IMG/VR virus record: IMGVR_UViG_3300033144_008156
Coordinates: 1-56,894 of that record
Source of the DNA: a virus
Direction: 5' to 3' (one strand)
DNA length: 56,894 nt
The notes under the pieces are model-generated. The model was not told where the DNA came from, searched no databases, and saw only the letters and a list, made by a program, of their open reading frames with translations. Each line of letters begins with the position of its first letter. The stretch's first letter is position 1. Shown here piece after piece: positions 1 through 56,894 of this stretch. Position numbers and translations under genes: made by a program.

Positions 1-1
1 A

Positions 2-286
2 GGTTCTTACATTATTCACGGAAGCGTAAACATAGATAATGACCTTAATAAAGATAACAATGCTTTAGAGTTAGTATATGGGATAGATACAGGATCTGGA
101 GCAACAATAGCAACTGTGCCTTATCAACAAAATATGCAAGGCAAGAAAAATAAAAGAAATGGTATTCAGGGGACCTGGATAAATGTATCATTAACGGCGG
201 GAGATAAGGTACACATGTTTATGAGTACCTGTGATGACAGCTGTACTTGGATAGATGGAAGAATATTTATAGCAACATGGAAATAG
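2..286 (+). CDS. C-terminal fragment of a probable virion appendage protein
   Basis: The frame is open from the window edge to a TAG at 284-286, giving 94 residues of the C-terminus; the start lies outside the window. The fragment is rich in beta-strand-like stretches (GTWINVSLTAGDKVHMFM, then a strand ending IFIATWK). This pattern of a strand, an acidic turn and a last strand closing the protein resembles the end of C1q/TNF-like jelly-roll heads found on phage fibres. That assignment is inference from pattern only. The following gene starts inside this one (ATG at 277), so the two are probably translated together. It lies at the head of the structural arm, which fits a head- or tail-fibre protein. 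Confidence 0.5.
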   Translation, partial: GSYIIHGSVNIDNDLNKDNNALELVYGIDTGSGATIATVPYQQNMQGKKNKRNGIQGTWINVSLTAGDKVHMFMSTCDDSCTWIDGRIFIATWK

Positions 287-673
287 CGAATCCATGTATA
301 AAATGTATTGGAAGCTGCTGTGCTTTAGAGGTAGATATAAGTAAGGATGAATATAATAAATTAGCAATAATGAACTTGAGAGATAAAATCACAAAAAATA
401 TCTCTAAGTTTATAATAGAGAATCCTGAATTTAAGGGAAGAGAAGGTGTGTTAGATGATAGAGAATCCTGAATTTAAGGGAAGAGAAGGTGTGTTAGATG
501 AAATGTATGGAGATAAATATGCTGTAATAAACTTAGGAGAGGATGGGTATTGTGCCTTTTTGAATAGGAAAACAAGAATGTGTGAGATTTATAATGAAAG
601 ACCTGGTACTTGTAGAAAATTTAGTAATGAATCAGAAGAATGTAAAAGAATAAGACAATGTATAGCTTCATAA
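277..673 (+). pseudogene. YkgJ-like cysteine-cluster protein, split by a 43-bp tandem duplication
   Basis: Two overlapping frames together make one protein. The first part (ATG 277, or 247 in the same frame) has CIKC...CC, and the second has YCAFL...CEIYNERPGTCRKF. This C-x2-C-x3-CC ... C ... C-x4-RPxxCR pattern is that of the YkgJ/UPF0153 family, proposed metal (Zn/Fe) chelating proteins. The first frame ends prematurely at 469-471, because bases 415-457 are repeated exactly at 458-500 and 43 is not a multiple of three. Deleting one copy restores an unbroken frame of about 117 codons. The second half could be translated alone from ATG 455 but would lack the first cysteine group. Either the gene is genuinely broken or the repeat is an assembly error. 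Confidence 0.75.
415..500 (+). repeat. Exact 43-bp tandem direct duplication
   Basis: Bases 415-457 and 458-500 are identical over 43 bp (beginning atagagaatcctg, ending gtgttagatg). There is no gap between copies and sequence diverges immediately outside. The duplication lies inside the YkgJ-like gene and shifts its frame. Confidence 0.95.
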
Positions 674-1185
674 TTTCTCCCTTAAATGCTGACGCAGATA
701 CTGCCTACTTTAGTAAGTGGCTAAAAGATAACTATGCCTCCACCTATAGAGGACTATCTATAGGAGGAGAAGTTCTTATTCAATTTAGTACCGAACCTTC
801 ATCTGGAGATAAAACTACTATAACTAATAAGTATGAGTCTCTAACTGCTGAAGATGTTTTGGTTTTAGAAAATATAATTATAACTTACGAAGGAAGAACA
901 GAAGATGGTCAGAACTATTATGATGAAGTAAGGGGAAATTTAGCATTGCAATATAACGCAGGAACTTTAAGTATAGAAGATGCTAATTACATAGAAGTAA
1001 CAAAACTTTCTGTAGTTAAAAGTTTATTAATAACCGGAGATTGGGCAACTGCTCAATATGAGATGGATAATAATGTGGTTGAAAATGAAACAGTTTCTCA
1101 AACAGATATAGACAATGGATTTACACAAGCAAGATATGATGATATTAAATCCGGAATTGATGACTATGTAGCTACTCACTATTAA
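658..1185 (+). CDS. Hypothetical structural-region protein, 175 aa
   Basis: I do not recognise a family. The protein is acidic, with mixed alpha/beta character and no membrane segment or cysteine motif. The N-terminus (MYSFIISPLNADADTAYF) is followed by a helix-rich middle and a C-terminal segment that looks helical. The start ATG at 658 overlaps the last 16 bases of the preceding cysteine-cluster gene, which suggests coupled translation. The next gene begins 10 bp after its stop. Its place directly before the 276-aa ring-type protein and the large tail protein suggests a small virion or assembly component such as a connector or adaptor, but this is inference from position only. Confidence 0.7.
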   Translation: MYSFIISPLNADADTAYFSKWLKDNYASTYRGLSIGGEVLIQFSTEPSSGDKTTITNKYESLTAEDVLVLENIIITYEGRTEDGQNYYDEVRGNLALQYNAGTLSIEDANYIEVTKLSVVKSLLITGDWATAQYEMDNNVVENETVSQTDIDNGFTQARYDDIKSGIDDYVATHY

Positions 1186-1195
1186 AAATTAAACA

Positions 1196-2026
1196 ATGGC
1201 ACTAACAGGAAAATACATAAGCATAGATAGAGTAATGGAAGGTATATTCCGTGATTATGGCTGGACCCATGAAGTAGACTGGGTAGATGCCTTAGAATGG
1301 ACTGGAGAGGTAATGGATATGATAGCAGTCCCTCAGCAATACCTAGATAAAGTAACAGATGGAAATGTAGATCTAAATCATCCCTGTGCTGTAGGAATAA
1401 AGAAATATAGAGGAACTCTTCCTTGTGATATGTTATATCCTGTCCAGATAAGAGATGCAGGAACTAAAATTCCTCTAAGGTACAGCTCTGATAGCTTTCA
1501 TACAGGATTAGAAAAAATGGAAGAAAATGCACCTTCGCCTCCCTTAACTCTTTCTTCATTTGGAAATATAACATTTTCATCTCCTTTTATAACAACTCAA
1601 AATCAATTGAAAGATTCTTGTACTACAGATTTGACTTATACTATTAATGGCTGTTATATCTTCACAAACTTTGAAGAGGGGGCATTAGAAATAGTCTATA
1701 AAGCATTCCCAATGACTGCAGATGGACAGCCCCTTATTCCAGACAATGTTAAGTATATTCAAGCTATAAAAGCATACATAGCAGAGAAAATAGGACAAAA
1801 AATGTTTATACAAGGAAAATTAGATGGTCAGAAGTTTAACTACCTTCAGAGAGAGCGGGACTGGTACTTAGGGGCAGCAACTACTGCTGGCTTAATGCCT
1901 ACAGTAGACCAGATGGAAACTTGGAAAAATCAATTTGTAAGACTTATTCCCCAAATGAACGCACATGGTACTAGCTTTAAGTATTATGGAGATATGCAAA
2001 AAGAAAGAACTATTAATTCTTATTAA
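1196..2026 (+). CDS. Probable head-to-tail ring/adaptor protein (P22 gp4-like)
   Basis: This 276-aa protein begins with helices typical of podovirus head-completion/tail-accessory factors: an N-terminal helix (IDRVMEGIFRDYG), then a helix with DALEWTGEVMDMI. A beta-rich middle follows, then a long helical C-terminal region (KYIQAIKAYIAEKIGQKMFIQG) and a tyrosine-rich segment. crAss-like phages carry a P22 gp4-like ring protein in this location, immediately before a very large tail protein, and the length is in the expected range. I infer a ring or adaptor that sits under the portal. No catalytic residues are evident. The leader is A-rich (aaaaattaaaca before ATGGC), without a Shine-Dalgarno sequence, and the gene is spaced 2 bp from the next one. 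Confidence 0.55.
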   Translation: MALTGKYISIDRVMEGIFRDYGWTHEVDWVDALEWTGEVMDMIAVPQQYLDKVTDGNVDLNHPCAVGIKKYRGTLPCDMLYPVQIRDAGTKIPLRYSSDSFHTGLEKMEENAPSPPLTLSSFGNITFSSPFITTQNQLKDSCTTDLTYTINGCYIFTNFEEGALEIVYKAFPMTADGQPLIPDNVKYIQAIKAYIAEKIGQKMFIQGKLDGQKFNYLQRERDWYLGAATTAGLMPTVDQMETWKNQFVRLIPQMNAHGTSFKYYGDMQKERTINSY

Positions 2027-2028
2027 AG

Positions 2029-5000
2029 ATGCCTACGCACGGAAATACCTTCATGGGGGGAATGGATAAGGATACTTCTAAACCAAAGTATCCTAATAAT
2101 AAATACCCGCATTCTGAAAATGTCAGACCTGTTACTGATAAAGGATTATCAACTCAGGCCTTAGAAAACATTAAAGGAACTGAAGAAGTTTTTGAAATGT
2201 TAGATATAAAGGGAATGTTAGTATTAGAAGCTACTAGTAATGTAGTTACTACTCTTACCCAGGCTTTTCAGTTAGAAACATTAGTACCTAATTTAAATAT
2301 AATAGAAACCATAGTTACCCCTGTTGGAAGTCTCACAGACAGTTTATTCGATCAAATAGAAGAACTTTTAAAAGATAAGCAATTTACTTATCATAGATTA
2401 TTTGATGAAAATAGAATGGTAATTTATTATGAGACCAATAACCCAAGGCAAATAGTTAAATTTAACAACTCCCAGCAAGGAACTTACGGAGATTTAAAAT
2501 GGGAAATATATCCAGAAATTTCCAAATTTAGAATTATAGGACACACTCCTTTAAGAGATACTACAATATTATTTACAGTAAATGATGATGGGGAACATGG
2601 TTGGAATTTAACAGAAACTTTTAGTCAGATCTGGAAAATGTCCTATGATCCTAAAGATCCTAAAGGAACTGCAAAAGTGAATTTACTTTATAATGGAAGA
2701 CTTAATTTCAGCAGAGAACATCCTATAGAAGCTATAGCTAGATATGAAAATACCAAAATTCAAAGAGTATATTTCACCGATAATTTTAATGTACCTAGAA
2801 CTTTTAATGCAGTAAGATCAGATACTTGGGCATTAAGAGTAAAAGATTTCTCTCTTATCACTGAGAATGCACTTTCAATGCCTTTAGCTACCACAGAAGA
2901 GCAAGATGGAGGCAATCTTCCTACCGGAAGATTATATGTAACTTACAGATTGAAAAAATTTAGCGGGGCTACAAGTGCAATAGCTCCTTTTAGTACAGGA
3001 GTTTCTATAACTACAAGTACAATAAATACAGGAGCATTAGATCCAGAATATTGGGATTATGCATATGCAACAACTTCTGTATTTAGTACTAAAATGTTAA
3101 ACTACATTGTTCCATTTATTCCCATAGGATTTGATGAAATATCTATATATGTAGTACATGAAGCAAATCCAGGAGCTTTTACATCATACCTGCTTAAAAC
3201 AGACACTTTAACCAGTGAATCTTCTTATGAATTTACTATTTCCACTCTAGTTGATTTAGAAATAGTTCCTATACAGGATCTCAAACAGTATGATATAGAC
3301 TTTGAAAGAGTAAAAACATTGACTGCAAAGCACAATAGATTATTATTTGGCAATATAAAAGAAGCTATTTTCTTAGTAGATTTTGACGCTAGGGCATATA
3401 GATTTAGATCCTGGGATAGTATAGAATCATCAAGTAATGCTACTGTTACCTATATGCATTCTATTTATGGAAACCCTGATCTAGATTTTACTACTAAAAA
3501 AACATGGGATGTATCAGAAGAAGCTGATGCTATAGATATAATGAATAAAGACAGCACTGCTTCTGTTCATGATCCTTATACCTATAAGGTAAATTATGAT
3601 AGTCAAGGAGTCCTTCCAGGAGATGCAGGAACTGCTCCTGCTATTCCTAATATTGCTAATTCATTTTATACTAATACTTTAGGAGGGTCAGGACCTAACA
3701 TACAATATGAATTTACATTTAAAGAAATAACTATAGATGATTCTTCTCATGTAGCTCCTAGCAATACAGATGCAGCAAGTCCTAAAGAAATAGGAAATCC
3801 TTTATGGCCAGAAATTCCTCCCTTTGTTAATGTTCCTGCTAGTGATGGGATTGATGTGGAAATAAACAATGAAGAAACAATAGATATAGGACCTGGCTTT
3901 GCCAATTTCAAGAATGGAAGAATAGAAGCCTATTTCAAAGGATACATGAGAGATGAGGTTTATAGATTTGGAATTGTATTCTATTCAAAAACAGGAAGAA
4001 CCTCAGATGTAAAGTGGATTGCAGATATAAGGATGCCGTGTGCTGGAGACTTTAGTCCCGATAGTGATGGAGTATGGAAAGGAGCATTAGCACAATGGTA
4101 TTCTTCAACTATGCCTAAAATAACTACAGATGCTTATATTCCTCAAGGTGACGGAGAAACAAAAGGATGGATGCTAGGATTAAAATTTCATGTAGATTTA
4201 CGAAACTATGCAGACTTAAAAGGAGATATATCTGGATTTTCTATAGTCAGAGCTCCCAGAAGGCAGAAAGATAAGACTATAATTGCAGAAGGAGCTTTAG
4301 GAGAAGTAGCATATAAGGCAATATCAGGAGGAACTCCTGCGGCAGATGTCAGGTATCCAGAACTTTTAAATCCCTCTCAGTTTAAAGCACAAAAAACTCG
4401 TTATTGGGACTATAATCTTTCTACTCCTACACTTAAGGCATTACCAAATGAATGGAGAAGAAGTTATGGTTGGCATTATTCTACTAATTCAACTAAACAA
4501 TGGTTTGAAACTTTAGATCATAGAAATCCTGAATTTGGAAATAGGATAATAAGATGTCAAGAATTAAAGCATGGGGGAAATTATAATACTGGAGGAGGTA
4601 CTTCACATAGTGGTGCAAGTCCCTACTACACTCCAGAAGGAAATCCTGCCTCTAATCCCGGATGGTTCTTTGAGGCTCCCAAAGCAGGAATATACAGATT
4701 TGCAGGGAGCGTCAGGCCTAGAGCACAAATTATATTTGATGTAAAAAACTGGAGTAAGAATGAGCACAAGTGGGGAGATGATTGGGCCAATTCTGCTATT
4801 AATAATACATTGGGAATAACAATTACAATGACTTGTGTAATGGGGTTTAGAATAATAAGGAATAATAATTCCCCTGTTCAAGAAACTTACTTTGAAAATA
4901 ACATTTACTGGGACCATACTTCTCCTGATCAATCTATTTATGATTTAGGATTTGGAAATTTTGTAGCAGAATTTACAACTCAAGGTTCAGAAAATTATGA

Positions 5001-8000
5001 TACAGGAGTAGATGTATTTAGCAATTTAGATAGTAATTTCAGGCGTGTAGCTACAGATTCATTTGGAAATGCTCAAAAATCAGGAGCTGCCTTCACTCTT
5101 GGAATAGGAGATAGAGTTCAATTTATGGGTTGGATGGTAACAGAATATACAGGAGGAACTATTTATAATATAACTAACCTCGAGGGTCAAGGAATAGATA
5201 TGCAGTATAGAATAGAGGGAGGTACTGAAAGTGCTGCTACTGAATTTAGATGCCTTGGAACAGGATCTGCAGATGTTACTAGAAGACTATTTAACTACAC
5301 ACGAGTTATAGATGGTAATCAATACTTAAAGTCCAATGGAGAAACTGTGGGTTATGGGGGACACCAGCATAGTGTATGGGATGATTGGACAAAATCTACT
5401 ACTGACTTTGGAGCTACAGATACTGATCATATAGCATCTGATGATGAAGAATCTGTAGGTCAATTTTGTCCTCAATACCTTACTTTGGACTGTCCTGATT
5501 TAAAGTTTATAACAGGGACTAAAATACAAAATCACCTATTAGAATCTGGAGATGAAGTTAAATACACTTTAAAACCTGTAGCGGGTTATGTACATATATC
5601 AGAAAACAACCCACATACTAACACTCCTCCTGATGGAAGTTTATACTATGAGTATGATGAAGAATCTGCAGCAGGTTCTGCAGCTTCATTTCATGATGGT
5701 AATAGTGGATATAGTGAAATCGGATATTTATATAGTAATGATCCTACTACTGTTAATGGGGTTTCTGATAATGAACAGACTTTTATAAAATGGTTTTCAA
5801 GATATACTAAAGCATTAGCACTCGTACATAATGTAAATTTCACGGATAGAATGAATTTTGCAGATTACGGTTCCCATGATGGATGGGGTACTGTAGGAGA
5901 ATTGACCAAAGTAGAGAGCGGAGCTTATATTGATGTAGATAGTGGAAAAAGTAATATATCAGGGATGGATGAAGAAGATGAACTTAGATTCCTAAATTCA
6001 GGCTTCTGCACTAATTGTCATGAATATATAAACCTTGATAATACAGGATCTGCTATTGTATCTCCAGGAGTATTTACTGCATTCATAGCTGGAAAATTTT
6101 CTAGAATTACCAAATATCTAATAAATTTTTCTTTTGGCTATGGGGATGGTGGAGTTAGAGATAATGATCCCTATATAGGAAATGGAAATTTAATATGGGA
6201 TAATAACAGACATGTAGAACAACATAATGAATATCATAATCCACAAACAAGTTATCCCGGAAATAGAGTAGGATTTTACGATTCTAGTGGAAATAATAAA
6301 AAAATACCTAGAAGAGGACAAGTAACTATTGTAGATATATGTAGAGAATTAGAAAGCCAATATGGAGGAAATACTTTTAAAGAAAGGAAAGATTCTGAAT
6401 ATATGAGTGTTGGGCATTTTACCCGAGTTAATGATAAAAGTGATGATGTCATAACAGTATCAATATTTGGGGGAGATATATTTCAAAGTGCTTTTGCTGA
6501 GAAAAAATTATATTCAGAAAATTTCAATTTTAGAAGATATAATTCAAGTAATGTATTAATAGATCCTCAAATAGCATTTAGTCCAATAGTAGGTAAAATA
6601 TATCCCATACAAAGTGTTGTAAATACTGATATGAGAGTAGGGTATAACTTTAACAATTTTCATAGTTATCCCGACATTCTACTTCCTCCCGATGATACTG
6701 CTGTAGAGTTGGTATATGAAATAGAACCAGATGACTATACCTGCCCAATACTGTATATAACAGAGAAAAAATTACAAACATATCTAGTTACAGGCCAAAA
6801 TATCCTAACAGGAGAGTTTGATAATAGGGTATATATGTCTCAAACAAAAATCAATGGAGAACTGTTTGATTCTTGGACTATATTCAAACCTCTTGATTAT
6901 ATGGATGTAGATGGACATTATGGTCCCATTAATAAGCTTGAAGTATTTAATGATCAGGTATTATTTTATCAAGATAAATCATTCGGCATAATATCTCTCA
7001 ACCCTCAAAGTTTAATTACAGATAATTCAGGGGGAAGTGTCCAATTAGGAACAGGGAAAGGATTAGTCGCTTTTAGGTATATATCTAATTCTGTAGGAGC
7101 ATTTCATCAATGGGGAATAGTAAAAGCTAAGGGAGCTGTATATTTCTTTGATGCTTATCATAGAAAGTTCTTTAGATATTCTCCAAAAGGACCAGAACCT
7201 CTTTCAGATTTAAAAGGAATGTCATCTTGGATACATAAGAACATTACAGGAAGTGTACTTACCTCAGATAACCCTATTTTATTTTCAGGAATAACATCAG
7301 TGTATGACCAGAGATTTAATGAAGTAATATTTACTTTCCATGTAGAAGAAGAAAAAGAAGATATTTTACTTCCTTCTGGAGCTGCAAGTACAACTACAGC
7401 AGAAGAGGCCACACAGGTAGGGCTAGGAGGACTTACTGCAGATACTCCTTGTGCAACTTTTGGAGGACATTTAGAAGCAGGAGGAGTCTTTTTTCTAGAT
7501 AATCCTGGCCTTGATACAACATTAATGATAGAACTTTTATCAACTCCAGGTATACATGTGCAACTTGATTTTAGTTGTGGGGATGATCCTGCAGCTACTT
7601 TGGGAATAGTTGATGCAACAGTTACTTCGGACCTTCAAAATCTTCCAGTAATTTTTTCTTTTATTATACCTCCTGGATCAGAATATCCTTTAAGTTTTAC
7701 TTTTGCCAATGTAATAACAAGTTGTGTACAACTTCTTATTTGGTGCCCTGCAGTTCCTGTACATCCTGGTTTACCTGAAGAAGAATCTACTATATTAGTA
7801 AAACCAAAAACATCATATACTTTGGTTTATAATGAAATGATAGATGCTTTTAGTTCTTTTTATTCTCATTTTCCAAGGCATTATGTATCTGATTCTAAAA
7901 GAATATTTAGTCAACCTCCATTAGGATATCCTGTTCATCTCCATGATGCAGGAGTACGGGGGGAGTTTTATAAAGAAACTTTTGATTCCATAATAGAATT

Positions 8001-8334
8001 ATTAGTTAATCCTAAAGGAACCTGGACCAAAGTATTTAACAACATAGAATACTTAACACAAGCCTCTACCTCAGGAGGAACTGATCTGGTAGATATTACA
8101 TTTGATACCCTTAGAGTATTGAACGAATATCAAGATACTGGAGATATCACCTTAGTAGTAGACGACAATGTTAAGAGAAGAATGAGAACTTGGAGAACAC
8201 AAGTACCAAGAGATGGAAAAGCAAGAATTAGAAACCCATATGTAACCATGAAATTTACATATGAGAATACTCCTAATAATAGGAGATTAATCATACATGA
8301 CATTTTAACTCATTATATGGATGCACCAATGTAA
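2029..8334 (+). CDS. Giant tail protein (muzzle/hub or stabilization type), 2101 aa
   Basis: The N-terminus has the layout of tubular tail/stabilization proteins of podoviruses: GGMDKDTS, a proline-rich stretch, then a segment rich in N, G and L ending ALENIKG. The rest is very long, beta-rich and asparagine/glycine-rich, with few helices and no transmembrane segment. Near residue 1764 there is NEVIFTF, and near 1931 YTLVYNEMIDAFSSF; such strand-plus-aromatic repeats fit a beta-propeller or hub domain close to the C-terminus. At 2101 aa it is much longer than P22- or T7-type counterparts, as is usual for crAss-like phages. I infer that it forms the tail muzzle or hub through which cargo proteins and DNA leave. 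The family assignment rests on N-terminal pattern and gene order. Confidence 0.6.
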   Translation: MPTHGNTFMGGMDKDTSKPKYPNNKYPHSENVRPVTDKGLSTQALENIKGTEEVFEMLDIKGMLVLEATSNVVTTLTQAFQLETLVPNLNIIETIVTPVGSLTDSLFDQIEELLKDKQFTYHRLFDENRMVIYYETNNPRQIVKFNNSQQGTYGDLKWEIYPEISKFRIIGHTPLRDTTILFTVNDDGEHGWNLTETFSQIWKMSYDPKDPKGTAKVNLLYNGRLNFSREHPIEAIARYENTKIQRVYFTDNFNVPRTFNAVRSDTWALRVKDFSLITENALSMPLATTEEQDGGNLPTGRLYVTYRLKKFSGATSAIAPFSTGVSITTSTINTGALDPEYWDYAYATTSVFSTKMLNYIVPFIPIGFDEISIYVVHEANPGAFTSYLLKTDTLTSESSYEFTISTLVDLEIVPIQDLKQYDIDFERVKTLTAKHNRLLFGNIKEAIFLVDFDARAYRFRSWDSIESSSNATVTYMHSIYGNPDLDFTTKKTWDVSEEADAIDIMNKDSTASVHDPYTYKVNYDSQGVLPGDAGTAPAIPNIANSFYTNTLGGSGPNIQYEFTFKEITIDDSSHVAPSNTDAASPKEIGNPLWPEIPPFVNVPASDGIDVEINNEETIDIGPGFANFKNGRIEAYFKGYMRDEVYRFGIVFYSKTGRTSDVKWIADIRMPCAGDFSPDSDGVWKGALAQWYSSTMPKITTDAYIPQGDGETKGWMLGLKFHVDLRNYADLKGDISGFSIVRAPRRQKDKTIIAEGALGEVAYKAISGGTPAADVRYPELLNPSQFKAQKTRYWDYNLSTPTLKALPNEWRRSYGWHYSTNSTKQWFETLDHRNPEFGNRIIRCQELKHGGNYNTGGGTSHSGASPYYTPEGNPASNPGWFFEAPKAGIYRFAGSVRPRAQIIFDVKNWSKNEHKWGDDWANSAINNTLGITITMTCVMGFRIIRNNNSPVQETYFENNIYWDHTSPDQSIYDLGFGNFVAEFTTQGSENYDTGVDVFSNLDSNFRRVATDSFGNAQKSGAAFTLGIGDRVQFMGWMVTEYTGGTIYNITNLEGQGIDMQYRIEGGTESAATEFRCLGTGSADVTRRLFNYTRVIDGNQYLKSNGETVGYGGHQHSVWDDWTKSTTDFGATDTDHIASDDEESVGQFCPQYLTLDCPDLKFITGTKIQNHLLESGDEVKYTLKPVAGYVHISENNPHTNTPPDGSLYYEYDEESAAGSAASFHDGNSGYSEIGYLYSNDPTTVNGVSDNEQTFIKWFSRYTKALALVHNVNFTDRMNFADYGSHDGWGTVGELTKVESGAYIDVDSGKSNISGMDEEDELRFLNSGFCTNCHEYINLDNTGSAIVSPGVFTAFIAGKFSRITKYLINFSFGYGDGGVRDNDPYIGNGNLIWDNNRHVEQHNEYHNPQTSYPGNRVGFYDSSGNNKKIPRRGQVTIVDICRELESQYGGNTFKERKDSEYMSVGHFTRVNDKSDDVITVSIFGGDIFQSAFAEKKLYSENFNFRRYNSSNVLIDPQIAFSPIVGKIYPIQSVVNTDMRVGYNFNNFHSYPDILLPPDDTAVELVYEIEPDDYTCPILYITEKKLQTYLVTGQNILTGEFDNRVYMSQTKINGELFDSWTIFKPLDYMDVDGHYGPINKLEVFNDQVLFYQDKSFGIISLNPQSLITDNSGGSVQLGTGKGLVAFRYISNSVGAFHQWGIVKAKGAVYFFDAYHRKFFRYSPKGPEPLSDLKGMSSWIHKNITGSVLTSDNPILFSGITSVYDQRFNEVIFTFHVEEEKEDILLPSGAASTTTAEEATQVGLGGLTADTPCATFGGHLEAGGVFFLDNPGLDTTLMIELLSTPGIHVQLDFSCGDDPAATLGIVDATVTSDLQNLPVIFSFIIPPGSEYPLSFTFANVITSCVQLLIWCPAVPVHPGLPEEESTILVKPKTSYTLVYNEMIDAFSSFYSHFPRHYVSDSKRIFSQPPLGYPVHLHDAGVRGEFYKETFDSIIELLVNPKGTWTKVFNNIEYLTQASTSGGTDLVDITFDTLRVLNEYQDTGDITLVVDDNVKRRMRTWRTQVPRDGKARIRNPYVTMKFTYENTPNNRRLIIHDILTHYMDAPM

Positions 8335-8413
8335 AATAGTTAAAAAGAATAATATTTAATATTATAAAATAGAAAGTATAATACACGACATTAGATAATT
8401 CATTATATAATTA

Positions 8414-8444
8414 TTGGATTTAAGATGTCTTCCTATTATTTTTG
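8414..8444 (+). promoter_or_regulatory. Candidate Bacteroides-type promoter upstream of the cargo genes
   Basis: TATTTTTG at 8437-8444 matches the TAnnTTTG -7 box of the Bacteroides primary sigma factor. TTG at 8414-8416 lies 20 bp upstream, where the -33 element is expected. It falls in the only long intergenic gap of the left arm. The AT-rich composition makes chance matches common, so this is tentative. Confidence 0.35.
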
Positions 8445-8456
8445 TAATACAAAAAT
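8438..8456. promoter_or_regulatory. Perfect 19-bp palindrome just before the 1718-aa gene
   Basis: ATTTTTGTAATACAAAAAT is a perfect inverted repeat with 9-bp arms around a central A, ending 6 bp before the ATG at 8463 and overlapping the candidate -7 box. It could be an operator for a dimeric regulator or an RNA hairpin near the start codon. Confidence 0.45.
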
Positions 8457-8462
8457 TAAGAT

Positions 8463-11400
8463 ATGGCAAATAAATCTAAATATGGATATAAGGCAAATAG
8501 CCCTGATAGATTTGACCCATATAATATCATTCCAGGAACAGCTCAAGGCACAGATATTACCATGAATGGGGTTCCTCCTGGTACAGACATCTTAGGAATA
8601 GATAATTTAGGAAATAAACAAATCATGACTGAAGGTAATTATACCTTCCCAGGAAGTTCAGTATATGAAGTTCCTTTACCAAAACATCAATCCCCAAATA
8701 CTGGAATAGATTACGGTAATGCTTACATGCAAGCTACCCAAAATTATAATGATGAATTAGCAAGAGTTCAAGGAGTAAATACTAAAACCTTAGATCTGGC
8801 TAGATCAGCAGTTGCAAATGAAAGAGACTTTACTAGGGGGTTAACAGAAAGCCCAAGAGATATAGCAGGAAAAGAATCTGTTGATACATATGGAGATGTA
8901 AAAGACGGTACTCATTATGGGATTCCCGGGTATTTTAAAACTGCAGAAGGAAAGTATGGATGCTATGGAGATAGTTGTATAACTGCAGCTACTACCATAA
9001 AAAAAGAAGCAGGTGCCACTTCTCTTAAAGGAAAACCCTCTAGAATTACTACAGGAAATGAAACTTTTGCTGGTAGGGCCGTAAATGAAGGATATGAAAA
9101 AGTATCCAAAGCTCAGCCAGGAGACATCGTTCAATTTGGAATTCCTGGAAGACATGCTGTAATTAAAGGAGAAGGGGACGATGTTTATTATGATCCAGGA
9201 TTATATACATCAGAGGCCCCCTATACAAAAGATAGCTATTCAAACTATATGAAATCTTATGGAAATGAAGCAAGTTTCTATAGATATGTCGGAAAATTAA
9301 AAGAACTAGAGGCAGCTCAACTTGCTGCTAGTCGTGCAATGTCTACTAACACACAACCAATGCCTACTATGCCTATTAAATCAAATATGCCCCAATCTTC
9401 AGATTACTCTCCTATAAGTCCTACTGCATCTATTCCTGAACTTTCAGCATATAGGTCGAGAAAAGGACCTTTTAAAAGACTACAAAAAGGAGGAGATTTA
9501 CCTATGTATCAATCTTCTGGTATATCTATTCCTATTGGAAAAGGAGCAAATAAAGGAACTCTTCGACAGAAAGAATCCTCCTTAATGGAAAGTATAGGAG
9601 ACTATTTTGGAGTAAATAAACCCCAAAGATATGATGTTCCCAGACTTAACTTAGAAACTGGAAAGTGGGAAGACCAGCCTTATTTCACATCTCGTAAAAA
9701 AGAATTTCAAAGAACAGGACTAGAACCTACATTTACATTTACATCTGCAGGAGGACCAGGTGTGGGAAGTAGATGGTATTTTCCATATTCTGATCCTATA
9801 GGACTAGGATGGGAGACTGATATAGACCCTACGGGACCTGGATTTGGGCCTTTAGTAGCCAATAGTCTAATGAAAAGAGGGACAGACTATATAGGTAGAA
9901 AATTCGGAGGAGATAATTGGTATAATGCTCCAGGAAATTTCTTTAAAGACATGAACTGGCCTCCTGGATATACATATGGGGGAATAGAATGGGCAGGAAA
10001 CTTACCTGCTCCCTTTATAGGAGCTACAGTTACAATGGATGATACTGAGAGATTGCAGCATTGGTTAGATCTTCCAGAACATGAAACAAAGAAAAAAGGG
10101 GCTTCTGCTTTTATGCATGGATTGGGACCTGGATTATATGGATGGAATAAAGGACCTACAATAGGAGGAAGATTTCAAGTAACTAATCCTTTTAACCCTG
10201 TGGGAAAACCTTTATGGCAATCTCCTGATTTCTTCGGAGGAAGAAGACTCCATAATCCTATTAGTGGTACAGGAGAAGGTATAGGAGGAAGAATGGGATT
10301 AAGAGGAGGGAATATAATCCCAAAATGGGAAATGCCTGGATTCACAAGATATCTAAATCCCTTTAGCAAATTTAAGGAACCTATTGAAGCGTCAGTTAGA
10401 GGGGGATTTGCAGATATTCTAAGCGAAACTAAAGAAGGGGCAAAAGAGCTAATGAAAGAGAATAAAAATCTTTCAAAAGCAAATGCAATGAAAAAGGCAT
10501 ATACAGATATAACTGGAAAATTTGATTTTAGTCCAGAATCAAAAAGTAAAATGTTTAGAAATAGAATATCTCAGACAGGTGTTCCAAAAGTATTGGATAA
10601 AGCAGGAGAGGCTTTATATGGCACAGAAGGAGCAGCAGCATATCAGAAAGGAAGTAAGAATACATTAGCTAATTGGATGAGAAATGCTAAATTAAATTAC
10701 GGTAAAGTAATTAATCATCCTTGGGTATGGAAAGGATTAGCAAGAGGTTTAATGCTTCCTGATGCCGCTAATCTTGTAGAAGGAGCAATGCATAAAGAGG
10801 GAGAACCTGTAAAAGACTGGTGGAGATACTTTAATGAAGATCAATTTGGATTAAATGATCCTGACTTACAATCCTCTGCCCATTTAGGAGCATATAGCGG
10901 AGTTCAAGAATGGTTTAATAGAAAAGACCCTGTTACAGGAGCAAAAACTAGAGAAACTCCTGAAGAAAGAATACACAAAACTGCTTCTTCTGTATATGAT
11001 AAAGAATTTAAAAAGAAACATGGAAGTACAGAAAAACAAATAGCAGATAAGTATAAAGGAAAAGGAGATGTATATTACGACAAAGATGGAAAAATTTATA
11101 AAATACCAAAAGACACAAAATTAGAATTCCCTGGCCAGTGGGAGAGAGATAAGAGACAAAGGGATAAAAAAGAGTTTCAATGGCAAGCAGCTCTTAAATT
11201 AGATAGTGGCAAATATGTTGACTTATGGACTTACGACCCTAGATTACTAGAAGAGGCAGGAGAAAAAGCTCCAGAGATAACTGGAAAGAAAATAGCAAAA
11301 GATAAGGCAGCATATGATAAAGAACAATATATAAAGAAACAAATGTGGAAAGCTAAAAATCCACTTGTTGGATCTAAACTTAAAAAAGGAGGAAATCTTC

Positions 11401-13619
11401 CTACAAATTCAAATACTATGGCACGAAAAAAGAAATTACCTAGGTATCAAAGTACAAACAATGATCTTGCTCCTTGGATGACACAAGGACTAGGAGAAAA
11501 TGCCATGTATGATACAAGTCTTCAAGGATCAGATTATAATTTTGAAGCTACCCCCTATGCAGATGCCTTAGGTAGTGCAGAAGGAGGAGGAGGGGGAGGT
11601 GGAATGCCTTGGATGAGCTTGATTAATTCTGCCATAGGAGCAGGAACTTCAATGTACGCAGCTAACCAGTTATCAAAAAATGTTGAACAACCTAAGCCAC
11701 AAATTCCTTATATGGATTTATGGAGAGACCAACAAAAGATGTTAGAAGGTAGAAGATCTAAGAGTGCTTATAATACAGACTATCCTACAGCAAGTGCCTT
11801 AGGATTTCTTCCCTCTTCTTCAACTTCTCCATTATATGCTGAAAAAGGAGGTAAATTGCCTATGTATCAAAGTCCTTCAAATTATCTTCCTGATCCTTTT
11901 ATTAATGCTGAAATAGAATTAACACCCGGAAAGTGGGATGTTCCCTCAAGTGGATTTTTAAATGACCCCTCCCTACATATAGGAAAACAATCAGGAGGTG
12001 TAGGTGCCCCTTCTAATTCTGAAGAGGATAGATTGAATGCAATACAAAATGCTTTAAGAACAGCAAACGCATTAAGAAGTATACAACACCCAGATCAAGT
12101 TAAATTTAATAGACTAAAAGAAGAACAGAGCAGGAATAGGAAAGGGTATAAAAGAGGAGGGAATCTGCCTAGATATCAATCTTCTATGGAGCCAACATCT
12201 TCAGGAGGACCTGTTGCTCGTCCAAACTTTACTTCTGCAGGAGGGCCGGGGATTGGGGCCACAATAGAAAGAATGAATAAAGAACTTAACCTTTATAACT
12301 CTGATGATGCATATAAATTGGTAAAGCCTAGATTCTCAAATATGCATCCTGTGCAAAAAGCAATGATGCTTAAAACAGCTGCAGATAAGGGATGGAATAA
12401 GGTAAAAAAAGCAGCAGAAAATACCCTAAGTCTGGACCCTATGAATAGGATTCTGTTTGAACAACATAATGCATTAGAAAGAGGAGGTAATTTACCTAGA
12501 TATCAATCTTCTAATAGAGGAATTTCAACAAAGATAGATGCTACTGGAACTAACATACATGTGCCTGAAACTATTAATTTATCTCCATATGATGAAGAAT
12601 CTAATTCAAAAATAGATGCAAGAGCAAAAGATAAGGCAGCAGGTCTTGGACCGTTGACAGATTGGGCTGAAGATTATTTTAGAGATCAGATATTCAAATA
12701 TGCAACAGATAGTGTTGTTCCTTCAGGATGGGACAGAAATAAGTATTTTCATGATAATAGAGAGGGAAATTGGAGAAAATGGAAAGGTCCAAGAGATGTC
12801 ACCCATAATGTTGACCGTTCTTGGTTCACCAAGAAGGACAGAGATGAAGCTTCTTTAAAAAGACGAGAGCCACCATACAATCCCCAATCAATAAAAATGA
12901 AACAACAAGGGGGTAATTTGCCTAAATACCAAAGTACAGGGCAGGAATTTCAAACAGCACCTCAAACCTTATATCAAGCAAATACAGCATATGATCCTTT
13001 TAATCAAGGAAAGCCCCAATCTGTACAGGTAGGTCCTCGCACACAAAATGCATTTTGGGATAACTATGCAACCCATGATTGGGGAAAAGATTCTGATATA
13101 GCTCATCAACAATATGGAAATAGAATTGCTCCGGGATCTTTTGGAAGAGATATGAGATTTGCATATGAAGATGACACACAAGAGCCTCAACCAGGGGAAA
13201 GATCATATGGTATGGATGCTAGTAGATTTGATTGGGGCAACCTTCCTACATATGAGCCTTCTAATACTGATGGAGACCCTAATCAAAATGACTATACTAT
13301 TCCAAGTGCTTTTGGGCCTATGGCACAAAGAGGAGGTTATTTACCTCGATATCAAAATTCAAATACTGCAATGAGTGGTCCAAATGCTGAAATAGAAAAT
13401 TTGGAAGTAGTAGAATCACCTGGAAGACCTGCAGTACCTACAAATGGAGGATCATTGGTAGACCTTGCAGATGGTTATCAATTAGCTGTAGGAAATACCC
13501 ACGAAGAAGGTGGGATAGATGTAAATGCTAAGGGAGGATTTGTATACTCAGATACTCTTAAAATAGAAGATACTTCTGATGGAAAAGATCTTTTAGAATC
13601 ACTTAAAATTTTAACATAA
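8463..13619 (+). CDS. Giant virion cargo protein with cysteine-peptidase-like domain and repeated GGxLPxYQ motifs, 1718 aa
   Basis: Residues about 140-280 resemble an NlpC/P60-CHAP or papain-like peptidase: C167/C172 in a GCYGDSCITAAT segment, then AQPGDIVQF and H231 in GRHAVIKG. The rest is divided by a short motif, (K/R/Q)GG(N/D/K/Y)LPxYQ(S/N), at residues 343, 1129, 1232, 1341, 1483 and 1624. A split copy lies at 976-980 and 991-998, and a degenerate one near 1592. FTSAGGPG(V/I)G occurs twice (near 427 and 1257), and there is a Gly7 run near 1041. The C-terminus (about 1667-1700) carries GNTHEEGGI and a YSDTL segment, a pattern I recall from large Bacteroidetes phage proteins. The stop overlaps the next start (TAATG). 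I infer a virion cargo protein; the peptidase could digest peptidoglycan or cleave at the repeated motifs. Confidence 0.7.
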   Translation: MANKSKYGYKANSPDRFDPYNIIPGTAQGTDITMNGVPPGTDILGIDNLGNKQIMTEGNYTFPGSSVYEVPLPKHQSPNTGIDYGNAYMQATQNYNDELARVQGVNTKTLDLARSAVANERDFTRGLTESPRDIAGKESVDTYGDVKDGTHYGIPGYFKTAEGKYGCYGDSCITAATTIKKEAGATSLKGKPSRITTGNETFAGRAVNEGYEKVSKAQPGDIVQFGIPGRHAVIKGEGDDVYYDPGLYTSEAPYTKDSYSNYMKSYGNEASFYRYVGKLKELEAAQLAASRAMSTNTQPMPTMPIKSNMPQSSDYSPISPTASIPELSAYRSRKGPFKRLQKGGDLPMYQSSGISIPIGKGANKGTLRQKESSLMESIGDYFGVNKPQRYDVPRLNLETGKWEDQPYFTSRKKEFQRTGLEPTFTFTSAGGPGVGSRWYFPYSDPIGLGWETDIDPTGPGFGPLVANSLMKRGTDYIGRKFGGDNWYNAPGNFFKDMNWPPGYTYGGIEWAGNLPAPFIGATVTMDDTERLQHWLDLPEHETKKKGASAFMHGLGPGLYGWNKGPTIGGRFQVTNPFNPVGKPLWQSPDFFGGRRLHNPISGTGEGIGGRMGLRGGNIIPKWEMPGFTRYLNPFSKFKEPIEASVRGGFADILSETKEGAKELMKENKNLSKANAMKKAYTDITGKFDFSPESKSKMFRNRISQTGVPKVLDKAGEALYGTEGAAAYQKGSKNTLANWMRNAKLNYGKVINHPWVWKGLARGLMLPDAANLVEGAMHKEGEPVKDWWRYFNEDQFGLNDPDLQSSAHLGAYSGVQEWFNRKDPVTGAKTRETPEERIHKTASSVYDKEFKKKHGSTEKQIADKYKGKGDVYYDKDGKIYKIPKDTKLEFPGQWERDKRQRDKKEFQWQAALKLDSGKYVDLWTYDPRLLEEAGEKAPEITGKKIAKDKAAYDKEQYIKKQMWKAKNPLVGSKLKKGGNLPTNSNTMARKKKLPRYQSTNNDLAPWMTQGLGENAMYDTSLQGSDYNFEATPYADALGSAEGGGGGGGMPWMSLINSAIGAGTSMYAANQLSKNVEQPKPQIPYMDLWRDQQKMLEGRRSKSAYNTDYPTASALGFLPSSSTSPLYAEKGGKLPMYQSPSNYLPDPFINAEIELTPGKWDVPSSGFLNDPSLHIGKQSGGVGAPSNSEEDRLNAIQNALRTANALRSIQHPDQVKFNRLKEEQSRNRKGYKRGGNLPRYQSSMEPTSSGGPVARPNFTSAGGPGIGATIERMNKELNLYNSDDAYKLVKPRFSNMHPVQKAMMLKTAADKGWNKVKKAAENTLSLDPMNRILFEQHNALERGGNLPRYQSSNRGISTKIDATGTNIHVPETINLSPYDEESNSKIDARAKDKAAGLGPLTDWAEDYFRDQIFKYATDSVVPSGWDRNKYFHDNREGNWRKWKGPRDVTHNVDRSWFTKKDRDEASLKRREPPYNPQSIKMKQQGGNLPKYQSTGQEFQTAPQTLYQANTAYDPFNQGKPQSVQVGPRTQNAFWDNYATHDWGKDSDIAHQQYGNRIAPGSFGRDMRFAYEDDTQEPQPGERSYGMDASRFDWGNLPTYEPSNTDGDPNQNDYTIPSAFGPMAQRGGYLPRYQNSNTAMSGPNAEIENLEVVESPGRPAVPTNGGSLVDLADGYQLAVGNTHEEGGIDVNAKGGFVYSDTLKIEDTSDGKDLLESLKILT

Positions 13620-15670
13620 TGGCAACAACATACGCAGAAATAGCACAAAAACTAGCTACAAAAAAAGGACAGGCAGAAGAGGAGTTAAAAACAACTAACG
13701 AGCCTACAAAAAAAGCTAGCTTAAAATTGTTGATACAGAAAATAACAGCAGCTCTTCAAAAGCTAAAAGATTCTCAAAAGATGCATCCTGAAGCTGAAGA
13801 TCCTACAGCTCAAATGCAGGGGGGACAACAGCAAATGCCTCAGCAAATGCCTATGCCTCAGCAACAAATGGCACAACAACAAGTTCCTCAGCAACAGATG
13901 CCTATGCCTCAACCAGGAATGCAACAACAGATGCAACAACCAATGGGGTATGCTAAAACTGGAGGACACTTACCTCAATATCAAAGTACTAGGCATGGAT
14001 TACCATATGACCACCTATCTCCCTATGAGAACATATCTATGGATTTCCATGCTCAGAACTATGGGGACTATGGTAAGAATATTCATGAAGTATCTGAAGG
14101 AAAAAGCAAATCTTCTCTCTTAAGAAGGAAAGAACCTAATACTAAAAGAAAAACAGCAAAATTCTATTGGGATTTGAATAATGACTTTTATGATGATGCA
14201 TTAACATCTGAGGATTATAGTATTTATGAGAAAGTAAAATATGATAAAGACGGTAATCCAAAAAAAATAAAACAAAGGAAATGGGACTATACTGGTGATA
14301 ATATCCCATGGGATGTAAAAAAAGGAAAGACTATTGCAAAATGGAAGAAAAAAAGAAGTGGGAGAGAAAAATATACAGTATATGACGACACTGAAGGTTA
14401 TACAGAAAAAATTACAGGAAGTTTACCTAAGTATTTTAGTGGAGGAGATGTAGATTGGGGAGAATTTGCTACAGAAACAGGACAAGGAGCATTACAAGGA
14501 GCACCCGGAGGTATATGGGGAGCATTGGGAATGGCAGCAATCAAAGGAGGTTCAAATCTATATTCACAGTATACAATAGGGGGAGCAAAAGAAGAACAAG
14601 AAAAACTTAATGAAACAGCAGCAAAAGAGGAAGAAGCACAAAAAGATAAATATAAAGCTTTAACTCAGTTTATAAAACCTGCAGAACCCACAGATCCTTT
14701 TTATACAGCTAGCTTACCTAAAGGAAAGAGCTGGCAATCTATAGAGAGTGGTAATTTTGCTCCTGCATTAGGTTCTTCCAGTTTTAAAACACCTTTTTAT
14801 CAATCTTCAAGTGGAAATCTTCCTGATCCTGATCCTGACATGACCATTTATGACTATAAGGCAGCAGAAAAAGAAGCACAAAAAGGAGGTAAAAAGAAAA
14901 ATAAGAATAAAAAGCCACCATTAACTCCGGCAGAAAAAGCAGAAAGAGATGCTAAAAGAACAGGGCAATTAGAGGAATTTCTTTATATGATGCAAAAATA
15001 TGGTCCTGTATTTGGAAATTTGGCAATGGCTCAAGATAAAGATAAATATCCCGGATTCTATACTCCTACAGCTCCTTTGAACTATGATACTACTAGAGAA
15101 TATATGGGAGAAGCAGCAGATGCCTTCAGGGAAGGAAGTATGTATAATCCAAGAAATGCTCTGACAGCAGCAGCTCATGCTAAAGATGCAGGTATATACA
15201 ATGCTCAAAATGCAGCATCTCCTTCAGTAGCTCTTGCTTTACAAAATAAAGTAACAGGAGATCATGCAGATAGGCTAGGAGGTATATATGCAGATGCTGA
15301 TAATATAAATGCATCTAGGGCAATGAATAAAGGGCAAGGATTAGCTCAAATAGGCCAACTAGAAGCAGGGCTTGCAGGTCAAGAATATGAGAGACTACAG
15401 AATGCTTATGGTCTAGGAACTAAAGAACAGGCAAATGTATGGAATCAAGGAGCACTATTAGATGCTACTCAACGACAGTTTTATCAGCAAGCATTAATGG
15501 ATCAATCAAAAGGTGCTCAAACAGATAAATTAATGGCAGGAAAAGAATATAATGATCTAATAAGAGCAGGATTATTAGGATCTATGTTCCCTAATTATAG
15601 TTATGATGCAAATAATCCTTTGGGAGGAATTTCATTTACTGACTATGCATCAGGAGTATCTGATACTTAA
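13619..15670 (+). CDS. Virion cargo protein with Gln/Met/Pro-rich linker, 683 aa
   Basis: The protein starts with a short lysine-rich coiled-coil-like region. A low-complexity Q/M/P segment follows (about residues 64-112, repeated QQQMPMPQ-type units). At 115-124 there is GGHLPQYQST, the same motif that is repeated in the preceding protein. A degenerate copy (GSLPKYFSGG) occurs near 267 and another partial one (FYQSSSGNLP) near 395. The second half is helical and alanine-rich, with repeated short helices and no membrane segment. It is coupled to the upstream gene by a TAATG overlap and is followed 11 bp later by the 816-aa gene. Sharing the motif with its neighbour suggests that both belong to the same complex or are handled by the same protease. 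The function is otherwise unknown. Confidence 0.7.
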   Translation: MATTYAEIAQKLATKKGQAEEELKTTNEPTKKASLKLLIQKITAALQKLKDSQKMHPEAEDPTAQMQGGQQQMPQQMPMPQQQMAQQQVPQQQMPMPQPGMQQQMQQPMGYAKTGGHLPQYQSTRHGLPYDHLSPYENISMDFHAQNYGDYGKNIHEVSEGKSKSSLLRRKEPNTKRKTAKFYWDLNNDFYDDALTSEDYSIYEKVKYDKDGNPKKIKQRKWDYTGDNIPWDVKKGKTIAKWKKKRSGREKYTVYDDTEGYTEKITGSLPKYFSGGDVDWGEFATETGQGALQGAPGGIWGALGMAAIKGGSNLYSQYTIGGAKEEQEKLNETAAKEEEAQKDKYKALTQFIKPAEPTDPFYTASLPKGKSWQSIESGNFAPALGSSSFKTPFYQSSSGNLPDPDPDMTIYDYKAAEKEAQKGGKKKNKNKKPPLTPAEKAERDAKRTGQLEEFLYMMQKYGPVFGNLAMAQDKDKYPGFYTPTAPLNYDTTREYMGEAADAFREGSMYNPRNALTAAAHAKDAGIYNAQNAASPSVALALQNKVTGDHADRLGGIYADADNINASRAMNKGQGLAQIGQLEAGLAGQEYERLQNAYGLGTKEQANVWNQGALLDATQRQFYQQALMDQSKGAQTDKLMAGKEYNDLIRAGLLGSMFPNYSYDANNPLGGISFTDYASGVSDT

Positions 15671-15681
15671 AATATAAAGAC

Positions 15682-18132
15682 ATGGCGATAAATATATATG
15701 ATAGGCCTATGCAGGCTGAATTTATGGACACTTATACTCCTATGCCTTATCAAGAGATATTGCAGGCAATGAATATGCGGCAACAGCAGCATGACAAAGG
15801 AGTAGCATTAGAAGAAGACCTACAAGATACATTATTTAAAGTCCAAGCTCTTCAACAAGATAAAGCTAAAAGAAATTTAAAGCAGGACGAGTATGAAAAT
15901 GCCATAAGTGATAAAGTAGCAAGCTATGGAGGAGAATATGCAAGATTAATTCCTTTTATTAATGAACAGCGAAAGAAATTGCATAAAGATATGACAAGAG
16001 GAGATTTTGCAGCCATGGAAAAAAGTCATGATAAAGGAATGAAGTATCTGGAGAGAATGGAAAAACTTTATGATAAAGGAAAAATAGATAAAGATTTAAA
16101 ACAATTTCTCGAAGCACAGTCTTTTTCAGAATATTCAGGAATAGGGGAAATGCAGGCAGATGGTAGTTATAATATTTTTAGTGGGCAAGACCCTGCTATG
16201 TTAAAGGAAAGTCTAGCAGACCAAGCAATGAAGGCCATAAAGGGATGGGGAGTAGATGAGCGTAGAATGGACTATGACAAAGTTTATAAGAGAGGTCCCA
16301 AAACTAAAGAACATCCAGAAGGTCAATTAATTCTAGACGCTAATGGTCAGCCCCAGCCAGTTTTTTACAATTTTAGGCAGAAAAGATATGTATCTGACCA
16401 AGAAGTATATGATTCATTATTCCAGAGCCTAGCTTCTGAACCAGGAAATAGGTTATACACTCAACAAAGAGCAGAGATGCAAAGTTATGGCTTAGAACCT
16501 GAAGATTTAAAGATGACTACAATGGAAGAAGGGCCTGACGGTAAAATGGTACCTACAGTGTCATTAGCAGACAGCCCTGAGGAATGGGAAAATTGGAAAA
16601 TAAATAAAATGTTCCACGATGCTATTGCCCCAGCAGCTAATAAAGCAGGATTTGTACAATATAAAAATAAATACCAAAAAGATTGGGAAGCTGCAGCTGC
16701 ATATAAAGATCAACTAAAAATACCTATTTCTCCCGACATTACTACACTATTAGATGCACTTCAATTTGAAGGAGTTGCAGGAGGAAGTCAGAAAAAACTA
16801 GATGAAAATATAGATGCTTATCAAACAGCTGCAGATAACATAATAGGAGATTTAGATTCATATAGTCTTCTAAAGGGTATTCCAGCTCGTGCAAATTCTA
16901 CTAGTGATGCTGAGTATTTCAAAGCTTTAAAAGAATCTCCTAACATAGATATAGATTTAGTTAATCAGAAGGAACAGGCCTACTATGGAAATCTCAGAAA
17001 GATTTCAATAGCCGAGAAGAAAAGAGAAGAAGCAATAGGATGGGTAGAAAAAAACAATCCTGGGCAGAAAGCTATAAAAGATATGTACGGGCATTGGAAT
17101 CCTTATGCTCTCACAGGATTAGTAGTAGATGAGGAAGCAGCACAATTAGGTACTGCACATTCTGTTGAATATGGACTTCAACAAACAAATAAAGAACCTT
17201 CACAAGGAACAGAAGACCCTAATCATTTCTTACACTCAGATCCTAAAGTAGCAGCATTTGTGGAGACCTTAGATGGTCGTATCCCTACTTTAAAAGAAGT
17301 TATAATGGGAATAAATCCAAATGCCACTGAGGAGAATTGGATGGAAGAAGCTCGAAAAATAAAAGAGGCGTATGACTTTAGAAATACTGGAATAGATGAC
17401 TATATGGATGCTACAGATTTTGTAGCTGTAGATGCTACAACAGGGTATGATTTACCAGGAGGAGATGATAGTCCAGAAGCCCAAAAAATGAGAGCTCAAA
17501 CTAGAGAAATAGTGGAGGGAATGGCAGCAAATCCGGCTAACTGGGCTACTTATCCTATATTAGCAGCAGGAGAAGATGCAGAATTCCAAGGAACAACTCT
17601 TAAGCAAATGAATGAGGGATGGGGAGCTTTCTCCAAAAATGATGTCAGATGGGAAAAAGTAGGAGACAAAGCTCAAAACTTATTTATTGATGGGCCCAAT
17701 GTACAACTTACTAGGGATCAAATGCCTGATGGACTCCGATACTGGATGATTCCTGGTACATTAGATGGTAAACCTATAAAATTCATGGTTGATGAGAAAG
17801 CTTTTCATACTCCAGGAATGAAACAATTACAACAAACAGGACTCTATAGAGCAAATGAAATATATCAAGCAGCCCATAGAGAAGGATTAGATAATTGGAA
17901 AGTAGAACATGTTCCAGAATTAGAAGGATTTAGTGTTTACTTTAGATATACAGAACCTATGTCTGCATATAGTCCAGATTATACAAAAGGAGAAGTTAAA
18001 AAAGAAGTAATAATAGACGGTAAAGTTTATGGAGGAAATAAAGGACTTAGCGTAGTAGGGAGCATGATAGATCTGCATAAACAAGGATACAGTGCTGCTG
18101 ATATAAAAACTTTCATGAAAGATTTAAAATAA
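15682..18132 (+). CDS. Virion-associated helical protein, 816 aa
   Basis: No enzymatic motif is visible. The N-terminus (NIYDRPMQAEFMDTYTPMPY) is followed by a glutamine- and lysine-rich helical region suggestive of coiled coil (to about residue 160), then a mixed alpha/beta remainder. I know this N-terminal style (an aromatic/proline stretch before a long helix) from crAss-like structural proteins, but I cannot assign a name. No signal peptide, transmembrane segment or cysteine cluster is seen, and the GGxLPxYQ motif is absent. Its stop overlaps the start of the 2604-aa gene by one base (TAATG), so expression is probably coupled. It lies between the cargo proteins and the polymerase-containing giants, which makes a packaged or ejected protein the most likely role. 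Confidence 0.6.
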   Translation: MAINIYDRPMQAEFMDTYTPMPYQEILQAMNMRQQQHDKGVALEEDLQDTLFKVQALQQDKAKRNLKQDEYENAISDKVASYGGEYARLIPFINEQRKKLHKDMTRGDFAAMEKSHDKGMKYLERMEKLYDKGKIDKDLKQFLEAQSFSEYSGIGEMQADGSYNIFSGQDPAMLKESLADQAMKAIKGWGVDERRMDYDKVYKRGPKTKEHPEGQLILDANGQPQPVFYNFRQKRYVSDQEVYDSLFQSLASEPGNRLYTQQRAEMQSYGLEPEDLKMTTMEEGPDGKMVPTVSLADSPEEWENWKINKMFHDAIAPAANKAGFVQYKNKYQKDWEAAAAYKDQLKIPISPDITTLLDALQFEGVAGGSQKKLDENIDAYQTAADNIIGDLDSYSLLKGIPARANSTSDAEYFKALKESPNIDIDLVNQKEQAYYGNLRKISIAEKKREEAIGWVEKNNPGQKAIKDMYGHWNPYALTGLVVDEEAAQLGTAHSVEYGLQQTNKEPSQGTEDPNHFLHSDPKVAAFVETLDGRIPTLKEVIMGINPNATEENWMEEARKIKEAYDFRNTGIDDYMDATDFVAVDATTGYDLPGGDDSPEAQKMRAQTREIVEGMAANPANWATYPILAAGEDAEFQGTTLKQMNEGWGAFSKNDVRWEKVGDKAQNLFIDGPNVQLTRDQMPDGLRYWMIPGTLDGKPIKFMVDEKAFHTPGMKQLQQTGLYRANEIYQAAHREGLDNWKVEHVPELEGFSVYFRYTEPMSAYSPDYTKGEVKKEVIIDGKVYGGNKGLSVVGSMIDLHKQGYSAADIKTFMKDLK

Positions 18133-21100
18133 TGCCAACACTTCCTGAAGATACAATAAATCCTTTAACAGGTAAACCTGTAGGACAGAAAGCTTCCTTA
18201 AAGAATACTGCAGTAATAGGACAAGAAGACATTAATCCATTAACAGGATTAACTGTAGGAAAAAAAGGTAGTTTTACATATAATCCCAGTGTGGGGGATT
18301 TTGCGGTGCCTGCTACTGCTGCCCATGACTTTAATTTTAAAGCAACTGATGATCTCTATCAGTTTACTAAATATGGGGCAGATGTTAATATCCTAACTGA
18401 CTATACCAAACATAGAGCTATAATGCAACCAGGATGGGAGCAAACTTTGGCTTTTCTAAATCAAGCTATCATAGGAGAAATAGGAGGAGGAATGATAGAA
18501 TCTGTAGGATATCTATTAGATGCTGTTATGATGGGAGACCTTGCTAAGGGGCAAGAACAGGAATTTGGAAATATGATGTCAAGAACAGGAAAACACATAA
18601 AAGAATGGACAAAAGAAGTAACTCCTGCTTACGAGGTAGCTCCTGGTACATTTAATCCAGGAGATTCTGGATGGTGGGCTTCAAATGGACCTTCTGTTTT
18701 TTCTACTTTATCTTTGATGATTCCTGCCATGGGATTTACTAAAGCTGCAGGAATGGCAGCAAGAGGACTAGGACTAGCTCGTGCTGCGAAAAAAGGAACA
18801 GGTGTATACCAAAAAGCTGTAGGATTAAAGCCTCTTACAGTAGCTCAAGAAGCAAAAATAGGATGGGTAGGAGGAGCTGTAAGTCAGGCTGTAATGTCGA
18901 GACATGCAGAAAGCTTAATGGAAAGTTCTCAGATATTTGATCAGAATTATAAAAAATACAGACAGGAAGGACTAGGAGATAAAGAGGCCAGAGAATTAGC
19001 AGGAAAAGGAGCTTCTAAAGTATATAAAGATAACTGGTGGATGCTATTGACAGATCTTCCTCAATATCTAATGTTAGGAGCTAAATTCACTCCCGGAGGA
19101 GGTAAAGTAGCTAAAGCAGTTAATGATGCTGCTAATAAAAAGATTGTATCTGTTCCTTATACTGGAATGAATACAGGAGCAAGATTTACACTAGGTATGG
19201 CCTCTGAAGGCTTTGAGGAAGGTTACCAGCATGTCATAGGAGAAGAAGGTACTTATTTATCTGATCTACAGGGAGGATTTACAGAAGAAAGTGCATTTGC
19301 AGATAGATATGATCAATATATAAGAGATGGTAGATTATGGACCTCTGTTTTCTATGGAGCATTTGGAGGTGGAATATTTCAAGCTGCAATGCCTAAAGTA
19401 CAAGACTTCATAAATAAAAAACAGGGCATTCCTACCCAAGATGAGATAATAGATCAGAAAATAAAGATTATAAATGAAATGATGCCTGCTTTATCTGCTG
19501 CTACTAAAAGAGTGAAAGAAGCAGATGCTTCCGGGATAGTGGGGATGATGTATCAGGCAAGGACAAACTTAAATCTTTATAAAGCATTACAGCATATAGC
19601 AACAGGTACTTTTGATCAGCATTTAGCCTTTCTAGACCATTTAGAAAATATGTCAGAGGAAGAGGTAGCGGAATGGAATGAGGCTAATCCAGATGTTCAG
19701 TTTGATAAAGCAGTTTTAGATGAACTAATGCCTGAATTAAGAGAGGCAAGTCACGAAATAAATAATATTTATCAAGAAGAATCTAAAAGGCAAAAACCAG
19801 AATTAGCCATACGAACTACTGAAGAGCTGTATAAAATCTCAAAATTTAAGAAGGATGCTGCAAAATATGAATTAGCAGTTTCTGAATTAGAAGAACAATA
19901 TCTCCAAAAGGAAAAACTATCTCCCGTGGGACAGGAGCTTTATGATGTAAAATTACAGAAAGCAGCATATCTACAAGCTAAGAAACAAATAGAATATCTT
20001 CTTAAAAATGACAGTGTTGCTCCAGATGCAAGAGACATCTATAATGAAAGAATGGATAACTTTGCAGCAGCTGTGATGATATTAGAAAAGCAAGAAAAAG
20101 AACTAGAAAGCAAAGAAAGAACTGCCGCAGAGAAAAAAGAAGATGCAAGAGTCTTTGATACTATGAAGAACCTTGATCCTTTAAATGAAAAAAAGGCTCA
20201 ACTAGACATGTTAAACTTAGCAATAGACACTGCTAATCAGAGACTAAAAAGATTAAGAGATCCTAGAACTTCAGCAACAGGAGACCAGAGAGTAGCAGAA
20301 AGAGCCTGGACTACTACTCAAGTTGAAGAAAAATTAAAAGCTCATTCTCCAAATTCTCTACAAAAGGCCAGATTGGGGAAAAGAGTAGGAGAGGGAAATG
20401 AGGTAACTATGAAAATAGCAGGCAAGACAATATCAGGTATTGTAACCTATCCTGTTAAAAAGAAAGATATAGAGGCTGCCAGAATACATTTAGGATTAGG
20501 GATAGAAAAAGAAACTGCTGAAAAAATGAAACCTGCTCCCCTAGGTTATATTTTCATCTCTCACGATAATAAAATAATTAGAATCATTCACGGGGACAAT
20601 ATTGATAGTTTAAATATTCTGGACAGAGAAGCTCAAGCAGCAGAGGCTAATAGGCAAGAACAGGCAGAAATAATGGCAAAAAGGAGGGAATCCTTAATAA
20701 GGGTCCATAATGCCTTAAAAACTGATATAGAAGGCCTACAGAACAAGATAAATGAAAATAAAGAGAAAATAGAATTTAGTTTATTAGAATTAGAAGAATT
20801 AGCATCTGATCTTCAAGCAATAGATAAAACTACTCCAGGGTATAAAAAGAAAGAAAGGGATTATTATAGGAAAAAATACGGAAAAACTCCTCAACAGTGG
20901 AAGAAAGAATATAGGGAAAAAGATATACGAGAAAAGAGAGATGTTCTACAGAGCGAGCTTAATACCTTATTAAATTATTATAAGGAAATAAATTTAGAAG
21001 GGGCTCAAAACGCAGAAACAGCTATTAGAAAAGCAAACCTTCATTCTCCATATTCTCCTTTAGCCTTAACAGAAATTGAAAAACTCTTAGAAACTGCTGA

Positions 21101-24100
21101 TTACCATGTTGCAGAAACAGAAAAAGAGATTCAAAGATTATCTGCACAATTAGAAGGTATTAACAAATTGTATGATCCTGTCAAAGCTGCTGAGCTTGTA
21201 ATGACCAGAAAGACATACACTAAATGGTTTGAAGAAAAATACCCTAATAATCCCGGTAGTAGGGGATATATGGAACAAATCCTTAAAAGTTCTGAGCCTC
21301 CCTGGTCAATATACAAAAAATACATTGAAGAACATCCTGAATATATAGAAGATCTAGAAAAGTTAGAGAAAATAAAAGCCAGAGTAAAAGATCATAATGA
21401 GATAAAAAATAATATGATTACTACTAGAAGAGCACTAGTAATGGCAAGAAGAACCTTAAGAAGACAAACACAGGAGGCAAATATGTTAAGAGGCTCTAGG
21501 AATAGTTGGATGCATTCGCAAGATATCCTAAGCTTGTATAAAAAAGTAGGGCAAGAATACTTGAACTTGTTAAAAGAAGATAAGCAAGCGGCAATAGATG
21601 CAGAAACATTAACTGCAAACCAGAGAGCAAGTGGAAATTTACAGCCTCCACCTATTAATCCTACTCTGAAAAATTTAGAACCTTTTCTTACAGAGGCAGA
21701 GTTCGCCAAAGAAAGCTTAAGCACAACTGCAGGATTTCATATAGATAGAAACACAGGAGGAGTTAATACTAAAAGGCAATTTCAAGTCAGGTGGTATGCT
21801 GCTCTTGCTAAGATGCCTACAATAACTGATGAGGAAGGATATCATCTACAACTTTTAACTCTTAAATACGCAAAAGAAAATGGATTAGAAGAGGCATATG
21901 ATGAAGAAGATGAAAGAACAGATAGCGCAACTGCTTTAAAAGCAATTTTAGTAGATGAGGCAGGTAATCCAGTAAGGGCAACTGATGAAGGAGAATTAGA
22001 TCCTAAAGGGAATATTCTTACCACTTATATCCATAAACCAGATTTTGTATATGATTTAAGTAAAAAAAGAATAGCCAGAAAATACATGTATGAGGTAATG
22101 GGGGCCGATGAAAGTGAAACAAGGTCTCTTATAAAAAATGACGAAGCAAGAATAGGGAAGGACACTTATACTTTTGATGAAATAGTAGAAAATGCCAGGT
22201 CATATTATTCCAAAAAGCATGAAACTTTCAGAGAGAATGCTTTAGCAGAAATAGAAAAGGGAAATCCAGTATTTGTACCAATACTTGAAAAGTCTGCGGG
22301 AATTGAAAGAAACCTTCCAGAAGTAGATGGAAAAAGGCAAAGAAATAACTTAGATACATTTGCCAAATTAGACGAGATAGTATCATTCCATGTTCCTACA
22401 TCTAATATGATGGCTCTTACTTCTAATAGCCATGTCCAAAGAGAAGTTTATCCAGGAATGGTATATGTAGAAAATGAAAGAGGAAATACAACAGGAGCAT
22501 TGAATAGGCTTTTAAATGAGCAGGAAGTAGACATGATAGTAAACATGATGAGCTATGCTGCCCTTAATGGAAATGAAGTTCATAGAGAATTAACGGCTGC
22601 AGAGAAAAAGAAGAAGGGGAAAAAAGCATTAAAAACTACTTACTATTTATTTCCTAAGAAAGGAGTATCTTCAAATGATATTATTCTACCTAACTTGATA
22701 TATTATGGTAAGATAAATGAAGAAGGAATTAGAAAGTCATTATCAAAAGAAGGAGCTACAGAAGCCCAAATAAAGAATGAAATAGCTAGAAGACAAAAGC
22801 ACCAGCTATATATTAATTATCAGACAAAAACTGTTAGTTATGGCTATGAAGAAAAATCTCAAATTCCAAATTCTGTAGGGTTTACCAATATTAAAACTGA
22901 TCCTCAATTTAGAGAATGGTTACTAGGGAAATATCACCAGATCAATAGATTGAACCTTACCTCTTCAGAAAAAGGAAAGACTAACATATATCTTCACCCC
23001 ATAAAATTTAATGAAGATACTGGAGGAGTGAAAATGCAATTCTATAACCATAGTAAAAATATGGCAGGATATGAAACTTTCCTACATTCTTTATTAAAAA
23101 CAGATATTGTCCCTGCATCTGAAGTTCAATTTGCATCTACCTATTTTACATATAGTAATAAAATTTATAACAAACTAGAAGGAGAAGTATCTTCCGAAAA
23201 GGAGGAAAAGAAGGAAAAAGAAGGTGAAATCTTAGAAACAGAGCCTACAACTATAACTAACTCTAGGGATTTAATAAAAATAAAAGAAGGATATACTTTT
23301 GAAATTAATTTACATTTTCAACAACCTACAAAAGAAGATCCTAAAATTTATAAAACTTTTAATTTAAAATATCAGGGTATTTTTAAAGATGGTGAGTTTG
23401 TGTTAGAAAAACTTGAAGTAGATGAAGTAGAAAAAACAGGAGAAGTTCTTAAGAAAAATCAAGAATATCTAACTAATAGCATTATTGCGGATATAAAAGA
23501 AGTCCATCAAAAAAAGAGCAAAGGAAAAGGAGTAAAGTTAGAAGACTTCTTTAGAGATATAGGAGTAACTTCTTTTGTAATAACTCCTCCTGGGGTAACA
23601 AAAAAAACTACTACTCCGGAAATAGGAGAAGAAGAAGCAGTATCAATCGTATTAGAGGAGAGTCCTAAGTTAGCTGCTGCTATTTATAAAGAATTAGGAA
23701 TGCAGGGAGAGCAGGGGGAGATAAAAATTGCAGACATAAAAAATATAGATTTCTCCTCCGTAAATCCAGGACTAGCTAAAATTTTACAAGAAAAATTAAA
23801 GGCTAAATTTCCTAAGATTAAATTGGAATTCACAGATCTTCCTATACCTGAGTCTACAGATCCAAATATTATGAATCAAGAGATGAAGAGTTCTTTATCT
23901 GCATTTAATGAAGATCCTAAGCTAAAAAGAGAATTATTAGGACCTTTATTAAGAGCAGAAAACGCCCTCAAGTCTCTCAAAGAGAAAGATAAAATAGCTA
24001 TTAATGCTACTATGAATAAGCTTATCGCCCAAAATCCTTTGAAATACTTAGAATTAATCAGGACTACAGGAGAAAAGGGGGCCGTAATTAGAATACTTCT

Positions 24101-25946
24101 TGATCCTCTATCATCAGATATAACAAAAGAAATAGGAGATGAGATTATTCCTAAATCTATAAGGAAAAAAGCACAGGATTTTGCAGACAATATAAATAAC
24201 AAGGAAAACTATCTACAGGCCTTTAATGAGTTTATTGCTAAAAATAGAGAAAGATTATCTGAATTAGAAGATATGGAAGAGGCCATAAGGAAAAGTATGG
24301 AAAATATTTCTCTAAAAGATTATAAAAAAGGGCTTTGGAATATTTTAGTAAATACAGATATACGATTTGTTCATTATGAAATGCCTTCCATTGATGTAAC
24401 AAACCCACTTAATGTTGTAAATTTTAGATTAGAAAATAATGCAGGAGTTAAGTTTAATTTCCGTTATGAAAATGGAATTTTAAAACAAATATATAAAGTT
24501 GAAGAAAAACAAATAAAAGATTATGAAAAAATAAGAGGAGGATTTGTGGGTGATGCAGCTACTATGACTGAAATTCAAAATATACCCATAACAGAAGAGG
24601 ACCAAAATGACTGGATAGATGCTAATGTTCTATTAGAACAATTGAAAAAAGACCCTTTTAGAATAAGAGAAGCTATAAAAATCATTCATTTGGATGCTGT
24701 AAATCTTAAAATAACGCAATTAAAAAATAATCTAGAAGATCCTACCTTAAAAGAAGACTTTATAAGAGATAGAATTGATGAGACATGGGATAACATGCAA
24801 TTTAGTCACTATGATATGTTAGATGTAGATTTTCAATTATTTTTGAGAGATAATTTAATGGCAAATAATATAATTGATAATAATGATATATTAACTGCCC
24901 AGTTTGGAGTAAAACCCGATGCTCTCCTAAAATTATCTAATAATGAAGAGTATAAAGAATTAGAGCAAAAAAAGAAGAAGATTACCTACATTTTAGATAA
25001 TCAAGAAGAATTTAATAATACATATGATAGCTATGAAGCATCATTTGAAGAAGGAAACATTTTAGCTCCTGTGCCTGGATGGTTTGTAAATGCACACTCA
25101 GTAGAGAGCACTGGTAAATTTTTCCGTGATCTTAATGGTATTTTTGATGCAAGAGTTAGAACTATGGTACAAATAGGAGCTACACGAGAATATGATGCTC
25201 TCCATGATCAAGGAGTTACCCCTGGATTTCAAAAATTACTAGATGCTAAAGATATAAACTCTTTAATGCCCCAGCGATTATCTTATGCTCCCGCATTAAA
25301 TTTATCAGATGATCTTGCTATACTAAATCAAAAAGAAAAAAATCAAATAATAGGACAGGCTAATTTTGAAGCCATGTCTGTTTTAATTCACAATGCTCAT
25401 CAGCGTCAAGATACTTTACCCCATGAATATGCTCATCATTATGTGAGATGGTTTAAAGACACTGCCATAGTTCAGGAAGGTATCAAGAGATTTGGGTCAG
25501 AAGAAAATCTAGTACAGAAAATTGGAGAACAAGCAACTCTTCAAAAAGGAGAAGCTTGGAATATTTGGAAAAAACTTGTTAATTGGATATTAGAACAGTT
25601 ATCAGATAAACAATTGTTACAGGTGCTTACTGATAGTTTCTTAGAAGCTGTTGATCTTAATGATCATTTTACATATGGAGATCCTACTGCTGCTCAGAAA
25701 AAGGAGGCCCAGAATCTATACAGTGACTATAGGAGTACTACTAAAGTAGAAGCAGGGTCTAAAAAAGATATAGAAGGATTTGGAGAATTTGTAGGAAAAT
25801 CGAAAGTAAGCTCTTCTGAATCTGTAGGATTTGAAGGTTTAGGAACTGGAATGACTGCTGCAGAGACAGAATCAGTTAATAAAATGAATGAAGATGGAGA
25901 AAATGAAAGTGCAGGCAATAATAATTCTACTAAAGAATGCAATTAA
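18132..25946 (+). CDS. Giant virion protein with glycine-rich hydrophobic segments, coiled coils and C-terminal zincin domain, 2604 aa
   Basis: Several glycine-rich hydrophobic stretches lie in the first sixth (about residues 110-136, 180-220 and 404-420, the last with VFYGAFGGGIF). Such stretches occur in proteins that enter membranes during DNA ejection. A long lysine/glutamate-rich region (about 590-1170) looks like coiled coil. Near the C-terminus, residues 2431-2435 are HEYAH, an HExxH zinc-protease motif, with a candidate third ligand in the helix EENLVQKIGEQ about 25-30 residues later, as in zincins. The last 80 residues are low-complexity and acidic. It precedes the RNA polymerase-bearing protein by 6 bp. 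I infer an ejected, multi-domain polyvalent-type protein; the substrate of the protease domain is unknown. Confidence 0.65.
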   Translation: MPTLPEDTINPLTGKPVGQKASLKNTAVIGQEDINPLTGLTVGKKGSFTYNPSVGDFAVPATAAHDFNFKATDDLYQFTKYGADVNILTDYTKHRAIMQPGWEQTLAFLNQAIIGEIGGGMIESVGYLLDAVMMGDLAKGQEQEFGNMMSRTGKHIKEWTKEVTPAYEVAPGTFNPGDSGWWASNGPSVFSTLSLMIPAMGFTKAAGMAARGLGLARAAKKGTGVYQKAVGLKPLTVAQEAKIGWVGGAVSQAVMSRHAESLMESSQIFDQNYKKYRQEGLGDKEARELAGKGASKVYKDNWWMLLTDLPQYLMLGAKFTPGGGKVAKAVNDAANKKIVSVPYTGMNTGARFTLGMASEGFEEGYQHVIGEEGTYLSDLQGGFTEESAFADRYDQYIRDGRLWTSVFYGAFGGGIFQAAMPKVQDFINKKQGIPTQDEIIDQKIKIINEMMPALSAATKRVKEADASGIVGMMYQARTNLNLYKALQHIATGTFDQHLAFLDHLENMSEEEVAEWNEANPDVQFDKAVLDELMPELREASHEINNIYQEESKRQKPELAIRTTEELYKISKFKKDAAKYELAVSELEEQYLQKEKLSPVGQELYDVKLQKAAYLQAKKQIEYLLKNDSVAPDARDIYNERMDNFAAAVMILEKQEKELESKERTAAEKKEDARVFDTMKNLDPLNEKKAQLDMLNLAIDTANQRLKRLRDPRTSATGDQRVAERAWTTTQVEEKLKAHSPNSLQKARLGKRVGEGNEVTMKIAGKTISGIVTYPVKKKDIEAARIHLGLGIEKETAEKMKPAPLGYIFISHDNKIIRIIHGDNIDSLNILDREAQAAEANRQEQAEIMAKRRESLIRVHNALKTDIEGLQNKINENKEKIEFSLLELEELASDLQAIDKTTPGYKKKERDYYRKKYGKTPQQWKKEYREKDIREKRDVLQSELNTLLNYYKEINLEGAQNAETAIRKANLHSPYSPLALTEIEKLLETADYHVAETEKEIQRLSAQLEGINKLYDPVKAAELVMTRKTYTKWFEEKYPNNPGSRGYMEQILKSSEPPWSIYKKYIEEHPEYIEDLEKLEKIKARVKDHNEIKNNMITTRRALVMARRTLRRQTQEANMLRGSRNSWMHSQDILSLYKKVGQEYLNLLKEDKQAAIDAETLTANQRASGNLQPPPINPTLKNLEPFLTEAEFAKESLSTTAGFHIDRNTGGVNTKRQFQVRWYAALAKMPTITDEEGYHLQLLTLKYAKENGLEEAYDEEDERTDSATALKAILVDEAGNPVRATDEGELDPKGNILTTYIHKPDFVYDLSKKRIARKYMYEVMGADESETRSLIKNDEARIGKDTYTFDEIVENARSYYSKKHETFRENALAEIEKGNPVFVPILEKSAGIERNLPEVDGKRQRNNLDTFAKLDEIVSFHVPTSNMMALTSNSHVQREVYPGMVYVENERGNTTGALNRLLNEQEVDMIVNMMSYAALNGNEVHRELTAAEKKKKGKKALKTTYYLFPKKGVSSNDIILPNLIYYGKINEEGIRKSLSKEGATEAQIKNEIARRQKHQLYINYQTKTVSYGYEEKSQIPNSVGFTNIKTDPQFREWLLGKYHQINRLNLTSSEKGKTNIYLHPIKFNEDTGGVKMQFYNHSKNMAGYETFLHSLLKTDIVPASEVQFASTYFTYSNKIYNKLEGEVSSEKEEKKEKEGEILETEPTTITNSRDLIKIKEGYTFEINLHFQQPTKEDPKIYKTFNLKYQGIFKDGEFVLEKLEVDEVEKTGEVLKKNQEYLTNSIIADIKEVHQKKSKGKGVKLEDFFRDIGVTSFVITPPGVTKKTTTPEIGEEEAVSIVLEESPKLAAAIYKELGMQGEQGEIKIADIKNIDFSSVNPGLAKILQEKLKAKFPKIKLEFTDLPIPESTDPNIMNQEMKSSLSAFNEDPKLKRELLGPLLRAENALKSLKEKDKIAINATMNKLIAQNPLKYLELIRTTGEKGAVIRILLDPLSSDITKEIGDEIIPKSIRKKAQDFADNINNKENYLQAFNEFIAKNRERLSELEDMEEAIRKSMENISLKDYKKGLWNILVNTDIRFVHYEMPSIDVTNPLNVVNFRLENNAGVKFNFRYENGILKQIYKVEEKQIKDYEKIRGGFVGDAATMTEIQNIPITEEDQNDWIDANVLLEQLKKDPFRIREAIKIIHLDAVNLKITQLKNNLEDPTLKEDFIRDRIDETWDNMQFSHYDMLDVDFQLFLRDNLMANNIIDNNDILTAQFGVKPDALLKLSNNEEYKELEQKKKKITYILDNQEEFNNTYDSYEASFEEGNILAPVPGWFVNAHSVESTGKFFRDLNGIFDARVRTMVQIGATREYDALHDQGVTPGFQKLLDAKDINSLMPQRLSYAPALNLSDDLAILNQKEKNQIIGQANFEAMSVLIHNAHQRQDTLPHEYAHHYVRWFKDTAIVQEGIKRFGSEENLVQKIGEQATLQKGEAWNIWKKLVNWILEQLSDKQLLQVLTDSFLEAVDLNDHFTYGDPTAAQKKEAQNLYSDYRSTTKVEAGSKKDIEGFGEFVGKSKVSSSESVGFEGLGTGMTAAETESVNKMNEDGENESAGNNNSTKECN

Positions 25947-25952
25947 TGTAAT

Positions 25953-28900
25953 ATGGGATGTATAAGATACATAATTCCAAAAGTAGGTCCCAAAAGAGGA
26001 CAGAGTGTAGAGTCTCAATTATTTAACAACTTAGTTAAGATGTATGATGAGACTACTGCAGATGAGCTTTACGGAAATATATTTACAGAAAAATTTAAAA
26101 GAGTTTTTGGAGATTGGGAAACACATAAAGAGGAATGGAAAGACCAGTTAGATCAGAATGGAGAGCCCCTTACTAGGTTTATAACTCCCGTGGGGGAAGA
26201 AAATTTTGAGGCTACAATAAATCCAGAAGCTTATTATGTACCAAAAGTAGCAGAAACTCCACAAATCACTGCTGCGAAAGAATGGTTAACAAAGCATTTA
26301 GGAAATACTCCAGGAGTAGTAGCTGTATCTAGAATTATAGAAGGACAATTAATAGGAAGATTTCATCAGGGATCTATCTATTTAATGAATAATGCAGAAA
26401 TGGGAGTAGTATTCCATGAAGCATTCCATGCCGTTACTCAAATGTTCCTAACAAGCGGAGAAAGAAGGTCTATTTATGATGAAATTAGAAGAAGATCCCC
26501 TGAAAATGAAAAACTTTCTGAAGAAGAGGTAGAAGAAATCCTAGCAGATGAATTTAGTGAATACATAATGTCTGGAGGAAAATACATAGTACCAGAAGCT
26601 AAGAAAAAACAAAAGTCACTTTTTAAAGAATTATGGGATACCATAATAGGTATATTCTATAATAATGAAATCTCAATAGCAGAGTTATACGAAAAAGCAA
26701 GAACTGGTAAATATGCCAAAGGAATTGGTCTATCTCGAAGAGCAGAAAACTTCTTCAATAAATATGAAATGAAGTCTTATGGGAAGAAAGTGAGCATAGA
26801 TAGAACATTAAAGGACGGTTCCAGAACTCCATTAACATCCACAGAGATAAGAATGTTAATGGAAAGTATGAATTATTATTTCTTGGATACACTATTTAGA
26901 CAAGGTAGCCCAGATGCACTATTCAATAAAACTGCAAGTGAAATATCTGATATTTATTCCAGTAAGTCTGATGGAGTATTTGGAAGAATGAAAGGCCAAT
27001 TAATGCAGGATCTAAGGCAAAAAGATTTTGTAAAAAACTTAGCAAAACAGTCTGGAGAGACAGTAGAAGATTTAACATTTAAGTTACAAAGTATTTATCA
27101 GTCTGTAGGTCTTTATAGTGGAGAACCCACTCAGGAATGGAATAGACTAGCTGCTGCTCATAAAAGCTATTTAAGGCAGTATGGGCTGGATTTAAAGTTA
27201 GAGTATGTAAAAGAAGATGATCGTACAAAAGAAGAATTAATACAAGAAGGACTTGCAGAAGTAGATGCGGGAAATTTCTTTGTAGAATCTATCTATTTCA
27301 ATACTAAAGACAGTACTCCTAACGCTGTAAAAATGTTAATAGCAGGGTTAGCAAAAAAAATATCCTCTCAGGACTATGTTGTAAATGACCTAGGATTAAG
27401 AATAGCAGTCAATTATGATGAAACTTATAATACAGTAGCAAATAAACTAGCTTTAACTCCTGCCAGATGGGAAGCTTTTGAAAGAAAATTAAACGAATTA
27501 AAACACGATATTCCAGGAATGGGATGGTTAGCCCAGAGATTAAGAGTGGGAGAATCTTCTGCAGAAGTCAGCAAAGACATATTTGACCTAAGGATTAAAT
27601 TCATACAAAACTTTGCAAAAAACAAATACTCTTATCTGATAGGATTAATACAAAGAGATACAGTAGATGACCAACGAAACCTAGTTCCTGGGGATATTAT
27701 ATTTCAAGATAGTAATTCTAGTGGTACTAAAGACAGAATAAGACAAGAATGGAGAGGAAATCTCATTAGGAATTTTGCAGAAATAAGTGGAACAGGAAAA
27801 ATTGCAAAAGAATTAACTGCACAAAACTGGAAGACTCTACTAGGAGAAATAAAGACAATTTTAGCAAAGTATCATAATGAAAAATCAGTCCGAAAGAAAA
27901 AAGAACTCTTAAATTCAGCATATGCAAGGTTAGGAATAGAATTAAATCCAGTTACCGCAGATCTGATGCTAACTGATGTGAATAAAGGAGGAGGAATAAC
28001 TAGTGAAGAAGGAACTGTTAGTAGTGCATTTGATGTGCTGAACAATAGTATATTAAAGTATTTAGAAGAAGAAGTAGACCTGTTCTCTCCAAAATCTGGA
28101 GTAGCAGGGTGGATAAGCGGCCTAATCAGTATGGAAGCAGAACACAATAAAGATAGAATCTCTTCCCAGCACATAAGTCCAGATGGCAAAACGATGTATG
28201 GAATAACATTAAATACCAATACTTCTATTGTAGTATCAGAATTAAACAGCATAGCCGCTCTTCCTACTGAAAGTGACAGATTAGATGCTCTTGAAGAACA
28301 TTTACCACATATATTTCACTCAGAATATGCTACCCATAGTATAATAAAAGATAAAATATTGGAAGGAATTCCAATTACATTAGGAATATTCGATGGATAC
28401 AAATATAATTTACCTGGAAACCAGGGAATCCCCACTAAAGAACTAAAAGAGCCTGATAAGTACTCTCAATTTGTAAATGGCACTCTCAAAGAATTTTATT
28501 CTTTTTTAAGAACTGCAGATAGAGGAATAGAAAACTTTATATCTTTTTCAGATAAAAGTGCATTTATAAAAAACCAAGAAGAGGCTTTAATCAATTTTAA
28601 GTACTACTTATTAGATGAGATTATTACAGCAAAAGATTTAAAAGAAGGCGGGGCTGGTAAATATATTTCTTCTTATAGAGATATGTTTAAAAATAATGAA
28701 ACTGGATTAAGAATTTTCAATGGAATAATTAAAGATTCCAGAGTAAGAAATGATATAAAAGCATATATCAATAAAGAAGATATTACAAGAGAAGATATAG
28801 AAGAGGCTCTTTTTGAAGAAGGGTCTGTTTTTTCAACTAGAGTTACCGATGATATTTTAGATTATTTTAAAAGAAGGGTAAAAATAGAAGGAGATAAATT

Positions 28901-31900
28901 ACGGGCTTTGGGAATTTATGATATCACAACTAATTATGATGATTCTGTTACAGTAAAGATACCTGGGCTATCTGCAGATGCTTTAGAAGGTATAACTACA
29001 GGAAATAGAGAATCACAACTTTTAGTAATTGAAGAGGCCCTTAATAAATATGTATGGAATTCTACAGCTGCTTATATAGAGCAGACAAAAATATTCTTTG
29101 GAGACCTTCAATACTTTGGATCAGCAGACAATGTATTTAAAAGAGCTGCTATGTTTAATTCTACAAAAAAGATATCTGTAACAGGAAAAGACTTTGAGGC
29201 AGGAATGAATGTTCATTATCCCAGAAAGGATGGTAAAAAAACTAATAGAAGATATATTACAACAGTAATATTTGAAGATGTAGAGGTAGAATCCTCTTAT
29301 TTGGAATATTTGGAGCAGATATTTACAGACGAGCTGCTGCAAAGAGCAAATTCAGAAGGGACCAAAGTATTTACTACTGATGGGAAAACTCTTAATGGAA
29401 AAGGTAAGATAATATTAAATAGTAAACTACTTCCTTACAGAGAAATGACAGAAGCAGATGGAATGGGATACATTTCTATGGATGAGTATAGAGAACTCAG
29501 GGTGATTGCAGGAGAATGGCTACCAGAGCACGAAAAGGTCTATCAAAAAATAATGGCGGGAGAAACCTTAAAAGTAAATGATGTCTATTACTTACAGCCT
29601 CTAAAAACTCAATATACAGGGCCTTTAATAGAAAGTTCCTTAACCGGAAATTTAGCTAAAGCAGGATTAAATGTACCTACAGGTTATAAGCATGCATTAA
29701 TTCCTTTAATTCCTAGCATGTTTAAAAAAGGACATGTTATGAATAAATTAGCAGAGGAAATGCAAAAACCAGAAAATCAATGGGGAATAGCCCAGTTTAG
29801 AAGTGGAAATAAATTTGGAACTGCAGTAGATTCCAGCACAGGGGAAGCTAATTCCTTTTATAAGGAAACAGTAGTGGGCGGGAAGTCTTTATGGGAAATA
29901 AATACTAAAAATTTAACTACACAAACTATAGATTATAAATATTTTGGAGTCCAGCAAGAAATCTCTTCTAAGGTTAAAAGAGATGGGACCGTAGGTACTC
30001 AACAAAGAGTACTTATACAGTCTAATCTTTATGTAAATGGTAAAATAGCTCCCGGAGTTTCCCTGGAATTAGAGGAAGCAACAAAAAGATATGACAAAGT
30101 TCAGAGTATGATAATTGACAAAGAACTAAAGAATTTTATGGATAAAATGTCCATAACAAAAGTGCAAACTCCTTTTGGTGATGAGCTTAAAATAACTGAC
30201 GGCACTAAATTTGTAGATTTCCTAATTAGAGAGGCAGAGAGTAGGAATTCCTCTGATAATGTTCTTGATTCTATTGTTGCCCTTAATATATTTGGACTTG
30301 ATGGACAATCTCAAGGGGTAGATAAATTAGATACTATAATAGCACAGAATAAAATAGAAAATCTTTTAATGGCCCTGGTTAATAACAATATAATTAGGGA
30401 AATGAGAATAGGAGGATCGAAAGTTCAAGTAGCTTCTACAGGATTTGAATATACAGCCCGTAGTAAAAGTGGAAAATACTATGGGTCTAATGAGCTTGAA
30501 TTTTACAGCGAAAAAGATGGGACTTTTCGTGCAATGGAGATAATGATACCAGCTCCTCATAGTTTACTTAAGCATTATGGGTCAGTAGATAATCTTAATA
30601 AAGCTTTAGAAGCTGGAGAATTAGATAACATTAAGCGTTTATTAGGGTACCGTATTCCTACTCAATTAATGAGTTCTATTGATTACTTAACAATTAAGAA
30701 ATTTTTACCTACCGAAGCTGGAGATATAATAGTACTACCTACAGAAGTAGTAGCAAAATCAGGATCTGATTATGATATTGATAAGATGAGTATTTTTATG
30801 CTAGACTTCCATATTGTAAAAGGAAAAGTTGTTCCGATAACAGGAGAAGGATTAAGAGGATTGAAAAATGAAATGTTAGATCTCTCTTTGCAAATTATAG
30901 CTGATAGATATAATAGAAGTCAGCTCCTTTCTCCCATAAGTGATGCATTACTAATAGGACAATCTATTTCTCTTGTAAATGATGTTAGAGAATTAAAAGG
31001 TAAAGGAAAACAAGTTATTAGTTGGACTGAAGTAGCAGAGGGATTAACCAACATGGAAAGATATAAATATTTCATGGCTGGTAAAGGAGGAGTAGGCCAG
31101 GTAGCAGTTCACGAAGTAAATCATGTTACTACTCAAAAAGCTGGAGTATACATAAAAGACAATAAACTTACTTTATTTTTTGATCATAACGAAATTGAAA
31201 TAAATGAGGCTAAATATCCTTCTCTAGCAGGTATAACTGATGTTACAGGGAATTGGGAAATATTGGATACATTATCTGCCTTTATGAATGCCTATGTAGA
31301 TATAGCCAAAGATCCCTACATATTTGATTTAAATGCAGGAACTGAAGTAGCTAATACTATCTTTTATATGCTGAGATTAGGAGCAGATCCTCAATGGTTA
31401 GCTAGATTTGCTACCCAACCCTCTATCGAGAACTATATTACAGAAAGAGCTGTTCAAACTTCTGAGTTTAATAAAAGAACAGGGTCAGTAGAGAGTAGGT
31501 CAGATACATTTGAAAGAGTTATTGCCGAATTAAGAATTGGAAGTGGGGCTAGTCTTAGAACAGGATTTTCAGATACCATAGTATCTTCTCAAGAGAAAAT
31601 AGAAAGTATATTAGTTGCTAATACTGATACTGTAACTTCTGGACAACAAGAAAATGAAATAGAAAGGTTAGAGAGTGATATAAGAAAGAGAAAAGAAATG
31701 TATAAAACTCCTTCCTTTGAGGAATTAGGAAAAATGGTAGGAAAAACTACTTTTAGTAGTACTGCAGAGAAAGATATGCAAATTCAAGTACTAGATAATT
31801 TCTTGGAATATAAAAGACAGTCCAAATACTTGCAAAAATTAATAAGGGCCACTTCTCCTTCTACAAGAGGAGTACGAAAAAATCTAAATGAATTGTCCTA

Positions 31901-32948
31901 TTCTTTAAAAGAAAAAGAAGAGAGTTTAGAAACAGATAACTTCTTTGGTAATGTAGAGAAAATATTTGAAGAGGGCTTTAATGGGGCTTTTCAACGAGTA
32001 TTAGATACCACCTATGAAACCTATTCTCCCCTAACCATTTCTCACTTAGAACATATCAGGCCTCACCTGGATAGAATGAAAACAGATATAGGGAAAGCCT
32101 GGGTAGGAAATCCTAGCCAGCAACAAAAGGTGAGAGAAGCCATAGACAGTGAATTTCAAAGATATGTTATACTAACAGCACATCTTAATGGGAAATCATT
32201 AGGAATAAATATAGCAAATAATTATAATAGACTATTTGAAAAAGAGAATTTAAAAAATACCATAAAACAACTACAATCTCTAAGAAAGACAGGTAATTTA
32301 AAGGACAATTTAGTTATAAAAAATCTTCTTCCTATTCTTGAGAATGAAAAGCAGGATAATATAAAGATGTTCAATAGTAGGTTAAGAACGGAAGAGGAAA
32401 ATCAATATATTGAAGCTTTTGAAGAAATAGTGGAACAGGACCCTGCACTAGCAAGAGATTTGGCAATGATATCAATAATACAATCTGGTAAAGTAGCTTC
32501 TCCTATTTCTTTCACTAAAATAATTCCCAATCACTTATATAGATCGCTGACAAAAGAGGCCATTGATAGTATAGCAAAACAAGAATATATGCCTAATATG
32601 GGCCAGTTTGAAGATCAATTCTATAGAAATAATCCTCAATTAGTACCTTTAGCTACTAAAATGGGAGCAGGTTGGAAAATGTCTTATTCTCCCTACGATA
32701 TAAGAGCTAAACTACTATATTTGAGGACTATAAATTATCAATCTGAGGACCCTTCTAATATGTTCACCCTAGTTAGAAGACAAGATAGTCTAACAGAAAG
32801 TGGAGAAGTAACTTTTGGAGAAGATATAACAAGAGACATTTTAGGAGATGGAAGATGGCTTCATGATTACAGGTCAGGAGATAATCTAACTCCGACAGGA
32901 ATTACAAAAAAAGAAAAAGACGAGAATAAGAGAAAATGTCCTGAATAA
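25953..32948 (+). CDS. Virion RNA polymerase with N-terminal zincin domain, 2331 aa
   Basis: The polymerase core is recognised from two motifs in the right order. R1567-I-P-T matches the RAPT of cellular beta-prime subunits. About 36 residues later, D1606-Y-D1608-I-D1610-K-M-S corresponds to the DFDGD metal-binding loop of the second double-psi barrel. crAss-like polymerases use a DxDxD version; they are single-chain, two-barrel enzymes packaged in the virion and used for early transcription. The N-terminal region has FKRVFGDWE...NGEP, typical of polyvalent phage proteins. It also has H155-E-A-F-H159 with an ILADEFSEY helix about 40 residues on: a complete zincin motif. No other polymerase subunit gene is seen. 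The position at the end of the virion block fits packaging with the cargo proteins. Confidence 0.85.
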   Translation: MGCIRYIIPKVGPKRGQSVESQLFNNLVKMYDETTADELYGNIFTEKFKRVFGDWETHKEEWKDQLDQNGEPLTRFITPVGEENFEATINPEAYYVPKVAETPQITAAKEWLTKHLGNTPGVVAVSRIIEGQLIGRFHQGSIYLMNNAEMGVVFHEAFHAVTQMFLTSGERRSIYDEIRRRSPENEKLSEEEVEEILADEFSEYIMSGGKYIVPEAKKKQKSLFKELWDTIIGIFYNNEISIAELYEKARTGKYAKGIGLSRRAENFFNKYEMKSYGKKVSIDRTLKDGSRTPLTSTEIRMLMESMNYYFLDTLFRQGSPDALFNKTASEISDIYSSKSDGVFGRMKGQLMQDLRQKDFVKNLAKQSGETVEDLTFKLQSIYQSVGLYSGEPTQEWNRLAAAHKSYLRQYGLDLKLEYVKEDDRTKEELIQEGLAEVDAGNFFVESIYFNTKDSTPNAVKMLIAGLAKKISSQDYVVNDLGLRIAVNYDETYNTVANKLALTPARWEAFERKLNELKHDIPGMGWLAQRLRVGESSAEVSKDIFDLRIKFIQNFAKNKYSYLIGLIQRDTVDDQRNLVPGDIIFQDSNSSGTKDRIRQEWRGNLIRNFAEISGTGKIAKELTAQNWKTLLGEIKTILAKYHNEKSVRKKKELLNSAYARLGIELNPVTADLMLTDVNKGGGITSEEGTVSSAFDVLNNSILKYLEEEVDLFSPKSGVAGWISGLISMEAEHNKDRISSQHISPDGKTMYGITLNTNTSIVVSELNSIAALPTESDRLDALEEHLPHIFHSEYATHSIIKDKILEGIPITLGIFDGYKYNLPGNQGIPTKELKEPDKYSQFVNGTLKEFYSFLRTADRGIENFISFSDKSAFIKNQEEALINFKYYLLDEIITAKDLKEGGAGKYISSYRDMFKNNETGLRIFNGIIKDSRVRNDIKAYINKEDITREDIEEALFEEGSVFSTRVTDDILDYFKRRVKIEGDKLRALGIYDITTNYDDSVTVKIPGLSADALEGITTGNRESQLLVIEEALNKYVWNSTAAYIEQTKIFFGDLQYFGSADNVFKRAAMFNSTKKISVTGKDFEAGMNVHYPRKDGKKTNRRYITTVIFEDVEVESSYLEYLEQIFTDELLQRANSEGTKVFTTDGKTLNGKGKIILNSKLLPYREMTEADGMGYISMDEYRELRVIAGEWLPEHEKVYQKIMAGETLKVNDVYYLQPLKTQYTGPLIESSLTGNLAKAGLNVPTGYKHALIPLIPSMFKKGHVMNKLAEEMQKPENQWGIAQFRSGNKFGTAVDSSTGEANSFYKETVVGGKSLWEINTKNLTTQTIDYKYFGVQQEISSKVKRDGTVGTQQRVLIQSNLYVNGKIAPGVSLELEEATKRYDKVQSMIIDKELKNFMDKMSITKVQTPFGDELKITDGTKFVDFLIREAESRNSSDNVLDSIVALNIFGLDGQSQGVDKLDTIIAQNKIENLLMALVNNNIIREMRIGGSKVQVASTGFEYTARSKSGKYYGSNELEFYSEKDGTFRAMEIMIPAPHSLLKHYGSVDNLNKALEAGELDNIKRLLGYRIPTQLMSSIDYLTIKKFLPTEAGDIIVLPTEVVAKSGSDYDIDKMSIFMLDFHIVKGKVVPITGEGLRGLKNEMLDLSLQIIADRYNRSQLLSPISDALLIGQSISLVNDVRELKGKGKQVISWTEVAEGLTNMERYKYFMAGKGGVGQVAVHEVNHVTTQKAGVYIKDNKLTLFFDHNEIEINEAKYPSLAGITDVTGNWEILDTLSAFMNAYVDIAKDPYIFDLNAGTEVANTIFYMLRLGADPQWLARFATQPSIENYITERAVQTSEFNKRTGSVESRSDTFERVIAELRIGSGASLRTGFSDTIVSSQEKIESILVANTDTVTSGQQENEIERLESDIRKRKEMYKTPSFEELGKMVGKTTFSSTAEKDMQIQVLDNFLEYKRQSKYLQKLIRATSPSTRGVRKNLNELSYSLKEKEESLETDNFFGNVEKIFEEGFNGAFQRVLDTTYETYSPLTISHLEHIRPHLDRMKTDIGKAWVGNPSQQQKVREAIDSEFQRYVILTAHLNGKSLGINIANNYNRLFEKENLKNTIKQLQSLRKTGNLKDNLVIKNLLPILENEKQDNIKMFNSRLRTEEENQYIEAFEEIVEQDPALARDLAMISIIQSGKVASPISFTKIIPNHLYRSLTKEAIDSIAKQEYMPNMGQFEDQFYRNNPQLVPLATKMGAGWKMSYSPYDIRAKLLYLRTINYQSEDPSNMFTLVRRQDSLTESGEVTFGEDITRDILGDGRWLHDYRSGDNLTPTGITKKEKDENKRKCPE

Positions 32949-32959
32949 ACTAAGATAAT

Positions 32960-35900
32960 ATGGCAATTTGTCCCAATAAAAATTTAAAAGAGTGGAAGAT
33001 CCTTGTTAAGAATCACGGAAGTGATCAAGCATTAGAGATCTGGATGAAGCTTAATAAAGATAAAAAAGAGAGTGAACCTGAGATATTTCCAGAAATACCT
33101 TTAGCAGAAAGAGATTCCTTTGTAGAAAATAAAGGAAGTACTCAAGAAGAGGTACTCAATAAACTAAACGAGACTAAAAAGGAAATATTAGAAGAAAAAG
33201 AACTAAAATGGGAAGTTCCTAAGAAAGGACATTCTCTTAGTAAAGTAAGAAAAGGATCAAAACTTGAAGTAGAAAGATATATAAGAGTAGTGCCTGAAAC
33301 AGGAGAACGGAAAATAGTAACAGGGAGAGTTACTGATGTTCAAGATATATTATTTAGAAATAACAGGAGTAGACAAGAAGCAGATGAGATTAATAATAGG
33401 CCTAAAAATAAGATACTTGCCAGAAGAGGAACAGACCTGCATGCAGTGTCTCAGGATATAACAGAATCTCTAAAGAAAAAGGAGAAGCCTGTCAAACCTG
33501 ATTGGCTAACCAATAGGGCATTTGAAACTCTAGAATATGGAGTTACAAAGGTAGCGAGAGATATAAAAGCTGTTCAAAATACCATAGATAGAGATGGTAA
33601 TACTACTGTATTAACCGAAGTTTCTGTGTATGATCCTTATAAAGACAAGGCAGGATCCATAGATGTAGTTGCTATTTTTAGTGATGGAAGTGTAGCTATC
33701 TATGATTATAAATTTGTAAATTTTTATCAAGCAAATGGAAAGGTAATAGACTATGAAGATAAGTTGGACATGAAAGAAGAGTCCTGGGATATGCAGATAG
33801 GGGAATATAAAAGGATCTTAAGAGATGTATATGGAGTAGATTTAGTAAGAAGATCTAGAGTAATTCCTGCTAATGTACAATATAAATATGAACAGAGGGG
33901 AACAGGAGTTGAAATGACAGATACAGTTCATAAATTAGAAATGGGAAATGAGGAGTATACTGCCCCTGTTCCTTTAGCTGATGAACTCTCAGATGATAGA
34001 AAGCTTAATCGACTTTTAGAAAAGCTTTTTGTTCTTTCCAAAAATTTAAAAACTGCCACTAAAGGATCTAGAAATAGAATGGCAGCAATAGCCAGTAAAA
34101 GAAGGGTACAAGAAGCTATTAAAGCAATACAGCTAAAAAAAGATTTTACCTTTCTAGTTAATGAAATAAATGCAATAAATACTGAAATACAAACAGGAGT
34201 ATCTATAAATGATATGAATGATCCTCTTTATTTAAGTGCTCCTCAATTAAAATTCTACAAAGATTCTTTATCAGTATACAAAACTCTTTCTGAAACTTCT
34301 AAAAATGCTATATTAAATAACAAAGAATTAACAGATAAAGAAAAAGAAGAATTAATTAATGCTGCAAATAATGCGGCAGGAGTAGCTACTCTGGCCATTG
34401 AGCTTTTATACGACAAGCAAAAAGAAAGAGTATCTGCGGAGGCAGAGAAAAAAGGCATCAAAAATATATTTTCCCTACAAAAAGAAACCAGTGGAGGATT
34501 TTTAGTTACTGGAAATAAAGGAAAATATTTTAGTGACTGGACTCATCCTATATTTAGATTGGCTAAGAAAGAAATTGATACTGAGGTAATTGATTTTACT
34601 CGGCATAAAGTTCAAGAAGTAGAGGAGAATTTAGGGAGGCTGACTAATAATTTAATGAAATGGGGAAAAGCAAATGGATATAAAGGATTAGATGTATACA
34701 ATCCATTAATAAATCCTAAAACTAGTAATCTAGTAACAGAATTTACACCTGAACTTTGGGAGAAAAGAAACGAAGCCATAGAGCAGAAAGACATTACCTG
34801 GTTAAAAAATAACTTCCATCAATCTAAAGAAAATAAAGAAGAATACGATAAGGCTAAAAAAAATCAAGTAAGATGGATAAATCAAGCTCATAGGAATAAA
34901 AGTGAAGATTGGAGAAAAAAAGCTCTTAAATGGTGGGAAATAAAAAATAACCCTGAGCACGAAGAAGCGTGGTATAATCCATATACAAGATTGACACTTA
35001 CAAATCCTGATAAGTGGAGATCTTCTGAATATAATTTCATAGTAAAAAATAAACCATTAAAAGAGTACTATGATTATTATTCTACTTTAATGAAAGAACT
35101 TAGTGCCATTTTTCCTGATAAAAACTTAAAAAAGAATTTTGTACCCTGGATTCATAAAAATATGGTTGATACTCTTGCAGAAAATGGAATGAATGCAGGC
35201 CTATTTAAAGGAGGGGCAATTGGAGCTACTATAGGGACACTTGCTCTCCCAGGGGCCGGAACATTATTAGGAGGAGCAATAGGGTCATTTTTAGGCAGTA
35301 AAGGAAATGTAGAAAGTTTTTTACAATCACTAGAAGTAAGAGAGGATGACATGACTTTTGGGATGACTAATACTCTTACTGGAGAAAAAGAACCTAGTAT
35401 TCCTATCTTATACACAAACCCATTAACTGATAAAACAGGAGCAGTAAATAAAAATTTAAAGTCTAAAGATCTCTCTAAAAGCCTCGCAGTATTCGCTAAT
35501 ATGGCGTATAACTACCAAGGAGTATCTAAAATAGAAGATATAATGCTGACTTTAAAAGAGGTACTTTCTAAGCAAGATCAGATCCTAGTAAACGACTATG
35601 GTAAAGTAATAGAGTTTGAGGGTCAAATTAAGAGAGGGAAACCGAAAGTAGATAAAACACTGGAAAGTTTTGACATGTACTTAAAAGATTACATCTATGG
35701 GGTTAATATACAGAGTAATGATTTTGTGCGTAAAATAGGAAGTAAAAATTATAGCGGAACTAAGATAGTAAAAGAAACCATGAGATTCTTTGGGCTAAAA
35801 ACTTTAGGATTAAGTATAGCATCAGGATTTGGGGCTTTTGTAGGAGCAACTGCAAATATGTACATGGCAGCAGAAAAGAAATTTTGGTTTGATAGAAAAC

Positions 35901-37189
35901 AAATTAATGCTGCTAAGAGAGCTTTTCTTCACGGAGATGGTAAAGCTCACGCCTTTTTTGAGCTTTTAGAGTCTACTCATGAGGATGTTAGAGCACGAAA
36001 AGCAGATTATCTTTCTGTAAGTAGAATGTCAAAAACATTTAGTAATCATCACGCTTACATACTTCTAACAAAAGCGGATAGAAACATAGATGCAAATGTG
36101 ACTGTAGGAATGATGATGAATTATGGATTAGATCCTAATTATCAAGGAAAACCCAGAATAAGAAGACTAAAATTAATACATAAAAAAAATAAAAAAGCAA
36201 AGTCTTTATGGGAAATGGGGAAAATGGATAAAAATAAAAATGCAGTAATGCCTAAAGAAATTACTACAGAATTATTAGATCAATTTAGAAGAGAAGTAAT
36301 GTATGCTGCCTCCACAATTAAAGGGCAATATTCTACAGAAGATAAAATGCTAGCCAATTTAACTCTTGAAGGGCAAGCTATTATGCAATTTAAAAACTGG
36401 ATGCCCAGGCTTATATCAGAAAGATTTAGGACAGCAAGATATTTAGAAGATTTTGAAGCAATAGAATTAGGTAGATTCAGAGTAATAATGGGAGAACTCC
36501 TTAAAAAAGGAACTTTACCTGCCCTAAAAGCCTTTATGGGTATGTTTTCAGAAATAGCAAGTATGGGACTATTTAAGCATACTTTATCTGGAGAAGCCAG
36601 TAAAAGATATTTTGAAGAATTTCTTGCTAATAATCCTGACATACAACAACAAATAAGTAGAAAAGAACTAGACTATAATGAATTTTTCGAGCAATATAAA
36701 GAACAAAGAGTAGGGCAGATGAGAGCATTTGCAATGGAATTAAGAATGTACTTAATGATAGTTTCTGCAATGGCTATTGCAGGAGGAGATTGGGATGATG
36801 ATGGAAAAGCTCTTTACAAAGATATACCAGGAGGAGAACAGGCTTTAAAACTTATGAAAAAAGCATCCATGGAATTAGGGTTTCTATTCAGACCTTCAGA
36901 AGCAAAATATCTGATATCTAACCCTATCCCTGTTATAAAAATATTATTTGAGTTAGAAAACCTAATAGAAAATAGTTTAGATGAAACCAGGGACTGGATA
37001 ATGCAAGATGATTATAAAGGATTTATTTTCATGGAAAAAGATTCCTATGATAGAAGCCCTCCTTTTAAATACACTTCTAAATTTATACCAGTATGGAAAC
37101 CTGCTGCAGAGTTCTTTGATTTCTTTGAACCTTCTGGGGAAGTAAAAGGAAAAACAAAACTAGAAGCAGTATTCGGAAAAGAACAATAA
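32960..37189 (+). CDS. Ejected virion protein with PD-(D/E)XK nuclease domain and glycine-zipper segments, 1409 aa
   Basis: Residues about 155-290 form a PD-(D/E)XK nuclease of the RecB/Cas4 type: H161 (GTDLHAVSQ), E220, D235 (SIDVV), D249-Y-K251 and a QIGEY motif with Q279/Y283. The order and spacing of motifs are complete, so activity is plausible. Residues about 747-782 (GGAIGATIGTLALPGAG and onwards) and 948-972 (SIASGFGAFVGAT) are glycine-zipper hydrophobic stretches of the kind found in membrane-inserting ejection proteins. The C-terminal third is helical and basic. It is the last gene of the left arm and is followed by a terminator. I infer a protein delivered with the genome; the nuclease could attack host DNA or process phage DNA on entry. 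Confidence 0.7.
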   Translation: MAICPNKNLKEWKILVKNHGSDQALEIWMKLNKDKKESEPEIFPEIPLAERDSFVENKGSTQEEVLNKLNETKKEILEEKELKWEVPKKGHSLSKVRKGSKLEVERYIRVVPETGERKIVTGRVTDVQDILFRNNRSRQEADEINNRPKNKILARRGTDLHAVSQDITESLKKKEKPVKPDWLTNRAFETLEYGVTKVARDIKAVQNTIDRDGNTTVLTEVSVYDPYKDKAGSIDVVAIFSDGSVAIYDYKFVNFYQANGKVIDYEDKLDMKEESWDMQIGEYKRILRDVYGVDLVRRSRVIPANVQYKYEQRGTGVEMTDTVHKLEMGNEEYTAPVPLADELSDDRKLNRLLEKLFVLSKNLKTATKGSRNRMAAIASKRRVQEAIKAIQLKKDFTFLVNEINAINTEIQTGVSINDMNDPLYLSAPQLKFYKDSLSVYKTLSETSKNAILNNKELTDKEKEELINAANNAAGVATLAIELLYDKQKERVSAEAEKKGIKNIFSLQKETSGGFLVTGNKGKYFSDWTHPIFRLAKKEIDTEVIDFTRHKVQEVEENLGRLTNNLMKWGKANGYKGLDVYNPLINPKTSNLVTEFTPELWEKRNEAIEQKDITWLKNNFHQSKENKEEYDKAKKNQVRWINQAHRNKSEDWRKKALKWWEIKNNPEHEEAWYNPYTRLTLTNPDKWRSSEYNFIVKNKPLKEYYDYYSTLMKELSAIFPDKNLKKNFVPWIHKNMVDTLAENGMNAGLFKGGAIGATIGTLALPGAGTLLGGAIGSFLGSKGNVESFLQSLEVREDDMTFGMTNTLTGEKEPSIPILYTNPLTDKTGAVNKNLKSKDLSKSLAVFANMAYNYQGVSKIEDIMLTLKEVLSKQDQILVNDYGKVIEFEGQIKRGKPKVDKTLESFDMYLKDYIYGVNIQSNDFVRKIGSKNYSGTKIVKETMRFFGLKTLGLSIASGFGAFVGATANMYMAAEKKFWFDRKQINAAKRAFLHGDGKAHAFFELLESTHEDVRARKADYLSVSRMSKTFSNHHAYILLTKADRNIDANVTVGMMMNYGLDPNYQGKPRIRRLKLIHKKNKKAKSLWEMGKMDKNKNAVMPKEITTELLDQFRREVMYAASTIKGQYSTEDKMLANLTLEGQAIMQFKNWMPRLISERFRTARYLEDFEAIELGRFRVIMGELLKKGTLPALKAFMGMFSEIASMGLFKHTLSGEASKRYFEEFLANNPDIQQQISRKELDYNEFFEQYKEQRVGQMRAFAMELRMYLMIVSAMAIAGGDWDDDGKALYKDIPGGEQALKLMKKASMELGFLFRPSEAKYLISNPIPVIKILFELENLIENSLDETRDWIMQDDYKGFIFMEKDSYDRSPPFKYTSKFIPVWKPAAEFFDFFEPSGEVKGKTKLEAVFGKEQ

Positions 37190-37208
37190 ATTGATAAAAA
37201 TCTACGGC

Positions 37209-37240
37209 AAAAGGGGGGACTACAAATAGTCCACCCTTTT
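37209..37240. terminator. Bidirectional intrinsic terminator between the convergent arms
   Basis: A 13-position stem with one mismatch (37209-37221 with 37228-37240, loop acaaat) has an A4 start and a T4 end. It can act in both directions: for the + strand virion genes and for the - strand uracil-DNA glycosylase gene, whose stop overlaps the T-run. Confidence 0.85.
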
Positions 37241-37946
37241 ACCACTTTATTTCATACATAGATTCATCCTTTGCTATCCCTACTTCTTTTAACACTAAAT
37301 TACATTTGCTAAAATGCTTATTGCCAAAAAATCCCCGACCTGCGGAAAGGGGGGAGGGGTGAGGGGAAACCAGAATAAAATTTGTCTCTCTGCTGATACA
37401 CTCTAAGTAACCCTTAGCATGACTGCCCCACAAAAGGTAAACTATAGCTGGAATTTCATCAGATATCCTTTTTAGGACTTCTTTAGTAAATCCATCCCAT
37501 AATTTAGAATGACTACCTGGATTACTCTTTTCTACAGTTAATGCAGTATTAAGTAATAACACTCCTTGCTGGGCCCATCTGTCTAAATTAGGACTCTGGT
37601 CCAATTTAAGGCCATCATAGACATCATTCTCTACTTCCTTGAAGATATTCCTCAAAGACGGAGAAAAGGTCGTAGAATCGCTCCTATTGCTAAATGCAAG
37701 GCCTGTAGCACTTCCATCATGGTAAGGATCCTGTCCCAGAATAACAACTTTTAGTTCTTCTAAAGGACATAACTCAAATGCTCTAAATATATCTTCCTTG
37801 TCTGGATAATACTTCTTCTTACTACCAATAAGGGCTCTCCCTATATCCTTAAAGCGATCAGAGATAAGAATATCTTCTAACAAAGTATACCATCCATTAC
37901 CGAATTTTCTTTTTAAATTTTCATTAGTACTTATTTTCATCTGCAT
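37239..37946 (-). CDS. ung: Uracil-DNA glycosylase, family 1
   Basis: All signature motifs of family 1 UDG are present in order: the water-activating loop GQDPYH at 71-76 (D73, Y75, H76), the uracil-binding LLLN at 130-133 (N133), and the DNA-intercalation loop HPSPLSA at 196-202 (catalytic H196). Its 235 residues are normal for the family. It removes uracil from DNA by cleaving the N-glycosidic bond. crAss-like phages commonly encode it beside the replication genes, where it protects AT-rich genomes against deaminated cytosine or dUTP misincorporation. It overlaps the upstream 85-aa gene by 23 bp, and its stop lies within the terminator at the arm junction. ATG at 37946 is used; a second ATG two codons later is possible. 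Confidence 0.95.
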   Translation of the reverse strand: MQMKISTNENLKRKFGNGWYTLLEDILISDRFKDIGRALIGSKKKYYPDKEDIFRAFELCPLEELKVVILGQDPYHDGSATGLAFSNRSDSTTFSPSLRNIFKEVENDVYDGLKLDQSPNLDRWAQQGVLLLNTALTVEKSNPGSHSKLWDGFTKEVLKRISDEIPAIVYLLWGSHAKGYLECISRETNFILVSPHPSPLSAGRGFFGNKHFSKCNLVLKEVGIAKDESMYEIKW

Positions 37947-38181
37947 TTATTGCCTTTATAACATCAGGGGCATCATCAACAGTGCAGTTTCTTACAGTGT
38001 TTAAGATATTATTAATCTTAGTTCTACAAAAAATAGCACAGTTTTTAGCTTGTACTTTCTGTACCCTAGAGCACATAGTTGCATTAAATGCCCCAGAACT
38101 AGGTTCATTACTAATATCATCTATTGCACCCTCATATGATTCCTGCAATAATGATAGAAATTGTTCTTCAAGTGTCTTCAT
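37924..38181 (-). CDS. Small hypothetical protein, 85 aa
   Basis: I do not recognise this protein. It is predicted helical, with four cysteines in the second half (CSRVQKVQAKNCAIFC and a later RNC). The spacing of these does not match a standard zinc ribbon. Its end overlaps the start of the uracil-DNA glycosylase gene by 23 bp, and its start overlaps the stop of the 63-aa gene by 4 bp (ATGA-type junction). The three genes therefore form a tightly coupled unit. A role in the same pathway as UDG, such as DNA repair or an accessory factor, is possible but not shown. Confidence 0.6.
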   Translation of the reverse strand: MKTLEEQFLSLLQESYEGAIDDISNEPSSGAFNATMCSRVQKVQAKNCAIFCRTKINNILNTVRNCTVDDAPDVIKAINADENKY

Positions 38182-38369
38182 TGTGAATTATATAAATTTA
38201 AGGGTAATGCCTGTGTATTTATTCCTATAATTTTACATACAGGCTTATATCCTTCTATTAAAAATTGATTCCACTTCCTTCCTCCTCCACTTTGGGGAGT
38301 ACTAGAAGTTAAAGCCACCTCTCCTGTGTCTTGATTATACATTAAAATTTTGCCTGACTTTCCAAACAT
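38178..38369 (-). CDS. Small hypothetical protein, 63 aa
   Basis: This short beta-rich protein starts MFGKSGKILMYNQDTGEVAL and contains a glycine-rich turn (SGGGRKW). No family is recognised. It is the first gene of a three-gene set (63 aa, 85 aa, UDG) with overlapping starts and stops. Its start lies 243 bp downstream of the previous - strand gene, after the structured-RNA region, so its transcription may depend on read-through of that region. AT-rich upstream sequence (tataataaat before ATG) has no Shine-Dalgarno site. Reality is supported by the overlap with the next gene and consistent strand; it may be an inner component of the operon with an accessory role. Confidence 0.55.
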   Translation of the reverse strand: MFGKSGKILMYNQDTGEVALTSSTPQSGGGRKWNQFLIEGYKPVCKIIGINTQALPLNLYNSQ

Positions 38370-38404
38370 ATTTATTATATTTGTTAGTTTATCCCTTATT
38401 TGGT

Positions 38405-38436
38405 GCCCTTATCTCTTCGGAGATGAGGGCTCTTTT
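38405..38436 (+). terminator. UUCG-tetraloop terminator read on the + strand
   Basis: An 11-bp stem (38405-38415 with 38420-38430) closes a cUUCGg tetraloop and is followed by tctttt. The single non-Watson-Crick pair is a G-U wobble on the + strand but a C-A mismatch on the - strand, and the T-run is on the + side, so it acts on + strand transcripts. It would stop read-through from the virion arm into the replication arm. Confidence 0.7.
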
Positions 38437-38439
38437 ATT

Positions 38440-38606
38440 AAAAAACAAGAGGGAAAACTAAGCTTTATCCTCGTAAGATCAGCTATGCGTCCATAGCAAC
38501 TGTTCGTTTTCCTCTCCTGCTTGTTAATATGTAGCTCAGGGATCCACAGAGCACCTGTCTAGAATCCATGTATCCATGGTAGTTTTACTGTCTGCATTCA
38601 GCTACA
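38440..38606 (-). ncRNA. Putative structured RNA ending in an intrinsic terminator
   Basis: No gene fits here, but stems are dense. A 7-bp stem pairs 38600-38606 with 38530-38536. Inside it lie a CCAUG/CAUGG hairpin with a 4-nt loop, a GGAUUC/GGAUCC stem and an ACAG/CUGU hairpin. A second domain has AACAAG/CUUGUU (38520-38525 with 38444-38449), GAGG-AAAAC/GUUUU-CCUC, and a GCUAUG/CAUAGC hairpin. The GGAUUC/GGAUCC stem pairs with a G-U wobble on the - strand and a C-A mismatch on the + strand, which favours a - strand RNA. The second domain is followed by U6. No known RNA family was matched by eye. It could also be a structured 3' end of the 188-aa gene mRNA. Confidence 0.45.
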
Positions 38607-38612
38607 ATTTTT

Positions 38613-39179
38613 TTAAACCTTAAGATCCCAACTCATTTTCATGGCATCTTTTACTCTCATATCATTCCTATAACATTCCTCGTCCATATTTAATACAGAT
38701 GAAGCCTCTTGATCCCTAGGAATTTTTACATTTAAATTTTCTTCCAAGTTTTCATAAGCCTTTTCTCTCCGATGAAGAACATCCATAATAGGATGATTAT
38801 CGTGAAGAGCATGAAATGTTTTTAATTGTTGTTTATATTCAAGGCTCATTTTTGAAAATTTAGATTCTTTATATAATTTAAAGTCTTCTAAATGTTCTTT
38901 AGGGACCTTAAATACCATCATAACATGAAGTTTATCCTTATCTTCTGTTAATTCGTGATGTGGAATAGTCTGAATCATATCTTCAAATTCTAAAAACCAC
39001 CTTTCTCCTGTAAATCCATATAACAGGAAAAGATGTTTATCTAAATAAGGATAATCTTCATCTCCAATAAATACATTTTTCAATTGTCGCTGACTACCCT
39101 TTAATCCTGGAACTACATCCATTAGCATAGGTAATACATAAGAATAACTTTTTGTCTTCTTAATTTTCTCTGATGTCAT
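38613..39179 (-). CDS. Hypothetical helical protein, 188 aa
   Basis: I do not recognise a family. The sequence starts basic (MTSEKIKKTKSYSYVLPMLMD) and is charged and helical throughout, with a histidine-containing stretch (TIPHHELTEDKDKLHVMMVF) that looks like a beta strand after a loop. No metal-binding pattern or catalytic motif is convincing. Its start lies inside the end of the PD-(D/E)XK exonuclease gene (20-bp overlap), so the two are co-translated, which suggests a partner or modulator of that nuclease. It is the last gene before the structured-RNA region, so its transcript probably ends at the U-run at 38440. Confidence 0.65.
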   Translation of the reverse strand: MTSEKIKKTKSYSYVLPMLMDVVPGLKGSQRQLKNVFIGDEDYPYLDKHLFLLYGFTGERWFLEFEDMIQTIPHHELTEDKDKLHVMMVFKVPKEHLEDFKLYKESKFSKMSLEYKQQLKTFHALHDNHPIMDVLHRREKAYENLEENLNVKIPRDQEASSVLNMDEECYRNDMRVKDAMKMSWDLKV

Positions 39180-40155
39180 TTTTCATAGTATCTAAAATTA
39201 CTATTCCGTTATTTTCATGGACTTCTCTAGGAAAATCCCAATTTCCAGTTTTCTCGTGATAATTAAGATCTTCAATCAAATTTCTATATCCTTTTATTTG
39301 ATTACCAAATTGATCTACTCCTCCATTCTCTCCAATCTCAAGATCCTTATCACTACATTTAAATAACATAGGGGGATTCATTCCTATTGTTTCTACTACT
39401 AGGAATTTAAAATTTTCTACCGTATAGTCAATTAAATCAGATTCATTATTTTTCCAAAAAGTTACAGCATCTGTATAGAAAGAAGCTTGAAGATAATATT
39501 TCCATTTCATAAAAGCACTTCTAAAATTTAAAACACTTTTTCCAGTTGTTTTTAAATCTATGGGAAATATATTTTTATTCTTATGGTCAATAACAATAAT
39601 ATCTAGAAGAGATTTACATGCTTGTCCTTTAGTTTCCCAATAGATAGGATATTGATATAAAATATCCATACCTTCTATTGGTTTTTCAAAATACTGTTTA
39701 GTGAATTCTCCGTCTTTTACAGCATTAACAGCTCTTTGAATTTGTTCATACTCTTCATAAGATAAAATAGTCTTTCCTCTAGCATCTTTAAGACCTTCAT
39801 AATATTCTCTCCCCTCTGCTTCATACTTTTCTTTGACCTTTTCTGGCTTTAATTTATACCCTGATTCCAGGTAAGCTTTTCCATGATCTTCAGTTTCAAA
39901 TAATTTCTCTACATATTTTACCATCATATCAGATGGGGCCTTTTTGAGAGACATTACATAAAATTCAATATGAAAATCATCCGGAGTAGTTAATAAACAA
40001 TCTACAGCAGATCCTTTTCTAAATGCAGGAATATTCCCAATGTCATCTCTTGCAATATAATTTTGAGGACTTACTGCTAAAGCAGATAATGAAGAATAGT
40101 TAATTGCTTCTTTCTTTCTGTATTCTTTTACAATATTTATAGTATTAGTTGTCAT
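39160..40155 (-). CDS. PD-(D/E)XK exonuclease (RecE/Cas4-like)
   Basis: The motifs of a RecB-like nuclease are in place: a G-x-A-x-D motif near 49-52 where RecB-type enzymes carry G-x-x-x-H, D185 in KSLLDIIVID, D200-L-K202 in PIDLKTTGK, and Q223/Y227 in YYLQASFY. The N-terminus (INYSSLSALAVSPQNYI) is typical of phage exonucleases of the RecE/DUF3799 type. Such enzymes digest dsDNA ends to give 3' single strands for annealing-type recombination; the P-loop ATPase (47784-48464) and the RusA-like protein would be natural partners. At 331 aa it is of normal length for a phage enzyme. It is preceded by the leader taatttaaaaaa and by a long hairpin at 40188-40245. Confidence 0.85.
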   Translation of the reverse strand: MTTNTINIVKEYRKKEAINYSSLSALAVSPQNYIARDDIGNIPAFRKGSAVDCLLTTPDDFHIEFYVMSLKKAPSDMMVKYVEKLFETEDHGKAYLESGYKLKPEKVKEKYEAEGREYYEGLKDARGKTILSYEEYEQIQRAVNAVKDGEFTKQYFEKPIEGMDILYQYPIYWETKGQACKSLLDIIVIDHKNKNIFPIDLKTTGKSVLNFRSAFMKWKYYLQASFYTDAVTFWKNNESDLIDYTVENFKFLVVETIGMNPPMLFKCSDKDLEIGENGGVDQFGNQIKGYRNLIEDLNYHEKTGNWDFPREVHENNGIVILDTMKNDIREN

Positions 40156-40187
40156 TTTTTTAAATTAAAAGATTAATAATTTATAAA

Positions 40188-40245
40188 GAGGAAAAAGAGC
40201 CTTTATCAGCAGTTCAAGGCCTCACTGATATTAGCTCTTTTCCTC
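40188..40245 (-). promoter_or_regulatory. Long intergenic hairpin upstream of the exonuclease gene
   Basis: GAGGAAAAAGAGC (40188-40200) pairs with GCTCTTTTCCTC (40234-40245) with one bulged base; inside, ATCAG pairs with CTGAT. Read on the - strand it follows the 146-aa gene and precedes the exonuclease. The U-tract lies mostly inside the stem, so it may be a weak terminator, an attenuator or an RNA-processing site. Confidence 0.55.
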
Positions 40246-40254
40246 ATCTCCTGA

Positions 40255-40695
40255 CTATAACCAAGAATTATCTTGACCATTAGTCTCAACTGGATCCGCT
40301 TCTACTTCTTCAGTTTTCACTTCCTCAGCTGCATTGTCATTAATGTCTTTTAATGTCTCTGTATCAGGAGTGGATACTTCTTCAGTATTTTCATCTTCCT
40401 GAGATGTTTCTTGTTCTAAATTATCAACAACAGTAAATTCTTTATCTTCTGTATCAATAATAGTATCATCTAATACTACAAAAGCCGGAGCTTTCTTTAC
40501 TATTGTCTTTCTGCCTTTTAGTTTTTCATGTTTAAATAATTCAAATATTTGAGATTTATTAAGATCATACTTTTCTTGTATACTTCCTATACTAGCGTCA
40601 TAATTTTTCTCACCTTTAGTTCTTGTATATCCCTCTTTTAGATATTGAAGAATGTCACTAATTTTAATTTCGATTGTTTCAGATTTTTTACTCAT
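40255..40695 (-). CDS. Small protein with acidic C-terminal tail, 146 aa
   Basis: The N-terminal 70 residues look like a helical DNA- or protein-binding domain (ISDILQYLKEGY, then KYDLNKSQIFELFKHEKLKGR, which could be a helix-turn-helix). From about residue 75 the protein is strongly acidic and low-complexity, ending in DNSWL. The acidic tail with an aromatic tip resembles tails of single-stranded-DNA-binding proteins or DNA mimics, but I cannot name a family. It overlaps the stop of the 348-aa gene by 4 bp (ATGA junction), so it is the last gene of the E2-JAB-E1-348 aa operon. It could be a substrate, a regulator or an unrelated passenger. Confidence 0.6.
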   Translation of the reverse strand: MSKKSETIEIKISDILQYLKEGYTRTKGEKNYDASIGSIQEKYDLNKSQIFELFKHEKLKGRKTIVKKAPAFVVLDDTIIDTEDKEFTVVDNLEQETSQEDENTEEVSTPDTETLKDINDNAAEEVKTEEVEADPVETNGQDNSWL

Positions 40696-41738
40696 TTTAA
40701 ATTTGATTTTATATTATTAATAGATTCTATTGAACAATCCATAAGCCACTTTCTATAGTCTCTTATGTTATTTAATTTTGGAGGAGTATAATTTTTAAAT
40801 AGTTCCTTAAAACTCTCCTTTTCTATTACAGGAACTCCAGCATCATACATAGGAATTAGAAATTGCTTTCTCATATAAGGTCTCAGGCCTCTCCACCTGC
40901 TCCTTGGAATATCAAATTCAGGATGTATCCAAATTTGTACTACTCTACGGTCTATTTCCTTACCTAATGCTATAGCCCATCTTATATATTCCATGTATTT
41001 AGGCTTAGTTACTAAACAAATTAAAGGATTTATATCTGCATTTCCAGATGGTGTATATGAAACATCTGCTAAGAAATAAGAACCTACTAAATACTTTATA
41101 ACATTACCATTAATCCATGTTCTAGTATGATGAAGTGCCCAACCACTTCCTCCTATAAAATGTCCTACTAGCTCTTTATATCTCCAATATTGAGGCCACC
41201 CATAACCATTGGTCAAATGACTTTCAGGTAATCCATAATCCATAGAAGACTCTATACTATCTTTAAATTCTTTTTTTACATCTTCTATTGCATTAATAAC
41301 TAACATTCCCAGATCTTCGTCAGGTACTGTAGAAACATCTACTCTGTAATGATGACTTCTAGGTTTGTTTTTACTAAAATAGTCACTCATTTGAGAATGT
41401 AAAGAATACCTTAATAGAGTTCCAAGAAGTCCGTCAAGTCTTTTATCAACTCCTTCTTCTCCTTCTATAGGTCCATATCTTCTGACAACAAAGTTTTTAT
41501 CCCCTAAAATATCTATTCTATCTTCTAGGCCCCTATAATGAGTATGCCACGAATTTGAAGGCCTCCAGGGAGTCATTCTATTAGCTGCAAATACAGGAAT
41601 AATTTCTTTACTATCATCTCCTATATAAGAAGAAGATTCTATAAATTTATTATCTCTCCATTCAGATCTTCCCCCATATAGTCCATCACTATGCCTGTGT
41701 GTAGCCCATTCCTCACGTGCTATATCTACATTTATCAT
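40692..41738 (-). CDS. Unrecognised 348-aa protein of the ubiquitin-like cassette
   Basis: The sequence matches no family I know. The N-terminal half is rich in H, R and W (EEWATHRHSD, NSWHTHYRG, RSHHYRVDV), which could bind metal or nucleotide, but no standard motif is complete. The middle has a hydrophobic core (GSGWALHHTRTWING, LVGSYFLADVSY), and the C-terminal region is basic and helical. The gene starts within the stop of the E1-like gene (ATGA overlap) and ends overlapping the 146-aa gene, so all three are co-translated. Position suggests a component that works with the E1, E2 and JAB proteins, such as a target, an adaptor or an E3-like factor. This is inference from context only. Confidence 0.6.
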   Translation of the reverse strand: MINVDIAREEWATHRHSDGLYGGRSEWRDNKFIESSSYIGDDSKEIIPVFAANRMTPWRPSNSWHTHYRGLEDRIDILGDKNFVVRRYGPIEGEEGVDKRLDGLLGTLLRYSLHSQMSDYFSKNKPRSHHYRVDVSTVPDEDLGMLVINAIEDVKKEFKDSIESSMDYGLPESHLTNGYGWPQYWRYKELVGHFIGGSGWALHHTRTWINGNVIKYLVGSYFLADVSYTPSGNADINPLICLVTKPKYMEYIRWAIALGKEIDRRVVQIWIHPEFDIPRSRWRGLRPYMRKQFLIPMYDAGVPVIEKESFKELFKNYTPPKLNNIRDYRKWLMDCSIESINNIKSNLK

Positions 41739-42412
41739 AATTTAATAGTATTAGTTAAAGTTGGAAGATCATAATACATTTTAAATGGAACTTCTCTAAA
41801 GTCTCCCTTATCTTTAAAGTTAGCTACATAATTATTAAACACAGATACCATATATCCTGCAATCATAGCTCCACAATGAGAAGTAGCTTTCATGGAACAT
41901 CTCTCTTCTTCCACTTCGCCATCCTCAAATAACTGCTCAGTTCTATATCTCTCTATGTTTTTAGGAACTACTGCAATTACTTGAAAATTTTCAGCAAGCA
42001 TTCTACCATCTATAAATATCTGTTTGTTAGGCACTTCACACCACCTATCAAACATTAATTTTCTAGATGCCATATTATCAAAGCAAGCAAAAACAGCAGG
42101 ACCTGATAAAGATCCTTCTTCGTACTTTCCCATTGATTCTATGGTATTTCCTGTAAAATCATAGACATGAGATGAAGTGGCTTCTGCTTTTTGCTGCCCT
42201 ATATTTCCTGAACTATACAATTGCCCTCCTAAATTAGTTTCATCTATAACATCATTATCATATAAGAAAATATTACATTCTTGTCTTCCTAGAAAGAAGC
42301 ATAGCCAGGATCCTATTCCTCCGGCTCCTCCTACTATTACATCTATCCCAGGATGATACCAAGAAGCATCAGAAAATCTGACACTTCTTGGATTTATTAC
42401 TGTTTTTTTCAT
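41735..42412 (-). CDS. E1/ThiF-like adenylyltransferase
   Basis: A Rossmann-type ATP-binding site is clear: VIVGGAGGIGSW (residues 26-36), then YDNDVIDETNLGGQLY with acidic residues at 52/54 and N60, and GQQKAEA with K75. This is the ThiF/MoeB/E1 family, which adenylates the C-terminus of ubiquitin-like proteins. The usual arginine of the NLxRQ motif is replaced by glycine (NLGGQ), an unusual loss. C172 and C180 in CSMKATSHC are candidates for a thioester cysteine or metal site. At 225 aa it is close to the minimal E1 core, without extra domains. It lies 12 bp after the JAB gene and overlaps the 348-aa gene, in an operon with E2-like and JAB proteins. Confidence 0.85.
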   Translation of the reverse strand: MKKTVINPRSVRFSDASWYHPGIDVIVGGAGGIGSWLCFFLGRQECNIFLYDNDVIDETNLGGQLYSSGNIGQQKAEATSSHVYDFTGNTIESMGKYEEGSLSGPAVFACFDNMASRKLMFDRWCEVPNKQIFIDGRMLAENFQVIAVVPKNIERYRTEQLFEDGEVEEERCSMKATSHCGAMIAGYMVSVFNNYVANFKDKGDFREVPFKMYYDLPTLTNTIKL

Positions 42413-42423
42413 AATTACTTATT

Positions 42424-43647
42424 TTACCATTTATTTGACTCTTTATACCAGCTTTTATTTCCATCATTTCCAGCTAATGGATCTCCAGCTATTTGATATT
42501 CACACAACATATTACAAATTTCATCTATAAAATGACATCTCTGATAAGAATTAGGCCCATAAGTACTTGAAGTCCATTCTTCCAGTACTGAAATAGAATC
42601 ATCCACTATTTCATCACGAGAGCTCATTGGAACTACCATAGCTGATAATATAGTATCAACATTATCTTCCATATAAGTCATATACAAATCTTTATCAGTC
42701 ATTGTCATATTCTCATACTTCTTTGTATATTCTTTAACTGTCTCCTCCAAAAGAGCGTGAGAAGCATAAGATGGATGCTCAGGTTCTATACGAAGTAATT
42801 TTATTAAAAATCCTCTTACCGTAATAGTATAATCAGCTTTTTTATCATACCCATTCTCCCATAAATCTAATTGTTTAGTAGATCTTCTTGCAGAAGGATT
42901 TACTGAATACCCATTATTATAGCCAGAATTTCCATTAGATTTAGACCAGCCATAACTAGAATAAGAACTTTTTTCCTTTGCTTGTCGTTTCTTTAGTTTT
43001 AACAATTCATTAATAAATGAAGGATCTGGTTCAACCTCAGGAATTTTAATATCTAATGCTACAGTATATACTATGGTCTCCTCTCTCTGCTGCTTATGTT
43101 CTTGAACAGTTTTTTTAGAAGATTTTAATCCTGTATATTCTAAAACACTATTTTCTTTAACACTTCTAAGTCCTCTTATACACATTTTAGCACAATACTT
43201 TCCCTCAAAATTGACTATTAGAGATAAATAATAAGCGTGATTGTCTATATTATCTCTTAATTCTTGTAAATCTGTTCCTGAAAAGTAAGCTTTCATATTA
43301 TGATGAGTATGAATATGTCCCAATCTCCACTCTTCTTTTAGTGCATCAGGATAAAAATCATACATATCTAAAGTATTTTCATCATAGTCATATTCTGTAT
43401 AACCAGGACTACCTATATCCATAGGAAACATTCCTTTAGCTGTAATTTGTAATTTAGTAGGATCAGAAATGTCTCCTTTATCTATTGTATATAACAATAC
43501 TCCAGACCATTCTGTACTACCTGCAAATGAATGAAATGTATCTATTTGCGTTTTTAATTCCGGACTTAAGTGCAAAACACCCTCCTTTTTACTCTCTATT
43601 ATAGGGTAATCAATTACCGCTCTTGTTTCTTTCTTATTATAATTCAT
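42424..43647 (-). CDS. JAMM/JAB-domain isopeptidase, two-domain, 407 aa
   Basis: The N-terminal domain has a complete JAMM metal-binding motif: E46 (STEWSGVLL), H113-x-H115, then seven residues, S123 and D126 (GHIHTHHNMKAYFSGTD). Such Zn proteases remove ubiquitin-like proteins from targets or trim their precursors; in phages and PRTRC-type cassettes they accompany ThiF proteins. A Ser/Gly/Tyr/Asn-rich linker (about 205-265) joins a second domain (about 275-407) that I do not recognise. The start overlaps the stop of the E2-like gene by 4 bp, and the E1-like gene follows at 12 bp. Function inferred: processing of the Ub-like protein encoded at 44907-45386, and/or deconjugation. Confidence 0.88.
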   Translation of the reverse strand: MNYNKKETRAVIDYPIIESKKEGVLHLSPELKTQIDTFHSFAGSTEWSGVLLYTIDKGDISDPTKLQITAKGMFPMDIGSPGYTEYDYDENTLDMYDFYPDALKEEWRLGHIHTHHNMKAYFSGTDLQELRDNIDNHAYYLSLIVNFEGKYCAKMCIRGLRSVKENSVLEYTGLKSSKKTVQEHKQQREETIVYTVALDIKIPEVEPDPSFINELLKLKKRQAKEKSSYSSYGWSKSNGNSGYNNGYSVNPSARRSTKQLDLWENGYDKKADYTITVRGFLIKLLRIEPEHPSYASHALLEETVKEYTKKYENMTMTDKDLYMTYMEDNVDTILSAMVVPMSSRDEIVDDSISVLEEWTSSTYGPNSYQRCHFIDEICNMLCEYQIAGDPLAGNDGNKSWYKESNKW

Positions 43648-44846
43648 ACTCCGTATTTTTTAATAAAATAATGATTAGTTTTTTTAATTAATTTGCCAGC
43701 TACATACTTAGTTAAATCAGGATGAGCTACTTCTAATAATTGAGACTCTGAATAATCCTCATTCAGTGCTATTACTTTAAAGAATATCTCTTCTCCTTTA
43801 AAAGTAAGAATGGATTTTTTACTTCCTTTTTCATTTCCCTCTTCAATCCATTCTAAAATAGAACTTCTAGAAACATCTCCGTGAAGATATTCTCCCGCTG
43901 ATGTTTTCTTTATTTTAGTAATCCCCTTTATTTCACTAATAATAGGCTCTAGAAGAAAATTTTCAACTTTAAACCGTTTATTAATATTATCAAATTTCAA
44001 AGGAAACTTTTCAAGAGCTTCAACTATTATCTTGTATTCTTTATGCTTTTGGCTCCTCTGCAGATACACATGTAAATCTCCAATAGCAATATTCTCTATT
44101 CTCATATAAGGACCTCCCTGTAAGGACTCCCATCTTACATAAGCATCTAATTGATATAATAGTAATTCAAATGCTTCTTGAGTAAACTCGTGCCCTTTCA
44201 TTGCCCATTCAGTATTTGCCTGGGCAAACTCTCCACTCCCTAAACAAAAAGGATTCCAGAGAGGACCTGAAGTATAAGATGATGAAGGTAAATGAGAGTG
44301 AGCATAGCCGCATTTATATTCTACATAACTTAAAAGACCTCTTATTCCTTTTAAGTTATCTTTTATAGTAAATCCTTTATTAAAAGTCCATTTAACATAC
44401 AAATCATTAATTTCATGTCTTGCCTCTTTACCATTAGTAATTTCAATTTTAGGAAATTTAATAATTAATGTATAGACAGTTGCACCTTTAGATGGGAGTA
44501 TTAAATCCCATTTATACGGAAATATAGCTTGTAAAGATTCTTCAACTTTCTTTAATATAACTCTATCTTGCTTTTGATCCTCTTCTCGTGATAGTTTTAC
44601 CTTCTGTTCATACTGAGCAATTTCCTCTTTAGGCAATAATTGAAAGTTATGTCGAGCTTCACTATCATTAATTGTAAGAGATTTTCCATTTTCTATACTA
44701 TACACTTCTATATTATTAAAAGTATTACCAGGTCTATATGTCCAATCTTTTTCTACTATATAGACTCCAGCATATTCTCCTTCTTTTAAGTGTATGTATT
44801 CATCCTTGGAAAATGTCTTTTTTTGTTTTATTTCCAGTATTGTCAT
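43644..44846 (-). CDS. E2-like (UBC-fold) candidate conjugating protein, 400 aa
   Basis: The central region (about 115-215) has the look of a prokaryotic E2: strands (VYTLIIKFPKIEIT, then EINDLYVKWTF), a glycine-containing helix start, and YAHSHLP (H183, H185). These are followed after about 15 residues by FCLGSGE with C201. In eukaryotic E2s an HPN motif precedes the active-site Cys in a GxxCL context; the HSHL...FCLG arrangement fits this and prokaryotic E2-like families of ThiF cassettes. The first 100 residues and the C-terminal 180 residues are extensions that I do not recognise. It is the first gene after the terminator following the Ub-like gene and is coupled to JAB by an ATGA overlap. 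No sequence search was possible. Confidence 0.65.
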   Translation of the reverse strand: MTILEIKQKKTFSKDEYIHLKEGEYAGVYIVEKDWTYRPGNTFNNIEVYSIENGKSLTINDSEARHNFQLLPKEEIAQYEQKVKLSREEDQKQDRVILKKVEESLQAIFPYKWDLILPSKGATVYTLIIKFPKIEITNGKEARHEINDLYVKWTFNKGFTIKDNLKGIRGLLSYVEYKCGYAHSHLPSSSYTSGPLWNPFCLGSGEFAQANTEWAMKGHEFTQEAFELLLYQLDAYVRWESLQGGPYMRIENIAIGDLHVYLQRSQKHKEYKIIVEALEKFPLKFDNINKRFKVENFLLEPIISEIKGITKIKKTSAGEYLHGDVSRSSILEWIEEGNEKGSKKSILTFKGEEIFFKVIALNEDYSESQLLEVAHPDLTKYVAGKLIKKTNHYFIKKYGV

Positions 44847-44860
44847 TTTTTCTATTTAAT

Positions 44861-44892
44861 AAAAAAAGAGGAGCCCTTAAGAACTCCTCTTT
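44861..44892 (-). terminator. Intrinsic terminator after the Ub-like gene
   Basis: A 9-bp stem AAAGAGGAG/CTCCTCTTT (44865-44873 with 44884-44892) is followed on the - strand by an uninterrupted U-run from A861-A867. It lies between the Ub-like and E2-like genes, so it can give more Ub-like than enzyme transcript by partial read-through. Confidence 0.85.
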
Positions 44893-44906
44893 CTATAATT
44901 ATACAA

Positions 44907-45386
44907 TTACATACTTAACTCTTCTGCTAATTCAGCAGCTTCTAATGCAAGTTTTTGATCTGCTTTAGACAATTCCTTAGCTTTGCTAGGACGAAGACTA
45001 TCCATTAATTCAGAAAATTCTTGTTTATATCCTTCAACTTGTGCTATTACTGGATCATTTACTGTAGTATCCCATTCAGCTTCTTTTACTTTTCTTACTT
45101 TTACAGTTCTTCCAGATCTAACTTTTTCTGGATATAAAAACAAAGTGAAATCCTGATCAGGAAGTTTAGCTCCACCACTTTCAAGAGTATTCCTAGTTTC
45201 TCTAATAACAGCTCTTGTATTACCTACATTAGATAATTCCTTCTTTAACTCTCCCCAGGTCTTTGCAGAAGTCTCTATAGTCTGAGTTGCTCTCTCTTGC
45301 GTAGACCATATAGTTACCTTTCGTGTTTCCGTATTAGTTTCAGTTGTCTTTTTATTTACTGCTACTTTTTTAGTTTTTGTAGTCAT
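44907..45386 (-). CDS. Candidate ubiquitin-like beta-grasp protein with C-terminal extension, 159 aa
   Basis: After a basic, Thr/Lys-rich tail of about 20 residues, residues 22-92 follow the beta-grasp order: strand RKVTIWS, strand TQTIETS, helix TWGELKKELSNV, strand RAVIRETRN, a GG turn, and LPDQDFTLFLYPEKVRSG. The LxDxDFxLFLxPxKxxSG ending resembles phage and prokaryotic Ub-like proteins. A further 67 residues follow the SG at 91-92, mostly charged helix, so a protease would need to trim the protein to expose SG; the JAB protein in the neighbouring operon is an obvious candidate. Without structural prediction the fold is a pattern-based call. Its own terminator follows it, and a 91-aa gene precedes it. 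Confidence 0.6.
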   Translation of the reverse strand: MTTKTKKVAVNKKTTETNTETRKVTIWSTQERATQTIETSAKTWGELKKELSNVGNTRAVIRETRNTLESGGAKLPDQDFTLFLYPEKVRSGRTVKVRKVKEAEWDTTVNDPVIAQVEGYKQEFSELMDSLRPSKAKELSKADQKLALEAAELAEELSM

Positions 45387-45397
45387 CTTAATTTAAA

Positions 45398-45673
45398 TTA
45401 ATAAATGTTAATAATTGATTGATTATCTAGATATTCTTGATATGTTTCCATAAATAAACTATAAGCGTATTCAACCTTGTTAAGATACCCCAACTCTCCT
45501 CGGGTTATGATAACATCTTCTTTTAGTCCATTTATACTTATTTCAAGAACATTGTATTTAGCTTCATCTAATTTATCTTCTAATAGTCCTCTCATTCCAT
45601 CAGGGTCCCCTACAATTGCAGGGACGATAGATATATCAAGTAAAGCGTCTGTTAATTTTTGATTATATTCCAT
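45398..45673 (-). CDS. Small acidic hypothetical protein, 91 aa
   Basis: No family is recognised. The protein is acidic, with two helical segments around a beta-strand pair (YNVLEISINGLKEDVIITRGELG) and a C-terminal helix rich in tyrosine. It lies 11 bp upstream of the Ub-like gene and 25 bp downstream of the RusA-like gene in the same direction, so it is probably co-transcribed with the Ub-like gene. Its position suggests a link either to recombination or to the modification cassette, with no internal evidence for either. The start ATG at 45673 is preceded by an AT-rich leader (taatctgataat on the - strand). Confidence 0.55.
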   Translation of the reverse strand: MEYNQKLTDALLDISIVPAIVGDPDGMRGLLEDKLDEAKYNVLEISINGLKEDVIITRGELGYLNKVEYAYSLFMETYQEYLDNQSIINIY

Positions 45674-45698
45674 ATTATCAGATTATAAGTTACGAATT

Positions 45699-46082
45699 TT
45701 ACTTTAAAATTCCTATAACTACACCTGGTTTTTCCTTAGAATAATCATAAGGTTCAAATACTGGAATAATCTCATCGGCATTGTCATCATCTAACCACCC
45801 ATAAGTGACCATTAAATCCAATACTGTCTGTAATGGATTAGGATAATCAAACTTATGTTTAGATCCTCTAATAAACTTAAATGATATTCTGTAGGGTTTT
45901 TCTATGCCTTTTAAATGTTCTTTAAAAATGTCTGTATAGCTTGTATATGTCTTCTTAGAATGGCGAACATACCTCTGTGCAGCTTTGGACCACACAAAGA
46001 AAGTTCTACCATTATTTATTATCATCTGTTTACTATTCTTAGATGATGGCATATTGCCTGGTATGAAAATTGTCTTAGCCAT
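45699..46082 (-). CDS. RusA-like Holliday junction resolvase
   Basis: This 127-aa protein has the RusA family signature: an N-terminal PGNMPSSKNSKQ strand-turn, then KFDYPNPLQTVLDLMVTYGWLDDDNADEIIPVF with the conserved acidic residues (D in FDYPN, then DDDNAD), and a final KPGVVIGI strand. RusA enzymes are dimeric nucleases that cut four-way DNA junctions. At 127 aa it has the usual length (about 120). Phages often carry it with a recombination exonuclease, and an exonuclease (39160-40155) is in this arm. It overlaps the primase gene by 8 bp, so resolution and replication functions are co-expressed. Confidence 0.8.
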   Translation of the reverse strand: MAKTIFIPGNMPSSKNSKQMIINNGRTFFVWSKAAQRYVRHSKKTYTSYTDIFKEHLKGIEKPYRISFKFIRGSKHKFDYPNPLQTVLDLMVTYGWLDDDNADEIIPVFEPYDYSKEKPGVVIGILK

Positions 46083-47064
46083 ATTCTTCTACTAATTTCA
46101 AAATCATATTCTTCAAATTCTCCCCTCCATACTTCAAATAGTAATCTGAAGCATCTTTAGGGCAATCTAAAGCATTATGAATGTACCTTATCTTGTATAA
46201 TTCAGAATGTAATTTAGCAGCAGTTATTCCTGGAGGATCATTATCATAGTAAAGTATGATCTTATCCCACAATTGCTGCAGTTTTGCAATAGTATCTAAA
46301 GATATTACAGTATTCTCTGATTGAGGAGCTATGGCATTAAATCCTAAAGAAGTTAATACCATAACATCTTTCAATGACTTTGTCATAAACAAAGTATTCC
46401 CATAATCAGGTAATTGTTCATATCCTTGTATTGTAGATGCATTTGCATTTGTAATCCATTTCCATTCTTCACTAAATGGCCTCAGTATTTTATACTTATA
46501 ATTTCCAAAGGCATAACTAAATGCTACTTCTCTCTTTGGAATAGTTATAAGAGAGATATTAATATAATAATGCGAAATTTGTTTTACTTTGTAAAGATCT
46601 AGAATGTCCTTATCTATTCCATAAGAGTCCCAATAGGACTTTCCAGCAATATTAAAAGGAATTGATACTATTCTTATTTTAGTATCTGTATATTTAGGTT
46701 GAGCCCTGAGGTGCTCTCCCATCATTCTCATTGTCTTATCTTTCTCTACTTCTCCAGAGTGTAGTCCCAGATTAAAATCATTTGAAATCACTTTTAAACA
46801 TTCATATAATGTAAGACCATATTTTTGTTGTAAATACTTAAAACAATCATAATTTTCTCCAGTGGCCCAGTCCCTATAGACTGCTTTCCCACTGCTTAAT
46901 ACCTTTATACTACATGATGGATGTTTATCTACTCTTATTTCCGAACAAAACTTCTTACCTGGTACTTCAAATTTCTCTATATAATATTTAAAGATGTCAT
47001 ATTCAGTTACCTTTTTTAGAACATTTTCAATATTTAATATTTCGTATCCTTTGGTATTATACAT
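46075..47064 (-). CDS. DNA primase-like protein with Toprim domain
   Basis: The N-terminal part (about 35-100) looks like a DnaG-type DNA-binding start (FCSEIRVDKHPSCSIKV, RDWATGENYDCFKYL) without a clear zinc ribbon. The Toprim region lies at 224-310: TLFMTKSLKDVMVL, IAPQSEN with E250, ILYYDNDPPG with D274/D276, and KDASDYY. The acidic residues of the DxD motif are intact. The first Toprim glutamate position seems to be lysine (TKS); the acidic residue may be supplied by E250, or the active site is altered. It probably makes RNA primers for lagging-strand synthesis with the DnaB-like helicase. It is preceded in transcription by an intrinsic terminator. Confidence 0.8.
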   Translation of the reverse strand: MYNTKGYEILNIENVLKKVTEYDIFKYYIEKFEVPGKKFCSEIRVDKHPSCSIKVLSSGKAVYRDWATGENYDCFKYLQQKYGLTLYECLKVISNDFNLGLHSGEVEKDKTMRMMGEHLRAQPKYTDTKIRIVSIPFNIAGKSYWDSYGIDKDILDLYKVKQISHYYINISLITIPKREVAFSYAFGNYKYKILRPFSEEWKWITNANASTIQGYEQLPDYGNTLFMTKSLKDVMVLTSLGFNAIAPQSENTVISLDTIAKLQQLWDKIILYYDNDPPGITAAKLHSELYKIRYIHNALDCPKDASDYYLKYGGENLKNMILKLVEEYG

Positions 47065-47088
47065 ATTAATATCGTATGTTAAAGAGAC

Positions 47089-47111
47089 AAAAAAGGGAGA
47101 TTACTCTCCCT
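47089..47111 (-). terminator. Intrinsic terminator after the SSB-like gene
   Basis: AGGGAGA/TCTCCCT (47094-47100 with 47105-47111, loop TTAC) is followed on the - strand by U6. It lies 32 bp after the stop of the 202-aa gene and before the primase gene, so it separates two transcripts or reduces primase expression. Confidence 0.85.
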
Positions 47112-47142
47112 AATTCGTCCTTTCACCATTTGCCTCAGTTGA

Positions 47143-47751
47143 CTAACTCCAAGGATCGTCACTGCTGCTAGATACTGCTGCAGTAGCAGTACCATTACTT
47201 GAAGGGACCTCAGAGTCCGCAACAGGTAATTTCTTCATATCATACTTATTAGTAGGATCAAACTTCAATTTAGAAGGATTTGTATCTAAAGCTTCCACAA
47301 ATCCATATCCTGCAAGACCTGCTTTTGTCCAATTTGGCTTTTTATTTCCTTCATCATCATTTTTGCCCAGAATCTCTTCCCCTGCAAATTTCCATCTAGC
47401 TACTTTACCAGAAAATATAGGAGCTAATGTCTTAATATATTCTTCTGCATTTTTAGCAGTAATATTATCTAGACCATCTCTTACTCCTAATTTATCTGCC
47501 ATAATAACTAGCCTATCTTTAGTGAAAGTCCAAGCTTTATCGCTTAACCACCAAGTAGTTTCTGCAATTTGACCTACTCCTCCAAGATCCTCAGATGGGC
47601 GACCTTCATGGGTAATTTTCATTCCAGGAGTTCCTGAAGCTGCTTCAAAATACTCTATTTTCTGGATTTTTGCCTCATGAATGCCAGGAGACAGATAATT
47701 GGATACCATGCTTTTCTCTTCCACGGTATGCCCTGCTGTTGTAAAACTCAT
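47143..47751 (-). CDS. Candidate single-stranded DNA-binding protein, 202 aa
   Basis: The N-terminal two thirds are beta-rich (VSNYLSPGIHEAKIQKIEYF, later GKVARWKFAGEE and GLAGYGFVEAL) and compatible with an OB-like fold. The C-terminus is a Ser/Ala-rich linker ending SSSSDDPWS, an acidic-aromatic tip like those by which phage and bacterial SSBs bind replication partners. Gene order supports this: it lies between the P-loop ATPase and primase genes, and has its own terminator, which allows high expression as expected for SSB. No conserved SSB signature could be identified by eye, so the call is tentative. Other options are a replisome clamp-like or helicase accessory protein. Confidence 0.5.
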   Translation of the reverse strand: MSFTTAGHTVEEKSMVSNYLSPGIHEAKIQKIEYFEAASGTPGMKITHEGRPSEDLGGVGQIAETTWWLSDKAWTFTKDRLVIMADKLGVRDGLDNITAKNAEEYIKTLAPIFSGKVARWKFAGEEILGKNDDEGNKKPNWTKAGLAGYGFVEALDTNPSKLKFDPTNKYDMKKLPVADSEVPSSNGTATAAVSSSSDDPWS

Positions 47752-47783
47752 AATTATTTAGTTTTAAATTGATTATTAATTAA

Positions 47784-48464
47784 TTAGCTATAATATTTAT
47801 CCATTGTTTTGGATATAAATCCTAAATCATTAGGGATATATAAGTCCTTAAACATATCCATTGGGGATTTAGAAGGGTAATGCCCATTGTTATTAGTAAT
47901 AAGTCTATACTCCATAGTACCATTCTCTTTTTTATTTACATCTGTATATAACAGAATAGAGAATAAGCCCGCAGGATTAATCTTATCATCTAACAATTTT
48001 CCTATCGTCTTTATCTTGATGACAGGAGCTGCCCCAAACTCTCCAGGTTGGGTATCACTATGAGTAAGTATAAATACTTTAATATCCTCTCTCAGGGATT
48101 TACTCTTATTTAAAATAGACCAAGCATTCTTACCTATTTCCGTGAATTTTTCAAAGCCCTTTTCTGATGACCTTCTCATGAACTCATTACTCATGGTATA
48201 TTGCCAATCATCTAAGACTATATTTTTAAGATCAGGCCTGTTATCTGACACATGCATCATACATTTTATGATTTCATTAGCTATATCTGATACAAAGAAA
48301 TTACCCTTATCTCCTTTAAATGGGGTATAATTCTTTTTCCAGCCTTTAATAGGCAATGGTTTACCTATGCAACTTACGATAAGAGTTTCTTTAGGATCTA
48401 ATGTCCTAATAGATGTGGACTTACCTGTTCCACTTTCTCCTACAATTCCTATTAATTCACTCAT
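47784..48464 (-). CDS. P-loop ATPase (Sak4/AAA_24-like), 226 aa
   Basis: A clear Walker A is present at 9-17 (GESGTGKST), followed by a Walker B-like strand KNIVLDDWQYTM and a further strand KVFILTHSD with the polar residues expected of a RecA-fold sensor. The compact size, with no additional domain, fits the phage nucleotide-binding family AAA_24 and Sak4-type recombination ATPases. Sak4 proteins promote single-strand annealing with SSB, and an SSB-like gene follows at 32 bp. It is 3 bp from the DnaB-like helicase gene. A role in recombination or replication restart is likely. The exact subfamily is uncertain. Confidence 0.75.
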   Translation of the reverse strand: MSELIGIVGESGTGKSTSIRTLDPKETLIVSCIGKPLPIKGWKKNYTPFKGDKGNFFVSDIANEIIKCMMHVSDNRPDLKNIVLDDWQYTMSNEFMRRSSEKGFEKFTEIGKNAWSILNKSKSLREDIKVFILTHSDTQPGEFGAAPVIKIKTIGKLLDDKINPAGLFSILLYTDVNKKENGTMEYRLITNNNGHYPSKSPMDMFKDLYIPNDLGFISKTMDKYYS

Positions 48465-48467
48465 TTT

Positions 48468-49547
48468 TTATGATTTTTTATTATTAACTTCAATTACTTT
48501 ATTATACAAAGAAGGATCTTCTTTGAATTGTTTTGCAAGAGGAATTTCTTGAAAATGTCCTACTTCTCCTATAAACTGTAGTCCTATTCTCATATCAGCA
48601 GCTCCATCTCTATTCTTTAATATGGACAAACTCCTGAATCTATCTTTTAATTTAATAATGTCATATCCTCTAAAATTCTCTATCTCATACTTTCGTGGAG
48701 AGAATAGAGATATGACTACATTAGCATCTTGCTGGGTATTACCGCTATCTTTAAAATCTGATAATTGAGGTTCTACCCTGTCAAGTTTAAATCTATCAGT
48801 TTGGCTCAATCCTCTTCCTAATTGTTGAACCACTACTGGGATAAAATTGAAGTTATTTCTCATAGGAATAAGATACTCACTCATTTTATCTATATTGTCT
48901 TTTTGATGAAATCCTCTTTCTCTTTTCATCAATGCAATATGATCTATAATTACTATTACATATTCATCGGGGTTATAAGGAATATATTTATCAAATACTC
49001 TGATCATCTTCCCTCCCCCGGAGTCTACTGAACCATAAATAACATCACCATTTTCTCTAGCATAATTATTCATGAATTTATGTACACCTGTTGGATTTTC
49101 TGCAGCATCTATTATAGTAAGACAATCTTCTAATCCACAAAAATAATCCCTTGTAGAAGTAACTGCCTTATAGACTTCATCACTAATTCTATTTTTACCT
49201 CTAGACAAAACAAAATTAATATCTGTTAATATATTATAATCCAAATATAATTTTCTACAAATAGCTTTTGTAATCTTGATAGTCTTATCAATCTCTAAAG
49301 ACCAATAGAATACTTTAAGCTTTAACCCACAATCTGGATGCCCTTTTACCCAATCATAAGGATTGTATAAAAAACACGAATCTGTAAAAGCTGTCTTACC
49401 ACTTCCAGTCTCTCCCCCTATCAAATAGTAAGTTCCCTGTTGAATTCCGGGAATATATTCCACAAGCCTCTCAAAGCCCATGGGTAATCCTTTATTGAGG
49501 CCTTTTTGACCTCTTTCTATTTTCTCTATTACATCACTAAATATCAT
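48468..49547 (-). CDS. DnaB-like replicative helicase (SF4)
   Basis: This is a RecA-fold helicase domain of the DnaB type: Walker A GETGSGKT (45-52), a second acidic motif in KVFYWSLEIDK (the catalytic glutamate), Walker B YVIVIIDHIAL, and the DnaB-type motif VVVQQLGRG followed by SDFKDSGNTQQDANVVI. It lacks the N-terminal primase-interacting domain found in bacterial DnaB; 359 aa corresponds to the C-terminal helicase alone, as in some phage enzymes. It would unwind DNA ahead of the family A polymerase, with the primase acting on the lagging strand. Its start overlaps the 186-aa gene by 11 bp. Confidence 0.88.
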   Translation of the reverse strand: MIFSDVIEKIERGQKGLNKGLPMGFERLVEYIPGIQQGTYYLIGGETGSGKTAFTDSCFLYNPYDWVKGHPDCGLKLKVFYWSLEIDKTIKITKAICRKLYLDYNILTDINFVLSRGKNRISDEVYKAVTSTRDYFCGLEDCLTIIDAAENPTGVHKFMNNYARENGDVIYGSVDSGGGKMIRVFDKYIPYNPDEYVIVIIDHIALMKRERGFHQKDNIDKMSEYLIPMRNNFNFIPVVVQQLGRGLSQTDRFKLDRVEPQLSDFKDSGNTQQDANVVISLFSPRKYEIENFRGYDIIKLKDRFRSLSILKNRDGAADMRIGLQFIGEVGHFQEIPLAKQFKEDPSLYNKVIEVNNKKS

Positions 49548-50097
49548 CTGTCAAAGTATTTACTCTTTGATCAGACACTGTCTCAGTACTATCTAACTGT
49601 TCAATGTAATTTTCTAATAAAGATCCTCCATCTTTCTCAATAAAATAATCTGCAATTCTCATATACGCATACCTAACTCTCTTTTTTTCCTCTATATAGA
49701 GTTCTGTAGCTTTAAATATTTGATCTTTAGTTACTTTCTTGTTATTCTTAATGAATTTCTTCATCTTCTTTATACATCCTCCTCTTGTACCCCGGACAGA
49801 ATATCCTGCAGTCTTTACACCTTTAGGGAATAAGTTTCTCCAGTCATCTACCCAATCAAGTATTATATCAGTAGTAGGGGGTTTAATGGTAACAGATCTT
49901 TTGTTATTAACAATATCTGAACCTTTTTTTCTTATATAGATTTTCTCTCCAATCTTTATAAACCCCGCTTTTTCCATTTTCTTGTAATCTGTTACTAGAT
50001 CCACACTATAAATTTGGCCTTTATCCAAATAATAGAGGAATACATACTCGTCTGGCGTGAGATTATTATCCACCAGCAGATTAATATCTACTTCCAT
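49537..50097 (-). CDS. Hypothetical replication-region protein, possibly helicase loader, 186 aa
   Basis: The N-terminal 65 residues look like a winged helix (DEYVFLYYLDKG, then MEKAGFIKIGEKIYIRKKG, a recognition-helix-wing pattern). The central part has a tryptophan-containing segment (ILDWVDDWRNLFPKG) and a basic stretch rich in lysine (GGCIKKMKKFIKNNKKVTK). The C-terminal part is helical. It overlaps the DnaB-like helicase gene and follows the DnaA domain IV-like gene, so a helicase-loader or origin-binding role is possible. This is inference from order and N-terminal pattern. Confidence 0.6.
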   Translation of the reverse strand: MEVDINLLVDNNLTPDEYVFLYYLDKGQIYSVDLVTDYKKMEKAGFIKIGEKIYIRKKGSDIVNNKRSVTIKPPTTDIILDWVDDWRNLFPKGVKTAGYSVRGTRGGCIKKMKKFIKNNKKVTKDQIFKATELYIEEKKRVRYAYMRIADYFIEKDGGSLLENYIEQLDSTETVSDQRVNTLTDDI

Positions 50098-50182
50098 TTG
50101 TCATGATTTTTATGATTACTAACTAAATTTGCCTCGGGAACAAGACTACTAAATTACAAAAATTATTTCCTAATTCATAGTA

Positions 50183-50314
50183 TTATTCCCATGTATCTCT
50201 CCCATACATTTGTTGGAGTAAATAAATTTCATCATTTCCTTTCTTCAATTCATCATATTCCTTTATCATTCTTTCAATAATAATGTCGTTTCTGCCTTTT
50301 ATGGTTATTTTAAT
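50183..50314 (-). CDS. Possible small gene with ATT start, 43 aa
   Basis: Between the 168-aa and 186-aa genes there is an open frame whose translation reads like a real protein: IKITIKGRNDIIIE, then helix RMIKEYDELKKGNDEIYLLQQMYG. No ATG lies at its start; ATT at 50312-50314 overlaps the upstream TAA (ATTAA), much like an ATGA coupling. Use of the internal ATG would give 28 residues. A single-base loss in the A8 tract just upstream would fuse this frame to the 168-aa protein instead, so an indel error or slippage is an alternative. No family recognised. Confidence 0.35.
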   Translation of the reverse strand: MKITIKGRNDIIIERMIKEYDELKKGNDEIYLLQQMYGRDTWE

Positions 50315-50816
50315 CTGGGCTTTCTGTATATTTTTTTTCTTCCCCATTAGAATGTATTCTTAAATATCTGTTAATAATTGCTATTTCTTGCTCTAATTCC
50401 CCCCTTTTATCTTCTAAAAATTTTCTAAAAGGGAGTTCCTCATTAATACTTATTTCTACCTTTAATTTTGAATAACATTTTCGCAATTTTTTATCCCGAT
50501 TTATGTATTCATTTAAACTTATATTACCTTTATTGGAGTCTACTAAATGCAGACTAACAGAAGAATGGCTACTATAGTTTAAATACCTTGCAAGATTAAC
50601 CAAAGTTACCTTATTAGGTGATCTTAATTTTCTCTGCAGGGTATTATAAACATAGAGAACGAGAGCTATAAATACCTTTCTGGTATCTACATACTCTCGT
50701 AATCTACTTTTACTTATTACAGGGAGTCCTAATTCCCTTTCCACTTTTCTTCTGATAACTGTCAAATCTCTCCTTATTGGAGCTGATATTTTAACTCCTT
50801 TACTGTGGAATTTCAT
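50310..50816 (-). CDS. Protein with DnaA domain IV-like helix-turn-helix, 168 aa
   Basis: Residues about 35-95 resemble the DnaA C-terminal DNA-binding domain: an arginine-containing helix start (YVDTRKVFIALVLYVYN), then VTLVNLARYLNYSSHSSVSLHLV, where the SxHSSVSxH segment corresponds to the DnaA signature RDHSTVxH. The protein lacks the AAA+ ATPase domain of DnaA. The C-terminal part is a charged helical region. Phages use such stand-alone domains as origin or promoter binders. It is followed by the DnaB-region genes and preceded by the SF2 helicase gene, which fits a replication-initiation or regulatory role. An A8 tract near its 3' end could allow frame slippage into the small downstream frame. 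Confidence 0.65.
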   Translation of the reverse strand: MKFHSKGVKISAPIRRDLTVIRRKVERELGLPVISKSRLREYVDTRKVFIALVLYVYNTLQRKLRSPNKVTLVNLARYLNYSSHSSVSLHLVDSNKGNISLNEYINRDKKLRKCYSKLKVEISINEELPFRKFLEDKRGELEQEIAIINRYLRIHSNGEEKKYTESPD

Positions 50817-50817
50817 A

Positions 50818-51996
50818 TTACATAATTTTAGTCAAACAATCCTTTACATCTTTACATCTAATAATATTAAGACTATCCTCATTAAGAGTTTCAGTCATTC
50901 TTTTATACCAAACCTCTTCTTGAGTACTGGCAGTGACTAAAATAAATATTCTTCCTATTTCCCCATTATTTCTTAATCTTCCGATTCTTTGAATTAAATC
51001 TTTTTCTTTAGAATAATAAGACATAATCACACAATTGTCTAAATCCTTCAAGTTAGCTCCTTGCTTTAATTTCTTAAACGCAGCTATGAGATCTAATTCA
51101 CCATTATCAAAGTCTTCTCTAATCTTTTTATTCTCTTTATCTGTATGATGAGAACTTATAACATTAGGAGTTACTTTTTCTAACGCCTCTAAAGAATTAC
51201 CAAATAATATAGTTCTTCCTGAAATACCATCAAGTAATTCTTTAATGGCATCTACTTTACTAGAAAGATTGTATAATAATTTAGCCCTAGCAGCAGAAGC
51301 TACATGTATCCTTCTCTCCCTGACATCTAATGGAGCATTTGTTGCTTTTCTAAACATCATATCTTTATAAGCATATGCTCCAAATTCAGTTTGATACCAC
51401 TTCTTTTTATCATTTCCTGCTACTACATTTTTAACATAGATATCTAATTCATGGTTAATTACATAGATATCTAAGGGCCTAGCAGTTCCATCTGCTTGCC
51501 CCTCATTAATATCATAAGTATAACATACAGGAGCAATTTTTTTTAATAATTCTCCTTTAGTTACCTTGATATCGTTTACTTCTTCAACTATAGCTCTCTC
51601 ATCTATAGTTGCGGATAATCCCATAATACTATCGTACTTATTATTACGATAAAATCTAGAATATACTGGAGTTAAAGAATCATGAATTTCATCAGCTATT
51701 ACCAGGTCCCATTTGGTCCCTTTCCATTTATAAGCCGATTGATAACAAGAAAATGTTATCTCCCATTCTTCTACTCCCCATTTTTCCTGTTCTCTCTCTA
51801 ATTCTAATTCTCTGTCTTTAACCTCTGCTAAAAACAGAATCTTAGAGTCTTTAGGTAATAATTTAATAGCTGCCATAGCTATTTTGGTCTTACCTAAACC
51901 TGTAATTACTTCAATAGTACCTTTTTGACCAGACTTGATCCAGGCATTTAAAGCGGTTGACTGTATTCTGCCCCTAGCAGTTGTTAAAGTTTCCAT
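50818..51996 (-). CDS. SF2 (DEAD/SNF2-like) helicase
   Basis: Motifs in order: Walker A ITGLGKT (31-37), Walker B/motif II DEIH (102-105), SAT (motif III, 128-130), a second RecA domain with TILFGNSLEAL (motif IV region), KKLKQGANL (motif V), and QRIGRLR (motif VI, 336-342). At 392 aa it is a compact two-domain helicase without accessory domains. crAss-like phages have an SNF2/DEAD-family helicase in the same arm. It may remodel origins or recombination intermediates. Its start is preceded by taaaatataatt, and it ends 1 bp before the 168-aa gene. No nuclease domain is visible. Confidence 0.88.
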   Translation of the reverse strand: METLTTARGRIQSTALNAWIKSGQKGTIEVITGLGKTKIAMAAIKLLPKDSKILFLAEVKDRELELEREQEKWGVEEWEITFSCYQSAYKWKGTKWDLVIADEIHDSLTPVYSRFYRNNKYDSIMGLSATIDERAIVEEVNDIKVTKGELLKKIAPVCYTYDINEGQADGTARPLDIYVINHELDIYVKNVVAGNDKKKWYQTEFGAYAYKDMMFRKATNAPLDVRERRIHVASAARAKLLYNLSSKVDAIKELLDGISGRTILFGNSLEALEKVTPNVISSHHTDKENKKIREDFDNGELDLIAAFKKLKQGANLKDLDNCVIMSYYSKEKDLIQRIGRLRNNGEIGRIFILVTASTQEEVWYKRMTETLNEDSLNIIRCKDVKDCLTKIM

Positions 51997-52017
51997 AATT
52001 ATATTTTAAATAATTAA

Positions 52018-52314
52018 TTATCCCTCACAGAAAGGAATCTTTTTGACCCTTCCGCTAATCTTTTGATAAACTAATTGAGTTTTAGCAGCATCTATAGCTT
52101 GCTTGTAACCTGCTAACGCAGCTGCAGCATGCCCAACATCTTCAGTTGCCTGATACTTACCAAATTGACTATCACCAATTTTAAGACAATTCTTTCTTAC
52201 ATCTCCTAAGGTTTTGCTATTACCCAAAGCCCTTGCGGATACAAGACTAGTTGCTTTTCTTCTAGCTACAGCTTTAATCGGTTTTTTTGCTGTACTCTTC
52301 TTTGCATTTGCCAT
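52018..52314 (-). CDS. Small basic protein, 98 aa
   Basis: The first 25 residues are strongly basic (KKSTAKKPIKAVARRKATS), like a histone-tail or nucleic-acid-binding extension. The rest (SRALGNSKTLGDVRKN, then a helix of alanines) looks like a small helical domain. A DNA-binding or nucleoid-like role is possible; no family was identified. It has an upstream region with three direct GTTAATn-type heptamers at 52332-52352, and it stands between the zinc-ribbon cluster and the helicase gene. The start ATG at 52314 is preceded by aaattaaattaaa. Confidence 0.55.
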   Translation of the reverse strand: MANAKKSTAKKPIKAVARRKATSLVSARALGNSKTLGDVRKNCLKIGDSQFGKYQATEDVGHAAAALAGYKQAIDAAKTQLVYQKISGRVKKIPFCEG

Positions 52315-52331
52315 TTTAATTTAATTTAGTT

Positions 52332-52352
52332 GTTAATGGTTAATTGTTAATT
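52332..52352. repeat. Three direct heptamers upstream of the 98-aa gene
   Basis: GTTAATG, GTTAATT and GTTAATT follow one another without gaps at 52332-52352 (read as ATTAAC-type repeats on the - strand), within the AT-rich leader of the 98-aa gene. They could bind a regulator, but AT-rich chance repeats are possible. Confidence 0.5.
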
Positions 52353-52369
52353 TAATTATTCTCTCGTTT

Positions 52370-52858
52370 TTAATTCTTATCACTTAAATACTGATACACA
52401 TTAATGTTATTTCTAGGATGATCAAAGACTCTTTTATCACTTCCTGTATGTAAAGACTGTTTAATTTTTAATTCTTTCCTCTTTATGTCTAACATTTCCT
52501 GAGTAACCTCTTTCCTTTTAATAATATCTGGCTTAGGTACTATTAAAGTTCTGATATAAGCGTCATTATCTATATTACACCACTTCTTCATATAGGCCTT
52601 ATTTTTCTTTTTAATTTCTGGCCTATTTCTATATTCTTTCTCATAGAGTAATACATGAGGATTCTTCTGTCTATTTATATTATAGCATTTTCTACATCTG
52701 GCATCATACCCATACTTGCCTATTATATGCTTAGGAAAATGCTTGAAATCTTTATTCTTTTTACAGTCTTTACATCTTTTTGATGTAACTCCTGGAGGAA
52801 CTAAAGATTTTTTTTTCCTTTCTCTATACTCTTTCTTATAGTCCCTATGTTTTTTCAT
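52370..52858 (-). CDS. Zinc-ribbon protein, one ribbon, 162 aa
   Basis: A single zinc ribbon is visible: C-x2-C (RCKDCKKNKDF) and C-x2-C (ARCRKCYNINR), about 23 residues apart, in a Lys/Arg-rich protein. The C-terminal helix (VTQEMLDIKRKELKIKQSL) matches those of the three neighbours, so it is the most divergent member of the family. The basic N-terminus (KKHRDYKKEYRERKKK) is likely to bind nucleic acid. It is separated by 6 bp from the 123-aa gene. A regulatory or HNH-associated DNA-binding role is possible, but no HNH active-site motif was seen. Confidence 0.65.
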   Translation of the reverse strand: MKKHRDYKKEYRERKKKSLVPPGVTSKRCKDCKKNKDFKHFPKHIIGKYGYDARCRKCYNINRQKNPHVLLYEKEYRNRPEIKKKNKAYMKKWCNIDNDAYIRTLIVPKPDIIKRKEVTQEMLDIKRKELKIKQSLHTGSDKRVFDHPRNNINVYQYLSDKN

Positions 52859-52864
52859 AACTTT

Positions 52865-53236
52865 TTAGTTTTTAGCTCTTAATATTCTTTTTAAGAGAAC
52901 CACCTTGCGTTTCATTTCAATTAATTCAGGAGTTATCTGATCCTTCTCTAAAATAATTTCATTCCTTTTACTCCTTAATAATTTTAGAATATACTGATCT
53001 GCTAATTCCTTTGTCATTTTTACTCTAGATTTCTCTCTCAATTTTTTATATCTCTCTTTATTCCTCTGATAATAAGCTTTTTGATACTCATTATTCTTCT
53101 CTTTACACTTTTTTGAAGCCTTATAAGCTGCAAGTCTTGCCAATCTATCTTTAGATTGACAAGTCTCACATCTAACAGCGTTAGTATGCCTATTTGCTAT
53201 ACTAATATTACAATCCATACATTCTCTATTTTTCAT
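52865..53236 (-). CDS. Zinc-ribbon protein, one ribbon, 123 aa
   Basis: The protein begins RECMDCNISI and has VRCETCQSKD about 13 residues later, a C-x2-C ... C-x2-C ribbon. A Lys/Tyr-rich helical middle follows (YQKAYYQRNKERYKKLREK). The C-terminal helix (ITPELIEMKRKVVLLKRILR) is shared with the adjacent genes. It overlaps the 155-aa gene by 11 bp at its 5' end. The role is probably nucleic-acid binding; the target is unknown. The short spacing between cysteine pairs is typical of small RNA- or DNA-binding ribbons. Confidence 0.7.
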   Translation of the reverse strand: MKNRECMDCNISIANRHTNAVRCETCQSKDRLARLAAYKASKKCKEKNNEYQKAYYQRNKERYKKLREKSRVKMTKELADQYILKLLRSKRNEIILEKDQITPELIEMKRKVVLLKRILRAKN

Positions 53237-53693
53237 GTTGTTTTGTTTTTAAAGGATACCCATAAAGCCCTATAGCTCTTTTTAGTATTACTTCTTTACG
53301 CTTTATTTTAATTAATTCAAGACTGATATCCGCAACTTTTAAAGGACATTTTGTTGTATGCCTATTACATACTAATAATCTTCTTATATAGTCATCTGTT
53401 AGATTTTCTCTCCCTTTCGTCTCCTGTACTAATATGGATTCTTTGTCCATGAGATACCGCTTTCTTCTATAACTAGAGGTATATGTTGCTCTTGCATATT
53501 CTCTCCTCTTGTCCTTATTTTTTCTACGATATTCTTTAGCTGCAGCCTTTATCTGTGCCCTTCTTGCTGGCTTTTTTCTAGCCTTCCTTTTTAATTTGTT
53601 AGCATTCTTTCTTTGACAATTTCTACATCTAAGAGTACTGTGATGTCTCTCTGTAATACTTACACTACAATCCATGCATTCTCTATTATTCAT
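53226..53693 (-). CDS. Zinc-ribbon protein, one ribbon, 155 aa
   Basis: The start RECMDCSVSI ... LRCRNCQRK is nearly the same as in the 123-aa neighbour, followed by an Arg/Lys/Ala-rich region (KRKARKKPARRAQIKAAAK) that is the most basic of the family. The shared C-terminal module is present: DDYIRRLLVCN, then ISLELIKIKRKEVILKRAIG. It overlaps both neighbours (ATGA junction with the 291-aa gene upstream, 11 bp with the 123-aa gene downstream), so the three are one translational unit. Probably nucleic-acid binding. Confidence 0.7.
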   Translation of the reverse strand: MNNRECMDCSVSITERHHSTLRCRNCQRKNANKLKRKARKKPARRAQIKAAAKEYRRKNKDKRREYARATYTSSYRRKRYLMDKESILVQETKGRENLTDDYIRRLLVCNRHTTKCPLKVADISLELIKIKRKEVILKRAIGLYGYPLKTKQHEK

Positions 53694-54565
53694 GATTTCT
53701 TGTTTTTAAGTGTTTTTAATGCTCTCTTTAATGTTATCTGTTTCCTTTTAATTTCAATCATTTCAGGTGTTATATCTGAAGCCTTTAAAGGAGAACCAAT
53801 AACAGAATTTTTATGTACATATACTCTATCATTAGTACATATAAGCTGCTTCAAATATTCATCGGATAATTCCTCTCTCTTTTTCTTCCACAATTTACTA
53901 TGTACTTCCTTATTTTTCTTCATATATGCATTATGAAATTCTTTTGAAGCAATCTCTTGGCATTTCTTACATCTAATACAAGTAGGATATCGCTTACCTA
54001 TGTGAATATCACAGTCAAGGCATCTTCTATTCTTATTTCTTTTTGCCTTCCTTTCAGTAGCAAGCTTCCTTGATTTTTTTAATACTTTATCCCTATGCTT
54101 ATGTTTGTTTTTATGATAGGAATCTCTACTAGTTTTCCTTTTCTTCTCTAGATTATTCTTTACATAGTTTTTCTGCATCTCTCTTATAGAAGCCTTTTGA
54201 CATTTCTCACACCTATATCTTGTACTAATTAATACTATACTGGTCCCACAATCCTTACAATTGCCTGTCCTATTTCCTTTCCTTTGTCTCTTATTATGTC
54301 TTATTCTTTGGCATTCTTTACATCTAAGAGCTGTCCCTCCACGATTACTAATATCAGTTTTACAATCTTTACATATTCCAGGAGTTTCATTCTTACGAAC
54401 ATAATTTTTTGCAAACCACTTCTTAAATCCCTTTTTACGAACCTTTTTCATAGCAGTTTCCTGACATTCTGTACATCTATAAGAAACACTACAAAGGTGA
54501 CTTATATTCACATTGCATTCTTTACAATTCCTATTTAGATCCCTATTTAGGTTGAATTTATTCAT
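53690..54565 (-). CDS. Zinc-ribbon protein with four tandem ribbons, 291 aa
   Basis: Four C-x2-C ... C-x2-C ribbons are visible (starting CKEC, CKDC, CKDC and CLDC; closing CTEC, CKEC, CEKC and CKKC). They are separated by Lys/Arg-rich helices, with a longer basic linker (about 130-180) before the last ribbon. The C-terminal module (LSDEYLKQLICTN, then ITPEMIEIKRKQITLKRALK) is the same as in the smaller neighbours. The protein looks like a duplication product of the one-ribbon form. It starts by ATGA overlap with the stop of the 91-aa gene. A multi-site nucleic-acid binder, such as a regulator, is plausible. Confidence 0.7.
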   Translation of the reverse strand: MNKFNLNRDLNRNCKECNVNISHLCSVSYRCTECQETAMKKVRKKGFKKWFAKNYVRKNETPGICKDCKTDISNRGGTALRCKECQRIRHNKRQRKGNRTGNCKDCGTSIVLISTRYRCEKCQKASIREMQKNYVKNNLEKKRKTSRDSYHKNKHKHRDKVLKKSRKLATERKAKRNKNRRCLDCDIHIGKRYPTCIRCKKCQEIASKEFHNAYMKKNKEVHSKLWKKKREELSDEYLKQLICTNDRVYVHKNSVIGSPLKASDITPEMIEIKRKQITLKRALKTLKNKKS

Positions 54566-54837
54566 AAATCTCCCAACTTTTCTCCTAGTGTGGGGAATCT
54601 TTCTAAAATCTCTTCTGTCTTTTTGTTCATAAATGCAGGAACTTCTTTCATTTCCATCTTAGTAAGATCCATGCCAATTAGCATGGAATCCCATATTGCT
54701 TTATGTAATTCAGATTTAGTAGTAGTTACTACTCCTTTTGTTTGACTTTCTAATTCTTCAATAGACATTCCTAATGCCTCTTCTAAGTCTCTATCTCTGT
54801 TAGCTAACTCAATAGCCAAATCTTTCATTTTACTCAT
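54562..54837 (-). CDS. Small helical hypothetical protein, 91 aa
   Basis: This acidic helical protein (DLAIELANRDRDLEEALGMSIEELE, then SELHKAIWDSMLIGMD) has no recognised family. Its gene lies 10 bp after the polymerase gene and overlaps the four-ribbon zinc protein by 4 bp, so it links the polymerase to the zinc-ribbon genes in one operon. The leader is aattattATG-like. A polymerase accessory factor is one option; nothing in the sequence shows it. Confidence 0.6.
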   Translation of the reverse strand: MSKMKDLAIELANRDRDLEEALGMSIEELESQTKGVVTTTKSELHKAIWDSMLIGMDLTKMEMKEVPAFMNKKTEEILERFPTLGEKLGDL

Positions 54838-54847
54838 AATTATTTAT

Positions 54848-56857
54848 TTAATGATTCCAAAATTCAGTTATACAAGGCTCTGCTTTAAGAGGAATAGTTG
54901 GACAGAAAGATTTTCCTGCCTTTTCCATACACTCCTTTAGCTTAGCTGCCATCTTCTCTGCAATATCCTTCTTACATTCCACGACTATTTCATCGTGAAT
55001 GATATTACATATTCTTACGGTTTTGAATAAGAGATTGTTCTTCTCCAAATAGTTAAAGAATAGAATTCCAGCAAATTTTGTTATTTCTGCTGAACTCCCT
55101 TGAACAGGATAATTAAGAGATTTCCTCTCAATCATCCCCTTTTTCTTAAAGTATTCTTTAATAGTTGGCTTATAATGCAATATAAATTGAGAAGTATTTC
55201 CTCTTTTATGCATTTTATATTCATCCCAAAACCCAGGAGCATCCATTTGCTCTTTCAATTTCACATACTCATCATAATACTCAATAAATGACTTTCTATG
55301 AGATATCGTATTTAAGAGAATATATCCCTTAGCAAGGGCATCTGCCTTACAAGTTACAAAGTAGCTCTTAACACCAGGAAAAGCCTTAAAATAGGCATCA
55401 TATATCTTATCACCTTCCTCTATAGGTAATCCCAGGTTATTTGCTATTGTAGCTCCTACACCACCATACTGAATTGCAAATCCAGCAGCTTTAGCATTCT
55501 GTCTTTCTCTTTTAAACTCCTTTTTAATTCTATCTAACTCCAATCCTTCTAACTCAGGATATATTTTAGAAGCTACAAATGAATGCATATCTCCTAATCC
55601 TTCCTGATAGAATTTAAGTATATCATTGTCCCTACACTTATTAGCAAATACAACAGACTCCTGGCCGGTATAATCTGCTACAATAAGAGTACATCCCTGC
55701 TCAGCTATAAAACATTCCCTATGCCTCGCATCTCTAGGTATTTGCTGAAGATTAACATACTCTGTAGGAGGTTTAGATTTAGTATTCTTACCACCACAAG
55801 ACATCCTTCCAGTATCTAGTATTTGTCTGTATGTGGTATGAATTCTTTGAGTGACAATATGGATTTGCTTTAACACACTCTCGCCAAAAGAAGATACTAA
55901 TTTGCTGGCCTTCTTATACTCAATGTATAATGGTACCATCTCATGCTTATCTACTTCTGTTTGCAATACTCTTGCATCCACGCTGTCCTTCATTTTTCCA
56001 GTGTCCCTATCTTTCGTCTTGGTATTAACACCAAGTTCCTTAAACAATGGAATAACTTGCTTTTCACTATTCCAATTTATATTACACTTTATCTTATCGC
56101 TAAATAAGCTTAATTGTGTATTTATATATTTGCTTTTGTTATTATCAAGCACCCAATTGTTTAACTTCTCTTCACATTTAAGGACAATTCCTTTATCTTC
56201 TATTAATTTATTTGTCCATTTCTCTCTGTCTAATTTAAATCCACAGTATTCTACATATGCCAGAATTCTTACAAACTTGTTGTCAAGAGCAAGGGCAGTC
56301 ATCAGGTTTAGTTTCTCCAGTTTAACTATCTGAAGCTCTTTAATTCTACCTAAATACTTGACATCCCCTGCAGCATATCTAATTACCTGCACACTTAAAC
56401 CTTCTTTATGAATAAGTCCTCTCACTTCCTTACTCATGGTTACTTTACAATACCTGTCTACCAGGATATCTAAAGATTTTCTTACTTGTTTCCTTCCCAT
56501 ATTTAAGACACTCTCTGCTAAGAATGTGTCATAAATACGGGTTGGAATTATTCTCTTATGATATAAGAATTTCAAATCAAACTTTGCATTTTGCATAAGT
56601 ATTAGCTTACTCTCAAGTAGCTCTTTGAACTCTCTTACATCTACACTTGCAGAATCAACTACAAATTGATTCTCTGCATCTCCAAACTGTGCAGATATTA
56701 ACTTACATACCCAAGGGTCAAATCCATTGGTTTCTGTATCAAATTCAACTTCATCTTTATTCTTGAAGTAATCTTTTAACTCCTGACAACTTGCAAATGA
56801 TATATCTGCCGTTATATGACTAAACAGATTCTTTTGATTTGTTACTAAGTATATCAT
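54848..56857 (-). CDS. Family A DNA polymerase with 3'-5' exonuclease domain
   Basis: The exonuclease motifs are complete: D40-x-E42 (DTETNG), N90...D94 (NAKFDLKFL) and D165 (YAAGDVKYL). The polymerase motifs are A at 395 (VADYTGQE, where DYSQIE is usual), B at 452-465 (R-x3-K-x3-F-x3-YG), and C at 621-623 (HDE). A segment of about 50 residues (523-575) lies between motif B and the NYPVQGSS motif. There is no 5'-3' exonuclease domain. At 669 aa it is a typical phage replicative enzyme. It is the first gene of the visible right arm in its transcription direction; the start is preceded by atatatttaaa. It would act with the DnaB-like helicase, primase and SSB-like protein. Confidence 0.93.
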   Translation of the reverse strand: MIYLVTNQKNLFSHITADISFASCQELKDYFKNKDEVEFDTETNGFDPWVCKLISAQFGDAENQFVVDSASVDVREFKELLESKLILMQNAKFDLKFLYHKRIIPTRIYDTFLAESVLNMGRKQVRKSLDILVDRYCKVTMSKEVRGLIHKEGLSVQVIRYAAGDVKYLGRIKELQIVKLEKLNLMTALALDNKFVRILAYVEYCGFKLDREKWTNKLIEDKGIVLKCEEKLNNWVLDNNKSKYINTQLSLFSDKIKCNINWNSEKQVIPLFKELGVNTKTKDRDTGKMKDSVDARVLQTEVDKHEMVPLYIEYKKASKLVSSFGESVLKQIHIVTQRIHTTYRQILDTGRMSCGGKNTKSKPPTEYVNLQQIPRDARHRECFIAEQGCTLIVADYTGQESVVFANKCRDNDILKFYQEGLGDMHSFVASKIYPELEGLELDRIKKEFKRERQNAKAAGFAIQYGGVGATIANNLGLPIEEGDKIYDAYFKAFPGVKSYFVTCKADALAKGYILLNTISHRKSFIEYYDEYVKLKEQMDAPGFWDEYKMHKRGNTSQFILHYKPTIKEYFKKKGMIERKSLNYPVQGSSAEITKFAGILFFNYLEKNNLLFKTVRICNIIHDEIVVECKKDIAEKMAAKLKECMEKAGKSFCPTIPLKAEPCITEFWNH

Positions 56858-56894
56858 TTTAAATATATTATCTACCTCTACTTACATCACTATC

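Follow-up and report, generated by a model that had tools for sequence, protein, structure and literature searches.

A predicted ubiquitin-like conjugation cassette beside the replication genes of crAss-like phages

Background

The prokaryotic ubiquitin-like (Ubl) pathways studied so far are either host-borne, as in CBASS and Bil, or predicted on plasmids and mobile elements, as in PRTRC-like loci. We take PRTRC and the type 6d operon of Iyer et al. 2006 to be of the same kind. Such operons encode an E1, an E2, a Ubl with a conserved C-terminal Gly, a JAMM protease and extra proteins (PMC1779556); in Bacteroidota sets, the PRTRC genes follow the order E-C-F-B-ThiF, and the Ubl shown there ends directly in Gly. 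In Bil (BilABCD), the JAMM protease exposes the C-terminal Gly of the Ubl; BilA contains two Ubl domains, BilB has a CEHH motif in which the His come after the Cys, and BilD is a 450-aa double-domain E1 (PMC11354881). Phages are known to encode a Ub-like protein with a conserved Gly together with a JAB domain, in the lambda-type tail assembly proteins I/K (PMC1779556).

Here we analyse a group of genes carried by crAss-like phages which, judging from gene content, gene order, predicted folds and conservation, quite probably constitutes a self-contained Ubl protein-conjugation pathway. Literature searches, with subscription papers, preprints and supplements outside their scope, returned no description of this cassette, and neither ubiquitin nor ThiF occurs in the text of a major crAss-like genome survey (PMC7886860), a Crassvirales review (PMC10136315) or the crAss001 paper (PMC6235969). 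This agrees with the initial annotation, which knew of no description in crAss-like phages.

Results

Layout of the locus

The window, by which we mean the whole 56,894-bp virus record analysed, contains a 2604-aa gene matching the giant RNA-polymerase-associated proteins of Carjivirus communis and other crAss-like phages, and is therefore assigned to a crAss-like phage. Five consecutive ORFs had been proposed to form the cassette, and all five are present on the minus strand at the proposed positions. They had been described as joined mostly by overlaps, and we find three overlaps of 4 nt (E2/JAB, ThiF/348-aa gene and 348-aa gene/next gene) together with gaps of 11 nt (JAB-ThiF) and 60 nt (Ubl-E2). 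Four of the five encode the Ubl, an E2-like protein, a JAMM protease and an E1/ThiF enzyme. PHROGs annotates the first four cassette genes as 'unknown function'; current records label cassette genes 'thiamine biosynthesis protein', 'metalloprotease' or 'hypothetical'. Along the minus strand, the cassette is preceded by a replication block (DNA polymerase, helicase, DnaB-like helicase, Sak4 annealase, primase and RusA resolvase) and followed by an exonuclease VIII-like nuclease gene. Replication genes adjoin it in relatives as well.

Searches of family libraries bore out only part of the initial annotation. In Pfam, the ThiF match is clear (E 1e-14) and the Prok-JAB match weak (E 3e-4, below its cut-off), and no family in Pfam, NCBIfam or PADLOC was found with the 159-aa Ubl or the 400-aa E2. 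Since the libraries could not confirm the reading of these two proteins, relatives had to be compared. Profile scans of viral contigs gave 160 loci, and 172 entered the analysis; as some are repeats of one contig, 123 to 131 sequences per gene are left after removal of identical ones.

The modifier

The putative modifier precursor (159 aa; 44907..45386, minus strand; PHROG 15560) comprises an N-terminal extension, a beta-grasp region at about residues 21-92 and a 67-aa helical tail. Its AlphaFold2 model, based on 66 relatives, has a mean pLDDT of 82.5, rising to about 95 for residues 21-80, and predicts one beta-grasp domain of the beta-beta-alpha-beta-beta type (strands 22-28, 33-39, 57-61 and 80-86; helix 44-50), with a low-confidence linker from about residue 91 and then the tail. 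Residues 22-91 of the model superpose on residues 1-76 of ubiquitin (1ubq) with a Z of 7.3 and an rmsd of 2.1 over 66 residues, and Foldseek and VIA-align searches return mostly ubiquitin-like folds, so that the beta-grasp fold initially proposed for this protein is upheld by the model. The Ubl sequence profile found no match in the PDB.

A conserved Gly closing the last beta-grasp strand is a general feature of Ubl conjugation. In the phage proteins this residue is Gly92 (codon 45111..45113, minus strand), just beyond the last strand and the best conserved of the whole Ubl (129/131 non-redundant sequences, 98%); the exceptions are L063 and L070, where Ala replaces it although the JAMM ligands and the E2 Cys are kept. 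In about two dozen relatives, some of them near-identical, the Ubl gene itself ends 1-5 codons past the conserved Gly. These short genes, of 72-106 codons, end in K-S-G or K-A-G (or similar) followed by one to five residues and the stop. At most such loci a separate ORF of 25-131 aa comes next, often with an overlapping TAATG, and some of these ORFs are weakly similar to the fused tails; four loci (L085, L075, L041, L115) have a short Ubl without a tail gene. At L006 and L124 the Ubl is short too, but a homing gene of HNH or GIY-YIG-like type comes next, and for this reason neither was counted as a natural split. No member ends in Gly itself. Given that the genes stop just past the Gly and never at it, the modifier unit should end at Gly, and every member should need a protease cut. 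The splits fall where the JAMM protease should act, which makes it the expected exposer of the Gly, and Gly92 the predicted C-terminus of the mature modifier. The truncation at residue 92 put forward in the initial annotation is thus strongly borne out by the conservation of this Gly and by the gene splits. Tail domains differ between phages (SAP-like, L7/L12-like), and in some phages no more than one residue lies past the Gly to be released.

The E2-like protein

General models of Ubl conjugation also involve an E2 of UBC fold with an active-site Cys. The AlphaFold2 model of the 400-aa protein (43644..44846, minus strand; 62 relatives; pLDDT 83.9, pTM 0.79) consists of a long helix, a four-stranded meander (residues 113-173), a His/Cys loop and further helices. 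Its best Foldseek matches are UBC proteins, none with a significant E-value (best 0.27), and all 50 VIA rows are UBC/UEV/RWD-type folds, with Z values of 5-6 (best 6.0) that the tool calls unspecific. We find the predicted UBC-like fold convincing because UBC folds fill both of these modest lists and an invariant Cys follows the meander; the E2-like assignment made at the outset therefore holds at the level of the model. The sequence profile of the protein gave chance matches only in the PDB, and profile searches linked neither the Ubl nor the E2 to any known family.

The putative active site contains His183, His185 and Cys201 (codon of the putative catalytic Cys at 44244..44246, minus strand). 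Conservation reaches 99% for Cys201 and His185 and 96% for Ser184; the conserved His precede the Cys, and no conserved His is found among the residues after it. The His-to-Cys spacing varies among relatives. In eukaryotic E2s the motif is HPN-x7-CL, to which the HPH-x7-CLG of divergent phage members comes close (HPHSSREGVMCLG in L053, HPHINGNFGSYCLGE in L063). A second block, WESLxGGPY, is equally constrained, with Glu240, Ser241, Gly244 and Pro246 conserved at 99-100%. The diverged E2 of L063 had no match in the PDB, Pfam or phage sequences. Viral structure predictions include the same E2 protein in other crAss-like phages, where it is labelled 'uncharacterized'.

The protease and the E1

The predicted JAMM/MPN+ protease (JAB, 407 aa; 42424..43647, minus strand) has the complete set of ligands claimed for it, namely Glu46, His113, His115, Ser123 and Asp126; it follows the signature Glu + HxHx(7)SxxD, and the ligands are 94-98% conserved in 130 relatives. 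The E1/ThiF-like adenylating enzyme (41735..42412, minus strand) is minimal, with 225 aa and a GxGGIGS loop, and its profile matches UBA5, MccB, MoeB, ThiF and the ubiquitin and NEDD8 E1s. Its key residues are 94-100% conserved overall: Asp54, Asn60, Gln64, Lys75, Asp112 and Arg117 reach 100%, and Cys172 (codon 41897-41899, minus strand) 96%. The adenylation fold and the conserved Cys generally found in Ubl conjugation are both present; the Arg of the usual NxxRQ motif is absent, the sequence reading NLGGQ. As a lead, Cys172 presumably sits where ThiF, MoeB and UBA5 carry their C-terminal conserved Cys. The E1 contains no rhodanese domain. Ordinary thiamine or cofactor biosynthesis, the function suggested by current record labels, was rejected because an E2, a JAMM protease and a Ubl with a cut-off extension are present.

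Conservation and distribution

The initial annotation had called for a survey of crAss-like genomes for the same gene order: Ubl-E2-JAB-ThiF is kept in 156 of the 172 loci, while identities between the cassette proteins of different loci are often near 20%. Such recurrence indicates that the cassette is not a product of chance; a random assembly of unrelated genes is rejected by the fixed order. ThiF alone recruited 80 loci, and 75 of them contain the whole four-gene set, a count specific to this ThiF subfamily and uninformative on other ThiF proteins; of the other five, three run into a contig end (L040, L050, L061), and in two (L063, L070) the E2 has diverged beyond recognition by the profile. 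Apart from these truncations and diverged E2s, no relative carries the JAB/ThiF pair without Ubl or E2, the arrangement that had been named as evidence against the reading.

By tblastn, the cassette is found in crAss001, the PhiCrAssBcn phages, DAC15/17, several uncultured Steigviridae, Flavobacterium phages Fpv1-FpV21 and others; its carriers are phages from gut, water and other environments. In ten records compared, the order primase, Ubl, E2, JAB, ThiF, gene 5 is conserved, and in nine of them a uracil-DNA glycosylase gene comes next (the DAC15 genes being unlabelled, its flanks were assigned by position and size). In FpV4, a gene labelled UDG stands before the Ubl, and nucleotide-metabolism genes are seen near the cassette in relatives. 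Profile searches for ThiF and E2 were positive in crAss001 and FpV4 and found neither in Carjivirus, cr8_1 and Rudgehvirus (all Intestiviridae) nor in cr1_1 (Suoliviridae). The cassette therefore belongs to Steigviridae, Fipvunavirus and uncultured relatives, and not to all crAss-like phages.

A plasmid search with ThiF gave no match, as did a scan of viral contigs with the single ThiF sequence of the window, where alignment-based scans succeeded. Among GTDB genome contigs, the ThiF search gave only two good matches (Clostridium sp. and Spirochaetia); as both are short contigs binned into MAGs, nothing there suggests that this ThiF family resides in cellular genomes.

Comparison with described systems

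Bil has the same four activities as the phage cassette in the same order, Ubl-E2-JAMM-E1, also in two Bacteroidota operons (L207, L208). Unlike the host-borne Bil, however, the phage-borne cassette has one Ubl domain instead of two, His before the E2 Cys instead of a CEHH motif, and a single-domain E1 of 225 aa instead of a double-domain enzyme of about 450 aa. Profiles of Ubl, E2 and JAB did not match the two Bil-type operons, the E1 profile reached 86-88% probability, and PADLOC BilD matched the window E1 with E 0.065. As for PRTRC, its ThiF comes nearest to the phage E1 in profile comparison (twelve PRTRC loci; profile-profile probability 98.6%, E 1.4e-15, 226 columns), and the window ThiF scored 31 bits against the 145-bit cut-off of the NCBIfam PRTRC ThiF model. 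A search for homologues of PRTRC_B and PRTRC_C gave no NCBIfam match and a profile comparison probability below 1% with the same twelve loci, and both the gene order and the extended Ubl differ from those of PRTRC. The cassette appears to work like Bil and PRTRC, lacks these defining features and, as tested, is a member of neither. It further differs from lambda-type I/K in having E1 and E2, whereas I/K are tail genes with neither.

Among solved structures, the best sequence match of the phage E1 is UBA5 (E 1.6e-12), the E1 of the eukaryotic UFM1 pathway. UFM1 has a single C-terminal Gly followed by a short extension that is cut off, as predicted for the phage Ubl. That pathway differs in its E2 (UFC1) and its protease (UFSP), the phage protease being a JAMM.

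Discussion

As anatomy, a complete Ub-like cassette is very well supported. From this anatomy we infer every catalytic step, target and role. The JAMM protease would cut the 159-aa precursor after Gly92, yielding a modifier of about 72 structured residues, and the ThiF-like E1 would adenylate the Gly92 carboxylate, probably holding it thereafter as a thioester on Cys172. The modifier would pass to Cys201 of the E2, which would attach it to an amine on its target protein, possibly one selected by the fifth gene product, and the same JAMM protease could later remove it.

As to the targets, our one clue is the neighbourhood: the cassette adjoins genes for a primase, a RusA resolvase, a Sak4 annealase and an exonuclease, and the targets may accordingly be phage proteins of DNA replication or recombination. 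A broader proposal would be that a large crAss-like clade possesses its own complete, reversible Ubl pathway, with new Ubl and E2 families, which belongs to the core replication programme and modifies phage replication or recombination proteins, as SUMO and ubiquitin do on PCNA. We put this forward tentatively, as a reading open to real doubt. The initial annotation had suggested modification of host or virion proteins, or counter-defence. Such a different choice of targets is conceivable, the modifier being conjugated to host proteins, for example immune proteins or RNA polymerase, in the service of counter-defence or host takeover. This is a sub-case of conjugation, and competes only with the replication part of our proposal. 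Reports on bacterial CBASS and Bil (PMC10097602, PMC11354881) establish Ubl conjugation as relevant to conflicts with phages, and the phage gene order is that of Bil. However, phages from different environments carry the cassette as a constant core block next to their replication genes, whereas most counter-defence genes are sporadic. A core function would fit this conserved placement better than an optional counter-defence one, and we therefore tend to regard host targets as unlikely.

Three other scenarios depart further from protein conjugation by a phage pathway. The E1 may produce a Ubl thiocarboxylate, in the manner of ThiS, MoaD and CysO, for the sulfuration of a nucleotide, tRNA or metabolite, with the JAMM protease trimming or recycling the carrier as for CysO. 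Such a carrier would suit a minimal ThiF-type E1 and the nucleotide-metabolism genes nearby in relatives, and sulfur-carrier operons, too, can combine a JAMM with a Gly-ended beta-grasp (PMC1779556). Nevertheless, every cassette includes a UBC-like protein whose His/Cys is near-invariant and which would have no role to play in sulfur transfer; a rhodanese or sulfurtransferase gene is not seen within the cassette, and JAMM and E2 are kept as strictly as E1, which makes sulfur transfer very unlikely. Alternatively, the acceptor of the Ubl from the E2 could be a molecule other than protein (DNA, nucleotide or lipid), or the cassette might be a non-conjugating proteolytic switch whose output is the cleavage of the Ubl-tail protein by JAMM. 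The WESLxGGPY block, conserved like the Cys, hints at unusual chemistry or binding, and the tails are varied; yet a pure protease switch would not need E1 and E2, and some phages lack any tail beyond one residue. We judge this pair of ideas quite unlikely. Lastly, phages may simply have captured a PRTRC or Bil locus, without new biology. While the profile match of the E1 to PRTRC ThiF and the Bil-like gene order would be explained, the absence of any profile match of Ubl and E2 to PRTRC_C/B or to the two Bil-type operons, and of the BilD double domain from the E1, renders such a capture highly improbable.

Under the preferred reading, protein conjugation, the complete Ubl pathway is carried by viruses and has been kept in more than 100 divergent genomes. 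If its role is indeed in core replication, an E1-E2-Ubl-protease pathway would exist in bacteria that serves the virus and not host defence. Several carriers are culturable, namely crAss001 (on Bacteroides intestinalis), DAC15 (on B. thetaiotaomicron) and the Fpv phages (on Flavobacterium psychrophilum). The cassette lends itself to direct tests of the purpose that Ubl conjugation serves in a virus. It also adds Ubl and E2 families missing from Pfam, and provides relatives through which the origin of the ubiquitin pathway can be studied.

The gene directly after ThiF (348 aa; 40692..41738, minus strand) is a candidate accessory or targeting factor. Single-linkage clustering puts the genes at this position into one homology group for 82 of 122 distinct loci, those of the window and of crAss001 (gp75) among them, with very low identity among homologues; the fifth gene had no match in Pfam, NCBIfam or PADLOC, and comparison with the E2 and Ubl profiles revealed no relation. 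At the end of several of these proteins, VIELIDDTE-like stretches bear a resemblance to SUMO-interacting motifs, which would make a neat fit if they bound the Ubl.

Expression of the cassette may be uneven. Median intergenic distances are 63 nt for Ubl-E2, -56 nt for E2-JAB and -4 nt for JAB-ThiF, the negative values being overlaps. The Ubl-E2 gap contains a terminator-like hairpin in 91 of 123 non-redundant loci, compared with 15% of shuffled gaps; in the window it lies at 44860..44894 (minus strand), with a 14-bp stem followed by a T run. A hairpin at this place, after the Ubl gene and before those of the enzymes, fits the production of more modifier than enzymes.

The Ubl tails that the JAMM protease is predicted to cut off are diverse, since Pfam matches the C-terminal domain of ribosomal L7/L12 to one member of the Ubl family (E 5e-12) and SAP to two others. 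The L7/L12-matching Ubl is apparently, judging from its tail, that of phage cr126_1 (L004 2320-3243). At the C-terminal position, just before the tail, all Ubls have Gly except those of two cassette relatives, where Ala is found (L063 5375-5911; L070 5365-5901); in L063, the JAMM ligands and the E2 Cys are kept despite the Ala.

The E2-like protein contains a second block (WESLQGGPY, residues 239-247; window 44106-44132), which is as invariant as the putative catalytic Cys and lies outside the known UBC active site. Downstream of ThiF, gene-5 proteins of three cassettes (L001 6663-7748; L079 4163-5311; L089 8666-9799) carry acidic C-terminal stretches, VINLIDDTE or IELIDDTE, whose sequences look like SUMO-interacting motifs.

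Operons of the Bil type, with the order Ubl-E2-JAMM-E1, are present in Bacteroidota genomes (L207 2168-5014; L208 2141-4832), the phylum infected by crAss-like phages. Such tagging may be used by both host and phage. In the jumbo Xanthomonas phage PhiXhv-12 (L206 3169-7419), ThiF adjoins the gene for a protein of 892 aa, in which an E2-like motif, IHPHMAVPSSQESHGSLCLG, occurs together with a C-terminus that is rich in Cys and probably binds zinc. This locus is possibly an independent phage Ubl system.

Several cassette genes are interrupted. The JAB gene is found in two halves separated by a group I intron (Rfam) in three relatives (L042 6702-7155; L128 9164-9410; L132 10088-10390), each intron being close to the codons of the JAMM motif. 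L100 and L129 each have a split ThiF, and in phage cr106_1 (L006) an HNH gene splits the Ubl.
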